Positions 1 to 64,000 of a DNA stretch of 64,000 nucleotides are shown one piece after another; within the stretch, counting starts at the first letter, position 1; each line of letters starts with the position of its first letter. Both the position numbers and the translations under genes were made by a program. This DNA is from Chryseobacterium echinoideorum. GTDB taxonomy: Bacteria; Bacteroidota; Bacteroidia; Flavobacteriales; Weeksellaceae. The stretch is from the NCBI RefSeq assembly GCF_007474535.1, contig NZ_VKNW01000009.1, forward strand, positions 62,001 to 126,000, given 5' to 3'. The notes below the pieces were generated by a model, which saw nothing but the letters and a program-made list of their open reading frames with translations, was not told where the DNA came from and ran no database searches.

Positions 1-191
1 ACTGTGCTACAGCAGAAGCAACCGGCGTGTGGATTGATACGATGCTGAGAAAAATGACAACGCCACCGGATGATGTGGTAGAAGCAATCAATAAATATAA
101 GTCTCCTGAAACAGTGGTCTTAACAAAAGAAGATTTTAAAAAACTTCCTTTCCGTCCGGAAAATATTGATCCGCAAGCGTTCAATGTATAA
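1..191 (+). CDS. C-terminal end of a probable hotdog-fold acyl-CoA thioesterase (partial)
   Basis: The window opens inside a reading frame whose codons begin at position 3 and which stops with TAA at 189-191, about 62 residues. The visible part contains ATAEATGVWID followed by a TPPDDVVEAIN segment. This resembles the last strand and tail of YbgC/FadM-type acyl-CoA thioesterases, where an acidic-aromatic strand is followed by a Pro-rich turn and a short helix. The catalytic part lies outside the window, so the assignment is an inference from a short stretch. It ends 77 bases before thiL on the same strand. Confidence 0.45.
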   Translation, partial: CATAEATGVWIDTMLRKMTTPPDDVVEAINKYKSPETVVLTKEDFKKLPFRPENIDPQAFNV

Positions 192-268
192 ACTCAAAGT
201 GCAAGATTTAAAGCTGGTAAAACATCTATCATCTAACTTTCTGCATCCAACAATAATAATTAAAATTT

Positions 269-1333
269 ATGTTTGAAGATAAAAATCCACAACTAACACC
301 GATTTCGAAATTAGGAGAATTCGGATTGATAAAGCATTTAACGGAATTTTTTCCTTTATCCAACGAATCTTCTGAGGTTGGAGTAGGAGATGATGCTGCA
401 GTAGTCAATCCCGGAAACAAAAAAGTAGTTTTAACAACCGATGTTTTGGCAGAAGGGGTTCATTTCAATTTAGGATATGTTCCGTTGAAACATTTAGGCT
501 ACAAAGCGGTGGTGGTAAACCTAAGTGATATTGCAGCAATGAATGCAACTCCAACACAGATTTTGGTTTCTTTGGCAGTTTCCAACCGTTTTCCCGTGGA
601 AGCTTTAGAAGAAATTTACGCTGGAATTCAGGCTGCCTGTGGAAGATATAAAGTAGACTTAATTGGCGGAGACACAACAAGCTCCAATTCCGGTTTGGTG
701 ATGAGCATTACAGCAGTTGGAATCGAGAATGAAGAAAATATTGTGAAAAGAAATGGTGCGAAACCCAACGACTTACTTGTCGTAACAGGTGATTTGGGGG
801 GAGCGTATATGGGACTTCAGGTTTTGGAAAGAGAACATGCTGTTTTCTTGGCGGATCCCAATATGCAGCCTGAAATGGAAGGCTTCGACTATATTTTGGA
901 AAGACAATTGAAGCCGGAAGCAAGAACAGATGTCAAAGGAATTTTGGAACAATTGGACATCAAGCCAACGTCTATGATTGATATTTCAGACGGTTTGGCT
1001 TCGGAAATTCTGCATCTATCTGATCAGTCAAAAGTTGGTTTCAGATTGTATGAAGAGAAAATTCCGATGGATAACTTAACGATTACTACAGCGGATGATT
1101 TTAATCTGAATCCTGTAATGACAGCTTTAAGCGGTGGAGAAGATTACGAATTACTATTCACAATTTCGCCGAATGATTTTGATAAAATAAAAAACCATCC
1201 AGATTTTACCATCATCGGTCATGCTGTTGAAAAAGAAGACGGGAATCTTATGGTGGCAAGAGGTTCTAATCAATTGGTTGCGTTGACGGCGCAAGGGTGG
1301 GATGCCTTTTTAGGCAATCAAAAAGAAGATTAA
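269..1333 (+). CDS. thiL: Thiamine-monophosphate kinase
   Basis: ThiL phosphorylates thiamine monophosphate to thiamine diphosphate with ATP, the last step of cofactor synthesis, in the cytosol. The 354-residue product has the full set of family motifs in order: GVGDDAAVV near residue 38, TTDVLAEGVHF near 56, DLIGGDTTSS near 129, MIDISDGLASE near 236 and GGEDYELLF near 290. The acidic residues of these loops bind magnesium and phosphate. The length is normal. The ATG at 269 directly precedes the conserved N-terminus. A strong hairpin follows the stop, so thiL probably ends its transcript. Confidence 0.95.
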   Translation: MFEDKNPQLTPISKLGEFGLIKHLTEFFPLSNESSEVGVGDDAAVVNPGNKKVVLTTDVLAEGVHFNLGYVPLKHLGYKAVVVNLSDIAAMNATPTQILVSLAVSNRFPVEALEEIYAGIQAACGRYKVDLIGGDTTSSNSGLVMSITAVGIENEENIVKRNGAKPNDLLVVTGDLGGAYMGLQVLEREHAVFLADPNMQPEMEGFDYILERQLKPEARTDVKGILEQLDIKPTSMIDISDGLASEILHLSDQSKVGFRLYEEKIPMDNLTITTADDFNLNPVMTALSGGEDYELLFTISPNDFDKIKNHPDFTIIGHAVEKEDGNLMVARGSNQLVALTAQGWDAFLGNQKED

Positions 1334-1362
1334 AAAAAAATTATTTAATTTTAAATATTGTA

Positions 1363-1393
1363 AACCGCTGCAATTTTGTAGTGGTTTTTGTTT
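1363..1393 (+). terminator. Rho-independent terminator after thiL
   Basis: Arms 1363-1373 and 1376-1386 pair over up to 11 bp with two G-U pairs, and a T-rich tail follows. It lies 30 bases past the thiL stop. Confidence 0.75.
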
Positions 1394-1426
1394 TAAATAA
1401 TTAATTTGCAATTGAAAAATCGGTTG

Positions 1427-1825
1427 ATGAAATTGTTAATTTATGCTCTTTTCTTATTCATTATGTCTTGTCAAGGAATCAATCAAAATGATGTTTATGG
1501 CAAGTATTCGCCCATGTCATATAAAAACACTTTTGATACATTAATTATTAAAAAAGAAGGTAAATATAGAAGGGTGGTTTATGATAAAATGGAAACAAAA
1601 CTTTTAGATTATGAGTCTACATATAGTTTAGAGGGTAATTTAATTAATTTTGATAGTTTCTATTTTAATCTAGATAAAGATTTAGTTGCTTTCCCAAATG
1701 ATGTTAAAGATGTTGATATGACTTTTACAACATATTTTGAAGAAATTGATGGAAATGTAAGCCTTTGTTTTGGCTATCATGAAGGAGAAAATTGCTATAA
1801 AAAAAATATAGTGTTAGATAAATAA
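1427..1825 (+). CDS. Small secreted lipoprotein of unknown function
   Basis: This is a 132-residue product if the ATG at 1427 is used. An in-frame TTG at 1406 would add seven residues, but the ATG gives a cleaner signal peptide: MKLLIY followed by a hydrophobic core and the lipobox IMSC. Cleavage before that Cys would leave a lipid-anchored protein. The mature part has no motif I recognise and is rich in Asp, Lys and Tyr, as is common for small flavobacterial envelope proteins. It stands alone between the thiL terminator and a bidirectional terminator shared with pepT. Confidence 0.7.
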   Translation: MKLLIYALFLFIMSCQGINQNDVYGKYSPMSYKNTFDTLIIKKEGKYRRVVYDKMETKLLDYESTYSLEGNLINFDSFYFNLDKDLVAFPNDVKDVDMTFTTYFEEIDGNVSLCFGYHEGENCYKKNIVLDK

Positions 1826-1826
1826 A

Positions 1827-1854
1827 AAATCCAGCTCAAAAATGAACTGGATTT
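1827..1854. terminator. Bidirectional terminator between the lipoprotein gene and pepT
   Basis: Inverted repeat AAATCCAG (1827-1834) and CTGGATTT (1847-1854), with inner TCA/TGA pairing. It lies between two convergent genes and is A-rich on the left, which gives a T tract on the minus strand. Confidence 0.7.
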
Positions 1855-1873
1855 CGACTTATATTTTAATATT

Positions 1874-3121
1874 CTACGCTTTCACAATATTCACAATTAC
1901 CTCAACCGCTTTCTCCATACTTTCCAAAGCTACATATTCATACGGTCCGTGAAAATTCATTCCACCGGCAAAAATATTCGGACAAGGCAATCCCATATAG
2001 GATAATTGCGCTCCGTCTGTTCCGCCTCTGATCGCTTTGATTTTCGGCTCGATTCCCGCTTCTTTCATTGCTTTTGCAGCAAGATCTATAATATGCATTT
2101 TGCCTTCGAACTGCTGTTTCATATTGCGGTACTGTTCCTTAATTTCCACTTCTGCCGTTCCTTCACCGTGTTTCTCATTAAACTCCGCAACTTTCTGCTC
2201 CATGAATTTTTTTCTTGCTTCAAATTTTTCATCGTCATGATCACGGATGATGTATTGAAGTTTACATTCGGAAACATCAGATGTTACATCCATCAAATGA
2301 TAAAAACCGTCAAAACCTTTTGTGGTAGAAGGGGTTTCGTTTGCTGGTAAAGACTGAATAAATTCTGCAGCCAAAAGACTTGCATTCACCATTTTTCCGA
2401 AAGCATAACCTGGATGTACACTCAATCCGTGGATTTTCACCACCGCTCCCGCTGCGTTGAAGTTTTCATATTCCAGCTCACCCACTTCGCTTCCATCCAT
2501 CGTATAAGCGAATTCTGCCCCGAATTTTGCTACATCAAATTTGTGTGCACCTCTTCCGATTTCTTCATCCGGAGTAAAACCAAGCGCCATTCTTCCGTGC
2601 TTAATTTCCGGATGAGCGATTAAATATTCTGCTGCTGTTACAATTTCTGCACAACCCGCTTTGTCGTCTGCACCGAGAAGTGTATTTCCGTCAGTCGTAA
2701 TTAAAGTCTGGCCGATATGTTTTTTTAAACTTTCAAATTTTGAAGGGGATAAAGTGAAATTGGTTTCTTTATTTAAAACTAAATCTTCACCCTGATAATT
2801 TTCCCAAACCTGAGGCTTTACATCTTCACCACTGAAATCCGGTGATGTGTCATAATGCGAAATAAATCCAATAGTTGGCTTATCATTACTTTCAAGATTT
2901 GAAGGGATATATCCCATAATATAGCCGTTTTCGTCAATAGAGACATCTTCCAGACCAATCATTTTCAGCTCTTCTACAATATAATTGGCGATGTTCCACT
3001 GTCTTTCTGTAGAAGGTGTGGTTTCGCTTTCGGCATCACTGGTTGAATATATTTTTACATAGCTGATAAAACGGTTCAGCAGTTTTTCTCTCCACATTGA
3101 GTTGAATTCTATTGTACTCAT
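1874..3121 (-). CDS. pepT: Peptidase T (tripeptide aminopeptidase)
   Basis: A cytosolic zinc aminopeptidase of the M20 family that removes N-terminal residues from tripeptides. The 415-residue length matches PepT. Visible motifs are SHYDTSPDFSG near residue 89 (metal-binding His and Asp), LLGADDKAGCAE near 149 (metal-bridging Asp), TPDEEIGRGAHKFD near 182 (general-base Glu pair), and LSVHPGYAFGKMVN in the dimerisation domain. C-terminal GGTDGAQLS supplies another conserved loop. The ATG at 3121 is the only start in good context. Confidence 0.95.
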   Translation of the reverse strand: MSTIEFNSMWREKLLNRFISYVKIYSTSDAESETTPSTERQWNIANYIVEELKMIGLEDVSIDENGYIMGYIPSNLESNDKPTIGFISHYDTSPDFSGEDVKPQVWENYQGEDLVLNKETNFTLSPSKFESLKKHIGQTLITTDGNTLLGADDKAGCAEIVTAAEYLIAHPEIKHGRMALGFTPDEEIGRGAHKFDVAKFGAEFAYTMDGSEVGELEYENFNAAGAVVKIHGLSVHPGYAFGKMVNASLLAAEFIQSLPANETPSTTKGFDGFYHLMDVTSDVSECKLQYIIRDHDDEKFEARKKFMEQKVAEFNEKHGEGTAEVEIKEQYRNMKQQFEGKMHIIDLAAKAMKEAGIEPKIKAIRGGTDGAQLSYMGLPCPNIFAGGMNFHGPYEYVALESMEKAVEVIVNIVKA

Positions 3122-3140
3122 TTTGAATTATAAATTTTAA

Positions 3141-3148
3141 CAAAGTTA
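3141..3148 (-). promoter_or_regulatory. Candidate -7 promoter box for pepT
   Basis: The minus strand reads TAACTTTG, matching the Bacteroidota -7 consensus TAnnTTTG, about 20 bases upstream of the pepT start. No clear -33 TTTG was found at the usual distance. Confidence 0.35.
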
Positions 3149-3281
3149 GCAAATTTGAGAGAGGCAGCCGGCTATTTGTGGATTAATATCTTTCTGTAAA
3201 ATTTTAAATAAAAATTAAACTACTGATAGTCAGTGTTTTGATGGTTTTGTTTGATTAGATAACCAAATAGTTTAGTTTTAT

Positions 3282-3289
3282 TATATTTG
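3282..3289 (+). promoter_or_regulatory. Candidate -7 promoter box for the HMG-CoA lyase gene
   Basis: TATATTTG matches TAnnTTTG and lies 17 bases before the ATG at 3306. No convincing -33 element is spaced correctly. Confidence 0.35.
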
Positions 3290-3305
3290 AGAAAACCAAA
3301 AGTAA

Positions 3306-4154
3306 ATGTTTCTTACCGAATGTCCCAGAGACGCAATGCAGGGTTGGGATGAGTTTATTCCGACCAGTAAAAAAATAGATTACATCAATTCACTAATGGA
3401 AGTTGGCTTTGATGTGCTTGATTGTGTGAGTTTCGTTTCTCCCAAAGCAATTCCGCAAATGGCAGACTCTGCCGAAGTTGCCGAAAATATCGACAAATCT
3501 TTATCCAATACCAAAGTTTCTGCTATTGTAGGTAATTATCGTGGTGCTGAAAAAGCGCTGAAACACCAATCTGTAGATATTTTAGGCTTCCCCTTTTCTA
3601 TTTCTGAAACTTTTCAGCACAGAAATACCAATAAAAATCAGGAAGAAGCGTTCAGCGATATTGTAAAAATTATCGAACTGACGAAAACCGAAAACCGAGA
3701 GTTTAACCTTTATTTTTCCATGGCATTTGGAAATCCTTATGGCGAAATGTGGAAGTGGCAAGATGTAGATTTCTGGGCTCAGAGGTTTTCGGAAATTGGT
3801 GTTAAAAATATTTTACTTTCTGATACTACGGGAGTTGCAACTACAGAAACCATCTCTGTTTTATTTGAAAAGCTTCCTGCAAAATATCCTGAAATTGATT
3901 TTGGAGCGCATTTTCATAACCGATATGAAGAGTCGTATTCTAAACTGAAAGCAGCTTACAATCAAGGTTGCAGAAGATTTGATTCAGCAATCAAAGGAAT
4001 TGGCGGCTGTCCGATGGCGAAAGACGATTTAGTAGGAAATATGCCGACCGAACAGGTGATTAATTTTATGAGCGTTGAAAAAGCGGAACATAAATTGAAC
4101 TTACTGAATTTCGAAAGTTCTTATAATAAGGCGAAAGATATTTTTCATTTTTAG
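3306..4154 (+). CDS. Hydroxymethylglutaryl-CoA lyase
   Basis: It cleaves 3-hydroxy-3-methylglutaryl-CoA to acetyl-CoA and acetoacetate, the last step of leucine degradation, using a TIM-barrel of the HMGL-like family. The 282-residue product starts with ECPRDAMQGW, which carries the conserved substrate-binding Arg. FGAHFHNRYEES supplies the metal-binding His-x-His near residue 200. GIGGCPMAKDDLVGN near 237 is the family signature with its catalytic Cys. The start is close to the conserved N-terminus, so no residues seem to be missing. The TPR gene begins 3 bases after its stop, suggesting cotranscription. Confidence 0.9.
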   Translation: MFLTECPRDAMQGWDEFIPTSKKIDYINSLMEVGFDVLDCVSFVSPKAIPQMADSAEVAENIDKSLSNTKVSAIVGNYRGAEKALKHQSVDILGFPFSISETFQHRNTNKNQEEAFSDIVKIIELTKTENREFNLYFSMAFGNPYGEMWKWQDVDFWAQRFSEIGVKNILLSDTTGVATTETISVLFEKLPAKYPEIDFGAHFHNRYEESYSKLKAAYNQGCRRFDSAIKGIGGCPMAKDDLVGNMPTEQVINFMSVEKAEHKLNLLNFESSYNKAKDIFHF

Positions 4155-4157
4155 GTC

Positions 4158-5075
4158 ATGAATAAATTTTGTTTAGTCCTTTTAATCTTTACCTACTCAA
4201 GTTTTTTTTCTCAGAAAGTTTTGAAACTATTTAATGAACAGAATTTTGATGAAATCACTAAACTGGAAAAAGAAAGTGGAAATCTCAGTGGAGAAGAACT
4301 TTATTATCTTGGTTATGCTTTTTTTAGTAAGGAAAATGACCTGAAGGCAATTGAATATTATGATAAAGCTTTATCAAAAGGATTTGATAACCCTATGTTG
4401 TATTTTCAAAAAGGTTATTCACAAATGTTTTTAAAACAATATGATCAAGCTTTAGAAAATATAAATAAGGCTATTTCAAAAGCTCCTCTTGCAGAATTTT
4501 ATGTCGAGAAGGCAAGAATTTACAAAATAAAGGAAGATGTTATCAATGAAGAGAAAACATATGTTGAAGGTCTTCAAAACTCAAAACTAAAAGATGATAA
4601 CTGGTATCTTGAATTAATAAAGAATGCCGGAAATTTCTATTATGCACAAATTAAAAACTTCCCAAAATCTGAAAAGGTTTATGAGGATGGAATATCCGCA
4701 TATCCTAATGAGTATATCTTATATGAAAAATTCATTAAAGCTTTAAATGCTCAAAATAAATTTGCAGAAGCCGATAAAGTTTTTGATCAAATGAAAGTTT
4801 TTTATTCTGAGAAAAAGCTGTCCGAAGATAATATGAAATTTAAAAATCTTGCCGTTGACGAATTCGAATGGAATAATCAATGGGTGAATGTTTACAAATC
4901 TTTTGAGAAACCTAAAAAAACACTCGAATCAATTTATAAAGTCTATTTGATTGATAAAACAGGAGAAAAAATAGAACGTAAATTCAATATTGAAAAAACT
5001 CTTCAAATCAAAAAAACAGATGCTGAATTTGTTATATGCGAAGAATCTAAAGGAACTCATCAACTTATCCTATAG
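4158..5075 (+). CDS. Secreted TPR-repeat protein, probably frameshifted near its C-terminus
   Basis: 305 residues with an N-terminal signal peptide (MNKFCLVLLIFTYSSFFSQ) and several TPR units, for example EELYYLGYAFFSKENDLKAI and PMLYFQKGYSQMFLKQYDQA. TPR proteins are scaffolds, so no specific partner can be named. After the TAG at 5073-5075 another frame continues with GFKNDSFTLEDLRIQIKKIL and stops at 5144-5146. This looks like the real C-terminus, displaced by a one-base loss around 5045-5065. The gene follows the HMG-CoA lyase gene by 3 bases and precedes the OsmC gene. Confidence 0.75.
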   Translation: MNKFCLVLLIFTYSSFFSQKVLKLFNEQNFDEITKLEKESGNLSGEELYYLGYAFFSKENDLKAIEYYDKALSKGFDNPMLYFQKGYSQMFLKQYDQALENINKAISKAPLAEFYVEKARIYKIKEDVINEEKTYVEGLQNSKLKDDNWYLELIKNAGNFYYAQIKNFPKSEKVYEDGISAYPNEYILYEKFIKALNAQNKFAEADKVFDQMKVFYSEKKLSEDNMKFKNLAVDEFEWNNQWVNVYKSFEKPKKTLESIYKVYLIDKTGEKIERKFNIEKTLQIKKTDAEFVICEESKGTHQLIL

Positions 5076-5163
5076 GATTTAAAAATGATAGTTTTACTCT
5101 CGAAGATTTACGGATTCAAATAAAAAAGATCCTTGACAAAAACTAAAGAACAAAAATAATTTT

Positions 5164-5565
5164 ATGACCTCAAAAATAACATATACAGGAGATTTAAGAT
5201 GTTCAGCAGAACATTTGCAATCGGGAATCATCATCGAAAGTGATGCGCCAACCGATAACCACGGTAAAGGTGAAAAGTTTTCACCAACAGATCTTTGTGC
5301 GACTTCTTTGGCAGAATGTGCATTGACAACCATTGCGATTCTCGGAAAAGACAAAGGAATCAATATTGACGGCGCATACTGTACTTTGCAAAAAATTATG
5401 AAAACAGAACCAAGAAGAATTGGAGAGATTGTTTGTAATTTTGTTTTTTCGGATATCTATTCAGACAAAGAAAAAGCGTTTATAGAAGAAACCGCTCACA
5501 ATTGTCCGGTGGCAAAAAGTCTCCATCCGGAATTAGTTCAGACGATGATTTTCATTTATCAATAA
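5164..5565 (+). CDS. OsmC/Ohr-family protein
   Basis: A small cytosolic thiol peroxidase-like protein of 133 residues. OsmC/Ohr proteins reduce organic hydroperoxides with two cysteines. Here the candidates lie in FSPTDLCATSLAECALTT near residues 40-57 and in HNCPVAKSLHPEL near 112-124, the positions expected for the redox pair. The length fits the short OsmC subgroup. The start is supported by the conserved strand ITYTGDLRCSAEH. It follows the TPR gene with a gap of 18 bases from that gene's probable true end. Confidence 0.85.
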   Translation: MTSKITYTGDLRCSAEHLQSGIIIESDAPTDNHGKGEKFSPTDLCATSLAECALTTIAILGKDKGINIDGAYCTLQKIMKTEPRRIGEIVCNFVFSDIYSDKEKAFIEETAHNCPVAKSLHPELVQTMIFIYQ

Positions 5566-5599
5566 GCAATTGCCGCAGTTAGCCGTAATTTTAAAAAAG

Positions 5600-6145
5600 A
5601 TGGACGCAAGAGAAATTATTAAGTCTATATATATTGACTTACCATTTGACGAAAATGTTGAACTAAAAGATAATGAACTTATTTGGATTGATAATTTTGG
5701 TGGAGAAAATTCGGTTTCTATAAAAGATATTGCGTTTAATGAAAAAAGTTTCGCTTGGTGGCAATGTAATTCTGCTGGACTTGATTCCGTATTTTTGAAA
5801 TTAAATCCTCAAATTTTAGTAAATTGGAAAATCCCATTAAATACTATGGGGCAACCTTCTTGGGGTTGTCAAAATATATTTTTCTATAAAAACTATCTAA
5901 TTGTCAAATATAAAGATAAGCATTCCGATAGAATACTTTTTTTAAACACTAATAATTTGAATATTGAAGAAATATTAACAACATCATATTATTGGAAAAA
6001 TATAAAACTTATAGAAAACGTACTTTATATCTGGGACCGAAAAGGAGAAGAATGTATTGAAGTAGAAATTTTTGAAAACAAATTAGAAAGAAGAATTACT
6101 AATTTAATAAATTTAAATAAAGCAGGAATTAATTTAGAAAATTAG
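5600..6145 (+). CDS. Hypothetical protein with repeated beta-strand character
   Basis: I do not recognise this protein. The ATG at 5600 gives 181 residues beginning MDAREIIKSIYIDLP; a TTG at 5570 is possible but adds an unlikely extension. The sequence is rich in Trp, Tyr and Asn, with alternating hydrophobic stretches that look like a beta-propeller or WD-like blade pattern (for example SVSIKDIAFNEKSFAWWQC). There is no signal peptide and no transmembrane segment. It sits between the OsmC gene and a sulfurtransferase pseudogene. Confidence 0.6.
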   Translation: MDAREIIKSIYIDLPFDENVELKDNELIWIDNFGGENSVSIKDIAFNEKSFAWWQCNSAGLDSVFLKLNPQILVNWKIPLNTMGQPSWGCQNIFFYKNYLIVKYKDKHSDRILFLNTNNLNIEEILTTSYYWKNIKLIENVLYIWDRKGEECIEVEIFENKLERRITNLINLNKAGINLEN

Positions 6146-6170
6146 TAAAAAAAATACCACAATTTAAAAT

Positions 6171-7006
6171 ATGATTCCAATCATTTCGCCAAAACAATTT
6201 AGAGAACTTCCCGCAGAAAAACTTGTTATTCTTGATTCAAGAACAGGTAAAAATGCTCATCAAAATTATATTCAAAAGCACATTAAAGATGCAAGATTTA
6301 TCGATTTGGATAAAGATTTAGCTGAAACTGTTTAAAATCCGGCTTTTGGTGGAAGACATCCGCTTCCGAGTATCGAAAAATTTGCAGAAACAATTTCTAA
6401 TCTTGGAATTGCTGAAGATTCTCACATTGTAATTTATGATGATAAAAATGGAGCAAATGCGGCGGCAAGAGCTTGGTGGATGCTGAAATCATTCGGTTTT
6501 GAAAAAGTTCAGGTTTTGGATGGCGGAATTCAGAATGCTGAAAAAGAAGGATTGGAATTTTCATCGGGTGAGGAAACTTTTCAAAGATCAGAACTCATTA
6601 AAAATAAAAATTGGCTTCTTCCTCAATCGGCTTTGGAAGATGTTGAAAATGAGATTTTAAACCATTCTGCTACGGTGATTGATGTGAGGGATTCTTATCG
6701 TTTTAGAGGAGAATCTGAACCGATTGATCTGGTCGCAGGTCATATTCCGGGAGCGATTAATATTCCTTTTTCTGAAAACTTGGATGAAGGCGGAAACTTT
6801 TTAAAGGCTGAAATTCTAAGAGCAAAATATCTAAAATATTTAGAAAACAAACCTGAGAAATAATTATCCATTGTGGTTCGGGAGTTACAGCTTGTCATAC
6901 AATTTTAGCTCTTGTACATGCAGGTTTTGAAATCCCAAATTTATACGTTGGTTCATGGAGCGAATGGAGCAGAAGACAGGGCAAGGAAATTGCGAAAGGT
7001 GTTTAG
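6171..7006 (+). pseudogene. Broken thiosulfate/3-mercaptopyruvate sulfurtransferase (two rhodanese domains)
   Basis: The reading begins at ATG 6171 with MIPIISPKQFRELPAEKL and resembles a two-domain sulfurtransferase, including the linker GGRHPLPS and the second-domain VIDVRDSYRFRGE with GHIPGAINIPF. Two lesions break it: TAA at 6333-6335 where a codon such as GAA would fit (codon 55), and loss of one base at about 6861 that moves the rest into another frame. The displaced frame still reads IHCGSGVTACHTILAL, holding the catalytic Cys loop, and ends at 7004-7006. With only two lesions, decay is recent or the errors are technical. Confidence 0.85.
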
Positions 7007-7054
7007 AAGATTAATTTACAGTTTATGAGAATCTCAATAGTAATTTTACAGATT

Positions 7055-7076
7055 TTTCACTCCGCTCGGAATGACA
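7055..7076. repeat. Fragment of a dispersed flavobacterial intergenic repeat
   Basis: TTTCACTCCGCTCGGAATGACA shares TTCACTCCGCT and GAATGACA with the larger repeat at 43446-43520. It lies in the gap after the sulfurtransferase pseudogene. Confidence 0.5.
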
Positions 7077-7087
7077 CAACGTATAAA

Positions 7088-7115
7088 TAAAAAAAGCTGC
7101 CAAAAATGGACAGCT
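7088..7115 (-). terminator. Terminator for the exonuclease-sufT transcript
   Basis: AGCTG (7095-7099) pairs with CAGCT (7111-7115), with extra inner pairing. On the minus strand the hairpin is followed by a run of T (7088-7095). It lies about 75 bases past the sufT stop. Confidence 0.65.
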
Positions 7116-7189
7116 CATATATTTTTTGATGAAATAATTGTTTCACAATTAAAAAAACTTCCAGCATCCCGCTTCCATCTTCCTAACTT

Positions 7190-7516
7190 TTATAGCATTC
7201 CCAGTTCAAACTTCGCTTCTTCGCTCATCATATCTTTGTTCCAGCTTGGTTCAAAGGTAAGTTCCAAATCTACATCGCTTACATTTTCTACGGCTTTTAC
7301 TTTATCTTTTACTTCTTGTGGCAGAGTTTCGGCAACCGGACAGTTAGGCGTTGTTAAAGTCATAATAATTTTCACATCACCTATTTCTGAAATCTGAACA
7401 TCATAGATGAGCCCCAATTCATAGATGTCTACCGGAATTTCCGGATCATAAACGGTTTTTAGTACTCTGATAATTTCTTCTCCTATATCTGCGATCTGAT
7501 CGTCTGTAAATTTCAT
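7190..7516 (-). CDS. sufT: MIP18-family (DUF59) iron-sulfur assembly protein SufT
   Basis: A 108-residue cytosolic protein of the DUF59/MIP18 family, which helps mature iron-sulfur proteins. VYDPEIPVDIYELGLIYDV near residue 22 and TLTTPNCPVAETLP near 53 are the family hallmarks, the second with the conserved Cys. The gene starts 7 bases after the upstream exonuclease gene on the same strand, so the two are probably cotranscribed. It lies 34 kb from the main suf cluster in this window, so it would be expressed separately. Confidence 0.85.
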   Translation of the reverse strand: MKFTDDQIADIGEEIIRVLKTVYDPEIPVDIYELGLIYDVQISEIGDVKIIMTLTTPNCPVAETLPQEVKDKVKAVENVSDVDLELTFEPSWNKDMMSEEAKFELGML

Positions 7517-7523
7517 TTTTAAT

Positions 7524-8225
7524 TTAATCTAAATTCAAATTTCTTTGCAATAAATCTTCCTGACGCATTCGTCTGAAAATATTTGCCAAAGTTAAGACAT
7601 CTTTTTCACAATAGTCAACTATTCGGGGCAAGTCTTTTTCTATGTAATAAATTGATGAAACCATTGATCCGTCAATGTCATCTTTCGGGGTAGGAATTCC
7701 GAAAACATAAGCCAAAAGCTCAAGCGAAACATAACTTTTATAATCTCCGAATTTCCATAGTTCCATGGTATCAATATGCGGGATTTCCCATGGCTTTTTC
7801 CCAAACATCTGAAAAGGTTTTGGTGGCATTATTCCATTAATCAAAAAGCGTCTTGCAATCCACGGAAAATCAAACTCTTTTCCGTTATGGGCGCAAAGAA
7901 TTACATCACGAAGTCTGGGGCTGTTAAAAATCTCTCCAAACTCCATCAGAATTTTCTTCTCATCATGCCCTGCGAAGCTTTTTATTTTGATGGTTTCATT
8001 TTTCTCGAGCATTCCGATACTGATACAGATAATTCTTCCAAACTCAGCCATGATTCCTGCTTTTTCGTAAAAATCTTCGGGAGAAATTTCGTCTTTGCGC
8101 TGAAACTTTGTTTTTTTATCCCAAAGTTTTTGCTCGACTTCAGATAGATCTTCCCATGATCCTGCATTGGGAACCGTTTCAATATCTAGGAATAGAATTT
8201 TTTCTAAAGGAATGTTGTGTATCAT
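7524..8225 (-). CDS. Predicted 3'-5' exonuclease, PolB-exonuclease-like DEDD family
   Basis: A 233-residue stand-alone exonuclease related to the proofreading domain of family B polymerases. FLDIETVPN near residue 12 is the first acidic motif, CAHNGKEFDFPW near 111 the second, and DYCEKDVLTLANIF near 208 the third, with the Tyr of the DEDDy type. There is no polymerase domain. Expected substrates are DNA 3' ends, but the cellular role of this subfamily is not established. It forms a two-gene unit with sufT. Confidence 0.85.
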   Translation of the reverse strand: MIHNIPLEKILFLDIETVPNAGSWEDLSEVEQKLWDKKTKFQRKDEISPEDFYEKAGIMAEFGRIICISIGMLEKNETIKIKSFAGHDEKKILMEFGEIFNSPRLRDVILCAHNGKEFDFPWIARRFLINGIMPPKPFQMFGKKPWEIPHIDTMELWKFGDYKSYVSLELLAYVFGIPTPKDDIDGSMVSSIYYIEKDLPRIVDYCEKDVLTLANIFRRMRQEDLLQRNLNLD

Positions 8226-8296
8226 TATTTTTTAATGAAAGTTATGGCATAATATATGAAATAGCAAAGCATTATACTAAACAAAATACTATTTTT

Positions 8297-9073
8297 ATGA
8301 AAAAGCTATTAATTTTATGCAGCAGTGTTTTCTTATTGAGTGTCACCTCTTGTAGTGATAGTACAGATGAAATCGCAACTTCAGCAACTCTAAACGTAAG
8401 ACTTACAGATGGACCTGCAGATTATGATGCTGTAAATATTGATATTCAGAGAATAGAGATCAACAGCAACGGACAGTGGTTTGAACTTAATTTTCCTAAT
8501 CCCGGAATTTATAATCTTCTTGATTTAAAGAATGGTGCAGATGTCTTTTTAGGACAAGCAATATTACCTGCCGGAAATGTTTCTCAGATGAGAATGATTT
8601 TAGGTTCCAATAATAGTTTAATCAAAAATGGAATAGTCTATCCACTTCAAACGCCATCCGCACAGCAAAGCGGATTAAAGTTTAACTGGAATCAAAACCT
8701 TTCTGGTAACGGAGCTTATAATGTATGGTTAGATTTTGATGCAGGTCGTTCTATTGTAACTACAGGAAATGGGTCTTTTATCTTAAAACCTGTTATCAAG
8801 GCATTCTCTGAACTTACAAACGGACAAATTAAAGGATATGTGAAGCCTCAGAATGCCCATGCAGTAGTGCATGCCATTGTTGCATCTGATACCATTGCTA
8901 CCGCTATTCCCAATCCGGACGGATTTTTCATGTTTTCAGGTTTGAATCAAGGTAATTATACTGTATCGTATGATGCAGATAATACAACCGGGTATATGGA
9001 TGAAAATGCAAATAATGTTTCGGTATCATTTGGACAAATTACCAATTTGGGAATCAAAACCTTACATCAATAA
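8297..9073 (+). CDS. DUF4382-domain lipoprotein
   Basis: The ATG at 8297 gives 258 residues beginning with MKKLLILCSSVFLLSVTSCS, a signal peptide with lipobox VTSC, so the mature protein is lipid-anchored. Upstream in-frame starts run through the divergent exonuclease gene and were not used. NVRLTDGPADYDAVNIDIQR is the typical opening of DUF4382, a beta-sandwich of unknown function in Bacteroidota surface proteins. The C-terminal 80 residues resemble a carboxypeptidase-regulatory-like beta domain (GYVKPQNAHAVVHAIV, FMFSGLNQGNYTVSYDA). Confidence 0.8.
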   Translation: MKKLLILCSSVFLLSVTSCSDSTDEIATSATLNVRLTDGPADYDAVNIDIQRIEINSNGQWFELNFPNPGIYNLLDLKNGADVFLGQAILPAGNVSQMRMILGSNNSLIKNGIVYPLQTPSAQQSGLKFNWNQNLSGNGAYNVWLDFDAGRSIVTTGNGSFILKPVIKAFSELTNGQIKGYVKPQNAHAVVHAIVASDTIATAIPNPDGFFMFSGLNQGNYTVSYDADNTTGYMDENANNVSVSFGQITNLGIKTLHQ

Positions 9074-9077
9074 ATAC

Positions 9078-9425
9078 CTAGCCAACAGGCAAACCATTTT
9101 TAGAAAGAAGTGATGTTGTAAGCAGCGTCACTTCTTTTGTGTTTTCACCATACACCCCTAAAACTAAGCATTCGCTGAAGAAATTAGCAATTTGCTTTTT
9201 GGGGAAGTTTACCACTGCCAAAATTTGCTTTCCCAACAAATCTTCTTTTTTATAAAGTGCTGTAATCTGTGCCGAAGATTTTTTAATCCCTAAATCTCCG
9301 AAATCAATCTCCAGTTGGTAAGCAGGCTTTTTTGCTTTTTCAAAATCGTTGACTGAAATTATTGTACCACAGCGTATATCTATCTTTTCAAAATCTGACC
9401 AGGAAATTTCAGGTTTTATTTTCAT
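9078..9425 (-). CDS. csaA: CsaA-like tRNA-binding domain protein
   Basis: A 115-residue single-domain protein of the EMAP/Trbp111 OB-fold type. CsaA proteins form dimers that bind tRNA and have been described as export-related chaperones. Family motifs visible are FEKIDIRCGTIISVNDF near residue 12, QLEIDFGDLGIKKSSAQIT near 37, and QILAVVNFPKKQIANFFSE near 67. The length is normal. It is convergent with the DUF4382 gene, only 4 bases apart, and its 3' end carries the hairpin that appears to terminate that neighbour. Confidence 0.85.
   Translation of the reverse strand: MKIKPEISWSDFEKIDIRCGTIISVNDFEKAKKPAYQLEIDFGDLGIKKSSAQITALYKKEDLLGKQILAVVNFPKKQIANFFSECLVLGVYGENTKEVTLLTTSLLSKNGLPVG
9105..9138 (+). 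terminator. Terminator of the DUF4382 gene, embedded in the csaA coding sequence
   Basis: AAGAAGTGA (9105-9113) and TCACTTCTT (9128-9136) form a perfect 9-bp stem followed by TTTT-rich sequence. It sits 32 bases past the DUF4382 stop and inside the last codons of csaA. Confidence 0.6.
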
Positions 9426-9534
9426 TTTAAATAATTACTATTATAACAAAATTATCAAAAAATAGACACAAAAAATTTTCAAAATACCAATTTCAAAACA
9501 GAATTTTTTATAATTTTACTCAAAACACATACAG

Positions 9535-10392
9535 ATGTTGATAAAAATTTACGGAAGTGCCATTTTTGGAGTGTCAGCTCAAACGATTACCATTGAAGTA
9601 AACGTCGATACGGGCGGTGTTGGCTATCATCTTGTAGGCTTGCCAGACAACGCCATCAAAGAGAGCAGTTACAGAATTTCGGCAGCTCTTAAAAACGTAG
9701 GATACAAAATTCCCGGTAAAAAAATTACCATTAATATGGCTCCTGCTGATTTGCGGAAGGAGGGATCATCTTATGATCTGAGTATAGCTATAGGAATTTT
9801 GATTGCATCTGATCAGATTGTAGCTGAAAATGTACATGATTATATCATTATGGGTGAGCTTTCTCTGGATGGAAGTCTGCAGCCAATAAAAGGAGTTCTG
9901 CCAATTGCCATTCAGGCTCGTGAAGAAGGCTTTAAAGGAATTATTTTACCAAAACAAAATACAAGAGAAGCTGCCATTGTCAATAATCTTGATGTATATG
10001 GTGTGGAAAACATAAAGGAAGTTATTGATTTTTTTAATGAAGGAAAACCTCTTGAAAAAGTAGTTTTAGATACAAGAAAAGAATTTCAGGAAAAAATAAA
10101 CCAGTTTCCGTTTGATTTTTCTGAAGTAAAAGGGCAGGAAACCGCAAAACGAGCAATGGAAGTTGCCGCAGCAGGAGGACACAATATTATTCTCATCGGG
10201 CCGCCCGGAAGCGGAAAAACAATGCTGGCGAAAAGAGTTCCTAGTATTTTGCCTCCTCTGACTTTAAAAGAAGCTTTAGAAACCACCAAAATACATTCTG
10301 TTGCGGGAAAAATGGGAACAGAAACATCTTTAATGACAGTTCGCCCATTCCGTTCACCCCATCACACTATTTCAGATGTGATTGTAGTTTAA
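9535..10392 (+). pseudogene. yifB: 5' part of YifB/ComM Mg-chelatase-like AAA+ ATPase, interrupted by an integrative element
   Basis: ComM/YifB is a hexameric AAA+ helicase that promotes branch migration during natural transformation. This fragment holds the N-terminal domain (residues 1-190) and the Walker A motif GPPGSGKT (222-229). It continues to [13 protein letters not shown], then reads into the inserted element as IVV and stops at 10390-10392. The native frame breaks after codon 281 (Asp). The Walker B half lies at 20743-21436. The fragment alone lacks Walker B, the sensor residues and the C-terminal domain, so it should be inactive while the element is present. Confidence 0.95.
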
Positions 10393-10400
10393 AAGGAGGT
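10379..10400 (+). repeat. Left integrase-binding arm of the element (half attP within attL)
   Basis: The arm begins TGATTGTAGTTT and ends GGAGGT. Compared with the inverse of 20717-20738 it matches at 16 of 22 positions. It lies 2 bases inside the proposed GA crossover at 10375-10376 and 26 bases before the integrase start. The GGAGGT also resembles a ribosome binding site but is too far from the ATG to serve it well. Confidence 0.7.
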
Positions 10401-10425
10401 CTGTATATTTGCTAAAATTTTTAAT

Positions 10426-12273
10426 ATGGATAAGGTTTGTATTTATGCAAGGGTTAGTTCAACAGATGGTAAACAGGATTACACTCGTCAAATAAATGAA
10501 TTGGAAGAGTTAATAATCAGATCAGGATATTCTAAAGAACAAATAGATGTTTATTCTGAGATGGTTTCCGGTTATAAAAAAAAAGAAGAAGACAGACCGG
10601 AACTTAATAAATTACTTTCTACAATAAGAACAAATCCAAATTCTTACAAAAAAATATTTGTAAGTGAAATTAGTAGATTAGGAAGAGATCCTAAATACAC
10701 TCGTGATATTATTGAAGAACTAACTGAACTTAAAGTCAATGTTCATATCAAATCTTTACAATTAGATACGCTAGACTCCAATGGTAAGAGAAGTATGATT
10801 ACTAGTATTATTCTACAAGTACTTATAGAATACGCAAATCTTGAAGCAGAGACGTTCAAAGAAAGATCAAAATCCGGTCTTTTGAAATCAGTTCGTTCGG
10901 GAAGGATGGGCGGTGGTGTATATTATCCCTATGGATACACAAAAGACGAGAATAAAATGATGGTGATCAATGATGAAGAGGCAATTATAGTAAAAAAGAT
11001 TTTTGATTGGTACGAGAGTGGTTTTGGAACAAAGGTTATTAGTAATTTACTAAATGATGAAAATATACCAACACGTTCAAACAAAATATTTGGTGATCGA
11101 ATTTTAAAGTTTGCGGTTCAGAAAAAGGCGTCAGATGTTAAATGGACAGACAAAGTAGTACATGATATTTTAAGAAATACATCATATATTGGACAAAGAA
11201 AATTTCTAAAACATATCGTTCCTTGCCCTCAGATTATCGATATCTCTCAATTTGAGAAATGTGGTGAACTTTTGGTAAGTAAGAGGTCTAAGGGAAATAC
11301 ATTATATACTTACATTTTAAAAGATATCTTAAAATGTGGTAACTGTCAAAGAAACTATTTCGGAAAATTTAAACCTAACAATCATGATGACAAGGTTTAT
11401 AAATGTTCGTCCACTAGAAATAGGAATGGTGGATGTGGACAAACCGGAATTAATATCAAACTTATTGAAAGTACAATCTATCATTTCTCTTGTATTATGA
11501 TTAACTTGTTGAATTTTATTAATTTAACAGATGAAACAATACAAAGTATTGAAAAGAAAAACGAAATTATCAAGAACAATATTAAAAGTGAAGAATATTT
11601 GGTTTCTCAACTTATGTCACGTAAAGAGAAACTATTTGATTATTTTTTATCATCAGACATGGATAAATCTAATTTCGATAAAAAAGAATCTCAATTATTA
11701 AAGGAAATCGAACTGAAAACAAAAAAAATAAATTTATTTAAGAAAACTTTGGAAACAAATAATAACCAATTACGGAGAGGTTCAGAGAATAAATTTATTA
11801 ATTCAGCGAGTGATCGTCAACAATTACATCAAAATCTAAAAAAAATATATGAAAAGATAAGTATTATTGAGACTAATTTTGACCACGTTAAATTAAAACT
11901 AAGATTTTCGTTACACAACAATAATTTTGTTGATTGTGAACTACTTCTTGATAAAAAAGGTATCAGATTAAAAAATAAAAGATACCGATATAAGGTTTAT
12001 TTAATCGAAGGAAACTTTAATGAAAAGTATTTTTCTGTGTTTGGTTCAAAATATAAGAAGGCGAACAAATATGTTGTACCAACAGATGAGGGAGAGACAT
12101 ATAATTACTCTCTTAAAGAAATTTTAAGAAAATATGAGGACTTAGACCAATATTCAAAAGATAGTATGGATCAAAAATTTCAAGAATATTTGAAGAGACT
12201 AATTTTGGCTAAACCGTTTGAATTTGGAGAATGGTTTGAGTTAGATGATGAGTTTCTTTTGGATGTAATATGA
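10426..12273 (+). CDS. Large serine integrase
   Basis: A 615-residue site-specific recombinase that would integrate and excise the element through a phosphoserine intermediate. The N-terminal resolvase domain (1-150) has YARVSS with catalytic Ser11 and Arg9, and SEISRLGR (residues 80-87) with the conserved Arg84 and Arg87. A recombinase domain follows (about 160-290, RMGGGVYYPYGYTKDE). The zinc ribbon uses C304, C307, C327 and C337. A coiled coil occupies about 365-450, and a C-terminal 150-residue extension has no motif I can name. It is the first gene inside the left end, as usual for such elements. Confidence 0.95.
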   Translation: MDKVCIYARVSSTDGKQDYTRQINELEELIIRSGYSKEQIDVYSEMVSGYKKKEEDRPELNKLLSTIRTNPNSYKKIFVSEISRLGRDPKYTRDIIEELTELKVNVHIKSLQLDTLDSNGKRSMITSIILQVLIEYANLEAETFKERSKSGLLKSVRSGRMGGGVYYPYGYTKDENKMMVINDEEAIIVKKIFDWYESGFGTKVISNLLNDENIPTRSNKIFGDRILKFAVQKKASDVKWTDKVVHDILRNTSYIGQRKFLKHIVPCPQIIDISQFEKCGELLVSKRSKGNTLYTYILKDILKCGNCQRNYFGKFKPNNHDDKVYKCSSTRNRNGGCGQTGINIKLIESTIYHFSCIMINLLNFINLTDETIQSIEKKNEIIKNNIKSEEYLVSQLMSRKEKLFDYFLSSDMDKSNFDKKESQLLKEIELKTKKINLFKKTLETNNNQLRRGSENKFINSASDRQQLHQNLKKIYEKISIIETNFDHVKLKLRFSLHNNNFVDCELLLDKKGIRLKNKRYRYKVYLIEGNFNEKYFSVFGSKYKKANKYVVPTDEGETYNYSLKEILRKYEDLDQYSKDSMDQKFQEYLKRLILAKPFEFGEWFELDDEFLLDVI

Positions 12274-12282
12274 AATATCAAC

Positions 12283-13185
12283 CTAAGGTTTTCTGAATAC
12301 TTTTACATTAGGACTAACGAATTTATCAATCTCAGTAAAATTAGAAATATCTATACCTACCAATCTTAAAAGGTTTCTTATATTTTCACCTATTAGATTA
12401 CCCTTTATAGATAATGGATGATCAAAAACAATCTGTACATCTAATAGTCCGTCATCGTTTATAAACCAATTGCAATAGACTGCGAGCGGTCTATCTCCAT
12501 CCCATTTGTCTTTTGACATTCTGTAATTTAACGCTTTACAAGCGAAGTATATATTATTTTGAACAGAGAACTCATTGATATTTTTCATTTTATCCAAATA
12601 ATATTCAATATTAGAAACAATTGAATCCGATTCAAGTATAAAATTAGCTACACCACTTTCAATAATAATTTCACCATTTACCTTACAATTACGTTTTTCA
12701 GCAGATAAGTTTGAACCTGAAAAAACATTAATTTTTTGATCGTTGGAAAGTTCAATCATCCCAGATTTTTCACCGCTGAGGACATTCAGTAGTTCAAATT
12801 TCCATCCAATTTTAATACAGTTTTCTTCAGTTCTTTTAAAACGATCTATGTTTATAAGATAATCATTAACAAACGATTTCTCAATTTGTTTTACACTTTG
12901 GGTAATAATTTCTTGTGCGTTTTCCCCTAAAATTTCGATAGCCCTACTTAGAGATATCTTATTTTCTAAAAAGTCAGCGTTGTGTTGTTTAACGGATATT
13001 TTCAACTCCTTTTTGGTACCGGACAAATCTTCCAAAAGAACATAAATATCGGTTTTACATTCTCCCCGAGATGGTCTGGGTTTACCTACTTTTTTAACAA
13101 GATATTGGATGTTATTTAGAGTTATCGACTCTGAGTCTAAGAATAATTGTAGAATGTGTTTTTCTGTGTTACTATAATTTGTCAT
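12283..13185 (-). CDS. Probable type II restriction endonuclease (PD-(D/E)xK-like)
   Basis: A 300-residue protein I do not recognise by family name. Residues 38-67 read PSRGECKTDIYVLL, then a charged turn, then KELKISVKQ. This places E42, D46 and S64-V-K66 as a plausible PD-(D/E)xK metal site with Ser in place of the usual acidic residue, a pattern seen in several type II endonucleases (TDI...SvK). The start at 13185 overlaps the end of the controller gene by 14 bases, and the cognate methyltransferase is divergent. Gene position supports the role more than sequence does. Specificity cannot be read from the sequence. Confidence 0.65.
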   Translation of the reverse strand: MTNYSNTEKHILQLFLDSESITLNNIQYLVKKVGKPRPSRGECKTDIYVLLEDLSGTKKELKISVKQHNADFLENKISLSRAIEILGENAQEIITQSVKQIEKSFVNDYLINIDRFKRTEENCIKIGWKFELLNVLSGEKSGMIELSNDQKINVFSGSNLSAEKRNCKVNGEIIIESGVANFILESDSIVSNIEYYLDKMKNINEFSVQNNIYFACKALNYRMSKDKWDGDRPLAVYCNWFINDDGLLDVQIVFDHPLSIKGNLIGENIRNLLRLVGIDISNFTEIDKFVSPNVKVFRKP

Positions 13186-13389
13186 AATTCTCTAAGATCT
13201 CACTGAGACGTATTTCTAGTGCGGTTGATAGTTTATGGGCAACCTCTAATGAAACTTTTCTTTTACCTTGTTCAATATCACTTATATAGGTTCTGTCAAC
13301 TTCTGATTTAAGTGCTAACTGTTCTTGGGAAATACCTTTTTCCTGCCTGATTTGAAATATTTTTTTCCGAAGAATTCGCTAATATTCAT
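13172..13389 (-). CDS. XRE-family controller of the restriction-modification locus, read through a -1 frameshift at an A7 heptamer
   Basis: From ATG at 13389 the frame reads MNISEFFGKK and then hits a stop 15 codons later. A -1 shift on the A AAA AAA heptamer (T7 on the plus strand, 13360-13366) continues as IFQIRQEKGISQEQLALK and on to YISDIEQGKRKVSLEVA, a typical XRE helix-turn-helix of 72 residues ending at 13172. The helix-turn-helix frame has a TAG just upstream of the A tract and no ATG or GTG of its own; a rare ATT codon is the only other option. Overlap with the endonuclease gene suggests translational coupling. Whether the shift is programmed or a one-base deletion is open. Confidence 0.7.
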
Positions 13390-13486
13390 AGTTTATAAAA
13401 TTCCAAAATACATTAGAGATGTGCAATAGACAGTAGTCGACAAACGATTGAGTTTTTTTTTATACTTTTGAAGAAAATTTGTGGTT
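13390..13486. promoter_or_regulatory. Divergent control region of the restriction-modification locus
   Basis: It separates the controller/endonuclease genes from the methyltransferase gene. TACTTTTG at 13463-13470 fits the -7 consensus TAnnTTTG for the methyltransferase. GACAGTAGTC (13429-13438), an inverted GAC/GTC, overlaps the palindrome GTCGAC (13436-13441) and could be the controller's operator. The operator is an inference from symmetry only. Confidence 0.45.
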
Positions 13487-14515
13487 ATGAGAATTTCATC
13501 ATTCTTTGCAGGAGCAGGAGGATTAGATTTAGGATTTAAGAAGGCTGGATTTGAAATAGTCTACGCAAATGAATATGATAAAACTATTTGGAATACTTAC
13601 GAAGAAAACCATCCTGAAACCTTTTTAGATAAAAGAAGTATTGTGGATGTACATTCTGATGATGTTTTCGACTGTGATGGTATTATAGGGGGTCCTCCAT
13701 GTCAAAGTTGGAGTGAGGCAGGGGCATTGAAAGGTATAAATGACAAAAGGGGACAATTATTTTTTGATTTTATTAGGATTCTTGAAGCGAAACAACCTAA
13801 GTTTTTTCTAGCGGAAAATGTTAGTGGAATGTTATTAAATAGGCATACTGACGCTCTAGAAAACATCAAAGAAATGTTTAGGAAAGCTGGTGTTGGATAT
13901 GAACTCTCATTTCAAATGGTTAACGCAGTAGATTATAATGTTCCTCAAGATAGAAAACGAGTAATATTTGTTGGGATTCGTAAGGATCTGAACTTTAAAT
14001 ATGAATTTGAAACTCCCAATTTCAAAAAGTTAACTCTAAACGATACTATATCAGATCTGACCGATAATGTATTGCCGGCAATTGAGAAAAATAAAACAAA
14101 CGGTGATAACTGTTTAGTTCCAAATCATGAATTTATGACCGGTGGTTTCTCCACAATATATATGTCTAGGAATAGAGTTAGAAGTTGGGATGAACCATCT
14201 TTCACTATACAAGCTGGTGGAAGACATGCGCCACTCCATCCTCAGGCACCAAAAATGAAACACGTTGAACAGAATGTTAGAATTTTTCAACCAGGCTATG
14301 AAGATAGTTATAGAAGGTTGAGTGTAAGAGAATGTGCAAGAATCCAAACTTTCCCCGACGATTTTATTTTCCGTTACGAGAATATCGCAGATGGTTATAA
14401 AATGATTGGTAATGCTGTACCGGTCAACTTGGCGTATTTTTTAGCGGAATCAATAAAAAAACAACTTAATAAGAACGAAAATATTTTAAGAAGAAACGCT
14501 ATTCTAACACCTTAA
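13487..14515 (+). CDS. DNA (cytosine-5-)-methyltransferase, M.HaeIII-like
   Basis: This enzyme methylates C5 of cytosine in a specific DNA site and protects against the adjacent endonuclease. The 342-residue product has motif I FAGAGGLDLGF, motif IV GGPPCQSWSE with catalytic Cys72, motif VI AENVSG, motif VIII QDRKRV, and motif X IGNAVPVNLAY. Long stretches resemble the HaeIII methyltransferase, including the target-recognition segment FTIQAGGRHAPLHPQAPKM. Recognition of GGCC is therefore possible but unproven, since the target domain differs in places. A GTG at 13481 could add two residues. Confidence 0.93.
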   Translation: MRISSFFAGAGGLDLGFKKAGFEIVYANEYDKTIWNTYEENHPETFLDKRSIVDVHSDDVFDCDGIIGGPPCQSWSEAGALKGINDKRGQLFFDFIRILEAKQPKFFLAENVSGMLLNRHTDALENIKEMFRKAGVGYELSFQMVNAVDYNVPQDRKRVIFVGIRKDLNFKYEFETPNFKKLTLNDTISDLTDNVLPAIEKNKTNGDNCLVPNHEFMTGGFSTIYMSRNRVRSWDEPSFTIQAGGRHAPLHPQAPKMKHVEQNVRIFQPGYEDSYRRLSVRECARIQTFPDDFIFRYENIADGYKMIGNAVPVNLAYFLAESIKKQLNKNENILRRNAILTP

Positions 14516-14844
14516 CGATTTTTCCTACTCGTCATTAATTTCGATTTTCCAATTTTTTTTTTAGAAAATTTTTATTTCATTTAGACTATCGAAGGGGGTA
14601 TAAAAAGATTAATTTCCCTTGTATACTGAGGGAGGATTTGGAGGGGGGTAGGGCTTCAAGGGGGATGTTTGCAAATGGCAAAGAAATACTTTCTCTACAG
14701 GTGATTATAAGTTATTTTGCACACTCCTTGCGTTCATTTAATTCAAAATAAATTAAATCTCACATTTATTCTAAGAAACCCTTATTATATGCGGCAGAAC
14801 GGCGTTTTTGCCGTATTTTTATACTGTGATTAATACGAGTACAA
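14516..14844. other. Gene-free stretch with G-rich runs and a hairpin upstream of the small recombinase gene
   Basis: No coding sequence is supported. G-runs at 14594-14598, 14630-14632, 14643-14648, 14651-14653 and 14660-14664 stand out in an otherwise AT-rich element; 14630-14664 has four runs of at least three G and could form a G-quadruplex. At 14799-14815, ACGGC and GCCGT flank a T-rich loop and are followed by ATTTTT, which may be a weak terminator or a recombinase-related inverted repeat. Confidence 0.6.
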
Positions 14845-15456
14845 ATGAGAGTAAAGTATAATAGAGTTTCAACATTGGTTCAAACCGGAAATAGGTTCGA
14901 GGCGGATAAAGATAAATATGATTTGATTTTCTTAGATAAAATTTCAGGGTCAATTAGTTTCAAAGATCGTCCAAAATCAAAAGAATTGATTAAACTTGTT
15001 GAAGAGGGTCTAGTAACAGAAATTGTAGTCGAAGAATTTTCTAGGTTAGGACGAAATACGGGAGATGTAATCCAAACTTTAGAATGGTTTGAAGAAAAAG
15101 AAATAAATGTAGTAATTAGAAATATTGGTCTTCAATCACGTGCGAACGGAAAGAAAAATCCAATTTGGAAAATGATTTCATCGGTTATGTCATCACTTTA
15201 CGAAATGGAACTCGAAAACATTTTAGAAAGAACATCGGTCGGTAGAATGATGTATGTTCAAAACGGTGGAATTTTAGGTCGACCTGTCGGAACAAATGAA
15301 GGTGATTCTATCTTTATCAGTAAACCAAAGAATAAAAAGGCTTTGGAATATTTAAAAAAAGGGAGAACTTTGAGGGAAATTGGAAAACTCTTAGGAATGT
15401 CTACAAAGACCGTAATGAAGGTGAAAAAGGTCGCAACTAGTCATAAGTTATTATGA
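14845..15456 (+). CDS. Small serine recombinase (resolvase/invertase type)
   Basis: A 203-residue member of the resolvase family, with KYNRVST placing the catalytic Ser at residue 9 and VVEEFSRLGRNTGDV carrying the conserved Arg residues. The long E helix (WKMISSVMSSLYEMELENILERTS) is followed by a C-terminal helix-turn-helix (TLREIGKLLGMSTKTVMKV). Relatives resolve cointegrates or invert DNA at short crossover sites. It is distinct from the large integrase. No res or inversion site could be identified with confidence nearby. The product begins with MRVKYNRV, close to the usual N-terminus. Confidence 0.9.
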   Translation: MRVKYNRVSTLVQTGNRFEADKDKYDLIFLDKISGSISFKDRPKSKELIKLVEEGLVTEIVVEEFSRLGRNTGDVIQTLEWFEEKEINVVIRNIGLQSRANGKKNPIWKMISSVMSSLYEMELENILERTSVGRMMYVQNGGILGRPVGTNEGDSIFISKPKNKKALEYLKKGRTLREIGKLLGMSTKTVMKVKKVATSHKLL

Positions 15457-15790
15457 TGTAGACTTTTATGTTGAAAATATTTCTCTATAAGTTTTCTAGA
15501 AATTTTTTTAAAAAAACAAGGCGAATTCGCTGTGTCGTATGGTGTCTTTTTAGGGCAAAATAATTATCTCTGCAGGTCCTCAACTCAACTTGGCATATAC
15601 AGAATGTACATTTCCACCAAAAATAGGCTAAGAACAAATAAATATAATTTACGGCAAAAAAGTACCATAAAGTAACAAAATAAACCATATTTTTACATTA
15701 ATTAACCTTGTATAAGAACTAAAAGTACATCACAATTTACAATTCAAAAAAAATTACGACTGACTGTTAATTCCTCTATAAGTATAAACG
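15457..15790. other. Gene-free stretch between the small recombinase and the two-gene operon
   Basis: AT-rich with no credible gene. GCGAATTCGC at 15521-15530 is a perfect 10-bp palindrome. CTCTATAAG occurs at 15483-15491 and again at 15774-15782, just before the next start. These could be recombinase or regulator sites, but nothing decides it. A promoter for 15791 is expected here, though no clear TAnnTTTG box was found. Confidence 0.5.
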
Positions 15791-16528
15791 ATGAAAATAA
15801 ACACTATTTTATTCATTTTACTTCTGATAATACCGGTAATTATTTACCTTACTTTTTATGAGTATGTTCAAACATATTGGGAAAACTTTGACAAAATTCT
15901 GACAATAATTTCTTTTGTCTTTGCTATGTTGACTTTTTACTATAATACAAACCTTAAATTTCACTTCTTACTTAATAGAATATTGATTCTGTTGAAAAAA
16001 GATTATAATATTTGGACATTTTCAACCTCTTTTGAAATTGAAAATTTAGAGGAAACAATGAATGTTGAACAGAAACTTAGGAGTGATGACATTAAAATAG
16101 AAAATTTCACACAGAATTCGATTACTTTTAAATTTAAAAATTTAAACCAATATCGATTAAAATTTAGTCCAGCTGATAACACCATTCATTTAATTTCTGA
16201 CAAAATTATCGTTCCAAATAAACGAATTAATCTTACCATAAAGGAGTTTAGAAAACTAATCGAAAAATTGAATCAAATTTTCCACTCAAAAAATCATTCT
16301 AGCGAACAATTTGAAGTTGGAATCGAGTATACGTCAAATCCAATGTTAACTTATGCGCTGAAAAAAATACCGGAAGAAAATATAATCGGTTTCAATCTAA
16401 ACATTCAAAATCCTACTCTTAATTATAAATTAAAATCATCCGGCAACTCAGTATATTTAAGTTCAACGAACTTAGAGGATTTCATAGGAGTAATCAAAAA
16501 TTATAATAGTTTACAATTTGAATTATGA
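15791..16528 (+). CDS. Membrane-anchored protein of unknown function, first gene of a two-gene operon
   Basis: I do not recognise this 245-residue protein. The N-terminus has two hydrophobic helices, roughly residues 3-21 and 34-50 (TILFILLLIIPVIIYLTF and ILTIISFVFAMLTFYY). The remaining 190 residues form a soluble domain rich in Asn, Lys and Ile with no catalytic motif. The second gene starts within its last codons (ATGA overlap at 16525-16528), so the products are probably made together. It sits between a recombinase and an XRE regulator, the kind of place where phage-defence or toxin-antitoxin cargo is often found, but this is only positional evidence. Confidence 0.65.
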   Translation: MKINTILFILLLIIPVIIYLTFYEYVQTYWENFDKILTIISFVFAMLTFYYNTNLKFHFLLNRILILLKKDYNIWTFSTSFEIENLEETMNVEQKLRSDDIKIENFTQNSITFKFKNLNQYRLKFSPADNTIHLISDKIIVPNKRINLTIKEFRKLIEKLNQIFHSKNHSSEQFEVGIEYTSNPMLTYALKKIPEENIIGFNLNIQNPTLNYKLKSSGNSVYLSSTNLEDFIGVIKNYNSLQFEL

Positions 16529-17217
16529 ATACATTTAGATTTGTTAAAATTAGTAAATTTCCTGACCTGATCATTAATCAAGAAATTAGCAACCAATACC
16601 AAAGTACTTTACCGGGATTTACAGAGGCTAAACAAACGTCTATTAAATGTGTTAATAAAAATTACCATGGATTTGAGCTATATGAGGTTTCACACGAGTT
16701 AATAATTAAAGAAATTGGATTAGCGTTCGGGTATGTTGATAATAACCCCGTTACAATGGAACTAAGTGGTTATAAAAAGAAATACACAGTAAAATTATAT
16801 TATAAAAAAGATAAAAAGTACGCATTCATTAGCGAATCATCCGCAGTTGTTAAAGACCTTATCAAAACTTTTAAAAGAGATATTAGTTTACAAGTAGAAT
16901 TGGAAGAGATTGATCTAGATTTTACTGAACTATCTAAACACGTAGATGACTATACGGGCGCTTGGTTCAAAGGAGTAAGTTCTCGTGTAACTTCAACAGC
17001 CTTATTTGGCGCAAATTTAAGTGATGACCCGTTGTTTTCTCAACTTAAAAAAGAAGGTGCTAATCTATCCTCTATTGTAATACCATTCGGTGGAATACAA
17101 ATTCAAATAAGTAAATCCGGTGGTATTTCTTCTCAACAAACTATTCGCAGTATTAGGGATCAACTTTCTCTTGTGACAAAAATAAAAGACAACCTGTTCG
17201 ACAAAATTATGGTTTAA
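16525..17217 (+). CDS. Soluble protein of unknown function, second gene of the operon
   Basis: A 230-residue protein without signal peptide or membrane segment; I cannot place it in a family. Notable stretches are DDYTGAWFKGVSSRVTSTAL near residue 142 and FGANLSDDPLFSQLKKEGAN, then a Gly/Ile-rich IVIPFGGIQIQISKSGG. No nuclease, ATPase or protease motif is evident. The start overlaps the upstream gene by 4 bases, indicating translational coupling with the membrane protein. A partnership of a membrane sensor or effector with a soluble partner is one possibility. It ends 7 bases before the convergent XRE gene. Confidence 0.65.
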   Translation: MNTFRFVKISKFPDLIINQEISNQYQSTLPGFTEAKQTSIKCVNKNYHGFELYEVSHELIIKEIGLAFGYVDNNPVTMELSGYKKKYTVKLYYKKDKKYAFISESSAVVKDLIKTFKRDISLQVELEEIDLDFTELSKHVDDYTGAWFKGVSSRVTSTALFGANLSDDPLFSQLKKEGANLSSIVIPFGGIQIQISKSGGISSQQTIRSIRDQLSLVTKIKDNLFDKIMV

Positions 17218-17224
17218 TTCTAAA

Positions 17225-17488
17225 CTATTTTTTTATTGTAGATGGATTTTCAACTTTATTGAATTCAAATAATTCGGAAAATTCTACATCAAGGGCTACC
17301 GATATTCTGTACAAAGTTATTAGACTAGGAGACATTCTACCTGATTCAATCCTACTCATATTAGATTTCTCAAAATTACATAACGCACCCAATTCCGACT
17401 GAGAAATATTTTTTTCTTGTCTAATCGTTTTAATTCTATTACTAATTAGTTTTTGTAAGGATTCCTTATCCAATATGTCCTTCATCAT
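17225..17488 (-). CDS. XRE-family transcriptional repressor
   Basis: A small helix-turn-helix protein. The N-terminal domain LISNRIKTIRQEKNISQSEL then CNFEKSNMSRIESGRMSPSL is a canonical XRE motif, and the C-terminal SVALDVEFSELFEF is typical of the short family. Consecutive ATG codons at 17488 and 17485 give 87 or 86 residues; an upstream TTG at 17506 is less likely because it would place an operator inside the coding region. Two matching operators (17488-17503, 17522-17537) overlap or lie just upstream of the start, pointing to autoregulation and control of the divergent gene at 17650. Confidence 0.88.
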   Translation of the reverse strand: MMKDILDKESLQKLISNRIKTIRQEKNISQSELGALCNFEKSNMSRIESGRMSPSLITLYRISVALDVEFSELFEFNKVENPSTIKK

Positions 17489-17503
17489 TATCAAAAATGA
17501 TAA
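17488..17503. promoter_or_regulatory. Operator 1 for the XRE repressor
   Basis: TTATCAAAAATGATAA is a perfect TTATCA-N4-TGATAA palindrome overlapping the start of the repressor gene. Its centre is 34 bp from operator 2, about three helical turns. Confidence 0.75.
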
Positions 17504-17521
17504 CAATTCGTTATTGGATGG

Positions 17522-17537
17522 TTATCACTTGTGATAA
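17522..17537. promoter_or_regulatory. Operator 2 for the XRE repressor
   Basis: TTATCACTTGTGATAA has the same TTATCA-N4-TGATAA form and extends by one more pair on each side (17521-17538). It lies just upstream of the -7 box of the divergent transcript. Confidence 0.78.
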
Positions 17538-17543
17538 CTTCAC

Positions 17544-17551
17544 TATCTTTG
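17544..17551 (+). promoter_or_regulatory. Candidate -7 promoter box for the gene at 17650
   Basis: TATCTTTG matches TAnnTTTG. Operator 2 covers the region immediately upstream, so bound repressor would block this promoter. Confidence 0.5.
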
Positions 17552-17649
17552 TATTAATCTTAGATAATGTTACATTATTACATGTACGCTGTTATAAAAT
17601 TACTAATGTTTAAAAAAGATATCTAAAATAAATAAACACAAACAACTAT

Positions 17650-18399
17650 ATGGACTACATTAACTATTTACAAGATTTTGATTTTACCGTATTCTACAAA
17701 GTATCTTTTCTCCTACCGTTTTTAGGTATAATAGTTCTTATCAAAATCCTTTCTTTAATTGTAGCGTTAATAAATTCGAGAATGGACGATAGTGATGACG
17801 ATATTAAAATTACACCATTATCAAATATAATTTTTTACATTATTTTTTCCTTTTCCCTTGTTACCATACATGATCACTATAACGGTAAACAAAATCAAAA
17901 CTTTAAGTTTTCAAATTATGGTTATTTCAGCGAATTTGAAGAGATAAACCAAAATTATAGGGAACCGGATAATATTACAGATACCGTAGATAACAATAAA
18001 ACTATTGTTATTGATCAACTACCATCAGTACTTACTAAATCAGAACTCCTAAGTTTAGAGAAAGACCCCAAATTTATGGTTGTAGTAGACGAAATATTTC
18101 GCAGTGCGAACGATTACGTAGGTTTCGTTCCTGAAGAAACTTGTGGTCAGGAAGAAGGTGTGTGTAAATGGTGTGGAAAAACATTTCTTCAAGATCGATT
18201 TACGGTTCCAACAATAATTGCTATAACGGAACAAATAGGAAAGAATATGTTAATTATCCACGACGGTTGGAATGATAACTTTACTTACAAATATGTGAAG
18301 GATTACGAAAATGGTATAAAAAGTCAATGCGTGACTTATAAAAAAGATTACTGTTCTTTAAAATGTGAAAAGGAATTCAAACAAGATAGAGGTTACTAA
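17650..18399 (+). CDS. Membrane protein with a C-terminal cysteine cluster
   Basis: 249 residues of unknown family. Two N-terminal membrane helices are visible at about 15-43 and 58-73. A hydrophilic segment follows, then a C-terminal domain with C165, C172, C175 (VCKWCGK), C227, C235 and C239 (YCSLKCE). The CxxC and CxxxC pairs suggest a treble-clef-like zinc site. It is divergent from the XRE repressor and probably controlled by it through the operators at 17488-17537. The 84-residue membrane protein follows 11 bases later and is likely in the same transcript. Confidence 0.65.
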   Translation: MDYINYLQDFDFTVFYKVSFLLPFLGIIVLIKILSLIVALINSRMDDSDDDIKITPLSNIIFYIIFSFSLVTIHDHYNGKQNQNFKFSNYGYFSEFEEINQNYREPDNITDTVDNNKTIVIDQLPSVLTKSELLSLEKDPKFMVVVDEIFRSANDYVGFVPEETCGQEEGVCKWCGKTFLQDRFTVPTIIAITEQIGKNMLIIHDGWNDNFTYKYVKDYENGIKSQCVTYKKDYCSLKCEKEFKQDRGY

Positions 18400-18410
18400 A
18401 ACGATAAATT

Positions 18411-18665
18411 ATGAAAAAGATATCACTAATTGGAATTTTCCTAAGTTTACTTGGAATTATTACAGAGTTTACTGTAATTGAAAATTATAATAATTTTTTT
18501 GACACCATTTTAACTAATCGAAATTCTTATAATTCTGACATAAAATTGAAAATTTTTAATACAGTTCATTTATTGGATTTCGGTTTTAATCTTTCATTTC
18601 TATCAATTGGAATTTCCATCATATCTCTTATCTTATTTGTAAAACTCTATACTTCAAAAAAATAA
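18411..18665 (+). CDS. Small two-helix membrane protein
   Basis: 84 residues with two hydrophobic helices (SLIGIFLSLLGIITEF near the N-terminus and FLSIGISIISLILFV near the C-terminus), joined by a polar loop. No homologue is recognised. Spacing of 11 bases from the preceding gene supports a shared transcript. Its size and topology fit a holin-like or small inhibitor protein, but there is no direct evidence for either. Confidence 0.55.
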   Translation: MKKISLIGIFLSLLGIITEFTVIENYNNFFDTILTNRNSYNSDIKLKIFNTVHLLDFGFNLSFLSIGISIISLILFVKLYTSKK

Positions 18666-18670
18666 AAAAC

Positions 18671-18690
18671 TCAACGCTGTAAGTCGTTGA
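18671..18690 (+). terminator. Possible weak terminator after the small membrane protein gene
   Basis: TCAACG (18671-18676) pairs with CGTTGA (18685-18690) around an 8-base loop. The tail is only moderately T-rich, so termination is uncertain. A second small inverted repeat, CCACT/AGTGG at 18775-18789, lies before the polymerase-like gene. Confidence 0.35.
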
Positions 18691-18818
18691 ATATTTGGTG
18701 TTTACTATTTTGTCTTAATTGTCTGTACTATCAACTTTTGTTTTTTCAAAAAAAAAAGGTTATATTTTATTATACCACTTTAACAGTGGGAATAAAAGTT
18801 TTTTAGTTTTTAACAAAA

Positions 18819-20348
18819 ATGTACAAAAAGAAAGAGTACCGTATAGTTTCAATAACGGTACCGAAAGAAATCAATTATGACATAATTTTTTCAAAAATTA
18901 CTGGTTCAGAAAAGGAGATTAGTAATATTAAACATTCAATTCTATTATTCCTTTCATTTCTCAATCCTACCGATTATTATCTAGAAAAATATAAGTCAGA
19001 GGACTATTTTAAAAGTATTAATTCGGTTGAATTTAATAAATTAACGAATAACAAACTAACAAAAGTAAAACGCCTTTTACTTAATCCTGATTATCCGGTT
19101 ATTGATATAAATGAAAGTTATCAAAGTGGAAATTATAGTAAATCATATAGACTTAATGAGAAATTCTTCTATTCTCCTAAGAAAACGGTTTCGATTCAAT
19201 CTAAGATTTCACAGAACTATTTTGATTTTTTGGAAACAAGAGAAAATAAATTACAAAAATCTCTAGAAGAGTACCGACACTTAACAAAATCTTATAATCC
19301 GAAAATTGTAACATTGAATCCATTGGTTACAGAATATATTAATGAGGTTGAGAAATTGATTTTTCAGAAATATAAAAATCATCTTTCACTGAAGGATTCC
19401 GTTCTTTTAGAGGGTATTCTAAACAGGAAGATTAAAAGTATGAGGAAATCTGTCGAGAAAATTTTTAACGGTGTTTTTGGTGTCTCTATTTCAGATAGTA
19501 ATAAAAGATTAAATAGTATAATAACCAATATGAAAAGAGAGTTAAGAAGTTTTCTTTTAATTGATGGAGAATCTACTGTAGAAGTTGATATCAACAGTAG
19601 TCACCCTTATATATTAGGTTCAATTATAAATAAAAATTTTTTATATACAAATGATGAATTTTCATTTTGTAATCTATACAAGGATTTTTATAGTTATATA
19701 AATAATAATAGTTTATTAAAATTATATAATAATGACTTTAATATTGTAAAAACTTATACTAATAATATAACAAACCCTACGGGTTCTTTTATGTTTGGGG
19801 AAATTAACAATATGGATGTTCAGAATTATCAGAAATTACCTTTTACTGATGGAATATATAATTACATTAATAAAGAAGTTTTTAAAGGATTATTTGATGA
19901 AAAAACTATTAAGAAAGGGGTAATGAATTTTCTAAATATGAAAAAATTTAGAACGAAAAACTTTATTGTAAAAACATTAATTGAGGAGTTTCCCCATGTA
20001 AATTATTTCATTGAAACTATACAAAAACTTGGTCAGACAAAATATAATTTATCAATTCTTCTACAAAGAGTAGAATCGTATCTTTTGTTAGAGATATGCG
20101 GAAAGGTATTGAACAGTAATGAAATCAGTTTTATTACAGTCCATGATTCTGTAATTGTCAATCACGAGTTGGGAAATAAAACCTTTAAGATGATTAAAAA
20201 TTCAATTGAAAAAATTACCGGATTACCTATGGGGTTAAAGATTACAAGAAATAATCCCTTCGATTTTATAAATGAAACCGTTGAAGAAATTTGGAATGAT
20301 TCGGTTTTAACAACAAAAAAATTCAAAATAAAAAATGATAAAAATTGA
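18819..20348 (+). CDS. Polymerase-like protein with family A palm-type motifs
   Basis: I do not recognise a named family, but three motifs occur in the order of family A DNA polymerases and single-subunit RNA polymerases. Residues 254-266 (VEVDINSSHPYIL) resemble motif A with Asp257. Residues 362-371 (K-x3-K-x3-N-F) resemble motif B of the O helix. Residues 438-446 (FITVHDSVI) match motif C, with His442-Asp443. The 509-residue length leaves no room for standard exonuclease domains. The N-terminal 200 residues have no motif I can name. In this element it is the best candidate for a replication or DNA-synthesis protein. It overlaps the next gene by 14 bases. Confidence 0.6.
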   Translation: MYKKKEYRIVSITVPKEINYDIIFSKITGSEKEISNIKHSILLFLSFLNPTDYYLEKYKSEDYFKSINSVEFNKLTNNKLTKVKRLLLNPDYPVIDINESYQSGNYSKSYRLNEKFFYSPKKTVSIQSKISQNYFDFLETRENKLQKSLEEYRHLTKSYNPKIVTLNPLVTEYINEVEKLIFQKYKNHLSLKDSVLLEGILNRKIKSMRKSVEKIFNGVFGVSISDSNKRLNSIITNMKRELRSFLLIDGESTVEVDINSSHPYILGSIINKNFLYTNDEFSFCNLYKDFYSYINNNSLLKLYNNDFNIVKTYTNNITNPTGSFMFGEINNMDVQNYQKLPFTDGIYNYINKEVFKGLFDEKTIKKGVMNFLNMKKFRTKNFIVKTLIEEFPHVNYFIETIQKLGQTKYNLSILLQRVESYLLLEICGKVLNSNEISFITVHDSVIVNHELGNKTFKMIKNSIEKITGLPMGLKITRNNPFDFINETVEEIWNDSVLTTKKFKIKNDKN

Positions 20349-20676
20349 TTTAAGAAACGACTGTCAGGAGTTGAGAAATGAATTTCCACATTCTCAATTT
20401 ACAGACTTATTTAGTAATTATTTAATAGGTGTTACAAAAGACAACGAGGCGACCTATGACGGTGAAAAAATTATGGATAATCTAATGAAAAAACATACAT
20501 TCAACTCAAATAACGAATTCATAGAGAAGTACCTTGAGTTGGAAAGTAGATTGGAAAACTATTTTAAACATATTACAGATGTCAATATTAAAGCGCCAAG
20601 ATTGGTGTATATTTCCGATTACTCTTGTCAAGCCTTAACAATAGATAAGACTGAAACTTTAGAATTGTCAAGTTAA
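20335..20676 (+). CDS. Small acidic protein of unknown function
   Basis: 113 residues, no signal peptide or membrane helix and no recognised domain. The central part (NNEFIEKYLELESRLENYF) is likely helical. The start overlaps the polymerase-like gene by 14 bases, so the two are probably translationally coupled and may work together. It is the last gene before the right end of the element. Confidence 0.6.
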   Translation: MIKIDLRNDCQELRNEFPHSQFTDLFSNYLIGVTKDNEATYDGEKIMDNLMKKHTFNSNNEFIEKYLELESRLENYFKHITDVNIKAPRLVYISDYSCQALTIDKTETLELSS

Positions 20677-20689
20677 TTGTTTGATTATA

Positions 20690-20726
20690 AAAGGTGGTGG
20701 ACATCATAATTTATTCACCACCCTTT
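20690..20726 (+). terminator. Inverted repeat at the right end of the element, possible terminator
   Basis: AAAGGTGGTG (20690-20699) can pair with CACCACCCTTT (20716-20726) across a 16-base loop with one bulged base. It follows the last gene and its right half is part of the right attachment arm, so it may serve both termination and integrase binding. Confidence 0.45.
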
Positions 20727-20738
20727 ATATTACTTTCA
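20717..20738 (-). repeat. Right integrase-binding arm of the element (half attP within attR)
   Basis: Read on the minus strand it begins TGAAAGTAATAT and ends GGGTGGT, matching the left arm (10379-10400) at 16 of 22 positions. In the rejoined circle the two arms would be separated by 6 bases centred on GA. Confidence 0.7.
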
Positions 20739-20742
20739 GAGA

Positions 20743-21436
20743 CGTTGCTTTGGTAGGTGGCGGAAGTTATCCGCAGCCTGGCGAAATTTCTCTTGCGCAC
20801 AATGGTGTTTTGTTTTTAGATGAAATGCCTGAATTTAAACGAACGGTTTTGGAAGTAATGCGACAACCTTTGGAAGATCGTGAAGTGACGATTTCAAGAG
20901 CTAGATTTACGGTCAACTATCCTTCAAGTTTTATGCTGGTTGCATCAATGAACCCAAGTCCGAGCGGATACTTTCCTGATGATCCGAATAATACTTCTTC
21001 TGCTTTTGAAATGCAACGGTACATGAATAAACTTTCGGGACCGCTTTTAGACCGAATTGATATTCATGTAGAGGTACAGAAAGTAGAATTTGAACAATTA
21101 GCCGAGAAAAGGAAAGGTGAAAAAAGCGAAGAGATAAGAAAACGTGTTTTAAAAGCCCGTGAGATTCAGAATGAGCGATATAAAGATTTGAAAATCAGTT
21201 ATAATGCCCAGATCGGATCAAGAGAGCTAGAACGATTTTGTGAATTGGATGATGCCTCTTTCAACCTTATCAAGATGGCAATGGAAAAACTGAATCTTTC
21301 TGCAAGAGCGTATGACAGGATTTTAAAAGTTGCCCGCACTATTGCCGATCTCGAAGAATCTGAAAATATCTTATCACATCATATTTCTGAAGCGATACAA
21401 TACAGAAGTCTGGATCGGGAGTTTTGGAATGTTTAG
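20743..21436 (+). pseudogene. yifB: 3' part of YifB/ComM after the integrative element
   Basis: The native frame resumes at the right junction with VALVGGGSYPQPGEISLAHN and runs to the normal C-terminus. It carries Walker B (GVLFLDEMPEF), the sensor-1 Asn in VASMNPSPSGYF, the arginine-finger region GPLLDRIDIHVEV, and the C-terminal ARAYDRILKVARTIADLE helix bundle. The frame is open upstream into the element as far as a TTG at 20681, but that segment belongs to the element. Without Walker A it cannot work alone. Together with 9535-10376 it makes a full-length gene on excision. Confidence 0.95.
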
Positions 21437-21502
21437 TCTAAAAAGTAATAATTGTTATAAAAATTTCTTGCCTTTTCATGCTGGAGATTTTATAAAAAAA
21501 TA

Positions 21503-21534
21503 AAAAACCGCAGAAATAAAATTCTGCGGTTTTT
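21503..21534. terminator. Bidirectional terminator between yifB and the S46 peptidase gene
   Basis: A perfect 13-bp stem pairs 21503-21515 with 21522-21534 (core CCGCAGAA/TTCTGCGG), a 6-base loop, and A/T runs at both ends. Confidence 0.85.
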
Positions 21535-21554
21535 AAAGTATGATTTAGAAAAAA

Positions 21555-23756
21555 TTATTTCCTTTTCTTTTTTGCCGGAGCAGCTGTTTTGATTTTAGAC
21601 TTACCGGTATCGGCAGGAGTATTTTCATCTCTTACCAATTTCAATTCGTCTACCAATCTTCTTGCGCCTGCAAATTTATCCATTGTCCAAAGTACGAAAC
21701 GGATATCAACATTGATGGTTTTCTGCCATTTTTCTTCAAAAACAATATCACCACTTAATGCTTCGCTGTTACCATCGAAAGCAATTCCGATAAGGTTTCC
21801 GTCTCCGTCAATAACCGGCGAACCAGAGTTACCTCCTGTGATATCATTATTTGAAAGGAAGTTTACTGGCATATATCCTGCTTTATCTGCATACTGACCG
21901 TAATCTTTTGCATTGTGAAGAGCGATCAGCCTTTGAGGAAGATCAAATTCTTCGTCTCCTGCTTTGTATTTTGCTACTAATCCATTCATATCAGTATAGT
22001 AGTTTTCTGTGATACCATGGTAATCTCTGTCGTCTCTCATAGGAAGAGTATCTACAGATCCGTAGGTTAATCTCATTGTAGAATTAGCATCCGGATAGAA
22101 CTTTTTCTCAGGCTGAGCTTTTCTCAAACCATCTAAAAATAAACGGTTGTTTTTAGCAAAGAAATCATCTACCAATGCGTATTTTTCAGAATAGTATTTT
22201 TGATCAGCGACTACTCCTCTTGCAATTTTAAGCAAAGGATCTGCATCCAGTTTCAAACGATCAGGATTAGCAATAAAATTGCTTACTGATATTTTGTTGG
22301 CAAATATAGAAGAGAAAGCAACATTTGAAAGAGTGTTTGCATTTAATTCCATCAAAGTTTTAGATGCCATATCTTTATTTACCCTTGTCTGATAAAGATT
22401 AACCATAGAATTCAGCATTTCGCCTTCAAGCTCTGTGTTGATATTCTCATAGGTAGTTTTTACGGCTTCTTCCAATTTTGGTTTCATGGCCAGTCTTCCA
22501 GCCATATCCTGTTTTGCATAAGAATCCAGCATTGATGACATTTGATAGGCAATAGAAATATATTTAGCATTTCTTGTCAACAAAGATGAGTACATTCTTT
22601 CTACATTTCTGTCAGAAACCTGCTTGTAGTATTCTCTGATATTTTCAAGTACACCGTCATACATTTCGTTTCCTGGTTGTAATGCCCAGTTTGCATATAC
22701 TTTTTCCAGATCTTTCTTATCTTCAATAGTTCCGTTCTTGTTTACGGCATCTATCGTTCCTTGTCTGTTTTTCCAATAATTGGCTACACTTGCGTATTGA
22801 GAAGCATAATTCAGCTGTGTTGCTTTATCTTTGTCCATATACTTCTTCATTACATCCATTGCCATTTTAGAACCTTCTACCCAAGCCGGATAGTCTTTTG
22901 TTACCATTTGCTGAATTCCGTAAGAGGTCAAATAACGGTTGGTTCTTCCCGGGTATCCTAAAATCATGGCAAAATCTCCAGGTTTTACTCCTTTTAAAGA
23001 AACAGGTAAATAATGTTTAGGTTTTAAAGGAACATTGGTAGGCTTGTATTCAGAAGGATTTCCTGCAGCATCTGCATATACTCTGAAAACTGTAAAATCT
23101 CCCGTATGTCTTGGCCATTCCCAGTTGTCTGTATCACCTCCGAATTTTCCGATGGATGAAGGGGGTGCTCCTACTAATCTGATGTCTTTGTAATCCTGAT
23201 AAACGAAATAGTAAAATTCGTTTCCGTTAAAAAAATCTTTTACAACGACTGTATATTTTCCGTTCTCAGAATTTTCTGTCTGAATTGCTTTTGCTTCAGC
23301 ATCAATCACAGCTTTTCTCTGTGCTGCGGTCATATCGTTATTCAGTTTAGAATTGATTCTCTGAGTGGCATCATCCATTCTTACCAAAAATCTTACATAA
23401 AGATCTTTTGCATTAAATTCGTCTTTGTCTTTCATCGCCCAGAAACCATTTTTCAGGTAATCTTTCTCTGGTGTAGATGCAGCAGCAACAGCTCCATAAC
23501 CACAGTGGTGATTGGTAAAAATCAAACCTCTGTCTGAGACAATTTCTCCGGTACAAAAACCTCCGAAGCTTACTATAGCATCTTTTAAGCTGGAATTGTT
23601 TACAGAGTAGATTTCTTCAGGTGTCAAATGCAAGCCTTCTTTCTGCATGTCAACGCCATTTAACCTCTTGATGAGCATCATTAGCCACATCCCTTCGTCT
23701 GCCCTCATTTGAGCAAAACTCAATAAGAAAGTGAATAGTAAGAATATTCTTTTCAT
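21555..23756 (-). CDS. S46-family dipeptidyl-peptidase (DPP7/DPP11 type)
   Basis: A secreted serine peptidase that removes dipeptides from peptide N-termini, used by Bacteroidota for amino-acid nutrition. 733 residues with signal peptide MKRIFLLFTFLLSFAQMRA and mature start DEGMW. The trypsin-like triad is visible as His in IFTNHHCGYGAV near residue 88, Asp in DTDNWEWPRHTGDF near 220, and Ser in TGGNSGSPVIDGDG near 652. The region after the Ser (NLIGIAFDGNSEALSGDI) decides specificity between DPP7 and DPP11, but I cannot assign it safely. The C-terminus ends in a lysine-rich tail. It is a single-gene unit. Confidence 0.93.
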   Translation of the reverse strand: MKRIFLLFTFLLSFAQMRADEGMWLMMLIKRLNGVDMQKEGLHLTPEEIYSVNNSSLKDAIVSFGGFCTGEIVSDRGLIFTNHHCGYGAVAAASTPEKDYLKNGFWAMKDKDEFNAKDLYVRFLVRMDDATQRINSKLNNDMTAAQRKAVIDAEAKAIQTENSENGKYTVVVKDFFNGNEFYYFVYQDYKDIRLVGAPPSSIGKFGGDTDNWEWPRHTGDFTVFRVYADAAGNPSEYKPTNVPLKPKHYLPVSLKGVKPGDFAMILGYPGRTNRYLTSYGIQQMVTKDYPAWVEGSKMAMDVMKKYMDKDKATQLNYASQYASVANYWKNRQGTIDAVNKNGTIEDKKDLEKVYANWALQPGNEMYDGVLENIREYYKQVSDRNVERMYSSLLTRNAKYISIAYQMSSMLDSYAKQDMAGRLAMKPKLEEAVKTTYENINTELEGEMLNSMVNLYQTRVNKDMASKTLMELNANTLSNVAFSSIFANKISVSNFIANPDRLKLDADPLLKIARGVVADQKYYSEKYALVDDFFAKNNRLFLDGLRKAQPEKKFYPDANSTMRLTYGSVDTLPMRDDRDYHGITENYYTDMNGLVAKYKAGDEEFDLPQRLIALHNAKDYGQYADKAGYMPVNFLSNNDITGGNSGSPVIDGDGNLIGIAFDGNSEALSGDIVFEEKWQKTINVDIRFVLWTMDKFAGARRLVDELKLVRDENTPADTGKSKIKTAAPAKKKRK

Positions 23757-23842
23757 TTTATTAAAAAATTTTTGTGGGGCTAATTTACTAATTTTTACCG
23801 TATCTCAGGTTTAAATGGTACAAAAATGGGTGTTTCTTCATT

Positions 23843-24277
23843 ATGAACAGATTTTTCTCAATATTTACCGTCTCTTTGTGCTTTGCTATCTGCATGAGTT
23901 GTGGATCTCTGAATAGTGGTAATCAACATATTCACCGACAATGGATGTTGATCTCTTATAAAAATTTTTCTAAAGAAGATTTAATAAAAAACAAAGCGCA
24001 GATCAATCTTACCAAAATTTCAGAGCCGGCTAAAATAGCCGGAACTGCCTTTGTGGGATGTAATCGGATGTTTTTCAATGCTGAAGTTAAATCAAAAAAA
24101 AGAATTGAAATTTCAGGACTCGGCAGTACGCTGATGGCTTGTGAAAAAATGGAGCTCGAGTCACAATTTTCTAAAGACTTTGAACAAATGGAAAATTTTG
24201 TGATTGAAGGTCATTTTTTAACTTTATATGATAAAAAAGGAAATAAGATGAAGTTTGTAGCGGCAGATTGGGACTGA
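23843..24277 (+). CDS. META-domain (HslJ-like) lipoprotein
   Basis: 144 residues with a lipoprotein signal (MNRFFSIFTVSLCFAICMSC; lipobox CMSC). The mature part has the META pattern: WMLISYKNF, GTAFVGCNRMFFNAEV, SGLGSTLMACEKMELES and HFLTLYDKKGNKMKF. META proteins such as HslJ sit in the envelope and have been linked to stress or drug tolerance; the exact function here is unknown. The two Cys residues flanking the conserved loops may form a disulfide. It is divergent from the S46 peptidase gene. Confidence 0.82.
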   Translation: MNRFFSIFTVSLCFAICMSCGSLNSGNQHIHRQWMLISYKNFSKEDLIKNKAQINLTKISEPAKIAGTAFVGCNRMFFNAEVKSKKRIEISGLGSTLMACEKMELESQFSKDFEQMENFVIEGHFLTLYDKKGNKMKFVAADWD

Positions 24278-24523
24278 TTTTTTTGAATATCCGCAATGAG
24301 TCACTATAAAAATCTTTGTGAACTTTAATAAGTGTTAATGCTTTTGCGAGAGTAAAAAACGCAAAACAGTTGGTATTAAAATAATCTTTTTATTAAAAAA
24401 TTCCAATATGATGAAAAGCGGGTAATCATAAATTTCATTTTTTACCATAAGATGTGAATTATAATTTGTATTTGATTACAAAAAATATTATCTTGTGAAA
24501 CTCATAAAAACAGACAGATTTTA

Positions 24524-25762
24524 ATGTTAGAAAAAAAACAGCACAATTACGAAAAAGCAGTTTTGGTAGGCGTTGTAACTCAACAGCAGGATGAAGATAA
24601 ACTGATTGAATATATGGACGAACTGGAGTTTCTTGCCTTTACCGCAGGAGCTACTGTTGACCGTCGTTTTACCCAAAAATTAACGCAGCCCGATTCGAAA
24701 ACTTTTGTTGGAAGCGGAAAAGTGCAGGAGATTAAAGATTATGTAAAAGAAAATGAGATCGGAACAGTCATTTTTGATGATGAACTTTCTCCTTCACAGC
24801 TTAAAAATCTCGAAAGAGAAATGGAGGTTAAGATCTTAGACCGCACCAATCTTATCCTGGATATTTTTGCACAAAGAGCTCAGACTTCCTATGCGAGAAC
24901 TCAGGTAGAATTGGCACAATATCAATATCTTCTTCCAAGACTTACCCGTATGTGGACTCACCTTGAAAGACAAAAAGGAGGTATCGGAATGCGTGGTCCC
25001 GGTGAAACTGAAATTGAAACTGATAGAAGAATCATCAGAGACAGAATTACTTTACTGAAAGATAAGCTCAAGACCATTGATAAGCAAATGGCGACCCAAA
25101 GAAACAACCGCGGAAAAGTGGTGCGTGCTGCTTTGGTAGGATATACCAATGTCGGGAAATCTACTTTGATGAATGCATTGGCAAAATCTGAAGTTTTTGC
25201 TGAAAATAAATTGTTTGCAACGCTAGACACTACTGTAAGAAAGGTCGTTATTGGAAATTTACCTTTTTTGCTGACAGACACGGTAGGTTTTATCCGTAAA
25301 CTTCCCACTCAACTGGTAGAATCATTCAAATCTACTTTGGACGAGGTGCGTGAAGCCGATCTTTTGGTTCACGTTGTAGATATTTCACATGAAAGTTTTG
25401 AAGATCATATCGAATCGGTTAATCAAATTCTTATGGAAATTAATGCTCATCAAAAACCAATGATCATGGTTTTTAATAAGATTGATGATTTCAGTTATGA
25501 AAAGAAAGATGAAGACGATCTGACTCCGGGTTCCAGAAAAAATGTTTCTTTGGAAGAGTGGAAAAATACATGGATGGCAAAATCGAAACATCCAACAGTA
25601 TTTATTTCGGCATTAACGAAAGAAAATTTTCCAGAAATGAAGAAGCTGATCTACGATGAGGTAATGAAAATTCATATTTCGAGATTTCCTTACAATGACT
25701 TCCTTTTTGAGTTTTTTGATAATGATGAAGAGGAAAACGAAAATAAAATTGATGAAATTTAG
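24524..25762 (+). CDS. hflX: Ribosome-associated GTPase HflX
   Basis: HflX binds 50S and 70S ribosomes and can split stalled ribosomes. The 412-residue product has the N-terminal HflX domain (VGVVTQQQDEDKL), a long helical linker with the GGIGMRGPGETEIETDRR signature near 150-166, then the G domain: G1 GYTNVGKST near 206, G3 DTVGF near 252, G4 NKID near 317 and G5 FISALT near 364. A short acidic C-terminus follows. The next gene starts 11 bases before its stop, so the two are cotranscribed. Confidence 0.95.
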   Translation: MLEKKQHNYEKAVLVGVVTQQQDEDKLIEYMDELEFLAFTAGATVDRRFTQKLTQPDSKTFVGSGKVQEIKDYVKENEIGTVIFDDELSPSQLKNLEREMEVKILDRTNLILDIFAQRAQTSYARTQVELAQYQYLLPRLTRMWTHLERQKGGIGMRGPGETEIETDRRIIRDRITLLKDKLKTIDKQMATQRNNRGKVVRAALVGYTNVGKSTLMNALAKSEVFAENKLFATLDTTVRKVVIGNLPFLLTDTVGFIRKLPTQLVESFKSTLDEVREADLLVHVVDISHESFEDHIESVNQILMEINAHQKPMIMVFNKIDDFSYEKKDEDDLTPGSRKNVSLEEWKNTWMAKSKHPTVFISALTKENFPEMKKLIYDEVMKIHISRFPYNDFLFEFFDNDEEENENKIDEI

Positions 25763-26381
25763 AATTTTATTCTTTTTTGTTATTATCCCTTTTTTGGGAT
25801 TCGCTCAGCATACTGAACTTAATTTAAAACAAATTGAGAAAAATATCAGTAATCCGAAGTCTGGTTATGGCTATGAAAAACTGATTTTTAAATTTAAAGG
25901 ATATCCAAAATCTTTAGACAGTATTGAAGCGCAGCATTTGTACTATGGCAGAAATTTTATCGAAAATAAAGTTTCTGTAGCAGATGAAAAGTTTGTAAAA
26001 CTTGCAGATGCATTCAAAACAGGAAATTTTCAGGAATGTATTCAAATAGGGAAAGTTCTTTATGGTGAAGATCCTACCAATCTGGATGTAATTCTCATTT
26101 TATTAAGAGCTTACGATTCTCTAAAAGACGGCAGTAACTTTGTACATCATCTGAATCAGTTAAGATTGCTTACCGAAGCTATTAAAGATTCCGGTGACGG
26201 AAAATCTGAGAAAACAGCTTTTGTTGTTAATTCGGTGGGAGACGAATATATTCTTCTGAATGTTTTAAACATCGGACAAGATTTCAAGCGAAGTTCCGTA
26301 ACATATAAAGATTCGGTAGTGGATGTGTGGTCGAAAGATGATCTGAAAGTTCACATCAAAGTTCTTTATTTAGATTTTTAA
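25752..26381 (+). CDS. Secreted DUF4919-like protein
   Basis: The ATG at 25752 overlaps the hflX stop and gives 209 residues with a signal peptide (MKFRILFFFVIIPFLGFAQ). An upstream in-frame start inside hflX was rejected. The mature part resembles DUF4919 of Bacteroidota, including KSGYGYEKLIFKFKGYP, a central YGRNF, and a TPR-like helical stretch DPTNLDVILILLRAYDSL. Its function is unknown. The protein probably resides in the periplasm. Confidence 0.7.
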   Translation: MKFRILFFFVIIPFLGFAQHTELNLKQIEKNISNPKSGYGYEKLIFKFKGYPKSLDSIEAQHLYYGRNFIENKVSVADEKFVKLADAFKTGNFQECIQIGKVLYGEDPTNLDVILILLRAYDSLKDGSNFVHHLNQLRLLTEAIKDSGDGKSEKTAFVVNSVGDEYILLNVLNIGQDFKRSSVTYKDSVVDVWSKDDLKVHIKVLYLDF

Positions 26382-26404
26382 ACTTAAGTAATAACAACAA
26401 ACAT

Positions 26405-27685
26405 TTGGAATTATATTATTCATTTTCAGTACTTATTGTATTAGCATCCATTTTCGCCTATATTAATTACCGCTTCCTGAAACTTCCAAGCACGATAGGG
26501 ATCATGGTAATTGCTATTATAGTATCTATCATCTTGGTGGTTTTCGGTCAGAGTTTTTTACCAAAAACATTCAACCATCTCAATAACCTGATGAATAGCA
26601 TCGACTTTACTGAGGTTTTGATGGGGGCAATGCTTAATTTCCTTCTTTTTGCGGGAGGAATTCATATTAATATCAACGATTTAAAAGAACAGTTCCGCCC
26701 TGTATTGATATTTTCAACAGCAGGAGTTGTGATTTCCACTTTTATTGTGGGGTTTGGTATGTTTTATCTTCTGCCTTTTGTCGGGATCAATATGCCTTTT
26801 ATTTACTGTCTTCTTTTCGGGGCGCTGATCTCGCCTACAGATCCGGTTGCAGTTTTAAGTGTTTTGAAGCAGGCAAAAGTTTCAAAGTCTCTGGAAACTA
26901 AGGTTGCCGGAGAATCATTATTCAATGATGGTATGGCGGTAGTTGTTTTTACGGTGGTTTTGCAACTCGCAATAGGAAGAGAGGTCGATTTGGGAATAGA
27001 AAGTATTACCATCCTTCTGATAAAAGAAGCGGGCGGAGGTTTGCTGTTAGGTGTTGTATTGGGTTACATTACCTCCAGACTCATGCGTGAAGTTGATGAT
27101 TATATTATTTCAGTTTTGGTGACGTTGGCTGTCGTGATGGGCGGTTATCTTGTTGCGAGACATCTGCATATTTCCGGACCGCTTACCATGGTTGCTGCAG
27201 GTTTGTTTATGGGTAATTTCAGCGTAAAGTTCAAAATGAAATCTATTACTCAGGATTATCTGATTAAATTTTGGGAGCTGATTGATGAAATTCTCAATGC
27301 CGTGCTTTTCCTTTTTATAGGTTTTGAATTACTAATGATTAAAGATTTGAATCATTACATTATTGCAGGTCTGTTAGGAATTGTTGTCGTTCTGGCTGCC
27401 AGATTTATCTCTATCTGGGCACCTACAAGATTTATGTCTTTACACAACAGGTTTAGTCCTCAAACTATTAAAGTGTTATTTTGGGGCGGAATTCGTGGCG
27501 GTGTTTCCATAGCATTGGCTATGTCAATACCAAAAGGAGAGTACAGCAATATTATTTTAAGCATTACTTATTGTGTAGTGGTTTTTTCAATTGTTGTTCA
27601 GGGACTTACTATTGTTAAAGTAGCAAATCCTAAACAAATTGAAAAAGATGACCACGAACAGGAAAGTGTTGCTTTAGATGAATAA
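26405..27685 (+). CDS. Cation/proton antiporter of the CPA1 (NhaP-like) family
   Basis: An inner-membrane Na+(or K+)/H+ exchanger with about 12 transmembrane helices over 426 residues. The family acidic pair region is visible as LISPTDPVAVLSVL near 137 and FNDGMAVVVFTVVL near 173, where NhaP-type proteins use Asp and an Asn-Asp pair for transport. GGIRGGVSIALAMSIP near 363 is the conserved late loop. The start is a TTG at 26405 (MELYYSFSVLI); no ATG lies at the right place, so this is an unusual start codon. The C-terminus is acidic. Confidence 0.9.
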   Translation: MELYYSFSVLIVLASIFAYINYRFLKLPSTIGIMVIAIIVSIILVVFGQSFLPKTFNHLNNLMNSIDFTEVLMGAMLNFLLFAGGIHININDLKEQFRPVLIFSTAGVVISTFIVGFGMFYLLPFVGINMPFIYCLLFGALISPTDPVAVLSVLKQAKVSKSLETKVAGESLFNDGMAVVVFTVVLQLAIGREVDLGIESITILLIKEAGGGLLLGVVLGYITSRLMREVDDYIISVLVTLAVVMGGYLVARHLHISGPLTMVAAGLFMGNFSVKFKMKSITQDYLIKFWELIDEILNAVLFLFIGFELLMIKDLNHYIIAGLLGIVVVLAARFISIWAPTRFMSLHNRFSPQTIKVLFWGGIRGGVSIALAMSIPKGEYSNIILSITYCVVVFSIVVQGLTIVKVANPKQIEKDDHEQESVALDE

Positions 27686-27706
27686 CAATAATTGATTATA
27701 ATTCAG

Positions 27707-28423
27707 ATGAATATTGTTGACGAAATTAAAAACGCACTTGCCGATTTAGCTATTCCGGAAAAGGCTGAATTTTTTCCTAAATTTTTTAAAACAGGAAAAG
27801 GAGAATACGGAGAAGGAGATTTGTTTTTAGGAGTTACTGTTCCTGATCAGCGTAAGATTGCGAAAGAATTTTATCCTAAAATATCTTTAAAAGATTTGAG
27901 TCAGTTGCTTTCATCTCCTTATCATGAGCATCGGTTGACTGCCTTGATTATGCTTGTTTATCAATTTGAAAAATCCAGAGAGCAGTCAGTAAAAAAAACA
28001 ATAGTAGATTTTTATCTAAATCATTTAGAACATATCAATAATTGGGATTTGGTAGATACAAGCTGTTACAAGATTTTGGGAAGATATGTTTTTGAAAATC
28101 AGGAAGAAGAGCTGCTGCGTAAGTTATCTTTATCAGATGTAATGTGGCATAAACGTATTGCGGTAGTAGGAACAATGTATCACATCAAAAAAGATTGTTT
28201 TGCACTGACTAAGGAGTTTGTACAGCAGAATCTGCATCATCCTCATGATCTCATGCACAAGGCAAACGGCTGGCTTTTAAGGGAAATGGGCAATAGAGAT
28301 CAAGCTGAACTCATCAGTTTTCTAAATCAGCATTACCATCAAATGCCAAGAACCTGTCTGCGGTATGCAATCGAAAAATTAGACGAAAACCTCCGTCAGG
28401 ATTATCTGAAAGGAAGAATTTAA
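27707..28423 (+). CDS. AlkD-like DNA alkylation repair protein
   Basis: A HEAT-repeat DNA glycosylase-like protein that, in AlkD relatives, removes bulky or cationic alkylated bases without flipping them. 238 residues from ATG 27707. Motifs typical of the DNA_alkylation family are GVTVPDQRKIAKEFYP near 44, HLEHINNWDLVDTSCYKILG near 107, MWHKRIAVVGTMYHIKK near 143 and LMHKANGWLLREMGN near 179. The Trp and Asp of NWDLVD are the proposed catalytic and contact residues. It follows the antiporter gene by 21 bases. Confidence 0.88.
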   Translation: MNIVDEIKNALADLAIPEKAEFFPKFFKTGKGEYGEGDLFLGVTVPDQRKIAKEFYPKISLKDLSQLLSSPYHEHRLTALIMLVYQFEKSREQSVKKTIVDFYLNHLEHINNWDLVDTSCYKILGRYVFENQEEELLRKLSLSDVMWHKRIAVVGTMYHIKKDCFALTKEFVQQNLHHPHDLMHKANGWLLREMGNRDQAELISFLNQHYHQMPRTCLRYAIEKLDENLRQDYLKGRI

Positions 28424-28489
28424 TCAAAATATCCTCTCATTCCGTAGATGTAATATAAAAATGTTAAGTTTGAATCTTAAAATAAATTA

Positions 28490-29158
28490 ATGAAAATCAA
28501 TGTAAAGCAGTTTTTTCTGTTAATCCCTCTTTTATTTTTCACAAGTTGTTTTGATATTTTAGATAAAGTTAATATGAAAGCTGATGGAAGCGGGGAATAT
28601 TCTCTTATTCTGAATGCAAGCAAAAGCAAAACAAGGTTAGCTTCTATCTCGAAAATGGAAACCATCAACGGTAAAAAAGTTCCGAAGAAATCTGAAATTG
28701 AAGCTAAAATAAACGATGCAGCCAGAATTTTCAGGACAACTCCGGGGATTTCAAATGTAAAAACCGCTATGGATTTTGACAATTACATTATCAAACTTAG
28801 CTGTAATTTCAGGGAAATTGAAGATGTGAATGCAGGACTTGCGCAGCTTAAATCTAAAAATATTTTGGGTAAAATGGTTCCTACACAAATCTACAGCCAT
28901 AACTCAGCCAAAAAAACTTTTTCCAAAAATAAAGTCAGCACTTTTAAAAATGAATATGACCAGTTGAGTAAAGCCGATAAAGAAATCTTTAACGATGCTA
29001 AATATATTTCGGTTTTACAGTTTGAAAACGGAATAAAATCGCAGTCTAACCCATCCTATCAAATGTCTCCCAACAAAAAGGCTCTGAAGCAGGAAGGTAA
29101 AATTCTGGACTTTATCTTTCAGAAAAAACAGATTCAAAATACTATTCTTTTACAATAA
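28490..29158 (+). CDS. Lipoprotein of unknown function
   Basis: 222 residues with signal MKINVKQFFLLIPLLFFTSC (lipobox FTSC). The body contains MKADGSGEYSLILNASKSKT, a pattern seen in uncharacterised Bacteroidota lipoproteins, followed by a charged helical region. It begins a run of three envelope genes (gaps 9 and -1 base) and is likely coexpressed with the next two. No enzymatic motif. Confidence 0.7.
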   Translation: MKINVKQFFLLIPLLFFTSCFDILDKVNMKADGSGEYSLILNASKSKTRLASISKMETINGKKVPKKSEIEAKINDAARIFRTTPGISNVKTAMDFDNYIIKLSCNFREIEDVNAGLAQLKSKNILGKMVPTQIYSHNSAKKTFSKNKVSTFKNEYDQLSKADKEIFNDAKYISVLQFENGIKSQSNPSYQMSPNKKALKQEGKILDFIFQKKQIQNTILLQ

Positions 29159-29167
29159 TATCTTACC

Positions 29168-31213
29168 ATGAAAGCTCTTGTTTTAAAAACACAAATTTTA
29201 CTTTTCGTTTTGAGTTTCACCTATGTTTTAGCGCAAAAAAGTGCAAAACTACCGCAGGATGCTGTTTTCTATATGGAAATCAACGGGAAACAGCTCAATA
29301 AAAAAATTAACTGGGATAAATTCAATCCTATTCTTAAAGAAATCAATAAAAAAGAAAATAAACAGTTTTCTTGGAATGATTATTCGAAAACAGGAATAAA
29401 GTATGATGCAACGCAATATCATTATGCGGTGATCAACGATTCTGTGCAGTCTTATACAACACATGTTACTTTAGATAATAAAGAAAAATTTCAGGAGTTC
29501 ATCAATTCTGTAAAAAAGAATGGATTAGAAGTCAGCCAAAAAAATAACTATTCTTATGTGGATGTAGAAAACGATATTTTTGTAGCATGGAATGATAAAA
29601 AGGCTGTTTTAAAATTCATCAGTTATCAAAAAAAAGAAAAAAATATCTGGAATGATGAGTATGCGGCAGATAGCACGTCAGTTGTCATTGATAGTGCTGC
29701 AACAGCTACAGACAGTGCTTATGCGGAAGTAGAGAAACCCTTTGATTATAAAGAAGAAATTGAATATCTGAAAGATGATATTAAATACCTGAAAGAAAGC
29801 GTCAAAGAAAACAATGCCGAGATTCTGAAACTACAGAAAGACATAAAGTATCTTGAAAAGCATCACAAATATCCTGAAGTAAAAGAGGGAACTGCCGATA
29901 CCAACTATAAAAACGAAGAAACTGAAATTGCACCTCCACTTTCTCAGGAAGATTATTACGGTGAAGATGATACTTTTGAAATAGATTCCGCTTTTCAGAA
30001 ACGGATGGATTCTACCAGTATGGCGAAGTTTAAAATAGTAAAAAAGTTTGCTGAAGATGATTTTGACCAATATTTCAGCTCAAACCTTGAGCTGGAGGTT
30101 GATAAAAATATGCTCAGTTTCAAAGATGCTGATTCAGATGCATTTGTATATGCAGATTACGAGAAAATTGTTTACGACCTTGTCTACGGAAATATGCCTA
30201 AAAATTTAGGATTTATGAATGTTTTAGGAAAGCTTTCAAGATCCAGCTCTGCTTATAATCTGTATTTTGATGAGGATAAAGTACGCATTGTCAACAATCA
30301 TCAAAACAAAAATGCCGAATTGCAGAAAAGTATTTCAGACGTTTATAAAGGGAAGAAAAACAAAAAACTGGCATCACTTATCAATGACAAAAGTGTAGGG
30401 TATTATGTGATGAACATCAACGGATACAAATACTTTGATCTGATGTATGATCTGATGCAGAATTCTGCAGACGAAGAATACCAAAAAGAGATACAGCTTG
30501 TAATGGAAACCATGAAAATAGTTCTGGATGAAGAAGCAATTGCTAAAATTGCTCCCGGAAACGGAATTTTTGTGCTGAATGAGCTTACGACAAAAAATGT
30601 GGAATACACAGATTACACTTATGATGAGGATTATAACGAAAAAGAAGTAAAAAAAACCAAAGACATTGTTGTTCCTGATTTTACTTTTGCTTTCGCTACA
30701 GAAAACGAAAAATACTGGAATCACGTATTTAATGTCATCACCACCAATAAAGATCTGGCAAAGAAATTTACTAAAGACGGTGATTTTTATGTATTTAAAG
30801 ATGAAAAGAACAGCAATGGATATATAGATCAGATGTTTTTCACCGTAAAAGACGGAATTGTTTACTTGACGACATCCAAAAATATTCTCCACCAGCAAAA
30901 TCAGTCAAATATTTCTAAAAAATGGATGAAAGATTCGGTGAAATATCCTTTATCAGGAAGACTGGATATTCAGAAGCTGATGATGGGTCTTGACAAGGAG
31001 TTCAAGACTGTTTCTGAAAGAAAAATGCTTAACGCTGTAAGAAAAAATATGGGTGAGCTGTATTTTAAAACAGAAGTAAAAAATGACAGCATTCAGACGG
31101 AGATTAATTATAACATTAAAAACTCTTCAGAAAATAGCCTGATGTACTTCTTTGATCTTTTTGATGAGCTGTACAAAATTTCTGAGGAAGAAAAATCTTC
31201 ACAAACTTTATAA
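29168..31213 (+). CDS. Large secreted protein with a central coiled coil, unknown function
   Basis: 681 residues with a cleavable signal peptide (FVLSFTYVLAQ). The N-terminal domain starts LPQDAVFYMEINGKQLNKKI, which resembles DUF4836-type Bacteroidota proteins. A coiled coil occupies about 195-240 (EEIEYLKDDIKYLKESVKEN). The C-terminal half alternates beta strands and helices, with DYTYDEDYNEKEV and PDFTFAFATENEKYWNHVFN. The next gene shares these landmarks and looks like a shortened paralogue. No catalytic motif is evident. Stop and the next start overlap as TAATG. Confidence 0.7.
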   Translation: MKALVLKTQILLFVLSFTYVLAQKSAKLPQDAVFYMEINGKQLNKKINWDKFNPILKEINKKENKQFSWNDYSKTGIKYDATQYHYAVINDSVQSYTTHVTLDNKEKFQEFINSVKKNGLEVSQKNNYSYVDVENDIFVAWNDKKAVLKFISYQKKEKNIWNDEYAADSTSVVIDSAATATDSAYAEVEKPFDYKEEIEYLKDDIKYLKESVKENNAEILKLQKDIKYLEKHHKYPEVKEGTADTNYKNEETEIAPPLSQEDYYGEDDTFEIDSAFQKRMDSTSMAKFKIVKKFAEDDFDQYFSSNLELEVDKNMLSFKDADSDAFVYADYEKIVYDLVYGNMPKNLGFMNVLGKLSRSSSAYNLYFDEDKVRIVNNHQNKNAELQKSISDVYKGKKNKKLASLINDKSVGYYVMNINGYKYFDLMYDLMQNSADEEYQKEIQLVMETMKIVLDEEAIAKIAPGNGIFVLNELTTKNVEYTDYTYDEDYNEKEVKKTKDIVVPDFTFAFATENEKYWNHVFNVITTNKDLAKKFTKDGDFYVFKDEKNSNGYIDQMFFTVKDGIVYLTTSKNILHQQNQSNISKKWMKDSVKYPLSGRLDIQKLMMGLDKEFKTVSERKMLNAVRKNMGELYFKTEVKNDSIQTEINYNIKNSSENSLMYFFDLFDELYKISEEEKSSQTL

Positions 31214-32442
31214 TGAGACGCAAAATTATTGCTTTTTCAATTCTGTTTTTCCTCTCAGCCGGAATTTATCTTCTGCTGTACCACAAAGATAAAAGCCTGA
31301 ATTTTATTCCGGAAAATGCAGATGCAATAATTCTGATTGATAAAAAGAAACTGACAAGACAATACCTTTCAGCATTCATCACCCATCCTTCTGAATGGTT
31401 CGGTAAAAGTAGCGAAGACAGAGAAAAAGGGTCAGTTTTTGATGCAGGTCTAAAGATCCCTGACTTTCTGCAGATCTTTCATCTTAAAAATTCAAAACTT
31501 ACCGAATGGTACAGTGTTTTTGAAATTGAAGACCAGGAAAAACTTTCAGTATTTTTGAAAGAACGCAAGTTTAAAAAACTGGGTCAGAATCTATATAGGA
31601 AAGATCAGGTTTATATCAAAATTGAAAATAAAAAATGTTTTGCCGGAATTTCCGGAAAAATTTTTGATAAGATAGGTAAACCGCTTTATAAAAGATTCAG
31701 AGATAAAAATCTGAATGCAGACCGCTTTACAGGAGAAGGGATCGGGAGTTTTTCTTTTGTTTCTGAGACTAGAACCCGTAATTTTTCAATTGTATTAAAA
31801 GATCACGAGATTGAAATTAACAACAATTCAGGTGTTGGAAATTACGCTTCGTTTATTTCACAGTTATGCAAAGAAGATCTTTTCATCAATGCGGAATTAG
31901 ATAAAGAGAATATCAAAGTTTTTGATAAAGTTTTACCGGATTTTTTTAAAGATTTGCATGAAGTTAATTATCTGAAAATTAATGCAAAACTAAAGCAGGT
32001 AAACGATACGGTGATCAGCTATGGTTATGATGATGATTTTAATGAAATCGAACAGGTTAGTTATCAGGAAATTGTGCAGCCTGATTATATTATCCAGATA
32101 GAAACACAAAATCATGAAAAAACCTGGAACTATTTTAAATCAAAAAAATGGATCAATGATAAAAATGAATTTATCGGTATTCCTTTTCAGCCCAATAAAG
32201 TATATGAGTCTGATAACAATATCGTGATCAAATCTATGGCAAGACAGAATTGGCTTAGTCAGAAAAAAGGACAGAATTTTATTTTAATTAAAAATGATCC
32301 GCTGCTGTTTTCTTTTTTTAAAGGATTAAATGAATTTCGGTTTCTAAAAAAAACTGAATATATTTTTTACGAAAATAAAGGACAGAATTATTTTCTTAAA
32401 TTGAAGCTTAAAGATGAAAAACTTCCTTTAATTCTCCAATAA
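31213..32442 (+). CDS. Membrane-anchored paralogue of the preceding secreted protein
   Basis: 409 residues with an N-terminal anchor (IIAFSILFFLSAGIYLLLY). IPENADAIILIDKKKLTRQY parallels the LPQDAVFYMEINGKQL segment of the upstream protein. Likewise YGYDDDFNEIEQ and QPDYIIQIETQNHEKTWNYF parallel its DYTYDEDYNEKEV and PDFTFAFATENEKYWNHV. It therefore looks like a duplicated, shortened version without the coiled coil. The ATG overlaps the upstream TAA by one base, indicating coupled translation. Confidence 0.7.
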   Translation: MRRKIIAFSILFFLSAGIYLLLYHKDKSLNFIPENADAIILIDKKKLTRQYLSAFITHPSEWFGKSSEDREKGSVFDAGLKIPDFLQIFHLKNSKLTEWYSVFEIEDQEKLSVFLKERKFKKLGQNLYRKDQVYIKIENKKCFAGISGKIFDKIGKPLYKRFRDKNLNADRFTGEGIGSFSFVSETRTRNFSIVLKDHEIEINNNSGVGNYASFISQLCKEDLFINAELDKENIKVFDKVLPDFFKDLHEVNYLKINAKLKQVNDTVISYGYDDDFNEIEQVSYQEIVQPDYIIQIETQNHEKTWNYFKSKKWINDKNEFIGIPFQPNKVYESDNNIVIKSMARQNWLSQKKGQNFILIKNDPLLFSFFKGLNEFRFLKKTEYIFYENKGQNYFLKLKLKDEKLPLILQ

Positions 32443-32449
32443 TATAAAA

Positions 32450-32788
32450 ATGTGCCCACCCGAAATTGTTTTACTTAAAAATTTTACACACTACTTTCTG
32501 CATTTGGTTTTTCCGGCTGTAATTGCTTTTGTATTTTACCGCAGCAAGTGGAAGAGGGTTTATCTTATCCTTTTGGCGACAATGCTTGTAGATCTGGATC
32601 ATCTTTTTGCAGATCCGGTTTTTGACCCGAACCGGGCAAGTATAGGGTTTCATTTTTTGCATTCTTACTATGCAATAGCGGTTTATTTTTTGCTGTTGTT
32701 TTTCAAAGGAAATCTTCGGATTGTTGCTATAGGACTTCTTTTTCACATGTTTACTGATTTTCAGGATTTTGAATGGTGGTGTCATTAA
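32450..32788 (+). CDS. Small polytopic membrane protein with metal-binding-like motifs (DUF6122-like)
   Basis: 112 residues with about four hydrophobic segments. HYFLH, DLDHLFADP and HFLHS are conserved-looking His/Asp motifs that recall YdjM-type membrane metal-dependent hydrolases. I infer a DUF6122-like assignment; the activity is not known. It starts 7 bases after the preceding gene. Confidence 0.6.
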   Translation: MCPPEIVLLKNFTHYFLHLVFPAVIAFVFYRSKWKRVYLILLATMLVDLDHLFADPVFDPNRASIGFHFLHSYYAIAVYFLLLFFKGNLRIVAIGLLFHMFTDFQDFEWWCH

Positions 32789-32852
32789 ATTTTAAATTAA
32801 AGTGCATTTTATAATTCAATATTGATCATTTTTTTTGTATTTTAGAGGACCT

Positions 32853-33923
32853 ATGAAATTGAGAGAATTTTTACATTATACCTTTATTTTTCCGATCCTT
32901 TCCGTGATTTATTATCTTTCCGGATTTCTTGGGACGGGAGCTGTATATGACATTATTGCAGGTGTTTTGCTGACAGGAAGTGTGCTTTCTGCGGTACATC
33001 ATGCGGAAGTTGTTGCTCACAAAGTAGGAGAGCCGTATGGCACAATAATTCTGGCGCTGTGTATTACCATTATTGAGGTAGCGCTTATCGTTTCTTTAAT
33101 GGTTGCGGGTGGAGCGCAGGCAATTACATTGGCGCGAGATACCATTTTTGCTGCGGTTATGCTTATCCTTAATGGTATTTTGGGAATTTGCGTCCTGTTA
33201 GGAGGGGTTAAATATGTTGAACAGTTTTTTGCCCGAACGTCTGCCACTACTTATCTGGTTTGTATTGTTTCTATTCTTGTAATTACCCTGATACTTCCCA
33301 ATTTCACTTCCAGCGTAAACGGACCTTTTTACAATACAGCACAATTAATTTTTGTTTCTTTTGCCTGTCTTGCCATTTATGGAGTTTTTCTAATGGTTCA
33401 GACGGTAAGACACAGAAGTTATTTTGTTCCTGTTGGTTCCGTTGAGCAGGAATATTATGTTCCGACGAAATCTCAGGCAATTGTAAGCTTTTTGTTTTTG
33501 GTTGTCTGTCTTATTGTTGTTGTTTTAATGGCAAAAGGTCTTTCCAAAACCATCGAAGAGCTTGTGCAGAGTGTAGGAGCTCCAAAGTCGCTTGTTGGTG
33601 TGATTATCGCAGGTGTTGTGCTTCTTCCTGAAAGTTTAGCGGCGATTCGTGCCGCGAGAAATAACCAGTTTCAGGCGAGTTTAAACTTGGCATTAGGTTC
33701 GGCTTTAGCAAGTATTGGTCTTAGTATTCCTGCTATTTCTGCGGTAAGTATTATGTTTGATATCCCTTTGGTATTAGGTTTAGACAAAAAAGATATTATT
33801 CTGCTTACTCTGTCTGTATTTATTGTAATGCTTTCTCTGAGTCGTGGGAAAACCAATATTCTTTACGGAACAGTTTTGCTGGTCAACCTTGCAGCCTATA
33901 TTTTTAGTGTAATTGTACCGTAA
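32853..33923 (+). CDS. Calcium/proton-type cation antiporter (CaCA superfamily, ChaA-like)
   Basis: An inner-membrane exchanger of 356 residues with about 11 helices. The two inverted CaCA alpha repeats are visible as AHKVGEPYGTIILALCITIIEVAL near 53-78 and GVIIAGVVLLPESLAAIRAARN near 250-271, each with the key acidic residue (Glu). The ATG at 32853 follows a good AGAGGA ribosome binding site; an upstream TTG at 32835 was not used. It likely exports Ca2+ or exchanges Na+/K+ for protons; the ion cannot be told from the sequence. Confidence 0.88.
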   Translation: MKLREFLHYTFIFPILSVIYYLSGFLGTGAVYDIIAGVLLTGSVLSAVHHAEVVAHKVGEPYGTIILALCITIIEVALIVSLMVAGGAQAITLARDTIFAAVMLILNGILGICVLLGGVKYVEQFFARTSATTYLVCIVSILVITLILPNFTSSVNGPFYNTAQLIFVSFACLAIYGVFLMVQTVRHRSYFVPVGSVEQEYYVPTKSQAIVSFLFLVVCLIVVVLMAKGLSKTIEELVQSVGAPKSLVGVIIAGVVLLPESLAAIRAARNNQFQASLNLALGSALASIGLSIPAISAVSIMFDIPLVLGLDKKDIILLTLSVFIVMLSLSRGKTNILYGTVLLVNLAAYIFSVIVP

Positions 33924-33938
33924 ATATTATTTTTAAAA

Positions 33939-34319
33939 TTAAAGTTTTCTAGCCATTTCCATTTTAAAGGACATCAGTTTGGCAATATTTTCAGATTTGG
34001 TGATTGCCATGGAAACGTTTTCGCCATGAAAGTTTTCTAAGATGGTTTCTTTCCAAAGTTTCAGCCACTGTTCAAAGTGTTTTTTTTCCATTGCGGCAAC
34101 CTCGTTAACAGGAAAGTGTACAGCCATTGGATTTCCTTTATAACTCATTTGTCCAAATAAAATGGTTTCCCAAAAGGAATACATTTTAGGAAGGTGATGA
34201 TCCCAGTTTACTTTTGCAACGTCATTAAAGAAAAAGGCAATGATTTCATCCTTAATGACTTTTGCATAGAAAGAATTGATAAGCAATTCTATATCTTCTC
34301 TTGATTCCAGCTTTTTCAT
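33939..34319 (-). CDS. Group III truncated haemoglobin
   Basis: A small haem protein of 126 residues. The region FYAKVIKDEIIAFFFNDV and KMYSFWETILFGQMSYKGNP show the shortened helices and the conserved Phe/Trp of group III. HFEQWLKLWKETIL includes the candidate proximal His (near residue 81) followed by the usual Trp. Proposed roles are oxygen, nitric oxide or sulfide chemistry, not settled for this group. It converges with the cation antiporter gene. Confidence 0.88.
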   Translation of the reverse strand: MKKLESREDIELLINSFYAKVIKDEIIAFFFNDVAKVNWDHHLPKMYSFWETILFGQMSYKGNPMAVHFPVNEVAAMEKKHFEQWLKLWKETILENFHGENVSMAITKSENIAKLMSFKMEMARKL

Positions 34320-34437
34320 ATCTCAAATTTAACTTAAAATAAAATATGAAATATGATTTCAGAATTGATAAATTTCATGAAAACATTATTTTATCTTTGC
34401 AGATCAATGCAATACAGTCAAAAACAAATGATATAAG

Positions 34438-35394
34438 ATGGCAAGAGGTTTCGGAAAAAAAATTGTTCAGAAAAACACAGAAAACAGTGGCTTCGGGGCT
34501 ACTTCTTCAGGACGGTTTATCAATAAAAATGGTCTTCCCAATGTGAAGCGGCGCGGTGTCAATGTGTTTAGCAGTCTGAGCTGGTATCATACGATGCTGA
34601 ATCTTTCTTCATTCCAGTTTATTTCTTACTTGGTGATGATGTATGTTATGATCAATCTTTTTTTTGCCTTTATTTATTATCTAATAGGAGTTGAGCATCT
34701 TACAGGAATTGATAAAAGCACTCCTCTTAACGAGTTTGTAGATGTATTTTTCTTTAGTTCACAAACTTTTACAACGGTTGGCTATGGAAGGATTGCACCG
34801 GTTGGTTTCACCGCAAGTCTTGTAGCAACATTCGAGGCTTTTCTTGGTTTGCTTACCTTTGCCATTGCAACCGGATTGTTTTACGGAAGATTTTCCCGGC
34901 CAAGAGCTTATCTGAGGTTTTCGGATGTTGCTGTAATAGCGCCTTTTCAGAATGCGACTGCATTAATGTTCAGGCTGGCTCCATTTAAAAATAATGCTTT
35001 AACAGATGCGGGTGTTACGCTCTCTGCTGCTATTGAAATTACAGAAAATGGAACAACAAAAAGCAATTTTTACATTCTGGAAACGGAGCTTGGTAAAATT
35101 AATACACTTGCCTTAAACTGGACTATTGTTCATAGAATTGATGAAAAATCTCCATTTTTTGGGTTTTCTGCAGATGATTTTAAAAATACAGATATCGAAA
35201 TCATTGCTCACGTTCGTGCATTTGATGAGGTGTTTTCGGATACGGTCGTACAGAGGACTTCTTATGTTTCGGGTGAGATTATTTACGGAGCCAAATTCAC
35301 CCCAATGTTTTATGCGGACAAAAATAATGAATCAACAATTTTAGATTTAGACAAACTTAATATTTATCAGAAAGTGGAACTTCCTCTTTCCTGA
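34438..35394 (+). CDS. Inward-rectifier potassium channel, KirBac type
   Basis: A tetrameric membrane channel of 318 residues. Two membrane helices flank a pore loop with the selectivity filter TVGYG (in SQTFTTVGYGRIAPVG near 105-120). The C-terminal 180 residues form the immunoglobulin-like cytoplasmic Kir domain (LRFSDVAVIAPFQNATALMFR and VVQRTSYVSGEIIYGAKF). The basic N-terminus (GRFINKNGLPNVKRRG) resembles the slide-helix approach of KirBac proteins. The ATG at 34438 was chosen because it starts the basic leader; an overlapping short frame at 34346 was rejected. Confidence 0.93.
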   Translation: MARGFGKKIVQKNTENSGFGATSSGRFINKNGLPNVKRRGVNVFSSLSWYHTMLNLSSFQFISYLVMMYVMINLFFAFIYYLIGVEHLTGIDKSTPLNEFVDVFFFSSQTFTTVGYGRIAPVGFTASLVATFEAFLGLLTFAIATGLFYGRFSRPRAYLRFSDVAVIAPFQNATALMFRLAPFKNNALTDAGVTLSAAIEITENGTTKSNFYILETELGKINTLALNWTIVHRIDEKSPFFGFSADDFKNTDIEIIAHVRAFDEVFSDTVVQRTSYVSGEIIYGAKFTPMFYADKNNESTILDLDKLNIYQKVELPLS

Positions 35395-35408
35395 ATTCCT
35401 AAATAATA

Positions 35409-35897
35409 ATGAACTTAGAACAATATAAAATACAGGCTTCCCAAAAGCAAAAAGAACATAAGAAATTCTTAGAGGGTTTAAAGAAAAAGCCACCTAAAAA
35501 CCTGGATTATGTTGCTCAGGAAGTTCATGATGAAGTTTTTGAGAGCGTTGACTGCCTTCAGTGTGCCAATTGCTGTAAGACTACCGGACCTTTATACACG
35601 GAGAAAGATATTGAGCGAATTTCAAAACATCTGCGGATGAAACAGGCAGATTTTGAATCTAAATTTCTGAGGGTTGATGAAGATAATGATAAGGTACTTC
35701 AAAACCTTCCGTGTTTTTTTCTGAGTGATGACAATACATGCTCTATTTATGATGTACGTCCGAAAGCATGTCGCGAATATCCGCATACAGACCGTAAGAA
35801 AATCTATCAGATCAATCACTTGATGATTAAAAATACACTCATCTGTCCGGCCGCATTTGAATTTGTAGAAAGAATGATGAAGAATCTGAACAAGTAA
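35409..35897 (+). CDS. YkgJ-family cysteine-cluster protein
   Basis: 162 residues with the CxxC-x2-CC pattern DCLQCANCCKTTGPLYT near 49, then LPCFFLSDDNTCSIYDVRPKACREYPH near 98. These match the YkgJ/Fliw-associated zinc- or iron-binding cluster (UPF0153). The function is not known. It begins 14 bases after the Kir channel gene. Confidence 0.85.
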   Translation: MNLEQYKIQASQKQKEHKKFLEGLKKKPPKNLDYVAQEVHDEVFESVDCLQCANCCKTTGPLYTEKDIERISKHLRMKQADFESKFLRVDEDNDKVLQNLPCFFLSDDNTCSIYDVRPKACREYPHTDRKKIYQINHLMIKNTLICPAAFEFVERMMKNLNK

Positions 35898-35911
35898 GAC
35901 TCTAAAACTTT

Positions 35912-36274
35912 TCAGCTTTTATTACATTCAGAAATTCTGAATTGCACTATTTTTTCGACAAGATCTAAAGGTAATTCTTCCTCTAAAGGAAACTGCACCG
36001 CTCCTTTCGAAAACTTATATTTTCTTTTAAGAAATTCGTTCTCAAAATGGTTTAGTGTTTCTGGTAGCGGATAAAAACCGATGTGTTTTTTATAGGCAGC
36101 GAAATAAAGCAGAGGTTTGCTCTTATATTTAAAAGCAGGCATTTGATAGCCAATATATTCCTCAATATCCGGATCTTGAGAGTGGATAGCATTTCTTAAA
36201 GTCTCTAATTTTATTTGAACTTCTTCCGGAAACAGAAGAAAGTATTCTTCAAAATTTTTAAATGTATTTTTCAT
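35912..36274 (-). CDS. DUF1801 (YdhG-like) protein
   Basis: 120 residues matching the DUF1801 fold: FPEEVQIKLETLRNAIHSQDP, EYIGYQMPAFKYKSKPLLYF and AAYKKHIGFYPLPETLNHF. A bacterial member (Fra/YdhG) has been described as a frataxin-like iron chaperone, but that role is not shown here. No signal or membrane segment. Two hairpins lie between its start and gdhA. Confidence 0.85.
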   Translation of the reverse strand: MKNTFKNFEEYFLLFPEEVQIKLETLRNAIHSQDPDIEEYIGYQMPAFKYKSKPLLYFAAYKKHIGFYPLPETLNHFENEFLKRKYKFSKGAVQFPLEEELPLDLVEKIVQFRISECNKS

Positions 36275-36289
36275 TCATTAAAAATAAAA

Positions 36290-36318
36290 AAAGCATTGAA
36301 CTGGACATTCAATGCTTT
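36290..36318 (-). terminator. Second hairpin between gdhA and the DUF1801 gene
   Basis: AAAGCATTGAA (36290-36300) pairs perfectly with TTCAATGCTTT (36308-36318). On the minus strand it is followed by a T-rich run. It lies 15 bases upstream of the DUF1801 start, so it may also act as a leader hairpin for that gene. Confidence 0.55.
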
Positions 36319-36371
36319 CACTTTCACTATTACTTTTTTCCCATTTATTCCCGGGAACAGGCTTTAAGAAA

Positions 36372-36398
36372 AAAGGTCGGGAAAACTTCCCGACCTTT
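36372..36398 (-). terminator. Terminator of gdhA
   Basis: AAAGGTCGGGAA (36372-36383) and TTCCCGACCTTT (36387-36398) form a 12-bp stem with a 3-base loop, 6 bases past the gdhA stop, followed by T on the minus strand. Confidence 0.85.
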
Positions 36399-36404
36399 AT
36401 ATTT

Positions 36405-37763
36405 TTATACTACTCCTTGAGCCAGCATTGCTTCGGCTACTTTTACAAAGCCGGCAATATTTGCACCTTTTACATAGTTTACATAGCCATCTTCCTCTTT
36501 ACCATAATCTCGGCAAGCTTTATGGATACCGATCATGATTTCTTTCAGTCTAGCGTCTACTTCTTCTGAAGTCCAGTTAAGTCTTATTGAGTTTTGAGTC
36601 ATCTCTAAACCTGAAGTAGCAACGCCACCGGCATTAGAAGCTTTACCAGGAGAGAATAATACTTTTTTCTCAAGAAAGTAATTGATAGCATCCAGAGTTG
36701 AAGGCATATTGGCAGCTTCTGTTACACAAACACATCCGTTATCAACCAAAATTTTAGCATCTTCAAAGTCAAGCTCATTTTGAGTTGCACAAGGAATTGC
36801 AACATCACATTTTATTTCCCAAGGACGTTTTCCAGCATGGAATTCAGCTGAAGGATAGTTTTTTGCATAATCTTCCGCTCTGTTATTTCCGGAAGCTCTC
36901 AGTTGTAGCAAATATTCAATTTTTTCGCCGTCAATACCATCTTTGTCATATACATAACCGTCTGGTCCTGAAATTGTCACAACCTTTCCTCCCAATTCGT
37001 TTACTTTTTTGATTACACCCCAGGCAACATTTCCGAATCCTGAAACTGTAACAATTTTATCCTGAAAAGTCTGTCCGATAGTTTTCAACATTTGTTCTGC
37101 AAAGTAGACAACACCGTATCCTGTAGCTTCAGGACGAATTAACGATCCTCCGTAAGCAAGACCTTTACCCGTAAGAACTCCGGTAAACTCGTTTCTGATT
37201 TTTTTATACTGACCGAATAAATATCCGATTTCTCTTGCTCCAACACCAATATCTCCGGCAGGTACGTCTGTTTCAGGACCAACATGCTTACATAATTCGG
37301 TCATGAATGCCTGACAGAAACGCATTACTTCCATGTCAGATTTTCCTTGCGGATCAAAGTCTGAACCTCCTTTTCCGCCACCCATCGGAAGCGTAGTCAG
37401 AGAGTTTTTGAAAACCTGCTCGAAAGCTAAGAATTTCAATACAGAAAGGTTTACGGTAGGATGGAAACGGATGCCTCCTTTGTAAGGGCCGATTGCGGAA
37501 TTCATCTGTATTCTGAAACCTCTGTTTACCTGAATTTCACCTTTATCATCAACCCATGGAACTCTGAAAATAATAATTCTTTCAGCTTCAGCCATTCTTT
37601 CAAGCAGCTTCATGCCTGTATATTCTTTTCTTGTCAAAATAAAAGGGATTACCGTAACGGCAACTTCTTTTACAGCCTGTAAAAATTCCGGTTCATTCGG
37701 ATTTTTTGCTTCTATTTTTGCAATAAATTCCTGAATTTTCTGGTCAACATTATATTGTTCCAT
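36405..37763 (-). CDS. gdhA: Glutamate dehydrogenase, hexameric
   Basis: Catalyses the reversible amination of 2-oxoglutarate to glutamate, linking nitrogen and carbon metabolism. 452 residues, the length of the short hexameric class. MGGGKGGSDFDPQGKS near 121 is the substrate/catalytic Lys segment, and GPETDVPAGDIGVGAREIGY near 157 carries the conserved Asp. The dinucleotide fold begins VSGFGNVAWGVIKK near 239. The C-terminal NAGGVATSGLEMTQNS is typical. Whether NAD or NADP is used is not evident. A promoter at 37792-37821 and a terminator bracket it as a single-gene unit. Confidence 0.94.
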   Translation of the reverse strand: MEQYNVDQKIQEFIAKIEAKNPNEPEFLQAVKEVAVTVIPFILTRKEYTGMKLLERMAEAERIIIFRVPWVDDKGEIQVNRGFRIQMNSAIGPYKGGIRFHPTVNLSVLKFLAFEQVFKNSLTTLPMGGGKGGSDFDPQGKSDMEVMRFCQAFMTELCKHVGPETDVPAGDIGVGAREIGYLFGQYKKIRNEFTGVLTGKGLAYGGSLIRPEATGYGVVYFAEQMLKTIGQTFQDKIVTVSGFGNVAWGVIKKVNELGGKVVTISGPDGYVYDKDGIDGEKIEYLLQLRASGNNRAEDYAKNYPSAEFHAGKRPWEIKCDVAIPCATQNELDFEDAKILVDNGCVCVTEAANMPSTLDAINYFLEKKVLFSPGKASNAGGVATSGLEMTQNSIRLNWTSEEVDARLKEIMIGIHKACRDYGKEEDGYVNYVKGANIAGFVKVAEAMLAQGVV

Positions 37764-37791
37764 ATGAGGTAAGGGTTGAATATTATGTCAA

Positions 37792-37821
37792 CAAATTTAA
37801 TTTTTTTTTCAAGATTCACAA
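37792..37821 (-). promoter_or_regulatory. Promoter of gdhA
   Basis: On the minus strand TTG (37819-37821), a 19-base spacer, and TAAATTTG (37792-37799) fit the Bacteroidota consensus TTTG-N19-TAnnTTTG. It lies 28 bases upstream of the start. Confidence 0.6.
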
Positions 37822-37955
37822 TAGCTGATTTGTTATTTGTTGAAAATTGAATAATAATGCGACATAATATTGTAAGTTTGGTAATTATTGTTTAAATATT
37901 ATTAAAAATTAAATGTTATTTGTGAAATAATGAAATATTAAGAAATCGTTAATTC

Positions 37956-39065
37956 TTATAATGCTGTAAATTGTCTCCCTGAAAACGATTTTACTTTGCC
38001 TAAAAGCTCCAGTTCAAGAATTATGGGCAAAATTTTGTGTGAAGGAAGACAGTTTTTTTCTGCTAAATCATCCAAACTTATGTGAGGATTTGCTAAAATT
38101 GTCTGATATATTTCCTCTTGATTTTCAGTAAGCTGAATCGTAGTTATACTCTGCGGAAAAAGTTCGCCCACAGTTTCTGATGGCTGATGAAAACCTAAAG
38201 ATTCTATAAGATCCTTAATGGTGGAAATGGCGGTTGCTTTGTGCTGCAATATAAGCTGATTGCATCCTTGGCTGTATTTATCTGTGATTTTGCCGGGAAG
38301 TGCGTAAACATCGCGATTATAACCGTTGGCAAATGCTGCTGTACTGACAGAGCCGCCGCCAAATGCTGTTTCTACAACGATGGTAGCGGAGGAAATTCCG
38401 GCTACAATCCTGTTTCTTTGGATGAAATTTTCCCGATCTGGTTTCCGGGTTGTGTTAAACTCTGTAAGTAAAGCTCCGTTTTCTTCCAGAATTTTCTCTG
38501 AAAGTTTTCTGTTTTTTGAAGGATATAAAGTATGAAATCCGTGAGCTAAAACTGCTGTAGTAGGAATCCCATTTTCCAGAGAATATTCATGCACTTCCTT
38601 ATCAACACCCAACGCCAAGCCGCTTATTGATTGGTATTTGCTGTGTTTGGTCTCAACAAAAAAATCTTCAATAAATTTTTTTCCGTACGAAGTCATATTT
38701 CTTGTTCCTACTATGCTTACACATTGAAGAGTAGACCTAAAACTCCCTTTTTGATATAAAATTGCAGGAGCGTCATCGCATTCATTCAACAGAAACGGAA
38801 AGTCTTTCTGGTGTCTTAAATTGATGCGAACATCATTTTTTTCGCAAAATTGTATTTCTTTTTCAGCAAACATCAGATGTTCGGGATTTCCAATGTCTGA
38901 AACTGTTTTTTTACCGATCCCATCAGTTTGCGCAAGATCTTTTTTGGAGGTTTCCCAAACTTTTTTTGCACTGCCGAAAGTTCTCACCAATTTGCTGAAT
39001 ATGATATCACCTATGAAACTGCATTGCCTTAAAGCGATAGAATAGAGATGTTCTTCTTTATACAT
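37956..39065 (-). CDS. dprA: DNA-processing protein DprA
   Basis: DprA loads RecA onto incoming single-stranded DNA during natural transformation. 369 residues with an N-terminal SAM-like helical domain (residues 1-75), then the Rossmann core: SIVGTRNMTSYGKKFIEDFF near 117, ISGLALGVDKEVHEYSL near 148, VLAHGFHTLYPSKNRKLSE near 173, and ENFIQRNRIVAGISSATIVVE near 215. A winged-helix C-terminal domain ends the protein. ComM/YifB, which acts with DprA and RecA, is the gene interrupted at 10376, so competence may be affected in this strain. Confidence 0.93.
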   Translation of the reverse strand: MYKEEHLYSIALRQCSFIGDIIFSKLVRTFGSAKKVWETSKKDLAQTDGIGKKTVSDIGNPEHLMFAEKEIQFCEKNDVRINLRHQKDFPFLLNECDDAPAILYQKGSFRSTLQCVSIVGTRNMTSYGKKFIEDFFVETKHSKYQSISGLALGVDKEVHEYSLENGIPTTAVLAHGFHTLYPSKNRKLSEKILEENGALLTEFNTTRKPDRENFIQRNRIVAGISSATIVVETAFGGGSVSTAAFANGYNRDVYALPGKITDKYSQGCNQLILQHKATAISTIKDLIESLGFHQPSETVGELFPQSITTIQLTENQEEIYQTILANPHISLDDLAEKNCLPSHKILPIILELELLGKVKSFSGRQFTAL

Positions 39066-39095
39066 TTGTGTTTTTTATTGTCAAAAATAATCAAA

Positions 39096-39863
39096 TTATT
39101 TCTTTCTTAGCTCATCCAAATGATCCCAGATGTCATCTCTTTTTTTATAAGGAAGTTCCAGGAAATCGTCAGGATTATTTTCTTTGTATTCCTGCCATAG
39201 TTTATCATCTTTTTCACTATAATAATTTGGAAATTCCCAAATAAATTTTTTCTTTTTCTCTCCTGATTTTTTAAAAATAAAAGCCATGATGCTGCCTATT
39301 AAAGCACCAGATAAGTGAGCCTGCCATGAAATTTTGCTCGGAGCATTCATCGTGTAAAACAATTCTTCGGGAAACATTCCCCAAATAAGGCTTCCATAAT
39401 ATAAAACCACGAGAAGCGAAATGGTAAGAAGTTTCATATTCCAACGGAAAACTCCTGCGAAAAAGAGAAAAAACGCAAGCACATAGACCACTCCGCTGGC
39501 TCCGATCGTACAGGTGTAGAGATATTCACCAGTAAAAATATCTATCGGAGGAAGAATCCAAAGCAGAAAACCGCTGCTGATCCATCCTAATAAAAAAACT
39601 TTGTTAGCAACTTCAGGGTAAAACTGGTATAAAAGAAATAAAAGAAATATTATAGGTATGGAATTACTTACGATATGATCTATATTCCCATGTAAAAGAG
39701 GTGAGGTTATGATGCCAAGCAAACCTTCCGGCAACAAAGGAATAACCGCACCGAAACAACTTGAAAAAAAGCCCATACTTTGAAGCAAAAATCCAAACCA
39801 CATGGCTGCGATCATTATAACCGGAATAATAACCGCTTTTTTATGAATTATATTTTTAATCAT
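39096..39863 (-). CDS. Rhomboid-family intramembrane serine protease
   Basis: A polytopic membrane protease of 255 residues with six membrane helices. The catalytic Ser lies in TIGASGVVYVLAF near residue 126 (GASG), and the catalytic His in WQAHLSGALIG near 182. LLHGNIDHIVSNSIPI near 56 is the conserved helix-2 region. The basic C-terminal tail (KKKKFIWEF) is unusual for the family. It starts 30 bases before dprA on the same strand. Confidence 0.87.
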   Translation of the reverse strand: MIKNIIHKKAVIIPVIMIAAMWFGFLLQSMGFFSSCFGAVIPLLPEGLLGIITSPLLHGNIDHIVSNSIPIIFLLFLLYQFYPEVANKVFLLGWISSGFLLWILPPIDIFTGEYLYTCTIGASGVVYVLAFFLFFAGVFRWNMKLLTISLLVVLYYGSLIWGMFPEELFYTMNAPSKISWQAHLSGALIGSIMAFIFKKSGEKKKKFIWEFPNYYSEKDDKLWQEYKENNPDDFLELPYKKRDDIWDHLDELRKK

Positions 39864-39932
39864 ATCTGTATGCTGTCAAATCAAAAGCCAAGTATAAATT
39901 TCGGTAATTTTGGCGATGATTATTCTCTTGAG

Positions 39933-39963
39933 TTGCTATTTGAGACAAAAAGTAATAAATTTG
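39933..39963 (+). promoter_or_regulatory. Promoter of the DUF3078 gene
   Basis: TTG (39933-39935), a 20-base spacer, and TAAATTTG (39956-39963) fit the Bacteroidota promoter consensus, about 60 bases before the ATG. Confidence 0.5.
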
Positions 39964-40021
39964 GGTTTTAAACCTTAAGAATACTTATTCTTTCTAATTT
40001 TAAACTAAGTAAACACACGTC

Positions 40022-40951
40022 ATGAAAAAACTTTTTGTGTTATTTTTATGCTCTGCAATAAGTGCTTCTGCGCAGGTTGTGGTGAATGATTCTTTAGCTG
40101 TTGATACTATTAAGAAGCCGAAATACTGGTCTGTTGATGTTAAAAACAGCCTGTTATTTAATCAGGTAGCATTTTCTAACTGGGTAGGAGGCGGAGCCAA
40201 TAATGTCGGATGGCTTGCCAGTGCTAATTACAATCTTACATACGAAAAAGAACGGGATCTTTGGGAAAATGTAATTATTTTGAATTACGGACAGAATACA
40301 ACCAAAGGAATCGGAACTAGAAAAACCCAGGATGTTATCAATTTTTCCACCAATTACGGAAGGCAGTTTTCAAAAAGCTGGTATGTTTCAGCGGGAGCAA
40401 GTTTACTTTCACAGTTTTCGGGAGGTTTTGAAGATGGCAATAATCCAGAAGCCAAAAAGATTTCAAATTTTATGGCTCCAGGTTATGTGAATGCAGGTAT
40501 TGGTATAACCTACAGACCTGATGAAAACCTTACAGTTACCTTAAGACCTGTCAACGGAAGATTTACTTTTGTATTGGATAAAGAATTGCAATTGGCAGGA
40601 AACTACGGTCTGAAATCCGATGGAGATTTTTTCCTGATGCAGCTTGGTTTTCTGGGTACTGCAATTTACAAAGTAAAACTGATGGAAAATATTGAAATGA
40701 CCAATACGGCATCTGTGTTTTCCAATTATCTTGAAAACCCGGATCATATGGTTCTTTCATATAATATGCTTCTGAACATGAAGATTAATAAGTATGTTTC
40801 TTCAATAATTACTGTAGATCTCATGTACGACCATAACCAGATTCAGAAGACTCAGCTAAAGCAGACGTTAGGAATTGGGTTTGCCTATAATATTGATAAC
40901 GGAGTAAAACGCTCTAAAAGAAAAGATAATCAATTTTGGCTAAAAAAATAA
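40022..40951 (+). CDS. DUF3078 outer-membrane-type protein
   Basis: 309 residues with signal peptide MKKLFVLFLCSAISASAQ and the DUF3078 pattern KNSLLFNQVAFSNWVGGGAN near 40. Alternating hydrophobic stretches and aromatic girdle residues (for example LWENVIILNYGQNTTKGIGT and KYVSSIITVDLMYDHNQ) suggest an antiparallel beta-barrel in the outer membrane. The function is unknown. A very strong hairpin follows immediately. Confidence 0.85.
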   Translation: MKKLFVLFLCSAISASAQVVVNDSLAVDTIKKPKYWSVDVKNSLLFNQVAFSNWVGGGANNVGWLASANYNLTYEKERDLWENVIILNYGQNTTKGIGTRKTQDVINFSTNYGRQFSKSWYVSAGASLLSQFSGGFEDGNNPEAKKISNFMAPGYVNAGIGITYRPDENLTVTLRPVNGRFTFVLDKELQLAGNYGLKSDGDFFLMQLGFLGTAIYKVKLMENIEMTNTASVFSNYLENPDHMVLSYNMLLNMKINKYVSSIITVDLMYDHNQIQKTQLKQTLGIGFAYNIDNGVKRSKRKDNQFWLKK

Positions 40952-40990
40952 AAACAATGGGCGGTCACTTTGCGACCGCCCATTGTTTTT
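40950..40990. terminator. Strong bidirectional terminator between the DUF3078 gene and sufD
   Basis: A perfect 17-bp stem pairs 40950-40966 with 40974-40990 (core CAATGGGCGGTC), a 7-base loop, and A/T runs on both sides. Confidence 0.9.
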
Positions 40991-41003
40991 ATTTCTTGTA
41001 AAA

Positions 41004-42311
41004 TTAAAATTCAATATTTACTTCGAGTTTTTCCGTCAGAAGTTTAGAAATTTTTTCTTTCAAAGGTACAATGTCGATATTTTGCATTGCATCATTGGCA
41101 AAAGCAAATAATAATAATGCCTGTGCTTCTTTTTTAGAAATTCCTCTTGCTCTTAAATAAAACAAGGCATCTTTATTGAGCTGTCCTACCGTACAGCCGT
41201 GAGAACATTTTACATCATCAGCAAAGATTTCGAGCTGGGGCTTCGTGTCAATTTTAGCTCCTTCACTTAATAAAACATTATTATTTTGCTGATATGCATT
41301 GGTTTTCTGAGCAATTTTATCTACAAAAACCTTTCCGTTGAATACTCCGTGAGATTGATCTTTAAAAATACCCTTGTAGTTCTGGTAACTTTCACAATTC
41401 GGCTGATTATGGTGAACTGCTGTGTGGTGATCTACCAACTGATCTTTACCAATGATGGTGATACCGTTCATGAAAGAATTGATATTCGACCCATTTTGAA
41501 TAAAATCCAAATTGTTTCTCACGATTTTTCCGCCAAAAGAAAAAGTGTTGACCGTTGTTAAGCTGTCTTTTTCCTGTTTTGCGAAAGTACTGTCAATTAA
41601 ATAAGAAGTATCGTTATCGTTCTGAACTTTATGCCAGTCTGCTTTTGCATTTGGATACGTGAAAATTTCCGTTACAGAGTTTGTCAACACATACGTGCTG
41701 TCAAAATTGTGGTGGCTTTCAATGATTTCCACTTTTGCGCCCTCATCTACAATTAATAAATTTCTTGTGTTGTAGAAAGTGTTTTCTTCCTGATTCTGAG
41801 AAATATAAAAAACATGAATTGGTCTTTCAATCACAACATTTTTAGGGACTTTCAAGAAAAAACCATACTTGCAGTAAGCCTGATTTAAATTCGTAAAAGC
41901 AGATTTGTCTGAAGCAATTGTATTAAAATACTTGTCAAAAATATCTCTGTGTTTCTCATCATTCAAAGCATAATTGAATGAAAGAAACTCAACATTTTCA
42001 ATTGAAACTTTTGATAATTCTTTACGAAGTTTACCATTCACAAAAGTAATCCAGTCAAAATGTTCTTCACCCAGATGCAATTCCTCCAATTGCTCTTTGG
42101 TGATATTGTGACTTTCCTTCGGGAAAAAGTTGTATTCTTTTTCAGTAATCTCCTTTAGGTTGGTGTATTTATATTCTTCGTCTTTCTTTGTTGGAAAGCC
42201 AATCTGAGCAAATTTCTCTAATGCTTCAACTCTTGTTTCATCTAAAAAGCGATGATGGAGTGTGCCAAGAAATTCGCTGTGACTGTTTAAAATTTGTTCG
42301 TTTAAACTCAT
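41004..42311 (-). CDS. sufD: Fe-S cluster assembly protein SufD
   Basis: SufD forms the SufBC2D scaffold that assembles iron-sulfur clusters in the cytosol. 435 residues, last gene of the suf operon. The beta-helix core is visible in VIERPIHVFYISQNQ, NLLIVDEGAKVEIIESHHNF, and the His-rich VDHHTAVHHNQPNCESYQNY near 287. The C-terminal KCSHGCTVGQLNKDALFYLRARGI carries the conserved His and the Cys-x2-Gly region. The gene is separated from sufC by a 361-bp insertion holding a decayed ORF. Confidence 0.95.
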   Translation of the reverse strand: MSLNEQILNSHSEFLGTLHHRFLDETRVEALEKFAQIGFPTKKDEEYKYTNLKEITEKEYNFFPKESHNITKEQLEELHLGEEHFDWITFVNGKLRKELSKVSIENVEFLSFNYALNDEKHRDIFDKYFNTIASDKSAFTNLNQAYCKYGFFLKVPKNVVIERPIHVFYISQNQEENTFYNTRNLLIVDEGAKVEIIESHHNFDSTYVLTNSVTEIFTYPNAKADWHKVQNDNDTSYLIDSTFAKQEKDSLTTVNTFSFGGKIVRNNLDFIQNGSNINSFMNGITIIGKDQLVDHHTAVHHNQPNCESYQNYKGIFKDQSHGVFNGKVFVDKIAQKTNAYQQNNNVLLSEGAKIDTKPQLEIFADDVKCSHGCTVGQLNKDALFYLRARGISKKEAQALLLFAFANDAMQNIDIVPLKEKISKLLTEKLEVNIEF

Positions 42312-42327
42312 TATATAATTTGAAATT

Positions 42328-42642
42328 TTAGATTTGAAATTTGAAATTAGGGACGCTGAAATTTATTTCCATTATGATCAATATTTTTAAATATGTCATA
42401 AAACTAGAAATCATTTTAGATAAATCCGTAAGATCATTCTTCAAATCAATAAATTCATTTTCGTTAATAAAATTTCTATCAAATGCTCTGATTGCCATTA
42501 CTGAAGCAGATGAATGGCCGATTTGATTTTTAATATTTTGACTGCAATTTGGGCTTTGAATTAATAAATTAAAAACTTTTTGGCATAAATCTCTTTATTT
42601 TTTCCAAATCTCAAGATCTTCAAAACTAGTGATGGTTGCCAT
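42328..42642 (-). pseudogene. Decayed four-helix-bundle (23S rRNA intervening-sequence type) ORF within the suf operon
   Basis: From ATG 42642 the frame reads MATITSFEDLEIWKK and meets TAA at 42595-42597. The same frame continues with LCQKVFNLLIQSPNCSQNIK, IGHSSASVM and ENEFIDLKNDLTDLSKMISS, ending at 42328. These fit the four-helix-bundle family, but the loop that normally reads NIAEG is disrupted. A stop plus small deletions make it nonfunctional. AT-rich TTTGAAAT-type repeats surround it (42318-42350 and 42643-42675, in opposite orientation), hinting that the ORF came with them. Confidence 0.7.
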
Positions 42643-42672
42643 AAATTTCAAATCTCAAATAACAATTTCAAA

Positions 42673-43416
42673 CTAGTTTAATAGCCAGTCGTACCCTTTT
42701 TCTTCCAGTTCCAAAGCAAGAGATTTGTCACCGGTTTTGATGATTTTCCCATTGGCTAAAACGTGAACGAAGTCAGGTTGAATATAATTCAATAATCTTT
42801 GATAATGCGTAATTAAAAGAACTCCATTACCTTCATTTTTAAAAGTATTTACGCCGTCTGCTACAATTCTTAAAGCGTCAATATCCAAGCCTGAATCGGT
42901 TTCGTCAAGAATTGCCAATTTCGGATTGAGCATCATCATCTGGAAGATTTCATTTCTTTTCTTCTCACCTCCTGAAAACCCTTCATTCAATGATCTGGAA
43001 AGGAAATCTTTTTTGATGCCTAATTTTTCCGACTTTTCACGAATCATTGCCAACATTTCCTTTGCAGGCATTTCATCCAATCCGTTGGCTTTTCTTGTTT
43101 CGTTTACTGCAGCTTTAATAAAATTAGTCACAGAAACTCCCGGAATTTCTACGGGATATTGAAAAGAAAGGAAAATTCCTTTGTGGGCTCTTTCTTCAGG
43201 AGCGTCTTCAATAATGTTTTCTCCTTCGAAAATGATTTCACCTTCAGTTACTTCGTAATCTTCTTTTCCTGCAATTACAGATGAAAGGGTAGACTTACCG
43301 GCACCGTTTGGTCCCATAATGGCGTGGACTTCGCCTGGTTTTATTTCAAGATTGATACCTTTTAAAATTTGTGCGCCATCTTCAATTCTGGCGTGTAAGT
43401 TTTTAATATTAAGCAT
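42673..43416 (-). CDS. sufC: SUF system ATPase SufC
   Basis: The ABC-type ATPase of the SufBCD complex, 247 residues. Walker A GPNGAGKST near 36, the Q-loop SFQYPVEIPG near 86, the signature FSGGEKKRNEIFQMM near 148 and Walker B KLAILDETDSGLD near 164 are all intact. The H-loop LLITHYQRLLNY near 200 completes the site. It powers cluster assembly on SufB and SufD. It is separated from sufB by a 131-bp gap that holds a palindromic repeat. Confidence 0.96.
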   Translation of the reverse strand: MLNIKNLHARIEDGAQILKGINLEIKPGEVHAIMGPNGAGKSTLSSVIAGKEDYEVTEGEIIFEGENIIEDAPEERAHKGIFLSFQYPVEIPGVSVTNFIKAAVNETRKANGLDEMPAKEMLAMIREKSEKLGIKKDFLSRSLNEGFSGGEKKRNEIFQMMMLNPKLAILDETDSGLDIDALRIVADGVNTFKNEGNGVLLITHYQRLLNYIQPDFVHVLANGKIIKTGDKSLALELEEKGYDWLLN

Positions 43417-43445
43417 TATATATGTTTAAAACTTTTATAATTTAT

Positions 43446-43520
43446 TTTTGTCATTTCGAAAAAGAAGAAATCTTTTAGTGAGATTCTTCACTCCGCTTTA
43501 CTTCATTCAGAATGACAAAA
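43446..43520. repeat. Palindromic intergenic repeat between sufB and sufC
   Basis: About 75 bp with terminal inverted repeats TTTTGTCATTTC (43446 on) and GAATGACAAAA (43510-43520), and an interior AGATTCTTCACTCCGCTT. A related fragment occurs at 7055-7076. It could form a long hairpin in the sufB-sufC transcript. Confidence 0.65.
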
Positions 43521-43547
43521 TAATGTCAGACTTGATGAAATTAAATT

Positions 43548-44996
43548 TTATCCTACAGAGCCTTCCAAAGAAATTTCTAATAATTTCTGAGCTTCTATAG
43601 CAAACTCCATTGGAAGTTTGTTGAGAACCTCTTTGCTAAAACCATTTACAATTAAGGCAATAGCTCTTTCAGTATCAATTCCTCTCTGGTTGCAGTAGAA
43701 AATCTGATCTTCTCCGATTTTTGAGGTGGTTGCTTCGTGTTCCAATTGCGCAGTGGGATCTTTGATTTCAATGTAAGGAAACGTATGTGCTCCACATTCG
43801 TTACCCATCAATAATGAGTCGCACTGTGAGAAGTTTCTAGCTCCTTTTGCAGAAGGCATTACTTTTACCAATCCTCTATATGAATTTTGAGATTTTCCAG
43901 CAGATATTCCTTTAGAAATAATGGTTGATTTTGTATTCTTTCCTATGTGAATCATCTTTGTTCCTGTATCGGCATACTGATGATTATTGGTTACTGCGAT
44001 AGAGTAGAACTCACCAATAGAGCCATCTCCTTTCAGGATACAAGAAGGGTATTTCCATGTTACTGCAGAGCCTGTTTCAACCTGAGTCCAAGAAATTTTT
44101 GCTCTTCTTTCACAAAGTCCTCTTTTGGTCACGAAATTAAAAACACCGCCTTTTCCTTCTTCATTTCCGGGATACCAGTTTTGAACGGTAGAATATTTAA
44201 TTTCAGCATCATCTAAAGCAATCAACTCCACTACGGCAGCATGAAGCTGATTTTCGTCTCGCGACGGAGCTGTACAACCTTCAAGGTATGAAACGTAACT
44301 TCCTTCATCTGCAATTACAAGCGTTCTTTCAAACTGTCCTGTTCCTGCCTGATTGATACGGAAGTATGTGGATAATTCCATCGGACATCTTACCCCTTTT
44401 GGAATGTAGCAGAAGCTTCCGTCTGAAAACACTGCCGAATTCAAAGCGGCATAAAAGTTGTCTCCTCTCGGAACTACTTTTCCAAGATATTTCTTAACCA
44501 GATCGGGGTGGTTTTTAATTGCTTCTGAAATCGAACAAAAGATAATGCCTTTCTCTGCCAATGTATCCTGAAATGTTGTTTTCACAGAAACAGAATCCAT
44601 GACGATGTCAACAGCAACTCCGGAAAGTCTTTTTTGCTCTTCAATATTGATTCCTAATTTCTCGAAAGTTTTCAATAATTCAGGATCTACTTCATCCAAA
44701 CTGTTTAATTCCGGTTTTGTTTTTGGCGCAGCATAATATTTAATCGCCTGAAAATCTGGCTTTTCGTATTTGATGTTTGCCCATTCAGGCTCCACCATTT
44801 TCAACCAGATTTTAAAAGATTCCAGACGCCATTCTGTCATCCACTCCGGCTCTTCTTTTTTTGCGGAAATAGCGCGGACGATATCTTCATTTAAACCAGT
44901 TGGGAAATCTTCGTAATCAATTTTGGTTTCCCAGCCAAATTCGTATTTTTTATTTTCCAGATCGACTCTAAGGTCGTCTTCAGTATATTTACTCAT
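43548..44996 (-). CDS. sufB: Fe-S cluster assembly protein SufB
   Basis: The main scaffold of the SUF system, 482 residues. The beta-helix core includes [39 protein letters not shown] near 226, and [20 protein letters not shown] near 267. [13 protein letters not shown]-like [20 protein letters not shown] near 412 and FYCNQRGI contain the residues proposed to bind the nascent cluster. It precedes sufC and follows sufA. Length and motifs are complete. Confidence 0.96.
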
Positions 44997-45072
44997 TTTG
45001 ATGTTTTTTAGACTTTAGATAGATTGTAGATTTCGCAGAATACTACTTTCCCAATCTGACTCTAATTTCTAA

Positions 45073-45402
45073 TTATAAAGAAAAACTCTCTCCACAACCA
45101 CACGTTCTGGATGCATTCGGATTATTGAAAACAAATCCTTTTCCATTTAAACCTCCGGAATATTCTAAAATGGTACCTGCCAGATAAAGTATAGATTTTT
45201 TTTCGACAACTATTTTAATTCCGTTATCTTCAAAAATCTGATCGGTTTCTTCTTTTTTATTATCAAAACCCAAAACATACTCTAGACCTGAACATCCACC
45301 ACTTTTTACCCCAACTCTTATATAATCTTCAGCAGGGTTAAAGCCGTCTTCTGTCATCAGCTGAACTGCTTTTACCTTTGCCTGATCTGAAACCTTTATC
45401 AT
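45073..45402 (-). CDS. sufA: SufA/IscA-type Fe-S carrier protein
   Basis: An A-type carrier of 109 residues that passes clusters to apo-proteins. The three cysteines are in place: GGCSGLEYVLGF near residue 37 and RTCGCGESFSL at the C-terminus. It is the first gene of the suf operon, followed 76 bases later by sufB. A candidate -7 box lies at 45431-45438. Confidence 0.92.
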   Translation of the reverse strand: MIKVSDQAKVKAVQLMTEDGFNPAEDYIRVGVKSGGCSGLEYVLGFDNKKEETDQIFEDNGIKIVVEKKSILYLAGTILEYSGGLNGKGFVFNNPNASRTCGCGESFSL

Positions 45403-45430
45403 TGTATTTATTTAGAATGATTTAATTATG

Positions 45431-45438
45431 CAAAAATA
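45431..45438 (-). promoter_or_regulatory. Candidate -7 promoter box of the suf operon
   Basis: The minus strand reads TATTTTTG, matching TAnnTTTG, 28 bases before the sufA start. No clear -33 element. Confidence 0.4.
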
Positions 45439-45508
45439 CGAACAATTATTAGGAAATAAAAATTAGCATTTTTATTTTGCCTATATTTATGATTGATAGC
45501 TTTAACTT

Positions 45509-45516
45509 TACGTTTG
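45509..45516 (+). promoter_or_regulatory. Candidate -7 promoter box of the GLPGLI gene
   Basis: TACGTTTG matches TAnnTTTG, 33 bases before the ATG at 45550. Confidence 0.4.
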
Positions 45517-45549
45517 TTTTAAAATCAAAAGACTAAATAAGTTATATAA

Positions 45550-46377
45550 ATGAAAAAAACAGGATTTGCTGCATTGATACTCATTGTGCAGCTTTCTTTT
45601 GCCCAAACCAACAGGTTTGTTTATCAGGTTACAATGAAACCTAATGCGGAAGATAAAAATGATATTAAAATTGAAAATGCATATCTTGATATTGCAGCCG
45701 AAAAATCTATGTTCTACTCCGAAAACAGAATAAAAAGAGATTCTGTATTGCGAGCTAATTTCCAAAGTAACGGTGCGAGGGGTTTTAACAGGGAACAAAT
45801 GCAAAGTCTTAGATCTTCTATTAATTATTCAATCGAGAAAAACAAAAAAGATCAGAAAACAATTTATAAAGACCGTATTGGCAGAGATATTTATTCTTAT
45901 GAAGAAGAGAGACCTGTAGAGTGGAGAATTTTATCTGAAACTACAAAAATTGGAGATTATAAAGTACAAAAAGCTGAAACTGATTTTGCCGGCAGAAAAT
46001 GGACGGCTTGGTTTACAACAGATCTTCCGTATCAGGACGGGCCGTATAAATTCAACGGGTTGCCGGGATTGATTGTGAAAGTTGAAGATGCTAAAGGGGA
46101 TTATTCATTTGATTTGATGAAAAACTATAAAATTTCAGATTTTCCGGAAATGAATCAGTTTGGAAATGTTATTAAAGTGAAACGTAAAGACTACATCAAA
46201 CAGCAGCAGAAATTTATTTCCGATCCAATGTCATTTATGAGTCAGTCTGCAGGAGGAATAGCTCCGCCAATGAGAGGAGGGGGAAACCGGAATCAAAATC
46301 CCGCAGAAATGCGAAAAAGAATGGAGGACAGAATAAAAGAAGAGATAAAAAATAACAGTAATCCTATTGAATTATAA
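45550..46377 (+). CDS. GLPGLI family protein
   Basis: 275 residues with signal peptide MKKTGFAALILIVQLSFAQ and the name-giving motif FNGLPGLIVKVED near 173. This family is abundant in Flavobacteriia and often paired with TonB-dependent receptors; its function is unknown and no receptor is adjacent here. The start of the mature part (RFVYQVTMKPN) and WTAWFTTDLPYQDGPY are also typical. The C-terminus is Gly/Arg/Asn-rich. Confidence 0.9.
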   Translation: MKKTGFAALILIVQLSFAQTNRFVYQVTMKPNAEDKNDIKIENAYLDIAAEKSMFYSENRIKRDSVLRANFQSNGARGFNREQMQSLRSSINYSIEKNKKDQKTIYKDRIGRDIYSYEEERPVEWRILSETTKIGDYKVQKAETDFAGRKWTAWFTTDLPYQDGPYKFNGLPGLIVKVEDAKGDYSFDLMKNYKISDFPEMNQFGNVIKVKRKDYIKQQQKFISDPMSFMSQSAGGIAPPMRGGGNRNQNPAEMRKRMEDRIKEEIKNNSNPIEL

Positions 46378-46391
46378 TTGTATTAATAAAA

Positions 46392-46417
46392 AAACCTGTC
46401 GAAAAAACGACAGGTTT
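46392..46417. terminator. Bidirectional terminator between the GLPGLI gene and rplY
   Basis: AAACCTGTCG (46392-46401) and CGACAGGTTT (46408-46417) form a 10-bp stem with an A6 loop. Confidence 0.85.
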
Positions 46418-46440
46418 AATTATTTAGAGTAAGAAAAATC

Positions 46441-47076
46441 TTATTCTGCTGCAGTAGTTTCTTCGGCTGCTGGAGCTTCTCCTTCTACTTCATCTTCATC
46501 GTCATCTTGTGCTGCTGCACCTCCTTTCATTGCGTTTCTAGACATCTTAACAGCTACAACAACTGCGTTGTCAGGATGCATAAAAGAATATCCTTCAGTT
46601 TTAATATCGCCAACATAAAGTTTGTTACCAATTTTCAAAGGAGTAACGTCTACCACGATCTCGTCAGGTAAGTTGGCAGGTAAAGCTTTTACTTTCAGTT
46701 TTCTAAAAGACTGACGAAGAGCACCACCAGCTACAACACCTTTAGAACGACCAGTGATTCTTACAGGAACTTCCATGATAACAGGCTTGTCGTCTGATAA
46801 TCTGTAAAAATCTGCGTGAATAATTTTGTCTGTAATCGGGTGAAACTGAATATCCTGAAGAACAGCCGGAATTGTTTGACCATCAACCTCAATAGATACC
46901 GTGTGTGCTTCAGGAGTATATACCAAACCTTTGAAAGATTTCTCCGTTGCAGAGAAGTTCAAGGGCTCGCCGCCTCCGTAAACAACACAAGGAACTAATT
47001 CAGCATCACGTAAAGCTTTTGTAGACTTTTTGCCCACGCTTTCTCTTTTTGTACCTTGAATTGTAATAGATTTCAT
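46441..47076 (-). CDS. rplY: 50S ribosomal protein L25/general stress protein Ctc
   Basis: Binds 5S rRNA in the large ribosomal subunit. 211 residues in the two-domain CTC form: an N-terminal 5S-binding domain ([20 protein letters not shown], then [15 protein letters not shown] near 75) and a C-terminal beta domain ([40 protein letters not shown]). The tail is acidic and Ala/Glu-rich. It follows prs by 56 bases, the common prs-rplY pairing. Confidence 0.95.
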
Positions 47077-47132
47077 TTATAAAAAATTTAAAAAATTGTT
47101 TTCAATTTAATTTGCAATAGCCTGTCTTTGAG

Positions 47133-48071
47133 TTAAATAACAAACTTGCTGCTGATTGATTGGTGCTCGTGCACCATCTTCATCACGTCTGCAAATAATG
47201 GGGCGCAAGATAACACTTTTATTTTAGATGACAAAGATGTTTTTACAGGAATTGAGTCAGTTACAATTACTTCCAGTAATTTTGAATTTTGAATGTTATC
47301 ATAAGCTTTTCCTGAAAGTACTCCGTGAGTTGCCATTGCCCTCACAGATTTTGCTCCTTTTTCTATTAAAATATCTGCAGCTTTACAAAGTGTACCCGCA
47401 GTATCAATCATATCATCAATCAGGATGACATTTTTCCCTTCCACATCTCCAATCAGAAACATTTCTTCTACTACATTTGCTTTTTTTCTTTCCTTGTAAG
47501 CGATTACAACATCTGCTCCTAAGTGACCGGCATAATTTTTTGCTCTTTTTGCACCTCCCATATCCGGAGACGCAATAGTAAGGTTGTCCAGATTTAAGTC
47601 TTTGATGTAATCAACAAAGATTGTAGAAGCATACAAATGATCCACAGGGATTTCAAAGAATCCCTGAATCTGGTCTGCATGCAGATCCATTGTCATAATT
47701 CTTGTTGCCCCGGCTGCTGTTAGAAGGTTAGCGACCAATTTTGCCCCGATAGGAGCTCTTGGCTTATCCTTTCTGTCTTGTCTTGCCAGTCCGAAATAAG
47801 GAAGTACAACAGTGATACTTTTTGCAGAAGCTCTTTTAGCTGCATCAATCATTAGAAGTAGTTCTAAAAGATTGTCTGCTGGTGGAAACGTAGACCCGAT
47901 AAGGAATACTCTTCCTCCTCTTACGGATTCGTCCAAAACAGGCTCAAACTCTCCGTCGCTGAACTCCTGAATGATTATTTTTCCTAATTCTTTCCCATAA
48001 TGCTGGGCGATTTTTTCTGCAAGATCCTTGCTTGTTCTTGTTGAAAACAGATAACTTTGTTGATCAGCCAT
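47133..48071 (-). CDS. prs: Ribose-phosphate pyrophosphokinase
   Basis: Makes phosphoribosyl pyrophosphate from ribose 5-phosphate and ATP, feeding purine, pyrimidine, His and Trp synthesis. 312 residues. FSDGEFEPVLDESVRGGRVF near 38, PYFGLARQDRKDKPRAPIGA near 91 (ATP-binding flexible region), DLHADQIQGFF near 127 (Mg-binding His/Asp), and the PRPP loop VILIDDMIDTAGTLCKA near 216 are all conserved. The promoter and the terminator of the upstream GDSL gene overlap in the intervening 84 bases. Confidence 0.96.
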   Translation of the reverse strand: MADQQSYLFSTRTSKDLAEKIAQHYGKELGKIIIQEFSDGEFEPVLDESVRGGRVFLIGSTFPPADNLLELLLMIDAAKRASAKSITVVLPYFGLARQDRKDKPRAPIGAKLVANLLTAAGATRIMTMDLHADQIQGFFEIPVDHLYASTIFVDYIKDLNLDNLTIASPDMGGAKRAKNYAGHLGADVVIAYKERKKANVVEEMFLIGDVEGKNVILIDDMIDTAGTLCKAADILIEKGAKSVRAMATHGVLSGKAYDNIQNSKLLEVIVTDSIPVKTSLSSKIKVLSCAPLFADVMKMVHEHQSISSKFVI

Positions 48072-48091
48072 TTTTACTTTTTAAGATTGTG

Positions 48092-48120
48092 CAAATTTAA
48101 AAAAAAACCACAAGAATCAA
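48092..48120 (-). promoter_or_regulatory. Promoter of prs
   Basis: On the minus strand TTG (48118-48120), an 18-base spacer and TAAATTTG (48092-48099) fit the Bacteroidota consensus, about 21 bases before the start. It overlaps the terminator at 48106-48130. Confidence 0.5.
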
Positions 48121-48130
48121 TCCTGTGGTT
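48106..48130 (-). terminator. Terminator of the porin-GDSL transcript
   Basis: AACCACA (48106-48112) pairs with TGTGGTT (48124-48130), followed on the minus strand by a long T run (48099-48107). Confidence 0.75.
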
Positions 48131-48155
48131 TCTAAGTTTTTATATTTCCTGTATT

Positions 48156-49595
48156 TTATGGGAATGTTACGCCTGAATATTTGTTGGAATCAACCTGTGG
48201 TAAAGTAGATTTATACTTCGCATTAATTGACTTAATAAATTCATTGGCAACAATAGCGTATCCTCTGCCTGTAAGGTGAACTCCGTCCAAAGAGAATGCT
48301 CCTCCTGTAACAAATGTTGCAGTGTATTTTACTCCGTTCCATACAATTCCTGATTTGGAATTTAGCTCTATCATTTTTGCATTCATGTCTACAAACGCAA
48401 GATCTTTAGAATCGGCTAGAGACTTAATCGTTGTGTTATAAGATGCTGTTGCGGCTAAAACTTTCGCTGCTTCCATTTCTGTAAGTACAAGTTTATCTTC
48501 CAAAGGAACAGAGGTTCCTCCTCCGGCTTGAGGGTTAAGAACAGCGCTTGCAGTTAATAAAATATAATCCTTTGCAGTGGTTTGTCTATATTTCGGTAAT
48601 CCGGGAACAGGTGATAAATCTTTATCTACGATAACGGCTCCGTTAGCAACAGCTCCTGCAGTGAATTTTATTAATCTTTTTTGATATTCAGCATCGTTGA
48701 TGGCGCCTAAAGCTTTTGCCTGTGCTAATCCTGCATTATACGTAGCATATCCTCCATTTAATTGAGAAACCTGTGCTTCTGTAAGGTTGGTGAGAGGCAT
48801 TGCCGGAACTCTTGTGAAGAAAGGCACATTGGTTACACTTGGGATGTTTGCAATTACTCCTTTTCTTGTAGTTCCTGCAGGAAATAATGTATTGATTAAA
48901 GCAGTGTAAGTGCTTGTAAAGCCAACTCCCGCAGTTCCGTCAACTGGTGTAATCGGGTTTGAGCCGTCACCTCCTGAAGTTGCGTATCCTAAAACATCAT
49001 TTGCGCCTATCCATAAAGATATAAAGGTTGGGTTTTGAGCTAATGCGTCTCCTACTACAGAAGATGTTGAAGGATTAGATGCAAACCTTACAAAATATGG
49101 ATTAGCGAGACCTAATGAAAGTCCTGCGGGATTTCCATAACCAGGAGCTAATAAATGTGATACTTTTGCTCCCGGAACTCCCATATTTTGGTATGGACCT
49201 CCTGAAGAAATATTATCTAGTGCTGCAGCAGGTGAATTGGGAACAGGGCTAAGTGCTCCATTAACCATTTTTAATTCTAATTTGCCAGGAAAACCAGGAA
49301 TTCCGATAAATCCTCCAACGTTATTAGGCATCATTGGCTGTTTGAACTCACCGCCTCCTGCAAGTTTCATTTGCATCGAAAGCATACTTGGGTAAGATTC
49401 CTTTTGTCCATCACTATAAAGGGCGCCATCTCTGTAACCGGAAGTCAATGAGTTTCCTAAAGCGACATATGTTGTAAAATCTGCCTCACCTTTGGTCACA
49501 ACTACGTCTTGCACATCGGTATCAAAATCTGTTTCGCAGCTCGTTGTGAAAAACAAGGCAGAAACAGCAAGTGTAGATATTATTATTTTTTTCAT
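48156..49595 (-). CDS. SGNH/GDSL-family hydrolase lipoprotein
   Basis: 479 residues with a lipoprotein signal (MKKIIISTLAVSALFFTTSC). Esterase blocks are visible: YVALGNSLTSGYRDGAL near 44 (nucleophile Ser in GNSLT), SLWIGANDVLGYAT near 193 (block III GAND) and DGVHLTGRGYAIVANEF near 435 (Asp-His pair). It likely hydrolyses lipid or glycan esters in the envelope. It starts 9 bases after the FadL-type porin gene, a pairing common in Bacteroidota that suggests lipid uptake and hydrolysis. Confidence 0.88.
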   Translation of the reverse strand: MKKIIISTLAVSALFFTTSCETDFDTDVQDVVVTKGEADFTTYVALGNSLTSGYRDGALYSDGQKESYPSMLSMQMKLAGGGEFKQPMMPNNVGGFIGIPGFPGKLELKMVNGALSPVPNSPAAALDNISSGGPYQNMGVPGAKVSHLLAPGYGNPAGLSLGLANPYFVRFASNPSTSSVVGDALAQNPTFISLWIGANDVLGYATSGGDGSNPITPVDGTAGVGFTSTYTALINTLFPAGTTRKGVIANIPSVTNVPFFTRVPAMPLTNLTEAQVSQLNGGYATYNAGLAQAKALGAINDAEYQKRLIKFTAGAVANGAVIVDKDLSPVPGLPKYRQTTAKDYILLTASAVLNPQAGGGTSVPLEDKLVLTEMEAAKVLAATASYNTTIKSLADSKDLAFVDMNAKMIELNSKSGIVWNGVKYTATFVTGGAFSLDGVHLTGRGYAIVANEFIKSINAKYKSTLPQVDSNKYSGVTFP

Positions 49596-49604
49596 ATTTA
49601 TTAA

Positions 49605-50843
49605 TTAAAAAGCGTTATAAGATAATCCAAGACCAAAATAGAATGCTTTTGCTTTAGCCTGTCCATAGAAACCAAGGTTAGAATTTTTTACATCTCTCGC
49701 CTGCGGCATTGCATAACCTCCTGCAACATCAACTCCGAATTGTTTTAGTTTAAATCCAAGCCCTCCTGTTACAACATAAGTGTTGAATGAAGGAGTTTCC
49801 GGAATGAAATTTTCATCAGAATAAGGTGATTCGTCATAATATGCTCCAAGGCGACCGTAGATCATATTGGTAAATGCATATTGTGTTCCCAGTCTGAAAG
49901 TTTTTGCATTTCTGAAGTTTTTAGGGGAAACCAAAACTGTAGGATCTGCCTGATTTCCGATAGGTGCATTAGCAAAGTCTAAAGTAAGCTTGCTGTATCT
50001 TTGCCATCCGTGGTAGTTAAAATCTGCAGAAATAAGCCATTTAGGAGTAACCTTATAAGTCATACCGATGGTGTATTCTTCTACAAGTGGTAAGGTTGCA
50101 GTAAAACTGTCTTTTCCTTCAGCATTAAGACCCAAAAGTCCGTTTACAGTATTTTGAGCAGGGACTCTGAAAGTTGCTGTACCATTTTTAGCTTTCATAT
50201 CAACAGGAGAACGATAAGCAATACTTACATCAAGCTTAGGGTCGGGTCTGAAATAGAATCCGAAACCATATCCATGTCCGCTTGCTTTATCATCATTAAT
50301 GTTAACTGTTCCGCTGAATTGAGTGACTGCTTTATCCCAGTCTACTTTTCCTTTGGCGTAAATATAACTTGCCCCGAACGAAAGCCAGTCTGCCATCTTT
50401 ACGGAAACCATCGGCTGGAAATAAAAACTTTTCAACTCAAGTTTTTGCACAAGCTCTTTACCTTCCCAATCATTTGGATACTGAATTGTACTTCCGAAAG
50501 GAGTGGTAAAACTGAAACCAACTGATAAATTTTTAATAGGTCTGTAAGCAATAGCTGCATAAATAGGCGTTCCAAGAGGATTGTCTGTTTCTGTGCTTGT
50601 TAAAGTATTCAGGTTTTGAAAAGTTACTTTATTGCTTGCTCCGAAACCTCCTGCAACAATACTTAGTTTTGACGGAATGAATGACATCCCTGCAGGGTTG
50701 AAGAACGCTACACTTGCATCTTCAGCATGGGCACTTGTGTGTGCCATTGCCAATTGCTTTACACCTTGCAAAGAAACTCTGAAGCCCCCTGCATAAGATA
50801 AAACACCAGCTAATAAAGCGGTTGATATTAATATTTTTTTCAT
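49605..50843 (-). CDS. OmpP1/FadL-family outer-membrane transporter
   Basis: A 412-residue beta-barrel with signal peptide MKKILISTALLAGVLSYAGG. FRVSLQGVKQLAMAHTSAHA and VAFFNPAGMSFIP are the family N-terminal hatch and NPAG motif. FGSTIQYPNDWEGKELVQK, ITYGMTYKVTPKWLISADFNYHGW-like strands and the terminal aromatic FYFGLGLSYNAF support barrel insertion. FadL proteins pass long-chain fatty acids or other hydrophobic compounds. It is the first gene of a two-gene unit with the GDSL hydrolase. Confidence 0.88.
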   Translation of the reverse strand: MKKILISTALLAGVLSYAGGFRVSLQGVKQLAMAHTSAHAEDASVAFFNPAGMSFIPSKLSIVAGGFGASNKVTFQNLNTLTSTETDNPLGTPIYAAIAYRPIKNLSVGFSFTTPFGSTIQYPNDWEGKELVQKLELKSFYFQPMVSVKMADWLSFGASYIYAKGKVDWDKAVTQFSGTVNINDDKASGHGYGFGFYFRPDPKLDVSIAYRSPVDMKAKNGTATFRVPAQNTVNGLLGLNAEGKDSFTATLPLVEEYTIGMTYKVTPKWLISADFNYHGWQRYSKLTLDFANAPIGNQADPTVLVSPKNFRNAKTFRLGTQYAFTNMIYGRLGAYYDESPYSDENFIPETPSFNTYVVTGGLGFKLKQFGVDVAGGYAMPQARDVKNSNLGFYGQAKAKAFYFGLGLSYNAF

Positions 50844-50862
50844 AGACTATTATTATATAAGT

Positions 50863-50870
50863 CAAATATA
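50863..50870 (-). promoter_or_regulatory. Candidate -7 promoter box of the porin-GDSL transcript
   Basis: The minus strand reads TATATTTG, matching TAnnTTTG, 19 bases before the porin start. The rest of the gap to 51122 shows only AT-rich sequence and further TAnnTTTG matches for ricT (51061-51068 and 51094-51101). Confidence 0.4.
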
Positions 50871-51122
50871 AAGTTATTTTGAATACGTCTGTTAATATTT
50901 CTTAATATTTTAAACATCGGATTAAAAGAAAGCTATGTTTAAAATAGTATTTTCAATCAAAAATCATGCAATTGTCTGTATTAATGATTGTTATTAATGT
51001 TTTTATTACAATAAAAATAGATTTGTTTAATCTTAAACAAAGTAAGAAATTAATATTTAGTACATTTGGAAATGCTATAAAGATAAAAATCAATAAATTT
51101 GCAAGATTAAATAAATTATAAT

Positions 51123-52526
51123 ATGAGTTGTGGATGTAAAACATCCGGCGATTCTGCACATTCTTGCGGAACAAAATCCGCGAATGGCTGTGAAAGTGTA
51201 AATACCTGCGGTAATAGTTATAAATTAAGTGTTTTCGACTGGCTTTCCAATGTACAAAATCCTGCATCGAACAGGTTTGATTTTGTGGAAGTTAGGTTTA
51301 AAAATGACAGAAAATTGTTTTATAAAATCGTAAACAATATTCCTTTACATATAGGTAGTGTAGTCACAGTAGAATCGAGTCCCGGACATGATGTGGGCGT
51401 AGTAAGTCTCACAGGCGAATTGGTGAAAATCCAAATGAAGAAAAAAAGATTTTCTGAAGAAGGAGCTCCCAAAATATACAGGCTTGCCAACCAAAAAGAT
51501 ATAGAAGTATGGCAGGAGGCAAGAAAAAAAGAGGAAAGTGTGAAAATAGAATCCAGAAAGATTTCGCACAGACTTGGTCTTGAAATGAAGATTACAGATG
51601 TGGAATATCAGGGTGATGCTTCTAAGGTTACATTCTATTATACAGCTGATAATCGTGTAGATTTCAGAATGCTGATTAAAGAATTTGCCGGAACTTTCCG
51701 TACCAAGATTGATATGAAACAAATAGGTTTCCGGCAGGAAGCGGCTAAAGTAGGTGGGATAGGATCTTGCGGAAGAGAGCTTTGCTGTTCTACATGGCTT
51801 ACCGATTTCAGATCTGTAAATACAAATGTTGCCCGTTATCAGCAGTTAAGCATCAATCCTCAGAAATTAGCAGGACAATGTGGTAAACTTAAATGTTGTT
51901 TAAATTATGAATTAGACAGTTACCTTGATGCATTAAGTGATTTTCCGCCGTCTTCAACTACATTAGATACGGAGAAAGGAAGGGCTTTTTGTATTAAAAT
52001 TGATGTTTTCAAAAAGAAAATGTGGTTTGCCTACGTAGACAGCTCAATGGCATGGTATGACTTCGATGTTGATTTGGTAAAAAAAATGATCGCAAAAAAT
52101 AAAAAAGGCGAAAAAACGTTACCTCTTGAAGAATTGAAACAGCCAGACTTTGCCGTTCAGACTGTTGATTTGATTCAGGAAAACAGTGTAGACCGATTTG
52201 AGAAGAAAAACAGAGGCTCTAATAGAAACAGAAATCAGAATAAGCCAAACAGCAATAACAATTCTAGAAGAAACAGAAACGAAACGGCAGACAAAAATCT
52301 GCGTTCTGAGAAGCTTGATAAAGATGAAAATTCTGTAAGAACAACTCGTCCGTCTAAACCAAATCCAAATTCAAACAATAATCAGAGATCCACAAAACAG
52401 CAGCCAAAACCTTCAATTCAAAAGGTGGAGAGCGCTGTAAATGATACTGATAAGAGGCCGCAAAATCAACCCCCTAAAAAGAAGTTTAAAAAGAAATTTC
52501 CTCCCAAAAAAGACAATAATGCATAA
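51123..52526 (+). CDS. ricT: PSP1-domain protein RicT
   Basis: RicT is a PSP1-domain partner in a complex that binds iron-sulfur clusters in other bacteria. 467 residues. The N-terminus is Cys-rich (MSCGCKTSGDSAHSCGTKSA), followed by the PSP1 core: FVEVRFKNDRKLFYKIVN, GVVSLTGELVKIQMKKKR, FYYTADNRVDFRMLIKEF, and IGSCGRELCCSTWLTDF then GKLKCCLNYELDSY with several conserved Cys. The C-terminal 100 residues are Asn/Lys/Arg-rich and likely disordered. gldH starts 8 bases before its stop, and pbp1A follows, a conserved Bacteroidota gene order. Confidence 0.88.
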   Translation: MSCGCKTSGDSAHSCGTKSANGCESVNTCGNSYKLSVFDWLSNVQNPASNRFDFVEVRFKNDRKLFYKIVNNIPLHIGSVVTVESSPGHDVGVVSLTGELVKIQMKKKRFSEEGAPKIYRLANQKDIEVWQEARKKEESVKIESRKISHRLGLEMKITDVEYQGDASKVTFYYTADNRVDFRMLIKEFAGTFRTKIDMKQIGFRQEAAKVGGIGSCGRELCCSTWLTDFRSVNTNVARYQQLSINPQKLAGQCGKLKCCLNYELDSYLDALSDFPPSSTTLDTEKGRAFCIKIDVFKKKMWFAYVDSSMAWYDFDVDLVKKMIAKNKKGEKTLPLEELKQPDFAVQTVDLIQENSVDRFEKKNRGSNRNRNQNKPNSNNNSRRNRNETADKNLRSEKLDKDENSVRTTRPSKPNPNSNNNQRSTKQQPKPSIQKVESAVNDTDKRPQNQPPKKKFKKKFPPKKDNNA

Positions 52527-53010
52527 GATTTCATATTTTGTTTTTCTTATATTTCTAACCGGATGCAATGCTTCTGACGAAAATGTGGTTATGAATCACG
52601 TTGATAATAAATGGGATAAAAAGACCTGGCAAAAGTTTAATTTTGAAATTTCGGATCCTCAAAATCCTAAAAATATTATATTTGTTGTAAGAAACAATAA
52701 TGATTATCCTTACAGCAATATAAGATTTATTGTAAACCTTACCCATACTAAAACCAAAAAAACAGAAACTGATACGCTGAATTATATTTTGGCAAAACCA
52801 AATGGCGAATGGTTGGGCACAGGATTTGGCGAAACAAAAGAAGCATTATTTCAGTATAAACTGAACTATAAATTTCAGGAAAAAGGCAATTATGAAATTG
52901 CTGTTTCTCAGGCGATGAGAAACGATAACCTTCCGGGAATTGAAGATTTAGGAATAAAAGTAGAAACGGCAAAAACCGTAAGTACAAATGGAACACAACA
53001 ATCAAAATAA
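52519..53010 (+). CDS. gldH: Gliding motility lipoprotein GldH
   Basis: 163 residues from ATG 52519, with lipoprotein signal MHKISYFVFLIFLTGC. The body matches GldH: KWDKKTWQKFNFEISDPQNP, NIIFVVRNNNDYPYSNIRF and PNGEWLGTGFGETKEALFQY. GldH is needed for gliding in Flavobacterium johnsoniae. Overlap of 8 bases with ricT and 23 bases with the next gene indicates translational coupling of all three. Confidence 0.9.
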   Translation: MHKISYFVFLIFLTGCNASDENVVMNHVDNKWDKKTWQKFNFEISDPQNPKNIIFVVRNNNDYPYSNIRFIVNLTHTKTKKTETDTLNYILAKPNGEWLGTGFGETKEALFQYKLNYKFQEKGNYEIAVSQAMRNDNLPGIEDLGIKVETAKTVSTNGTQQSK

Positions 53011-55366
53011 GGGAAGTAAAGGGAAAAAATTTCCGCTTCCTCCTAAAAAAAATCAAAAGAATACAGTCTGGAAAAGATGGGTAAAATTCATCTGGATTGG
53101 TCTTATTGCAGTGATTTTAGGAATTTCAGGACTTTTCTTTGCCGTTTCTCAAGGATTTCTTGGCGAAATGCCCGATGTAAAAGAACTTGAAAATCCTGAT
53201 ATTTATGTTGCATCTGAAATTTATTCTGCAGATGGCGTTCTTCTAGGTAAATTCGAGAAAGAAAAAACGCAGCCGATTGAATACAAAAATTTGCCTCCTT
53301 ATCTTATTTATGCTCTTCAGGCAAAAGAAGATGAACGATTTAAGGAACATTCAGGAATTGATTTAAAATCAATTTTAAGAGCAATAAGATATGGAGGAGA
53401 ACGTGGTGGTGGATCTACCATTACTCAGCAGCTGGCAAAACTTTTATTTACTAAAGAGCCCTCTAGAAACCCTGTTAAAAGGGCTATTCAGAAGCTTAAA
53501 GAATGGGTGGTAGCCGTAAGCTTAGAGAAAAGATATACAAAAGAAGAAATTATCACTCTTTACTTTAATAAATTTGATTTTACGTATAATGCCAACGGCA
53601 TTGAGATGGCATCCAAAATTTATTTTAACAAATCAACTACTGAGCTTACTTTACCTGAAGCTGCAGTCTTTGTTTCTATGCTGGAAGCTCCTATTGCTAA
53701 TAATCCGTTAAGAAATCCTGAAAGAGCAAAAAGAAGAAGAGATGTTGTTTTGTCTCAAATGTTAGAAACCGGCTACATAGATCAGCCCACTTACGATAAG
53801 GCAGTTTCTACTCCTATTACAACAGATTATCAACCAATTAAAGATATAACTGACGACTATTCTGCCTATTATAAGTTTTATCTTAGAAAAGAAATTGATA
53901 ATTATCTGAAAGATTACGAAAAGGAAACAGGTAAAAAACTGAATCTTTATAAAGATGGTCTTAAGATTTTTGTCACTTTGGATTCAAAAATGCAGAAATA
54001 TGCCGAAGAATCTATTAAAGAACATTTAACGGATCTTCAGAAAAGATTTGATGCCGAACAAAGAGGGAGAAAAAACAGACCTTTTTATTATTTGAACGAT
54101 CAGCAGGTAAATAAAGTGATGATGCAGGCGGTAAAAAGAACGGGTCGTTACAAGCAGCTAAGCAGAGCAGGAATTCCTGAAGATTCCATTTTAATGGAGT
54201 TTCATAAGCCTGTAAAAATGACAAGATTCACTTGGTCGGGCGAAGAAGAAGTTGAGATGAGTCCATGGGATTCTATCCGCTATCATAAACAGATTGCTCA
54301 GGCGGGATTAATGTCTATGACACCTGGAACAGGCGAAATTAAAGCTTGGGTTGGAGGAATCAACTGGCAGCATTTTCAATATGATCATATCAAACAGGGA
54401 AAAAGACAGGTAGGTTCTACCTTCAAACCTTTTGTGTATGCAACTGCGATCATGAAACTAGGATTAACTCCTTGTTCAACAATCTCGAATGCTAGCTATA
54501 GAAAAGGAAGTTGGAATGTTGAAGGTTCTGGAGGGATGTTAACACTTAAAAATGCATTAGCACACTCAAAAAACCCTGTTGCAGTGAGGTTAGCTGAAAT
54601 GGCAGGAACCCAGAGTGTAATACAGACGGCAAGAGATTTAGGAGTAACCGAAGAAATTTCCACAAGTCTACCAATGGCGTTAGGATCTTCAGATATTACA
54701 ATTTATGAAATGTTGGGAGCTTACAGTACTTTTGCCAATTATGGTAATTACAACAAACCCGAAATGATCTGGAGAATTGAAGATGTAAACGGGAGAGTGA
54801 TCAAGGAAGTAAACCAGGAGCCTAAAGAAGTCATGAATCCTAATTATGCCTATACGATGATTGAATTAATGAAGGGTGTTGCAGAATTTGGTACTGCATC
54901 AGGAGAATTGGGAAGAAGGGGGGTTTCTAAAGCCGTTGAAATTGCAGGAAAAACAGGAACTACCCAGAATAATTCAGATGGTTGGTTTATGGGAATCGTA
55001 CCAAAACTCGCTACAGGAGCCTGGGTTGGCTGGGAAGACAGAGCGACTCACTTCTACGGAACAGGAGAAGGGCAAGGAGCGAAAATGGCTTTGCCGATTT
55101 GGGCAATTTTCATGAAAAAAGTTTGGGCAGACAAAAGCCTTAAGATCTCCCCAGATGATAAGTTTGTGAAACCAAGTGACTGGAAGGATGGCTGTAGTAA
55201 TCTTCAGGGATTAAGTGGAGGATATGGTGATGAAGGAGGCTTGCAGACTATTGATGATCTCAAAAATCCTAAACCTGCTGATAATATTCCTAAAAGCACC
55301 ACGAAAAAGGAAGAAAATGTCAATGAAAATCTCAAAACGGGAGAAAATATTGATTTTAATAAATAA
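52988..55366 (+). CDS. mrcA: Class A penicillin-binding protein 1A
   Basis: A bifunctional peptidoglycan synthase, 792 residues. After a basic cytoplasmic tail and one membrane helix (WIGLIAVILGISGLFFAVSQ), the transglycosylase domain shows AKEDERFKEHSGIDLKSILR near 109 with catalytic Glu and the GGSTITQQLAKLLF motif. The transpeptidase domain has SxxK in VGSTFKPFVYAT near 475, SxN in HSKNPVAVR near 523, and KTG in IAGKTGTTQNNSDGWFMG near 654. The C-terminus is low-complexity Lys/Asn-rich. It is third in the ricT-gldH operon. Confidence 0.95.
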   Translation: MEHNNQNKGSKGKKFPLPPKKNQKNTVWKRWVKFIWIGLIAVILGISGLFFAVSQGFLGEMPDVKELENPDIYVASEIYSADGVLLGKFEKEKTQPIEYKNLPPYLIYALQAKEDERFKEHSGIDLKSILRAIRYGGERGGGSTITQQLAKLLFTKEPSRNPVKRAIQKLKEWVVAVSLEKRYTKEEIITLYFNKFDFTYNANGIEMASKIYFNKSTTELTLPEAAVFVSMLEAPIANNPLRNPERAKRRRDVVLSQMLETGYIDQPTYDKAVSTPITTDYQPIKDITDDYSAYYKFYLRKEIDNYLKDYEKETGKKLNLYKDGLKIFVTLDSKMQKYAEESIKEHLTDLQKRFDAEQRGRKNRPFYYLNDQQVNKVMMQAVKRTGRYKQLSRAGIPEDSILMEFHKPVKMTRFTWSGEEEVEMSPWDSIRYHKQIAQAGLMSMTPGTGEIKAWVGGINWQHFQYDHIKQGKRQVGSTFKPFVYATAIMKLGLTPCSTISNASYRKGSWNVEGSGGMLTLKNALAHSKNPVAVRLAEMAGTQSVIQTARDLGVTEEISTSLPMALGSSDITIYEMLGAYSTFANYGNYNKPEMIWRIEDVNGRVIKEVNQEPKEVMNPNYAYTMIELMKGVAEFGTASGELGRRGVSKAVEIAGKTGTTQNNSDGWFMGIVPKLATGAWVGWEDRATHFYGTGEGQGAKMALPIWAIFMKKVWADKSLKISPDDKFVKPSDWKDGCSNLQGLSGGYGDEGGLQTIDDLKNPKPADNIPKSTTKKEENVNENLKTGENIDFNK

Positions 55367-55385
55367 AATATTCTTTTATCATTAT

Positions 55386-55414
55386 AAGACCTTTCAATGA
55401 AATTGAAAGGTCTT
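55386..55414 (+). terminator. Terminator of the ricT-gldH-mrcA operon
   Basis: AAGACCTTTCAA (55386-55397) and TTGAAAGGTCTT (55403-55414) form a perfect 12-bp stem with a 5-base loop and a T-rich tail. Confidence 0.9.
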
Positions 55415-55442
55415 ATCTTTTTTTAATTAATACCTTTGAGTT

Positions 55443-56978
55443 ATGAATATTGAAAATATCAGACAGCCATTTATAGAAAAATTTCCCGGAGACTTTTCAG
55501 GAAATACCATGCAGAGAAATACTCCCAAAATTTTGTTTGCTACCGTTGCAACAGTTGGTTTTGATCATCCTGAACTTATTGTTTTTAATGAAAAGCTTTC
55601 TGAAGAAATAGGATTGGGTAAATTTAACGAAAATGATCTTTATTTTTTAGCCGCAACCCATCTTCCGGATTATATTAAAACTTATTCTACAGCGTATGCC
55701 GGACATCAGTTCGGAAACTGGGCAGGTCAGTTGGGAGATGGGCGGGCAATTTTTGCCGGTGAAATAACCAATGATTTTGGAAAAACAACAGAAATACAAT
55801 GGAAAGGGGCAGGCGCAACACCATATTCTCGTCATGCCGACGGCAGAGCTGTGCTTCGTTCCTCGGTGAGAGAATATCTTATGAGTGAAGCGATGTTTCA
55901 TTTACAGATTCCTACAACCAGAGCTTTAAGCTTGTGTCTTACCGGTGAAAGTGTTGTGCGTGATATCATGTATAGCGGCAATCCTCAGGAAGAAAAAGGG
56001 GCAGTTGTTATAAGAACTGCTGAAAGTTTTCTTCGATTTGGTCATTTTGAATTGATTTCTGCACAAAAAGAATATGATACGCTGAAAAATTTAGCGGATT
56101 ACACTATTGAAAATTATTTTACTGATATTAAATTATCCAATGAAGATAAATATAAAGAGTTTTTCAATGAAGTGAGCAAAAGAACGGCAGATCTGATGGT
56201 GGAATGGTTTCGGGTTGGATTTGTGCATGGGGTTATGAATACTGATAACATGTCGGTTCTGGGTTTAACCATTGATTACGGACCTTTTTCTATGATGGAT
56301 GAATATGATCTGAATTTTACGCCTAACACGACCGATCTTCCCGGCAGAAGATACGCTTTTGGAAAGCAAGGACAAATATCACAATGGAATTTATGGCAGC
56401 TTGCCAATGCTTTATTTCCTTTAATTAAGGATGAAAGATTTTTAGAGGAAGCTCTTAATAATTACGGAACTTACTTTTGGAAAAAACATGATGAAATGCT
56501 TTGCAGGAAATTTGGTTTTGACGACCTAAGGAAAGAAGACGAAGAATTCTTTACCAATTGGCAGGGATTAATGCATGAACTGCAGCTAGATTATACTCTT
56601 TTTTTTAATGAACTGGAAAAAAGCCATAACGAAGAAGATGTTAATTTTTCGGCCGTTTCCTACAGTATTTTAGATGAAAGTGCAATGAGCAAACTCAATC
56701 ATTTTATGAGTGCTTACCAAAAAAGACTGTCTGAAAATAATATATCAAGGAGTGAATCTCTGGAATTAATGAAGAAAAGCAATCCCAAATTTATTCTTAG
56801 AAATTATCTTTTGTATGAATGTATTGAAGAAATCAACAACGGAAATAATGATATGCTGAAAAAATTAACCCAAGCTTTAGAAAATCCTTATGAAGAAATC
56901 TTTCCTGAATTTTCAGTAAAAAGACCTTCCGGATATGATGATGTTTCCGGATGCTCAATGCTGTCATGCAGTTCATGA
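55443..56978 (+). CDS. selO: Protein adenylyltransferase SelO (YdiU family)
   Basis: A pseudokinase that transfers AMP from ATP to protein Ser, Thr or Tyr. 511 residues. YAGHQFGNWAGQLGDGRA near 82 and IQWKGAGATPYSRHADGRAV near 118 form the nucleotide-binding region; RVGFVHGVMNTDNMSVLGL near 256 and TIDYGPFSMMDEYD near 275 supply the metal-binding Asn and Asp. The C-terminal GYDDVSGCSMLSCSS has the two Cys of the family's conserved tail. A hairpin follows the stop. Confidence 0.94.
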   Translation: MNIENIRQPFIEKFPGDFSGNTMQRNTPKILFATVATVGFDHPELIVFNEKLSEEIGLGKFNENDLYFLAATHLPDYIKTYSTAYAGHQFGNWAGQLGDGRAIFAGEITNDFGKTTEIQWKGAGATPYSRHADGRAVLRSSVREYLMSEAMFHLQIPTTRALSLCLTGESVVRDIMYSGNPQEEKGAVVIRTAESFLRFGHFELISAQKEYDTLKNLADYTIENYFTDIKLSNEDKYKEFFNEVSKRTADLMVEWFRVGFVHGVMNTDNMSVLGLTIDYGPFSMMDEYDLNFTPNTTDLPGRRYAFGKQGQISQWNLWQLANALFPLIKDERFLEEALNNYGTYFWKKHDEMLCRKFGFDDLRKEDEEFFTNWQGLMHELQLDYTLFFNELEKSHNEEDVNFSAVSYSILDESAMSKLNHFMSAYQKRLSENNISRSESLELMKKSNPKFILRNYLLYECIEEINNGNNDMLKKLTQALENPYEEIFPEFSVKRPSGYDDVSGCSMLSCSS

Positions 56979-56993
56979 TCGAAAATTACAGTT

Positions 56994-57010
56994 CCCGCCT
57001 CATAGGTGGG
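56994..57010 (+). terminator. Terminator of selO
   Basis: CCCGCCT (56994-57000) pairs with AGGTGGG (57004-57010) around a CAT loop, followed by a T-rich tail. It overlaps the upstream open frame of the next gene, which argues for a later start there. Confidence 0.8.
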
Positions 57011-57020
57011 TTTTTTATTT

Positions 57021-57028
57021 TACTTTTG
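57021..57028 (+). promoter_or_regulatory. Candidate -7 promoter box for the membrane protein gene
   Basis: TACTTTTG matches TAnnTTTG, 14 bases before the GTG at 57043. A transcript starting here would have a very short leader. Confidence 0.4.
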
Positions 57029-57042
57029 CAAAAATTTTACAA

Positions 57043-58317
57043 GTGTCTTTCAAATCTAAACTGGCTTCTTTTTTCAAAATTGTTTTTCCTTCTGCATGGG
57101 CAGAATTGTTTTTGTTTCTTTTTTTTGTAAGTATTTATGGCATTTTAGGAACTTATCTTGCACAGCATTACAGAATTGTTTTTGATGCAAGAATTCCTTG
57201 GGATGCCTATTTCAGTTTTGATAATAAAGCTATTGTAATGACGGGTGGTAGTTTTGAAAGACACCCGCTTTCCTATTATTTTTTTAACTGGATAAGAGAA
57301 TTGGCTTTTTTCATTTCTGATGGTAAAACAGGCAGCAATTTCAGACTCACTTTAGTCTGGCTCAGTAATTTTACCATAAGTTTAAGTTTAATTCAGATTT
57401 TCAAATATTTAAAAAATATAATCGGACTTCCTTTAGGGTTGAATATTTTGATCGTAATTTTCTTTAGTATTTTTTCTACCAACATTCTTTTATCATTTAC
57501 ACCGGAAACTTATACCTATACGTTGTTTCTGCTGGTTTTATTTAATTATTATACTGCGATAAAATTAAAAAAAGATAAAAAAATTGCCGGTTCTGCGACG
57601 ATTTTGGCAGGAGTTGGTATTGGAGGTCTTACCATCACCAATATTGTGAAAGTGTTTATTCCCGTTGTGTTTGAAAAAGATGTGTTTAGAAGCTGGAAGA
57701 AATTTGGAAATGCCGTATTCAGGGTCTTGAGTACAATTATCATTTTTGTTGTGCTTTATCTTTACAGAATTGATTTTAAATACCAGAATATTCTTTCAAA
57801 ATCCGGCGAGCAATATGAAAAATTTTCCAATGTAAAGTCGGTTCCATTGTGGGATATGATTATATCTTATTTTTTTGGCGGAAATATATTGTTTCCCGGG
57901 TTTTTCGTTCGTGAAAAACACAACATGAAGGGGTTTTATTATCAGGCTCTCTTTATGGATGTTTATACTTCTGTCTTTCCATACATTTTTGTGGGATTAT
58001 TGTTGTGTTTTGTTATTTGGAGCTACTTTAAAAATTTCAAGAATAAACTTGTTCAGATTCTCATGCTTTCTTTGCTGGTCGATGTCCTGATTCATTGTGT
58101 TTTTCGTTTCGGATTGCATACATCTTACATTTATGGCGGGCATTTCGTTTTCATTTTTCCTCTAATGTTGGGCTGGCTTTTTTTTGCGTATCGAAAATCA
58201 CCAAAAACACTTTCATTTTTAACAGTAGTTTTAGGAGTATTTACTGTTTTTCTGCTGCAAAATAATTTCCTAAGAATGCTTGAATTTTTTGACTTTATTA
58301 ATCAATTTTACAAATAA
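57043..58317 (+). CDS. Polytopic membrane protein, DUF6080/glycosyltransferase-like
   Basis: About 10 membrane helices over 424 residues if the GTG at 57043 is used (SFKSKLASFFKIVF...). An ATG at 56935 lies inside selO and upstream of its terminator, so it was not chosen. The first extracytoplasmic loop has DARIPWDAYFSFDNKAIVMT, with acidic residues near the membrane, as in PMT/ArnT-like glycosyltransferases. GFFVREKHNMKGFY near 290 is another notable loop. Family membership is an inference. Confidence 0.65.
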   Translation: MSFKSKLASFFKIVFPSAWAELFLFLFFVSIYGILGTYLAQHYRIVFDARIPWDAYFSFDNKAIVMTGGSFERHPLSYYFFNWIRELAFFISDGKTGSNFRLTLVWLSNFTISLSLIQIFKYLKNIIGLPLGLNILIVIFFSIFSTNILLSFTPETYTYTLFLLVLFNYYTAIKLKKDKKIAGSATILAGVGIGGLTITNIVKVFIPVVFEKDVFRSWKKFGNAVFRVLSTIIIFVVLYLYRIDFKYQNILSKSGEQYEKFSNVKSVPLWDMIISYFFGGNILFPGFFVREKHNMKGFYYQALFMDVYTSVFPYIFVGLLLCFVIWSYFKNFKNKLVQILMLSLLVDVLIHCVFRFGLHTSYIYGGHFVFIFPLMLGWLFFAYRKSPKTLSFLTVVLGVFTVFLLQNNFLRMLEFFDFINQFYK

Positions 58318-58319
58318 AA

Positions 58320-58344
58320 AAGCCGGAAAAATTACTTCCGGCTT
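58320..58344. terminator. Bidirectional terminator between the membrane protein gene and the SPOR gene
   Basis: AAGCCGGAA (58320-58328) pairs with TTCCGGCTT (58336-58344), with A runs on the left. The two genes converge here. Confidence 0.85.
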
Positions 58345-58363
58345 ATTCGTTTTTTAAGAAAAT

Positions 58364-58894
58364 TTATTTTGCTTCTGCACAGAAAACTCTGTACTGTACA
58401 GCAATGGCAGACTTAAAGTATTCTTTAATTCTTGCAAGATCGCCGGAGGCACTTTGTTTCGTAAAATAGCTTCCCGCAAGAATCTTATAATTGGGTCTTA
58501 GGGATGCATCAGTTTCAATCTTTATGCTTGGAAATCTTTTTCTGAAATAAGCTTTGATTTCATTTGCCTCATCATTGCTTTTTACGGTTGCTATTTGAAT
58601 TTTGTACCCTAAAATTCTTGGATTTCTCCTGCATATTTCAGCATTAGTAAGTTCTCGGCTTGGCACATATATTTTAGGAGGTTTTGACGGTACATCATCT
58701 TCGGAATTTGCTTTTGCAGCTGTAGAAGTTGCACATTTATTTTCCAGAGAAGACAAAGCATCGTTTACTTTGGCATCCATAGTCATTACAAGCTCTGTTC
58801 CGGCTAAGGTATCTTTCTTTACAACCTGTTGTGCTTCAACAGTATAAAAACTCACAAAAGATATGACAGTAATTATTTTGATTAAATTTTTCAT
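58364..58894 (-). CDS. Secreted SPOR-domain protein
   Basis: 176 residues with signal peptide MKNLIKIITVISFVSFYTVEA. The C-terminal SPOR domain is visible as LGYKIQIATVKSNDEANEIK near 95 and YKILAGSYFTKQSASGDLAR near 135, ending RVFCAEAK. SPOR domains bind denuded glycan strands at division sites in other bacteria. The middle is low-complexity Ser/Ala/Pro. A promoter with a good -33/-7 pair lies upstream. Confidence 0.85.
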   Translation of the reverse strand: MKNLIKIITVISFVSFYTVEAQQVVKKDTLAGTELVMTMDAKVNDALSSLENKCATSTAAKANSEDDVPSKPPKIYVPSRELTNAEICRRNPRILGYKIQIATVKSNDEANEIKAYFRKRFPSIKIETDASLRPNYKILAGSYFTKQSASGDLARIKEYFKSAIAVQYRVFCAEAK

Positions 58895-58909
58895 TTAAAG
58901 TTGTTTCAG

Positions 58910-58941
58910 CAAATTTAGGATAATTATAAAAACCCCGCAAA
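58910..58941 (-). promoter_or_regulatory. Promoter of the SPOR gene
   Basis: On the minus strand TTTG (58938-58941), a 20-base spacer and TAAATTTG (58910-58917) fit the Bacteroidota consensus TTTG-N19/20-TAnnTTTG. Confidence 0.6.
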
Positions 58942-59078
58942 CAAGACTATTTAGAATAGTTATAAATTAAACGGAAATGACATTTTACCTTTTGTTAAGG
59001 TCGTTAAATTCTTCTTAAAAATATTATTTTTGCGGAATTGATTACATACTCAATATTTACTAACATAAGATAATTTAA

Positions 59079-60437
59079 ATGATTAGTTGGAGAAAGCATT
59101 ATAAAAAAGGGCTGATTGCGATAGGATTATTGCTATCAACAAGTGCTTCAATTTACGGGCAAGCCGGCGATCCTAAAAACGGCGAAAAACTTTTCAAAGC
59201 AAATTGTACGGCATGTCACGCATTAGACAAACAGGTTGTAGGTCCCGCACTGAAGGGTGTGGTAGCAAGACTTGATACGGAACAAGGACTTGGAAAAGAC
59301 TGGCTTCACAAGTGGATTAAAGACAATAAAGCTTTGAGAGCTTCTGGAGACAAGTATGCTAATGAGGTTTATGAAAAGTACAACAAAACTGAGATGCAGC
59401 AGTTTCCTAATCTTTCTGAAAAGGATATTGATGATATTTTAGAGTACACAACTAATCCTCCTGCTCCGGAACCTGAAAAAACGCCCGAGGCCGCTACAGC
59501 TGGTACTAATGCTGGTCAGGCTCCTGCAGACAATACAACTTCAAGCATAGTGATTATTTCACTTTTGGCAATTGCAGGTTTGTTAGTTTGGATCTTAATT
59601 AAATTAAGACAGTTAGTTAAATTGGGACAGTCAGAAGATTTGGCAGGTCTTGATGAAACAAGAGTAAAATCATTCAGAGAAATTTACGAAAAGTACCATT
59701 ACATCGGTAAAGGAGCTTTAGCGATATTAGCGATACTGGCTGCTTACGGAGTTTGGAACTGGATCATGTGGATTGGTGTTTATAAAGGATACAAGCCTGA
59801 ACAGCCAATTTATTTCTCTCATAAAATTCACGTTGGTGAAAATAAAATCGACTGTCAGCTTTGTCACTCAAGTGCAAAATATGGTAAAGTTTCAGAAATT
59901 CCTTCTATGAATGTTTGTATGAACTGTCACAGAACTATTTCTGAGTACAACGGTAAGTATATTGAGCCAGGAAAAGATAAGGCATTCTATGATGGAGAAA
60001 TCAAAAAGATTTATGAAGCTACAGGATGGGATCCTGAAAAACAACAGTATACAGGAAAAACATCTCCTATAGAATGGACGAGAATTCACAATATGCCGGA
60101 TTTCGTTTACTTCAATCACGCACAGCACGTTGTTGCAGGAGAACAGGCAATCATCAATTCATTCAACAAGAAAAATCCTGATAACAAAATCGACGTAGTT
60201 TGTAAAGCTTGTCATGGTAAGATTGATACGATGAATGTTGTACAGATGGCAAATGACTTTACAATGGGATGGTGTATTGAATGTCACAGAACAACGGAGA
60301 TTGATATGAACAACGGTTATAATAAAGAATACTTCAAAAATCTACATGAAAAGCTTAAAAAGCAATACCCTAAAGATGGTGGTAAGATTACTGTAGATGC
60401 AATTGGAGGTCTTGAATGTGGTAAATGTCATTATTAA
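59079..60437 (+). CDS. actA: Alternative complex III multihaem cytochrome c subunit (ActA, with an added monohaem domain)
   Basis: Part of the respiratory quinol:cytochrome c (or oxidase) oxidoreductase alternative complex III. 452 residues with a signal peptide. Six CxxCH haem motifs are visible: CTACH near residue 43, then CQLCH, CMNCH, CKACH, CIECH and CGKCH in the C-terminal half. Five fit the pentahaem ActA; the N-terminal one sits in a monohaem cytochrome-type domain (GDPKNGEKLFKANCTACH) resembling ActE, so a fusion is likely. Two membrane helices lie between (SIVIISLLAIAGLLVWILI and GALAILAILAAYGVWNWIMW). A candidate -7 box TATTTTTG is at 59025-59032. Confidence 0.9.
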   Translation: MISWRKHYKKGLIAIGLLLSTSASIYGQAGDPKNGEKLFKANCTACHALDKQVVGPALKGVVARLDTEQGLGKDWLHKWIKDNKALRASGDKYANEVYEKYNKTEMQQFPNLSEKDIDDILEYTTNPPAPEPEKTPEAATAGTNAGQAPADNTTSSIVIISLLAIAGLLVWILIKLRQLVKLGQSEDLAGLDETRVKSFREIYEKYHYIGKGALAILAILAAYGVWNWIMWIGVYKGYKPEQPIYFSHKIHVGENKIDCQLCHSSAKYGKVSEIPSMNVCMNCHRTISEYNGKYIEPGKDKAFYDGEIKKIYEATGWDPEKQQYTGKTSPIEWTRIHNMPDFVYFNHAQHVVAGEQAIINSFNKKNPDNKIDVVCKACHGKIDTMNVVQMANDFTMGWCIECHRTTEIDMNNGYNKEYFKNLHEKLKKQYPKDGGKITVDAIGGLECGKCHY

Positions 60438-60460
60438 TAACTAAAAAATTAGAAGTATAA

Positions 60461-63400
60461 ATGGCTTCAAACAAAATACAATTTAGAAGTATTCACGAAC
60501 TTAAAGATCCGGCTTTAAACAATAAGCTGGCTCAAAAAGAGTTCCAAGAAGAAATTCCGGTAGAAGATTTCTTAGAAGGTACTCAGAAAAACGATTCAGG
60601 TACATCAAGAAGAGATTTCTTGAAACTGTTGGGATTCTCTACAGCAGCAGTTACTTTAGCTGCCTGTGAAGCACCGGTAATCAAAACGATTCCTTATGTG
60701 GTAAAGCCGCACGAAATCATTCCGGGTATTCCTAATTATTACGCTTCAACATATTTTGACGGGTTCGATTTTGCGAGTGTTTTAGTAAAAACGCGTGAAG
60801 GGAGACCTATCAAGATTGAACCGAATCCTGTTGCGGGAGATTTAGGTAAAACAAACGCAAGAGCTCAGGCAAGTGTACTTTCTCTTTATGATAATGACAA
60901 AGTAAAGCAACCTAAGCTTGACGGTAAAGACGAAACTTTTGATAAAGTTGATGATTTCGTTATCAAAGGTTTAAATGAAGCTCAGGCTGCAGGTAAAAAA
61001 ATTGTGTTATTATCACATTCTTTTGCTTCTCCTACTTTCAAAAAATTATTTGCTGAATTTAAAGCAAAATATCCTACTGCCGAACTCGTAACTTATGATG
61101 CTCTTCCTTATTCCGCAGGTTTAGATGCCGCTCAGGAAGTTTTTGGAACGAGAGCATTGCCGGTTTATGATCTTAGAGGAACTGAATTAGTTGTTTCTTT
61201 TCAGGCAGATTTCTTAGGAGATTATAATGCATCAAGCTTAGAAACTTCTTATGCAGCCGCTAGAACGCCGGGAGCAAGTATGCTGAGACACGTTCAGGTT
61301 GAATCTAATATGTCTCTTACGGGCGCTAATGCAGATGAAAGAATCAGATTAAAGCCGAGTGATGTAAACAAAACTTTAGTTGAAGTTTACAACGCAGTTG
61401 TTGGAGGTGGTTCTTCAGACAAAGTAGCTGCCGGAATAGCAAAAGAACTTCAGGCGAAAGGCAGCAAAGCTGTTGTTTTTGCAGACGGTTCTAAAGCGGC
61501 ACAGGTTTTAGCTCACTTAATTAACCAAAAATTAGGATCAGTTGCTTTTACAGGTAAAGCAAATTTCCTTAAAGAATTTGATAAAGCAAGATTCCAGGAG
61601 TTTTTAGGTTGGATGAATGCAGGACAGGTTGGAGTTTTGATTTCTAACAATGTAGATCCTGTTTATTCTCATCATAAAGGTCAGGATTTCAAAAAATCTT
61701 TAGAAAAAGTACCTTACGTAATTGCGGTTACAGATAAGAAAAACAATATGTATAAGGCAGCGAAAGCTGTAATCCCGGTAGCTAACTGGCTTGAGTCTTG
61801 GGGAGATGTAGAGCCTCAGACTGGTGTTTATGCATTAATGCAGCCTACTATTCAAAAAATTTACAAATCAAGACAGATTGAAGAATCTTTATTGGTTTGG
61901 AAAAATGGTAAAAATAACGCTGCTAATAATTATTACGATTACTTAAAAGCCAATTCTGCTTCCGTTTTAGGTGGAGTTTCTTTCAATAAAGCACTTTATA
62001 ACGGTTTTGTAACATCTGCTAATGCGACATCTTTATCTTATGCAGGAGGAAATGCAGGTCAGGCTATAGCTGAATTAGGAAACTTTAAAGCATCTAAATT
62101 AGAATTAGTGCTTTATACTAAGACGTCTATGGGAGACGGAACTCAGGCAAACAACCCTTGGTTGCAGGAATTACCGGATCCATTGACAAGAATGTCTTGG
62201 GATAATTATTTGACAATTTCTCCAAAAGATGCTGAAGAGCTTGGTATAGAAAATGATCTTAATGCAAGAATGCAGCTAGACGGTTCTGTAGTAAACCTTA
62301 CAGTAAACGGAGTTAAAATTGAAAATGTACCGGTATTTATTCAACCTGGTCAGGCAGACGGATCCGTTGGTCTTGCATTGGGTTACGGTAAAAAAGATTC
62401 TGGTGCTACGGCGGATACAGGGGTAAATGCCTATCCTTTATTTGATGGATCAAACCTCGTAGTTTCTAATGTTTCTATTGAAAAAACTGGAGAAGAACAC
62501 GAGTTCGCAGGGATTCAGCTTCAAAATACATTAATGGGACGTTACGATATTGCTAAAGAAGTTCCTTTGGCTGAGTTTATTAACGTACCTTTCGATGACG
62601 AACACCACGGTTGGAACAAACCATTAGAATATCACACCATCAGCGGTGCACTTCCGGCAGGTAAAATTGACCTTTGGGATGCCTTTGATGATACAGACGG
62701 ACCTCACTTCAACTTATCAATTGATCTGAACTCTTGTACTGGCTGCGGAGCATGTATTATTGCTTGTCAGGCAGAAAACAATGTTCCGGTAGTAGGTAAA
62801 GAAGAGATGAGAATGTCTAGAGATATGTATTGGTTAAGAATTGACCGTTACTATTCATCTAAGCAGAAAGTTGGAGTTTATGATGGACTGAAAGAAGGAA
62901 TGGCAGTTCCTGAGCTTTACGGAAGTGATGTTTTGGGCATTGATGGGGCTTTGGAGAATCCAGCAGAAAATCCGGATGTGATCTTCCAGCCGGTAATGTG
63001 TCAGCATTGTAACCACGCTCCTTGTGAAACGGTTTGTCCGGTTGCAGCAACATCTCACGGTAAGCAGGGACAAAACCACATGGCATACAACAGATGTATC
63101 GGTACAAGATATTGTGCTAACAACTGTCCTTATAAAGTAAGACGTTTCAATTGGTTCACATATAACCTGAATGACAAGTTCGATTTCAATATGAATAATG
63201 ATCTTGGAAGAATGGTTCTTAATCCTGATGTTGTTGTAAGAACAAGAGGGGTTATGGAGAAATGTTCTATGTGTATCCAAATGACTCAGAATACTATTCT
63301 TGAAGCGAAGAAAGAAGGTAGAAGAGTAGCAGAAGGAGAATTCCAGACTGCTTGTTCAAAAGCTTGTTCTACAGGCTCTATCAAGTTTGGAGATATGAAT

Positions 63401-63523
63401 GATAAAGAGTCTGAAGTTAGAAAATTATATTCTGGCAACAGAAGATATTATTTACTTGAAGAGATTGGAACCAAGCCAAACGTGTTCTATCACACTAAAG
63501 TAAGAAACAGAGTAGAAAAATAA
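60461..63523 (+). CDS. actB: Alternative complex III iron-sulfur/molybdopterin-like subunit ActB
   Basis: 1020 residues, the large peripheral subunit. An N-terminal twin-arginine-like segment TSRRDFLKLLGFSTAAVTLA precedes a Cys at about residue 69. The central domain is molybdopterin-oxidoreductase-like but probably lacks the cofactor, as in known ActB. The C-terminal ferredoxin-type domain has LNSCTGCGACIIACQAENN near 767, VMCQHCNHAPCETVCPVAAT near 845, CIGTRYCANNCPYKV near 878 and CSMCIQMTQ near 935, giving several Fe-S clusters. It is second in the actABC operon, 23 bases after actA. Confidence 0.95.
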   Translation: MASNKIQFRSIHELKDPALNNKLAQKEFQEEIPVEDFLEGTQKNDSGTSRRDFLKLLGFSTAAVTLAACEAPVIKTIPYVVKPHEIIPGIPNYYASTYFDGFDFASVLVKTREGRPIKIEPNPVAGDLGKTNARAQASVLSLYDNDKVKQPKLDGKDETFDKVDDFVIKGLNEAQAAGKKIVLLSHSFASPTFKKLFAEFKAKYPTAELVTYDALPYSAGLDAAQEVFGTRALPVYDLRGTELVVSFQADFLGDYNASSLETSYAAARTPGASMLRHVQVESNMSLTGANADERIRLKPSDVNKTLVEVYNAVVGGGSSDKVAAGIAKELQAKGSKAVVFADGSKAAQVLAHLINQKLGSVAFTGKANFLKEFDKARFQEFLGWMNAGQVGVLISNNVDPVYSHHKGQDFKKSLEKVPYVIAVTDKKNNMYKAAKAVIPVANWLESWGDVEPQTGVYALMQPTIQKIYKSRQIEESLLVWKNGKNNAANNYYDYLKANSASVLGGVSFNKALYNGFVTSANATSLSYAGGNAGQAIAELGNFKASKLELVLYTKTSMGDGTQANNPWLQELPDPLTRMSWDNYLTISPKDAEELGIENDLNARMQLDGSVVNLTVNGVKIENVPVFIQPGQADGSVGLALGYGKKDSGATADTGVNAYPLFDGSNLVVSNVSIEKTGEEHEFAGIQLQNTLMGRYDIAKEVPLAEFINVPFDDEHHGWNKPLEYHTISGALPAGKIDLWDAFDDTDGPHFNLSIDLNSCTGCGACIIACQAENNVPVVGKEEMRMSRDMYWLRIDRYYSSKQKVGVYDGLKEGMAVPELYGSDVLGIDGALENPAENPDVIFQPVMCQHCNHAPCETVCPVAATSHGKQGQNHMAYNRCIGTRYCANNCPYKVRRFNWFTYNLNDKFDFNMNNDLGRMVLNPDVVVRTRGVMEKCSMCIQMTQNTILEAKKEGRRVAEGEFQTACSKACSTGSIKFGDMNDKESEVRKLYSGNRRYYLLEEIGTKPNVFYHTKVRNRVEK

Positions 63524-63548
63524 AGTTTAAATAATAAATAGGTAAAAA

Positions 63549-64000
63549 ATGTCAGGACATTACGAAGCTCCGATAAGGGAACCTCTGATTATTGGTCACA
63601 AAACTTATCACGATATCACAGAAGATATTGCACGACCTATCGAAGAAAGAGCAGGTAAATTATGGTGGATTTCACTATATGCAGCCTTGGTTCTGTTCAT
63701 CTACGGATTTGGCTGTATCGCTTATACTATCGGAACAGGTATTGGAGCATGGGGGCTTAACAGAACTATTAACTGGGGTTGGGATATTACCAACTTCGTA
63801 TGGTGGGTAGGTATTGGTCACGCCGGTACGCTGATCTCAGCAGTATTATTATTATTTAGACAAAGATGGAGAATGTCTGTAAACCGTTCTGCGGAAGCGA
63901 TGACCATCTTCGCCGTTGTACAGGCAGCAATCTTCCCGGTAATTCACATGGGTAGAGTTTGGGTAGGATATTGGGTATTCCCTTTGCCCAACCAGTTTGG
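63549..64000 (+). CDS. actC: Alternative complex III integral membrane subunit ActC (NrfD family, partial)
   Basis: Starts with MSGHYEAPIREPLIIGHKTYH and continues past the window edge. The first membrane helix LWWISLYAALVLFIYGFGCIA near residue 38, VWWVGIGHAGTLISAVLLLF near 84 and AAIFPVIHMGRVWVGYW near 120 match NrfD/ActC, which binds quinol in the membrane. About 150 residues are visible of an expected 450 or more. It follows actB by 25 bases in the same operon. Confidence 0.93.
   Translation, partial: MSGHYEAPIREPLIIGHKTYHDITEDIARPIEERAGKLWWISLYAALVLFIYGFGCIAYTIGTGIGAWGLNRTINWGWDITNFVWWVGIGHAGTLISAVLLLFRQRWRMSVNRSAEAMTIFAVVQAAIFPVIHMGRVWVGYWVFPLPNQF

Follow-up and report, generated by a model that had tools for sequence, protein, structure and literature searches.

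A predicted family A polymerase carried by a serine-recombinase element in comM of Chryseobacterium echinoideorum

Does a chromosomal island of Chryseobacterium echinoideorum bring along its own enzyme for making DNA and, if so, what would that enzyme copy? The question arises from a 509-residue open-reading frame in the window, the whole 64,000-nucleotide stretch analysed here (contig NZ_VKNW01000009.1, positions 62,001 to 126,000), which a preliminary description made from the letters alone had read as a stand-alone polymerase-like protein, possibly of family A type, on an integrative element. Element-borne polymerases that can start DNA chains come, to our knowledge, from few families only. 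piPolB of pipolins, a family B polymerase on an integrative element, has reported primer-independent activity and had been offered as an analogue; the analogy stands at the functional level, both being polymerases carried by an integrative element, but not at the level of family, which is B there and, by its predicted fold, A here.

The polymerase gene lies in an element that splits comM

The comM gene is interrupted in the window: its N-terminal part stops near 10376, the gene resumes near 20734, and each junction has a copy of TTTCAGA. The intact comM of five aligned relatives bridges the two pieces. Of 20 comM loci, all but the window have a frame at least 514 aa long (19 of 20). The element inside comM measures ~10.36 kb and has the following features:

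10370–10376: left TTTCAGA copy at the comM junction, placed by comparison with the intact comM of relatives
10426–12273, + strand: large serine recombinase, 615 aa (Pfam Resolvase, Recombinase and Zn_ribbon_recom)
12283–13185, − strand: type II restriction enzyme, cargo (PADLOC REase_II, 1.1e-47)
13481–14515, + strand: 5-cytosine DNA methyltransferase, cargo (PADLOC MTase_II, 1.7e-110; DruM, 1.5e-111)
14845–15456, + strand: small serine resolvase/invertase, 203 aa (Pfam Resolvase, 5e-19)
15791–17217: two adjacent open-reading frames of 245 and 230 aa, the first beginning with hydrophobic helices by eye
17225–17506, − strand: Cro/C1-type HTH regulator, 93 aa (Pfam HTH_3, 4.9e-11)
17650–18665, + strand: pair of open-reading frames of 249 and 84 aa that by eye resemble membrane proteins
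18819–20348, + strand: family A polymerase-like protein, 509 aa (open-reading frame, invariant residues, model and fold match)
20335–20676, + strand: open-reading frame of 113 aa, its first 14 nt shared with the end of the polymerase gene
20734–20740: right TTTCAGA copy at the comM junction, placed by the same comparison

The 615-aa recombinase is likely the integrase of the element. No helicase, primase or relaxase was found among the ten element proteins scanned against Pfam, which leaves the polymerase as the sole replication-like gene seen. Multi-copy iterons were not found (the best tandem array has two copies of a 22-nt unit), repeats, Rfam and consensus promoters gave nothing in the element that would serve as an origin or promoter, and no near-identical copy of the element was found among plasmids. 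The membrane-protein-like pair at 17650–18665 had no Pfam match above cut-off; it has counterparts near the polymerase in the two nearest relatives (L093:8061-8937 and L094:3780-4922), with sizes across the three loci of about 200–270 and 84–102 aa, and the larger protein has Cys pairs. The same two relatives hold near the polymerase a ~574-aa protein in which a ParB-like domain and a DNA methylase can be read by eye (L093:14436-16160, L094:8356-10077).

Relatives of the large serine recombinase at E 1e-20 were present in 5 of 197 genomes, its own included. In G052, G054 and G164 the relative adjoins a 284-residue comM piece, with the rest of comM on the far side at a spacing of ~16.6, ~10.5 and ~21.2 kb, respectively. 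A polymerase relative lies between the comM pieces in G052 and G164, G054 has a resolvase and no polymerase that could be found, and in G118 the recombinase relative and the polymerase are on different contigs. Three of the four comM-borne serine-recombinase elements bracketed at both ends (window, G052 and G164) carry the polymerase.

As a separate observation, large serine recombinases that are related to one another have comM as a common integration site in four genomes (L288/L292, L289/L295, L290/L293 and window 10370-20740), each insertion cutting after about 284–285 residues with the remainder 10–21 kb off, and the G164 stretch shows a second, short comM piece.

An invariant active site on a predicted family A palm

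The frame at 18819–20348 (+, 509 aa) was confirmed by the open-reading frame listing, and the predicted layout of its protein is:

Residues 1–146: winged-helix-like N-terminus
Residues 144–480: polymerase core, with thumb-like helices, Arg230, the palm residues Asp257 and Asp443, and K365 in the fingers

Motif A (VEVDINSSHPYIL) holds Asp257 and motif C (FITVHDSVI) holds His442-Asp443. Two collections of relatives were used, a profile of 17 (A1) and an alignment of 64 (A2). Arg230, Asp257, Tyr347, Glu419 and Asp443 are invariant in A2 (64/64 each) and His442 is kept in 62/64, and as judged from this alignment the conservation of Asp257, Asp443 and His442 is beyond what chance would give. The motif A and C aspartates of the preliminary description are thereby real, and Arg230, Tyr347 and Glu419 are additions to its list; its motif B was right in part, the string K362-x3-K366-x3-NF occurring in the window protein, but the family-wide lysine (63/64) aligns with K365 and with neither K362 nor K366. 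The arginine column of R-x3-K holds R in 53/64, K in 6/64 and Glu361 in the window protein, for which an alignment shift of one residue would yield K362-x3-K366 as the counterpart.

Motif A continues with Ser at +4 (58/64) and with Gln at +5 (47/64), where the window protein has His, and motif C is mostly HDS (Ser444 in 49/64). Pol I has Glu at motif A +5, and T7 RNA polymerase has Ser at motif A +4 and HDS as its motif C; the Gln or His at +5 and the HDS motif C are compatible with either choice of sugar (dNTP or rNTP). Arg230 sits 27 residues before motif A, and we take it for the putative equivalent of the hairpin arginine known for family A enzymes (PMC2579912, available text).

The preliminary description had set structure prediction and a fold search as its test, and a palm fold was found. 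The AlphaFold2 model with A2 has a pLDDT of 87.6 and a pTM of 0.82, and a Foldseek search of the PDB returned 51 matches at E ≤0.001, with family A DNA polymerases filling the best 50 (top E 4e-6; whole-chain TM by query length low, 0.27–0.39). With a second structural aligner, residues 144–480 matched Pol theta (Z 16.4, rmsd 4.0 over 265 residues), T7 DNA polymerase (Z 15.7, rmsd 3.8 over 270 residues) and Klenow (Z 15.6, rmsd 3.5 over 266 residues); the 50 matches listed are all family A DNA polymerases, with rmsd 3.4–4.2 over 262–274 residues and a Z (about 14–16) that exceeds the tool's stated background. A family A palm fold of the core, as the preliminary description had proposed, is well supported by this model, and fold and comM element together support its stand-alone polymerase on an integrative element. 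Nor is any exonuclease domain seen in the model, as it had also said, and two long helices at 169–216 could be a thumb. As to piPolB, all matches listed are family A, with family B folds possible beyond these. Among the first 50 matches to viral models are an uncultured marine phage 'putative DNA polymerase I', a Rheinheimera Barba phage 'DNA polymerase', the Aeromonas 4L372D protein and the Zamilon virophage replication protein.

Modelled alone, residues 1–146 reached a pLDDT of 93.4 with an order of elements that we read as winged-helix-like. Foldseek returned no match for them at E 0.001, the top match being 4pql (a DNA-binding-protein N-terminal domain, E 0.045) and the next three being 5kbj chains (a Rep-DNA complex, E 0.12–0.27), and the second aligner returned many winged-helix proteins, Rep domains and the N-terminus of T7 RNA polymerase, all at Z <7. 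We claim only a winged-helix-like arrangement for this model and nothing narrower; a role in finding DNA may be inferred from it. An initiator-like (Rep) identity of the N-terminus is not claimed, with no Foldseek match at E 0.001 and Z <7 throughout.

A single-subunit RNA polymerase that transcribes the genes of the element is an unlikely reading of these data. The serines at motif A +4 and at position 444 are those of T7 RNA polymerase, and the N-terminal domain aligns with the N-terminus of that enzyme (3e3j; 100 residues, rmsd 3.4); the Z of 5.5 is, however, at background level, and by profile the family matches T7 RNA polymerase at 1.0%. The second-aligner matches listed are all DNA polymerases, which does not in itself exclude RNA polymerases, just as the absence of T7 RNA polymerase among the 50 whole-model matches listed does not rule one out. 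RNA synthesis has also been raised as an option for divPolA2, a polymerase of barbaviruses and Vibrio phages published in 2024 (PMC11348598, available text).

Sporadic distribution and a profile link to divPolA2

The polymerase gene is single-copy in its own genome. A single-sequence search matched 17 of 147 related genomes and the A1 profile 52 of 247, own included in both, and the genus of the window accounts for 45 of the 52 (own included); across the phylum the A1 profile matched 18 of 395 genomes. The family is sporadic in its distribution, unlike the housekeeping PolA, which was found in 41 of 41 genomes. Pfam gave no match to the 509-aa protein, PF00476 (DNA_pol_A) matched 0 of 17 members at E 0.1, no Pfam or NCBIfam model was matched consistently across the members and the PADLOC models matched at most 1 of 17 each. 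The window polymerase matched phrog_4756 alone in PHROGs (E 2.5e-9), and the PHROGs matches across family members are to unnamed families only. A PDB sequence-profile match to a transcription regulator (E 0.45) was read as chance, a later profile search gave no match, and a peptide-pattern search of genome contigs gave 43 stretches, none of them a relative.

A plasmid search with the window polymerase found none, and searches with three other members each found the same single Hymenobacter plasmid, which has a separate annotated initiator. Among viruses, the family occurs at 17 loci on IMG/VR contigs and in six unannotated records of uncultured phages of 595–735 kb (LR756501-LR756504, LR756511 and LR745206), and the island profile picks up, by hmmsearch, ORF100 of Vibrio phage ICP1 (L280:3179-4846), annotated as hypothetical. 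On the 345-kb phage contig L034 the polymerase adjoins a 1292-aa gene (L034:8717-12592) that looks by eye like a tail sheath, with no recognised replication genes beside it.

For profile comparison we assembled six phage proteins: AUR84708 (the divPolA2 example modelled in PMC11348598, available text), one barbavirus protein and four derived from 4L372D, namely the Aeromonas 4L372D protein, a close copy, and others obtained by tblastn from it. The 4L372D protein matches 290 phage records, 115 of Rheinheimera and 146 of Vibrio. In hhalign, A2 matched the six at 98.1% (E 6.7e-14, 173 columns) with Arg230, Asp257 and the HD motif aligned, a value which, like all that follow, comes from a single pairwise comparison and not from a database search; plain hmmsearch with A2 found three of the six and missed AUR84708 and the barbavirus protein. 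The corresponding values were 0.9% for bacterial PolA, 1.0% for T7 RNA polymerase, 0.7% for T7 DNA polymerase, 1.4% for the presumed TV-Pol of Microcystis phage LMM01 (one clade, with the gene chosen by its motifs) and 0.1–0.2% for four unrelated control families; divPolA2 against bacterial PolA gave 10.8%. On this profile evidence the island family is kin to divPolA2. In a tree of 70 rows, which has several long branches and a root for drawing only, L002 and L003 cluster with the window protein (100/99), and a separate branch holds the six phage proteins (100/100).

Recombinases recur beside the polymerase

Genomic context was scored at 40 loci, the window and 39 fetched ones, hand-chosen for spread among the profile matches; L129 was dropped because no family open-reading frame was found there. 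A recombinase lies near the polymerase in 30/40 loci and neither kind does in 10/40. Tyrosine recombinases are within seven genes in 25/40 and small serine resolvases near in 7/40, and a single base is shared between a resolvase gene and the start of the polymerase gene in L288, L290 and L291. In 16/40 loci an excisionase-like HTH gene precedes the polymerase on its own strand, three genes away at most, and the order integrase, excisionase-like HTH, polymerase on one strand occurs in 12/40. The base rate of Phage_integrase (121 Pfam matches in 20 genomes, ~78 Mb, or ~1 per 0.64 Mb) leads one to expect 2–3%, a figure to be set against the 25/40 with the reserve that it was obtained by Pfam and the loci, themselves hand-chosen, were scored by BLAST clusters.

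Could the polymerase be anti-phage defence cargo, sensing infection or making a toxic product? Its sporadic distribution and the restriction-modification genes of the window would fit, as would a PADLOC scan at 1e-5 of eight neighbours from seven other islands, selected for their defence-like look, in which four of the seven islands gave matches (AbiH and Gabija GajA in L118, type I restriction in L121, PDC-S06 in L107 and LmuB in L101) and the neighbours in L117, L119 and L124 gave none. The recurrent neighbours are, however, integrase, excisionase-like and resolvase genes and not one cargo, no PADLOC model matches more than one of 17 members, and relatives are carried by phages, and we consider the defence reading quite unlikely.

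In eight islands (L095, L096, L098, L099, L100, L103, L113 and L114) the polymerase is accompanied by an AAA_24 ATPase and a DUF3871 protein, assigned by Pfam on one protein of each.

Relation to known element-borne polymerases

Element-borne family A polymerases have already been published as TV-Pol (2008, PMC2579912), CcPol-MP (2020, PMC7581432) and PolA-SSB (2023, PMC10061031), and our comparisons draw on the available text of these sources. A literature search on A-family polymerases with integrative elements and Bacteroidota found no account of the island family, the Bacteroidetes TV-Pols of 2008 being a possible overlap. TV-Pols resemble the island family in their stand-alone family A core, protein sizes of 400–600 residues, residence in mobile elements, resolvase or integrase neighbours, and a hairpin Arg, two Asp and R-x3-K (with Glu361 of the window protein at the R position). 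The window element differs in showing no D5-type helicase among its ten scanned proteins, which only some TV-Pols have, and the conserved fingers Asp of TV-Pol is not apparent in the island family, where Asp stands in 3/64 at 344 and 8/64 at 345, near the invariant Tyr347, the equivalent column being uncertain (PMC2579912). A role in replication or establishment was proposed for the TV-Pol elements (PMC2579912), and replication-type activity was demonstrated in vitro for CcPol-MP (PMC7581432, PMC10061031).

CcPol-MP and PolA-SSB are likewise family A enzymes, some with an exonuclease remnant only, on serine-recombinase islands with restriction-modification cargo (PMC7581432, PMC10061031). The island polymerase lacks two defining features of PolA-SSB, close kinship to Pol I and an associated helicase: it is not recognisable by sequence as PolA (PF00476 0/17; profile 0.9%), and no COG3378/DUF927 helicase was seen among the ten scanned proteins of the window element; it further differs in its N-terminus, and no conserved small partner was found (PMC10061031). 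The available part of a survey of bacterial polymerases (PMC12926913) does not contain the word CcPol.

The likeness to divPolA2 extends to its build, for according to the available text of PMC11348598 that enzyme lacks an exonuclease and joins a family A palm, with its motifs A, B and C, to a different N-terminal domain. There a globular N-terminal domain replaces the PolA thumb, and the window model has possible thumb helices at 169–216; the island family differs in its place in chromosomal islands of Bacteroidota, beside integrases and resolvases, and in its separate branch of the tree (100/100). divPolA2 is not the only polymerase of its phages, which have a regular one besides, and its authors regard the barbavirus enzyme as most likely not replicative, leaving repair or RNA synthesis as options (PMC11348598).

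A repair or gap-filling polymerase that aids integration or survival of restriction, with no part in initiation, would agree with that option and with the variable neighbourhoods which the same authors report (PMC11348598, available text). We nevertheless hold it to be improbable for the islands, as the resolvase overlap and the order integrase, excisionase, polymerase point to a mobility module and the winged-helix-like N-terminus suggests DNA recognition.

The 113-aa frame that overlaps the polymerase gene had been proposed as its partner, an idea left unsupported by its want of clear relatives: across 197 genomes its own copy alone is convincing, and no BLAST relative at 1e-5 was found within seven genes of the polymerase at the other 39 loci (open-reading frames of at least 60 aa). 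Six matches in other genomes (E 3e-4 to 9e-3, one with an internal stop) were read as chance. A new PolA-SSB primase branch with this protein as SSB subunit is highly improbable, for although the element is of the same kind, with a large serine recombinase and restriction-modification cargo, and a small downstream frame does overlap the polymerase gene, that frame has no convincing relative in the 197 genomes or at the 39 loci, no helicase was found among the ten scanned proteins and PF00476 matched 0/17 members at E 0.1.

A proposed role in copying the element

From its predicted fold, invariant active site and mobile setting, the 509-aa protein is likely to be a working polymerase. We give a probability of about one half to its being an element-encoded DNA primase/polymerase that helps to copy the excised or incoming element, a role which the preliminary description had also suggested and which has its support in context, with integrase and excisionase-like neighbours and the resolvase overlap in relatives. 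The protein would form part of a replication or maintenance module, as a family A polymerase that is active in catalysis and has no exonuclease. It would act after excision by the serine recombinase, or on single-stranded element DNA entering a cell; the winged-helix-like N-terminus may then bring it to element DNA, where it would start and/or extend strands of DNA rather than RNA. Completion of the copies would fall to host enzymes, and multimers of the element may be separated by the small serine resolvase.

Such a replication or establishment module fits the order integrase, excisionase, polymerase and the resolvase overlap. Active-site residues kept in 64/64, the family A fold and the sporadic distribution count in favour of copying, as do tyrosine recombinases at 25/40 loci against a base rate of 2–3% and the polymerase in three of four comM elements. 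Counting against it are the want of a helicase among the scanned element proteins, unlike PolA-SSB elements, and of a visible origin or iterons, the separate initiator on the Hymenobacter plasmid, the variable phage settings (the tail-sheath neighbour in L034, the regular polymerase of divPolA2 phages), the defence cargo of several islands and the 10/40 loci with neither recombinase. The Gln or His at motif A +5, the HDS motif C and the PolA profile match of 0.9% also count against the primase/polymerase reading.

A bolder version would make the protein a self-contained family A initiator-polymerase, in which a winged-helix domain resembling the one in RepA_N plasmid initiators recognises the origin and, fused to it, a primer-independent core alone starts replication of small Bacteroidota islands, a counterpart to piPolB whose phage relatives (ICP1 ORF100 and those of the huge phages) would be descendants or donors; this we regard as unlikely.

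The element-copying role that we prefer concerns a polymerase family that is common in one genus, has no consistent Pfam or NCBIfam model and connects chromosomal islands bearing defence cargo with the phage enzyme divPolA2. The activity of the island protein would bear on the role of divPolA2 in ICP1 and barbaviruses, and on whether the islands replicate once excised.
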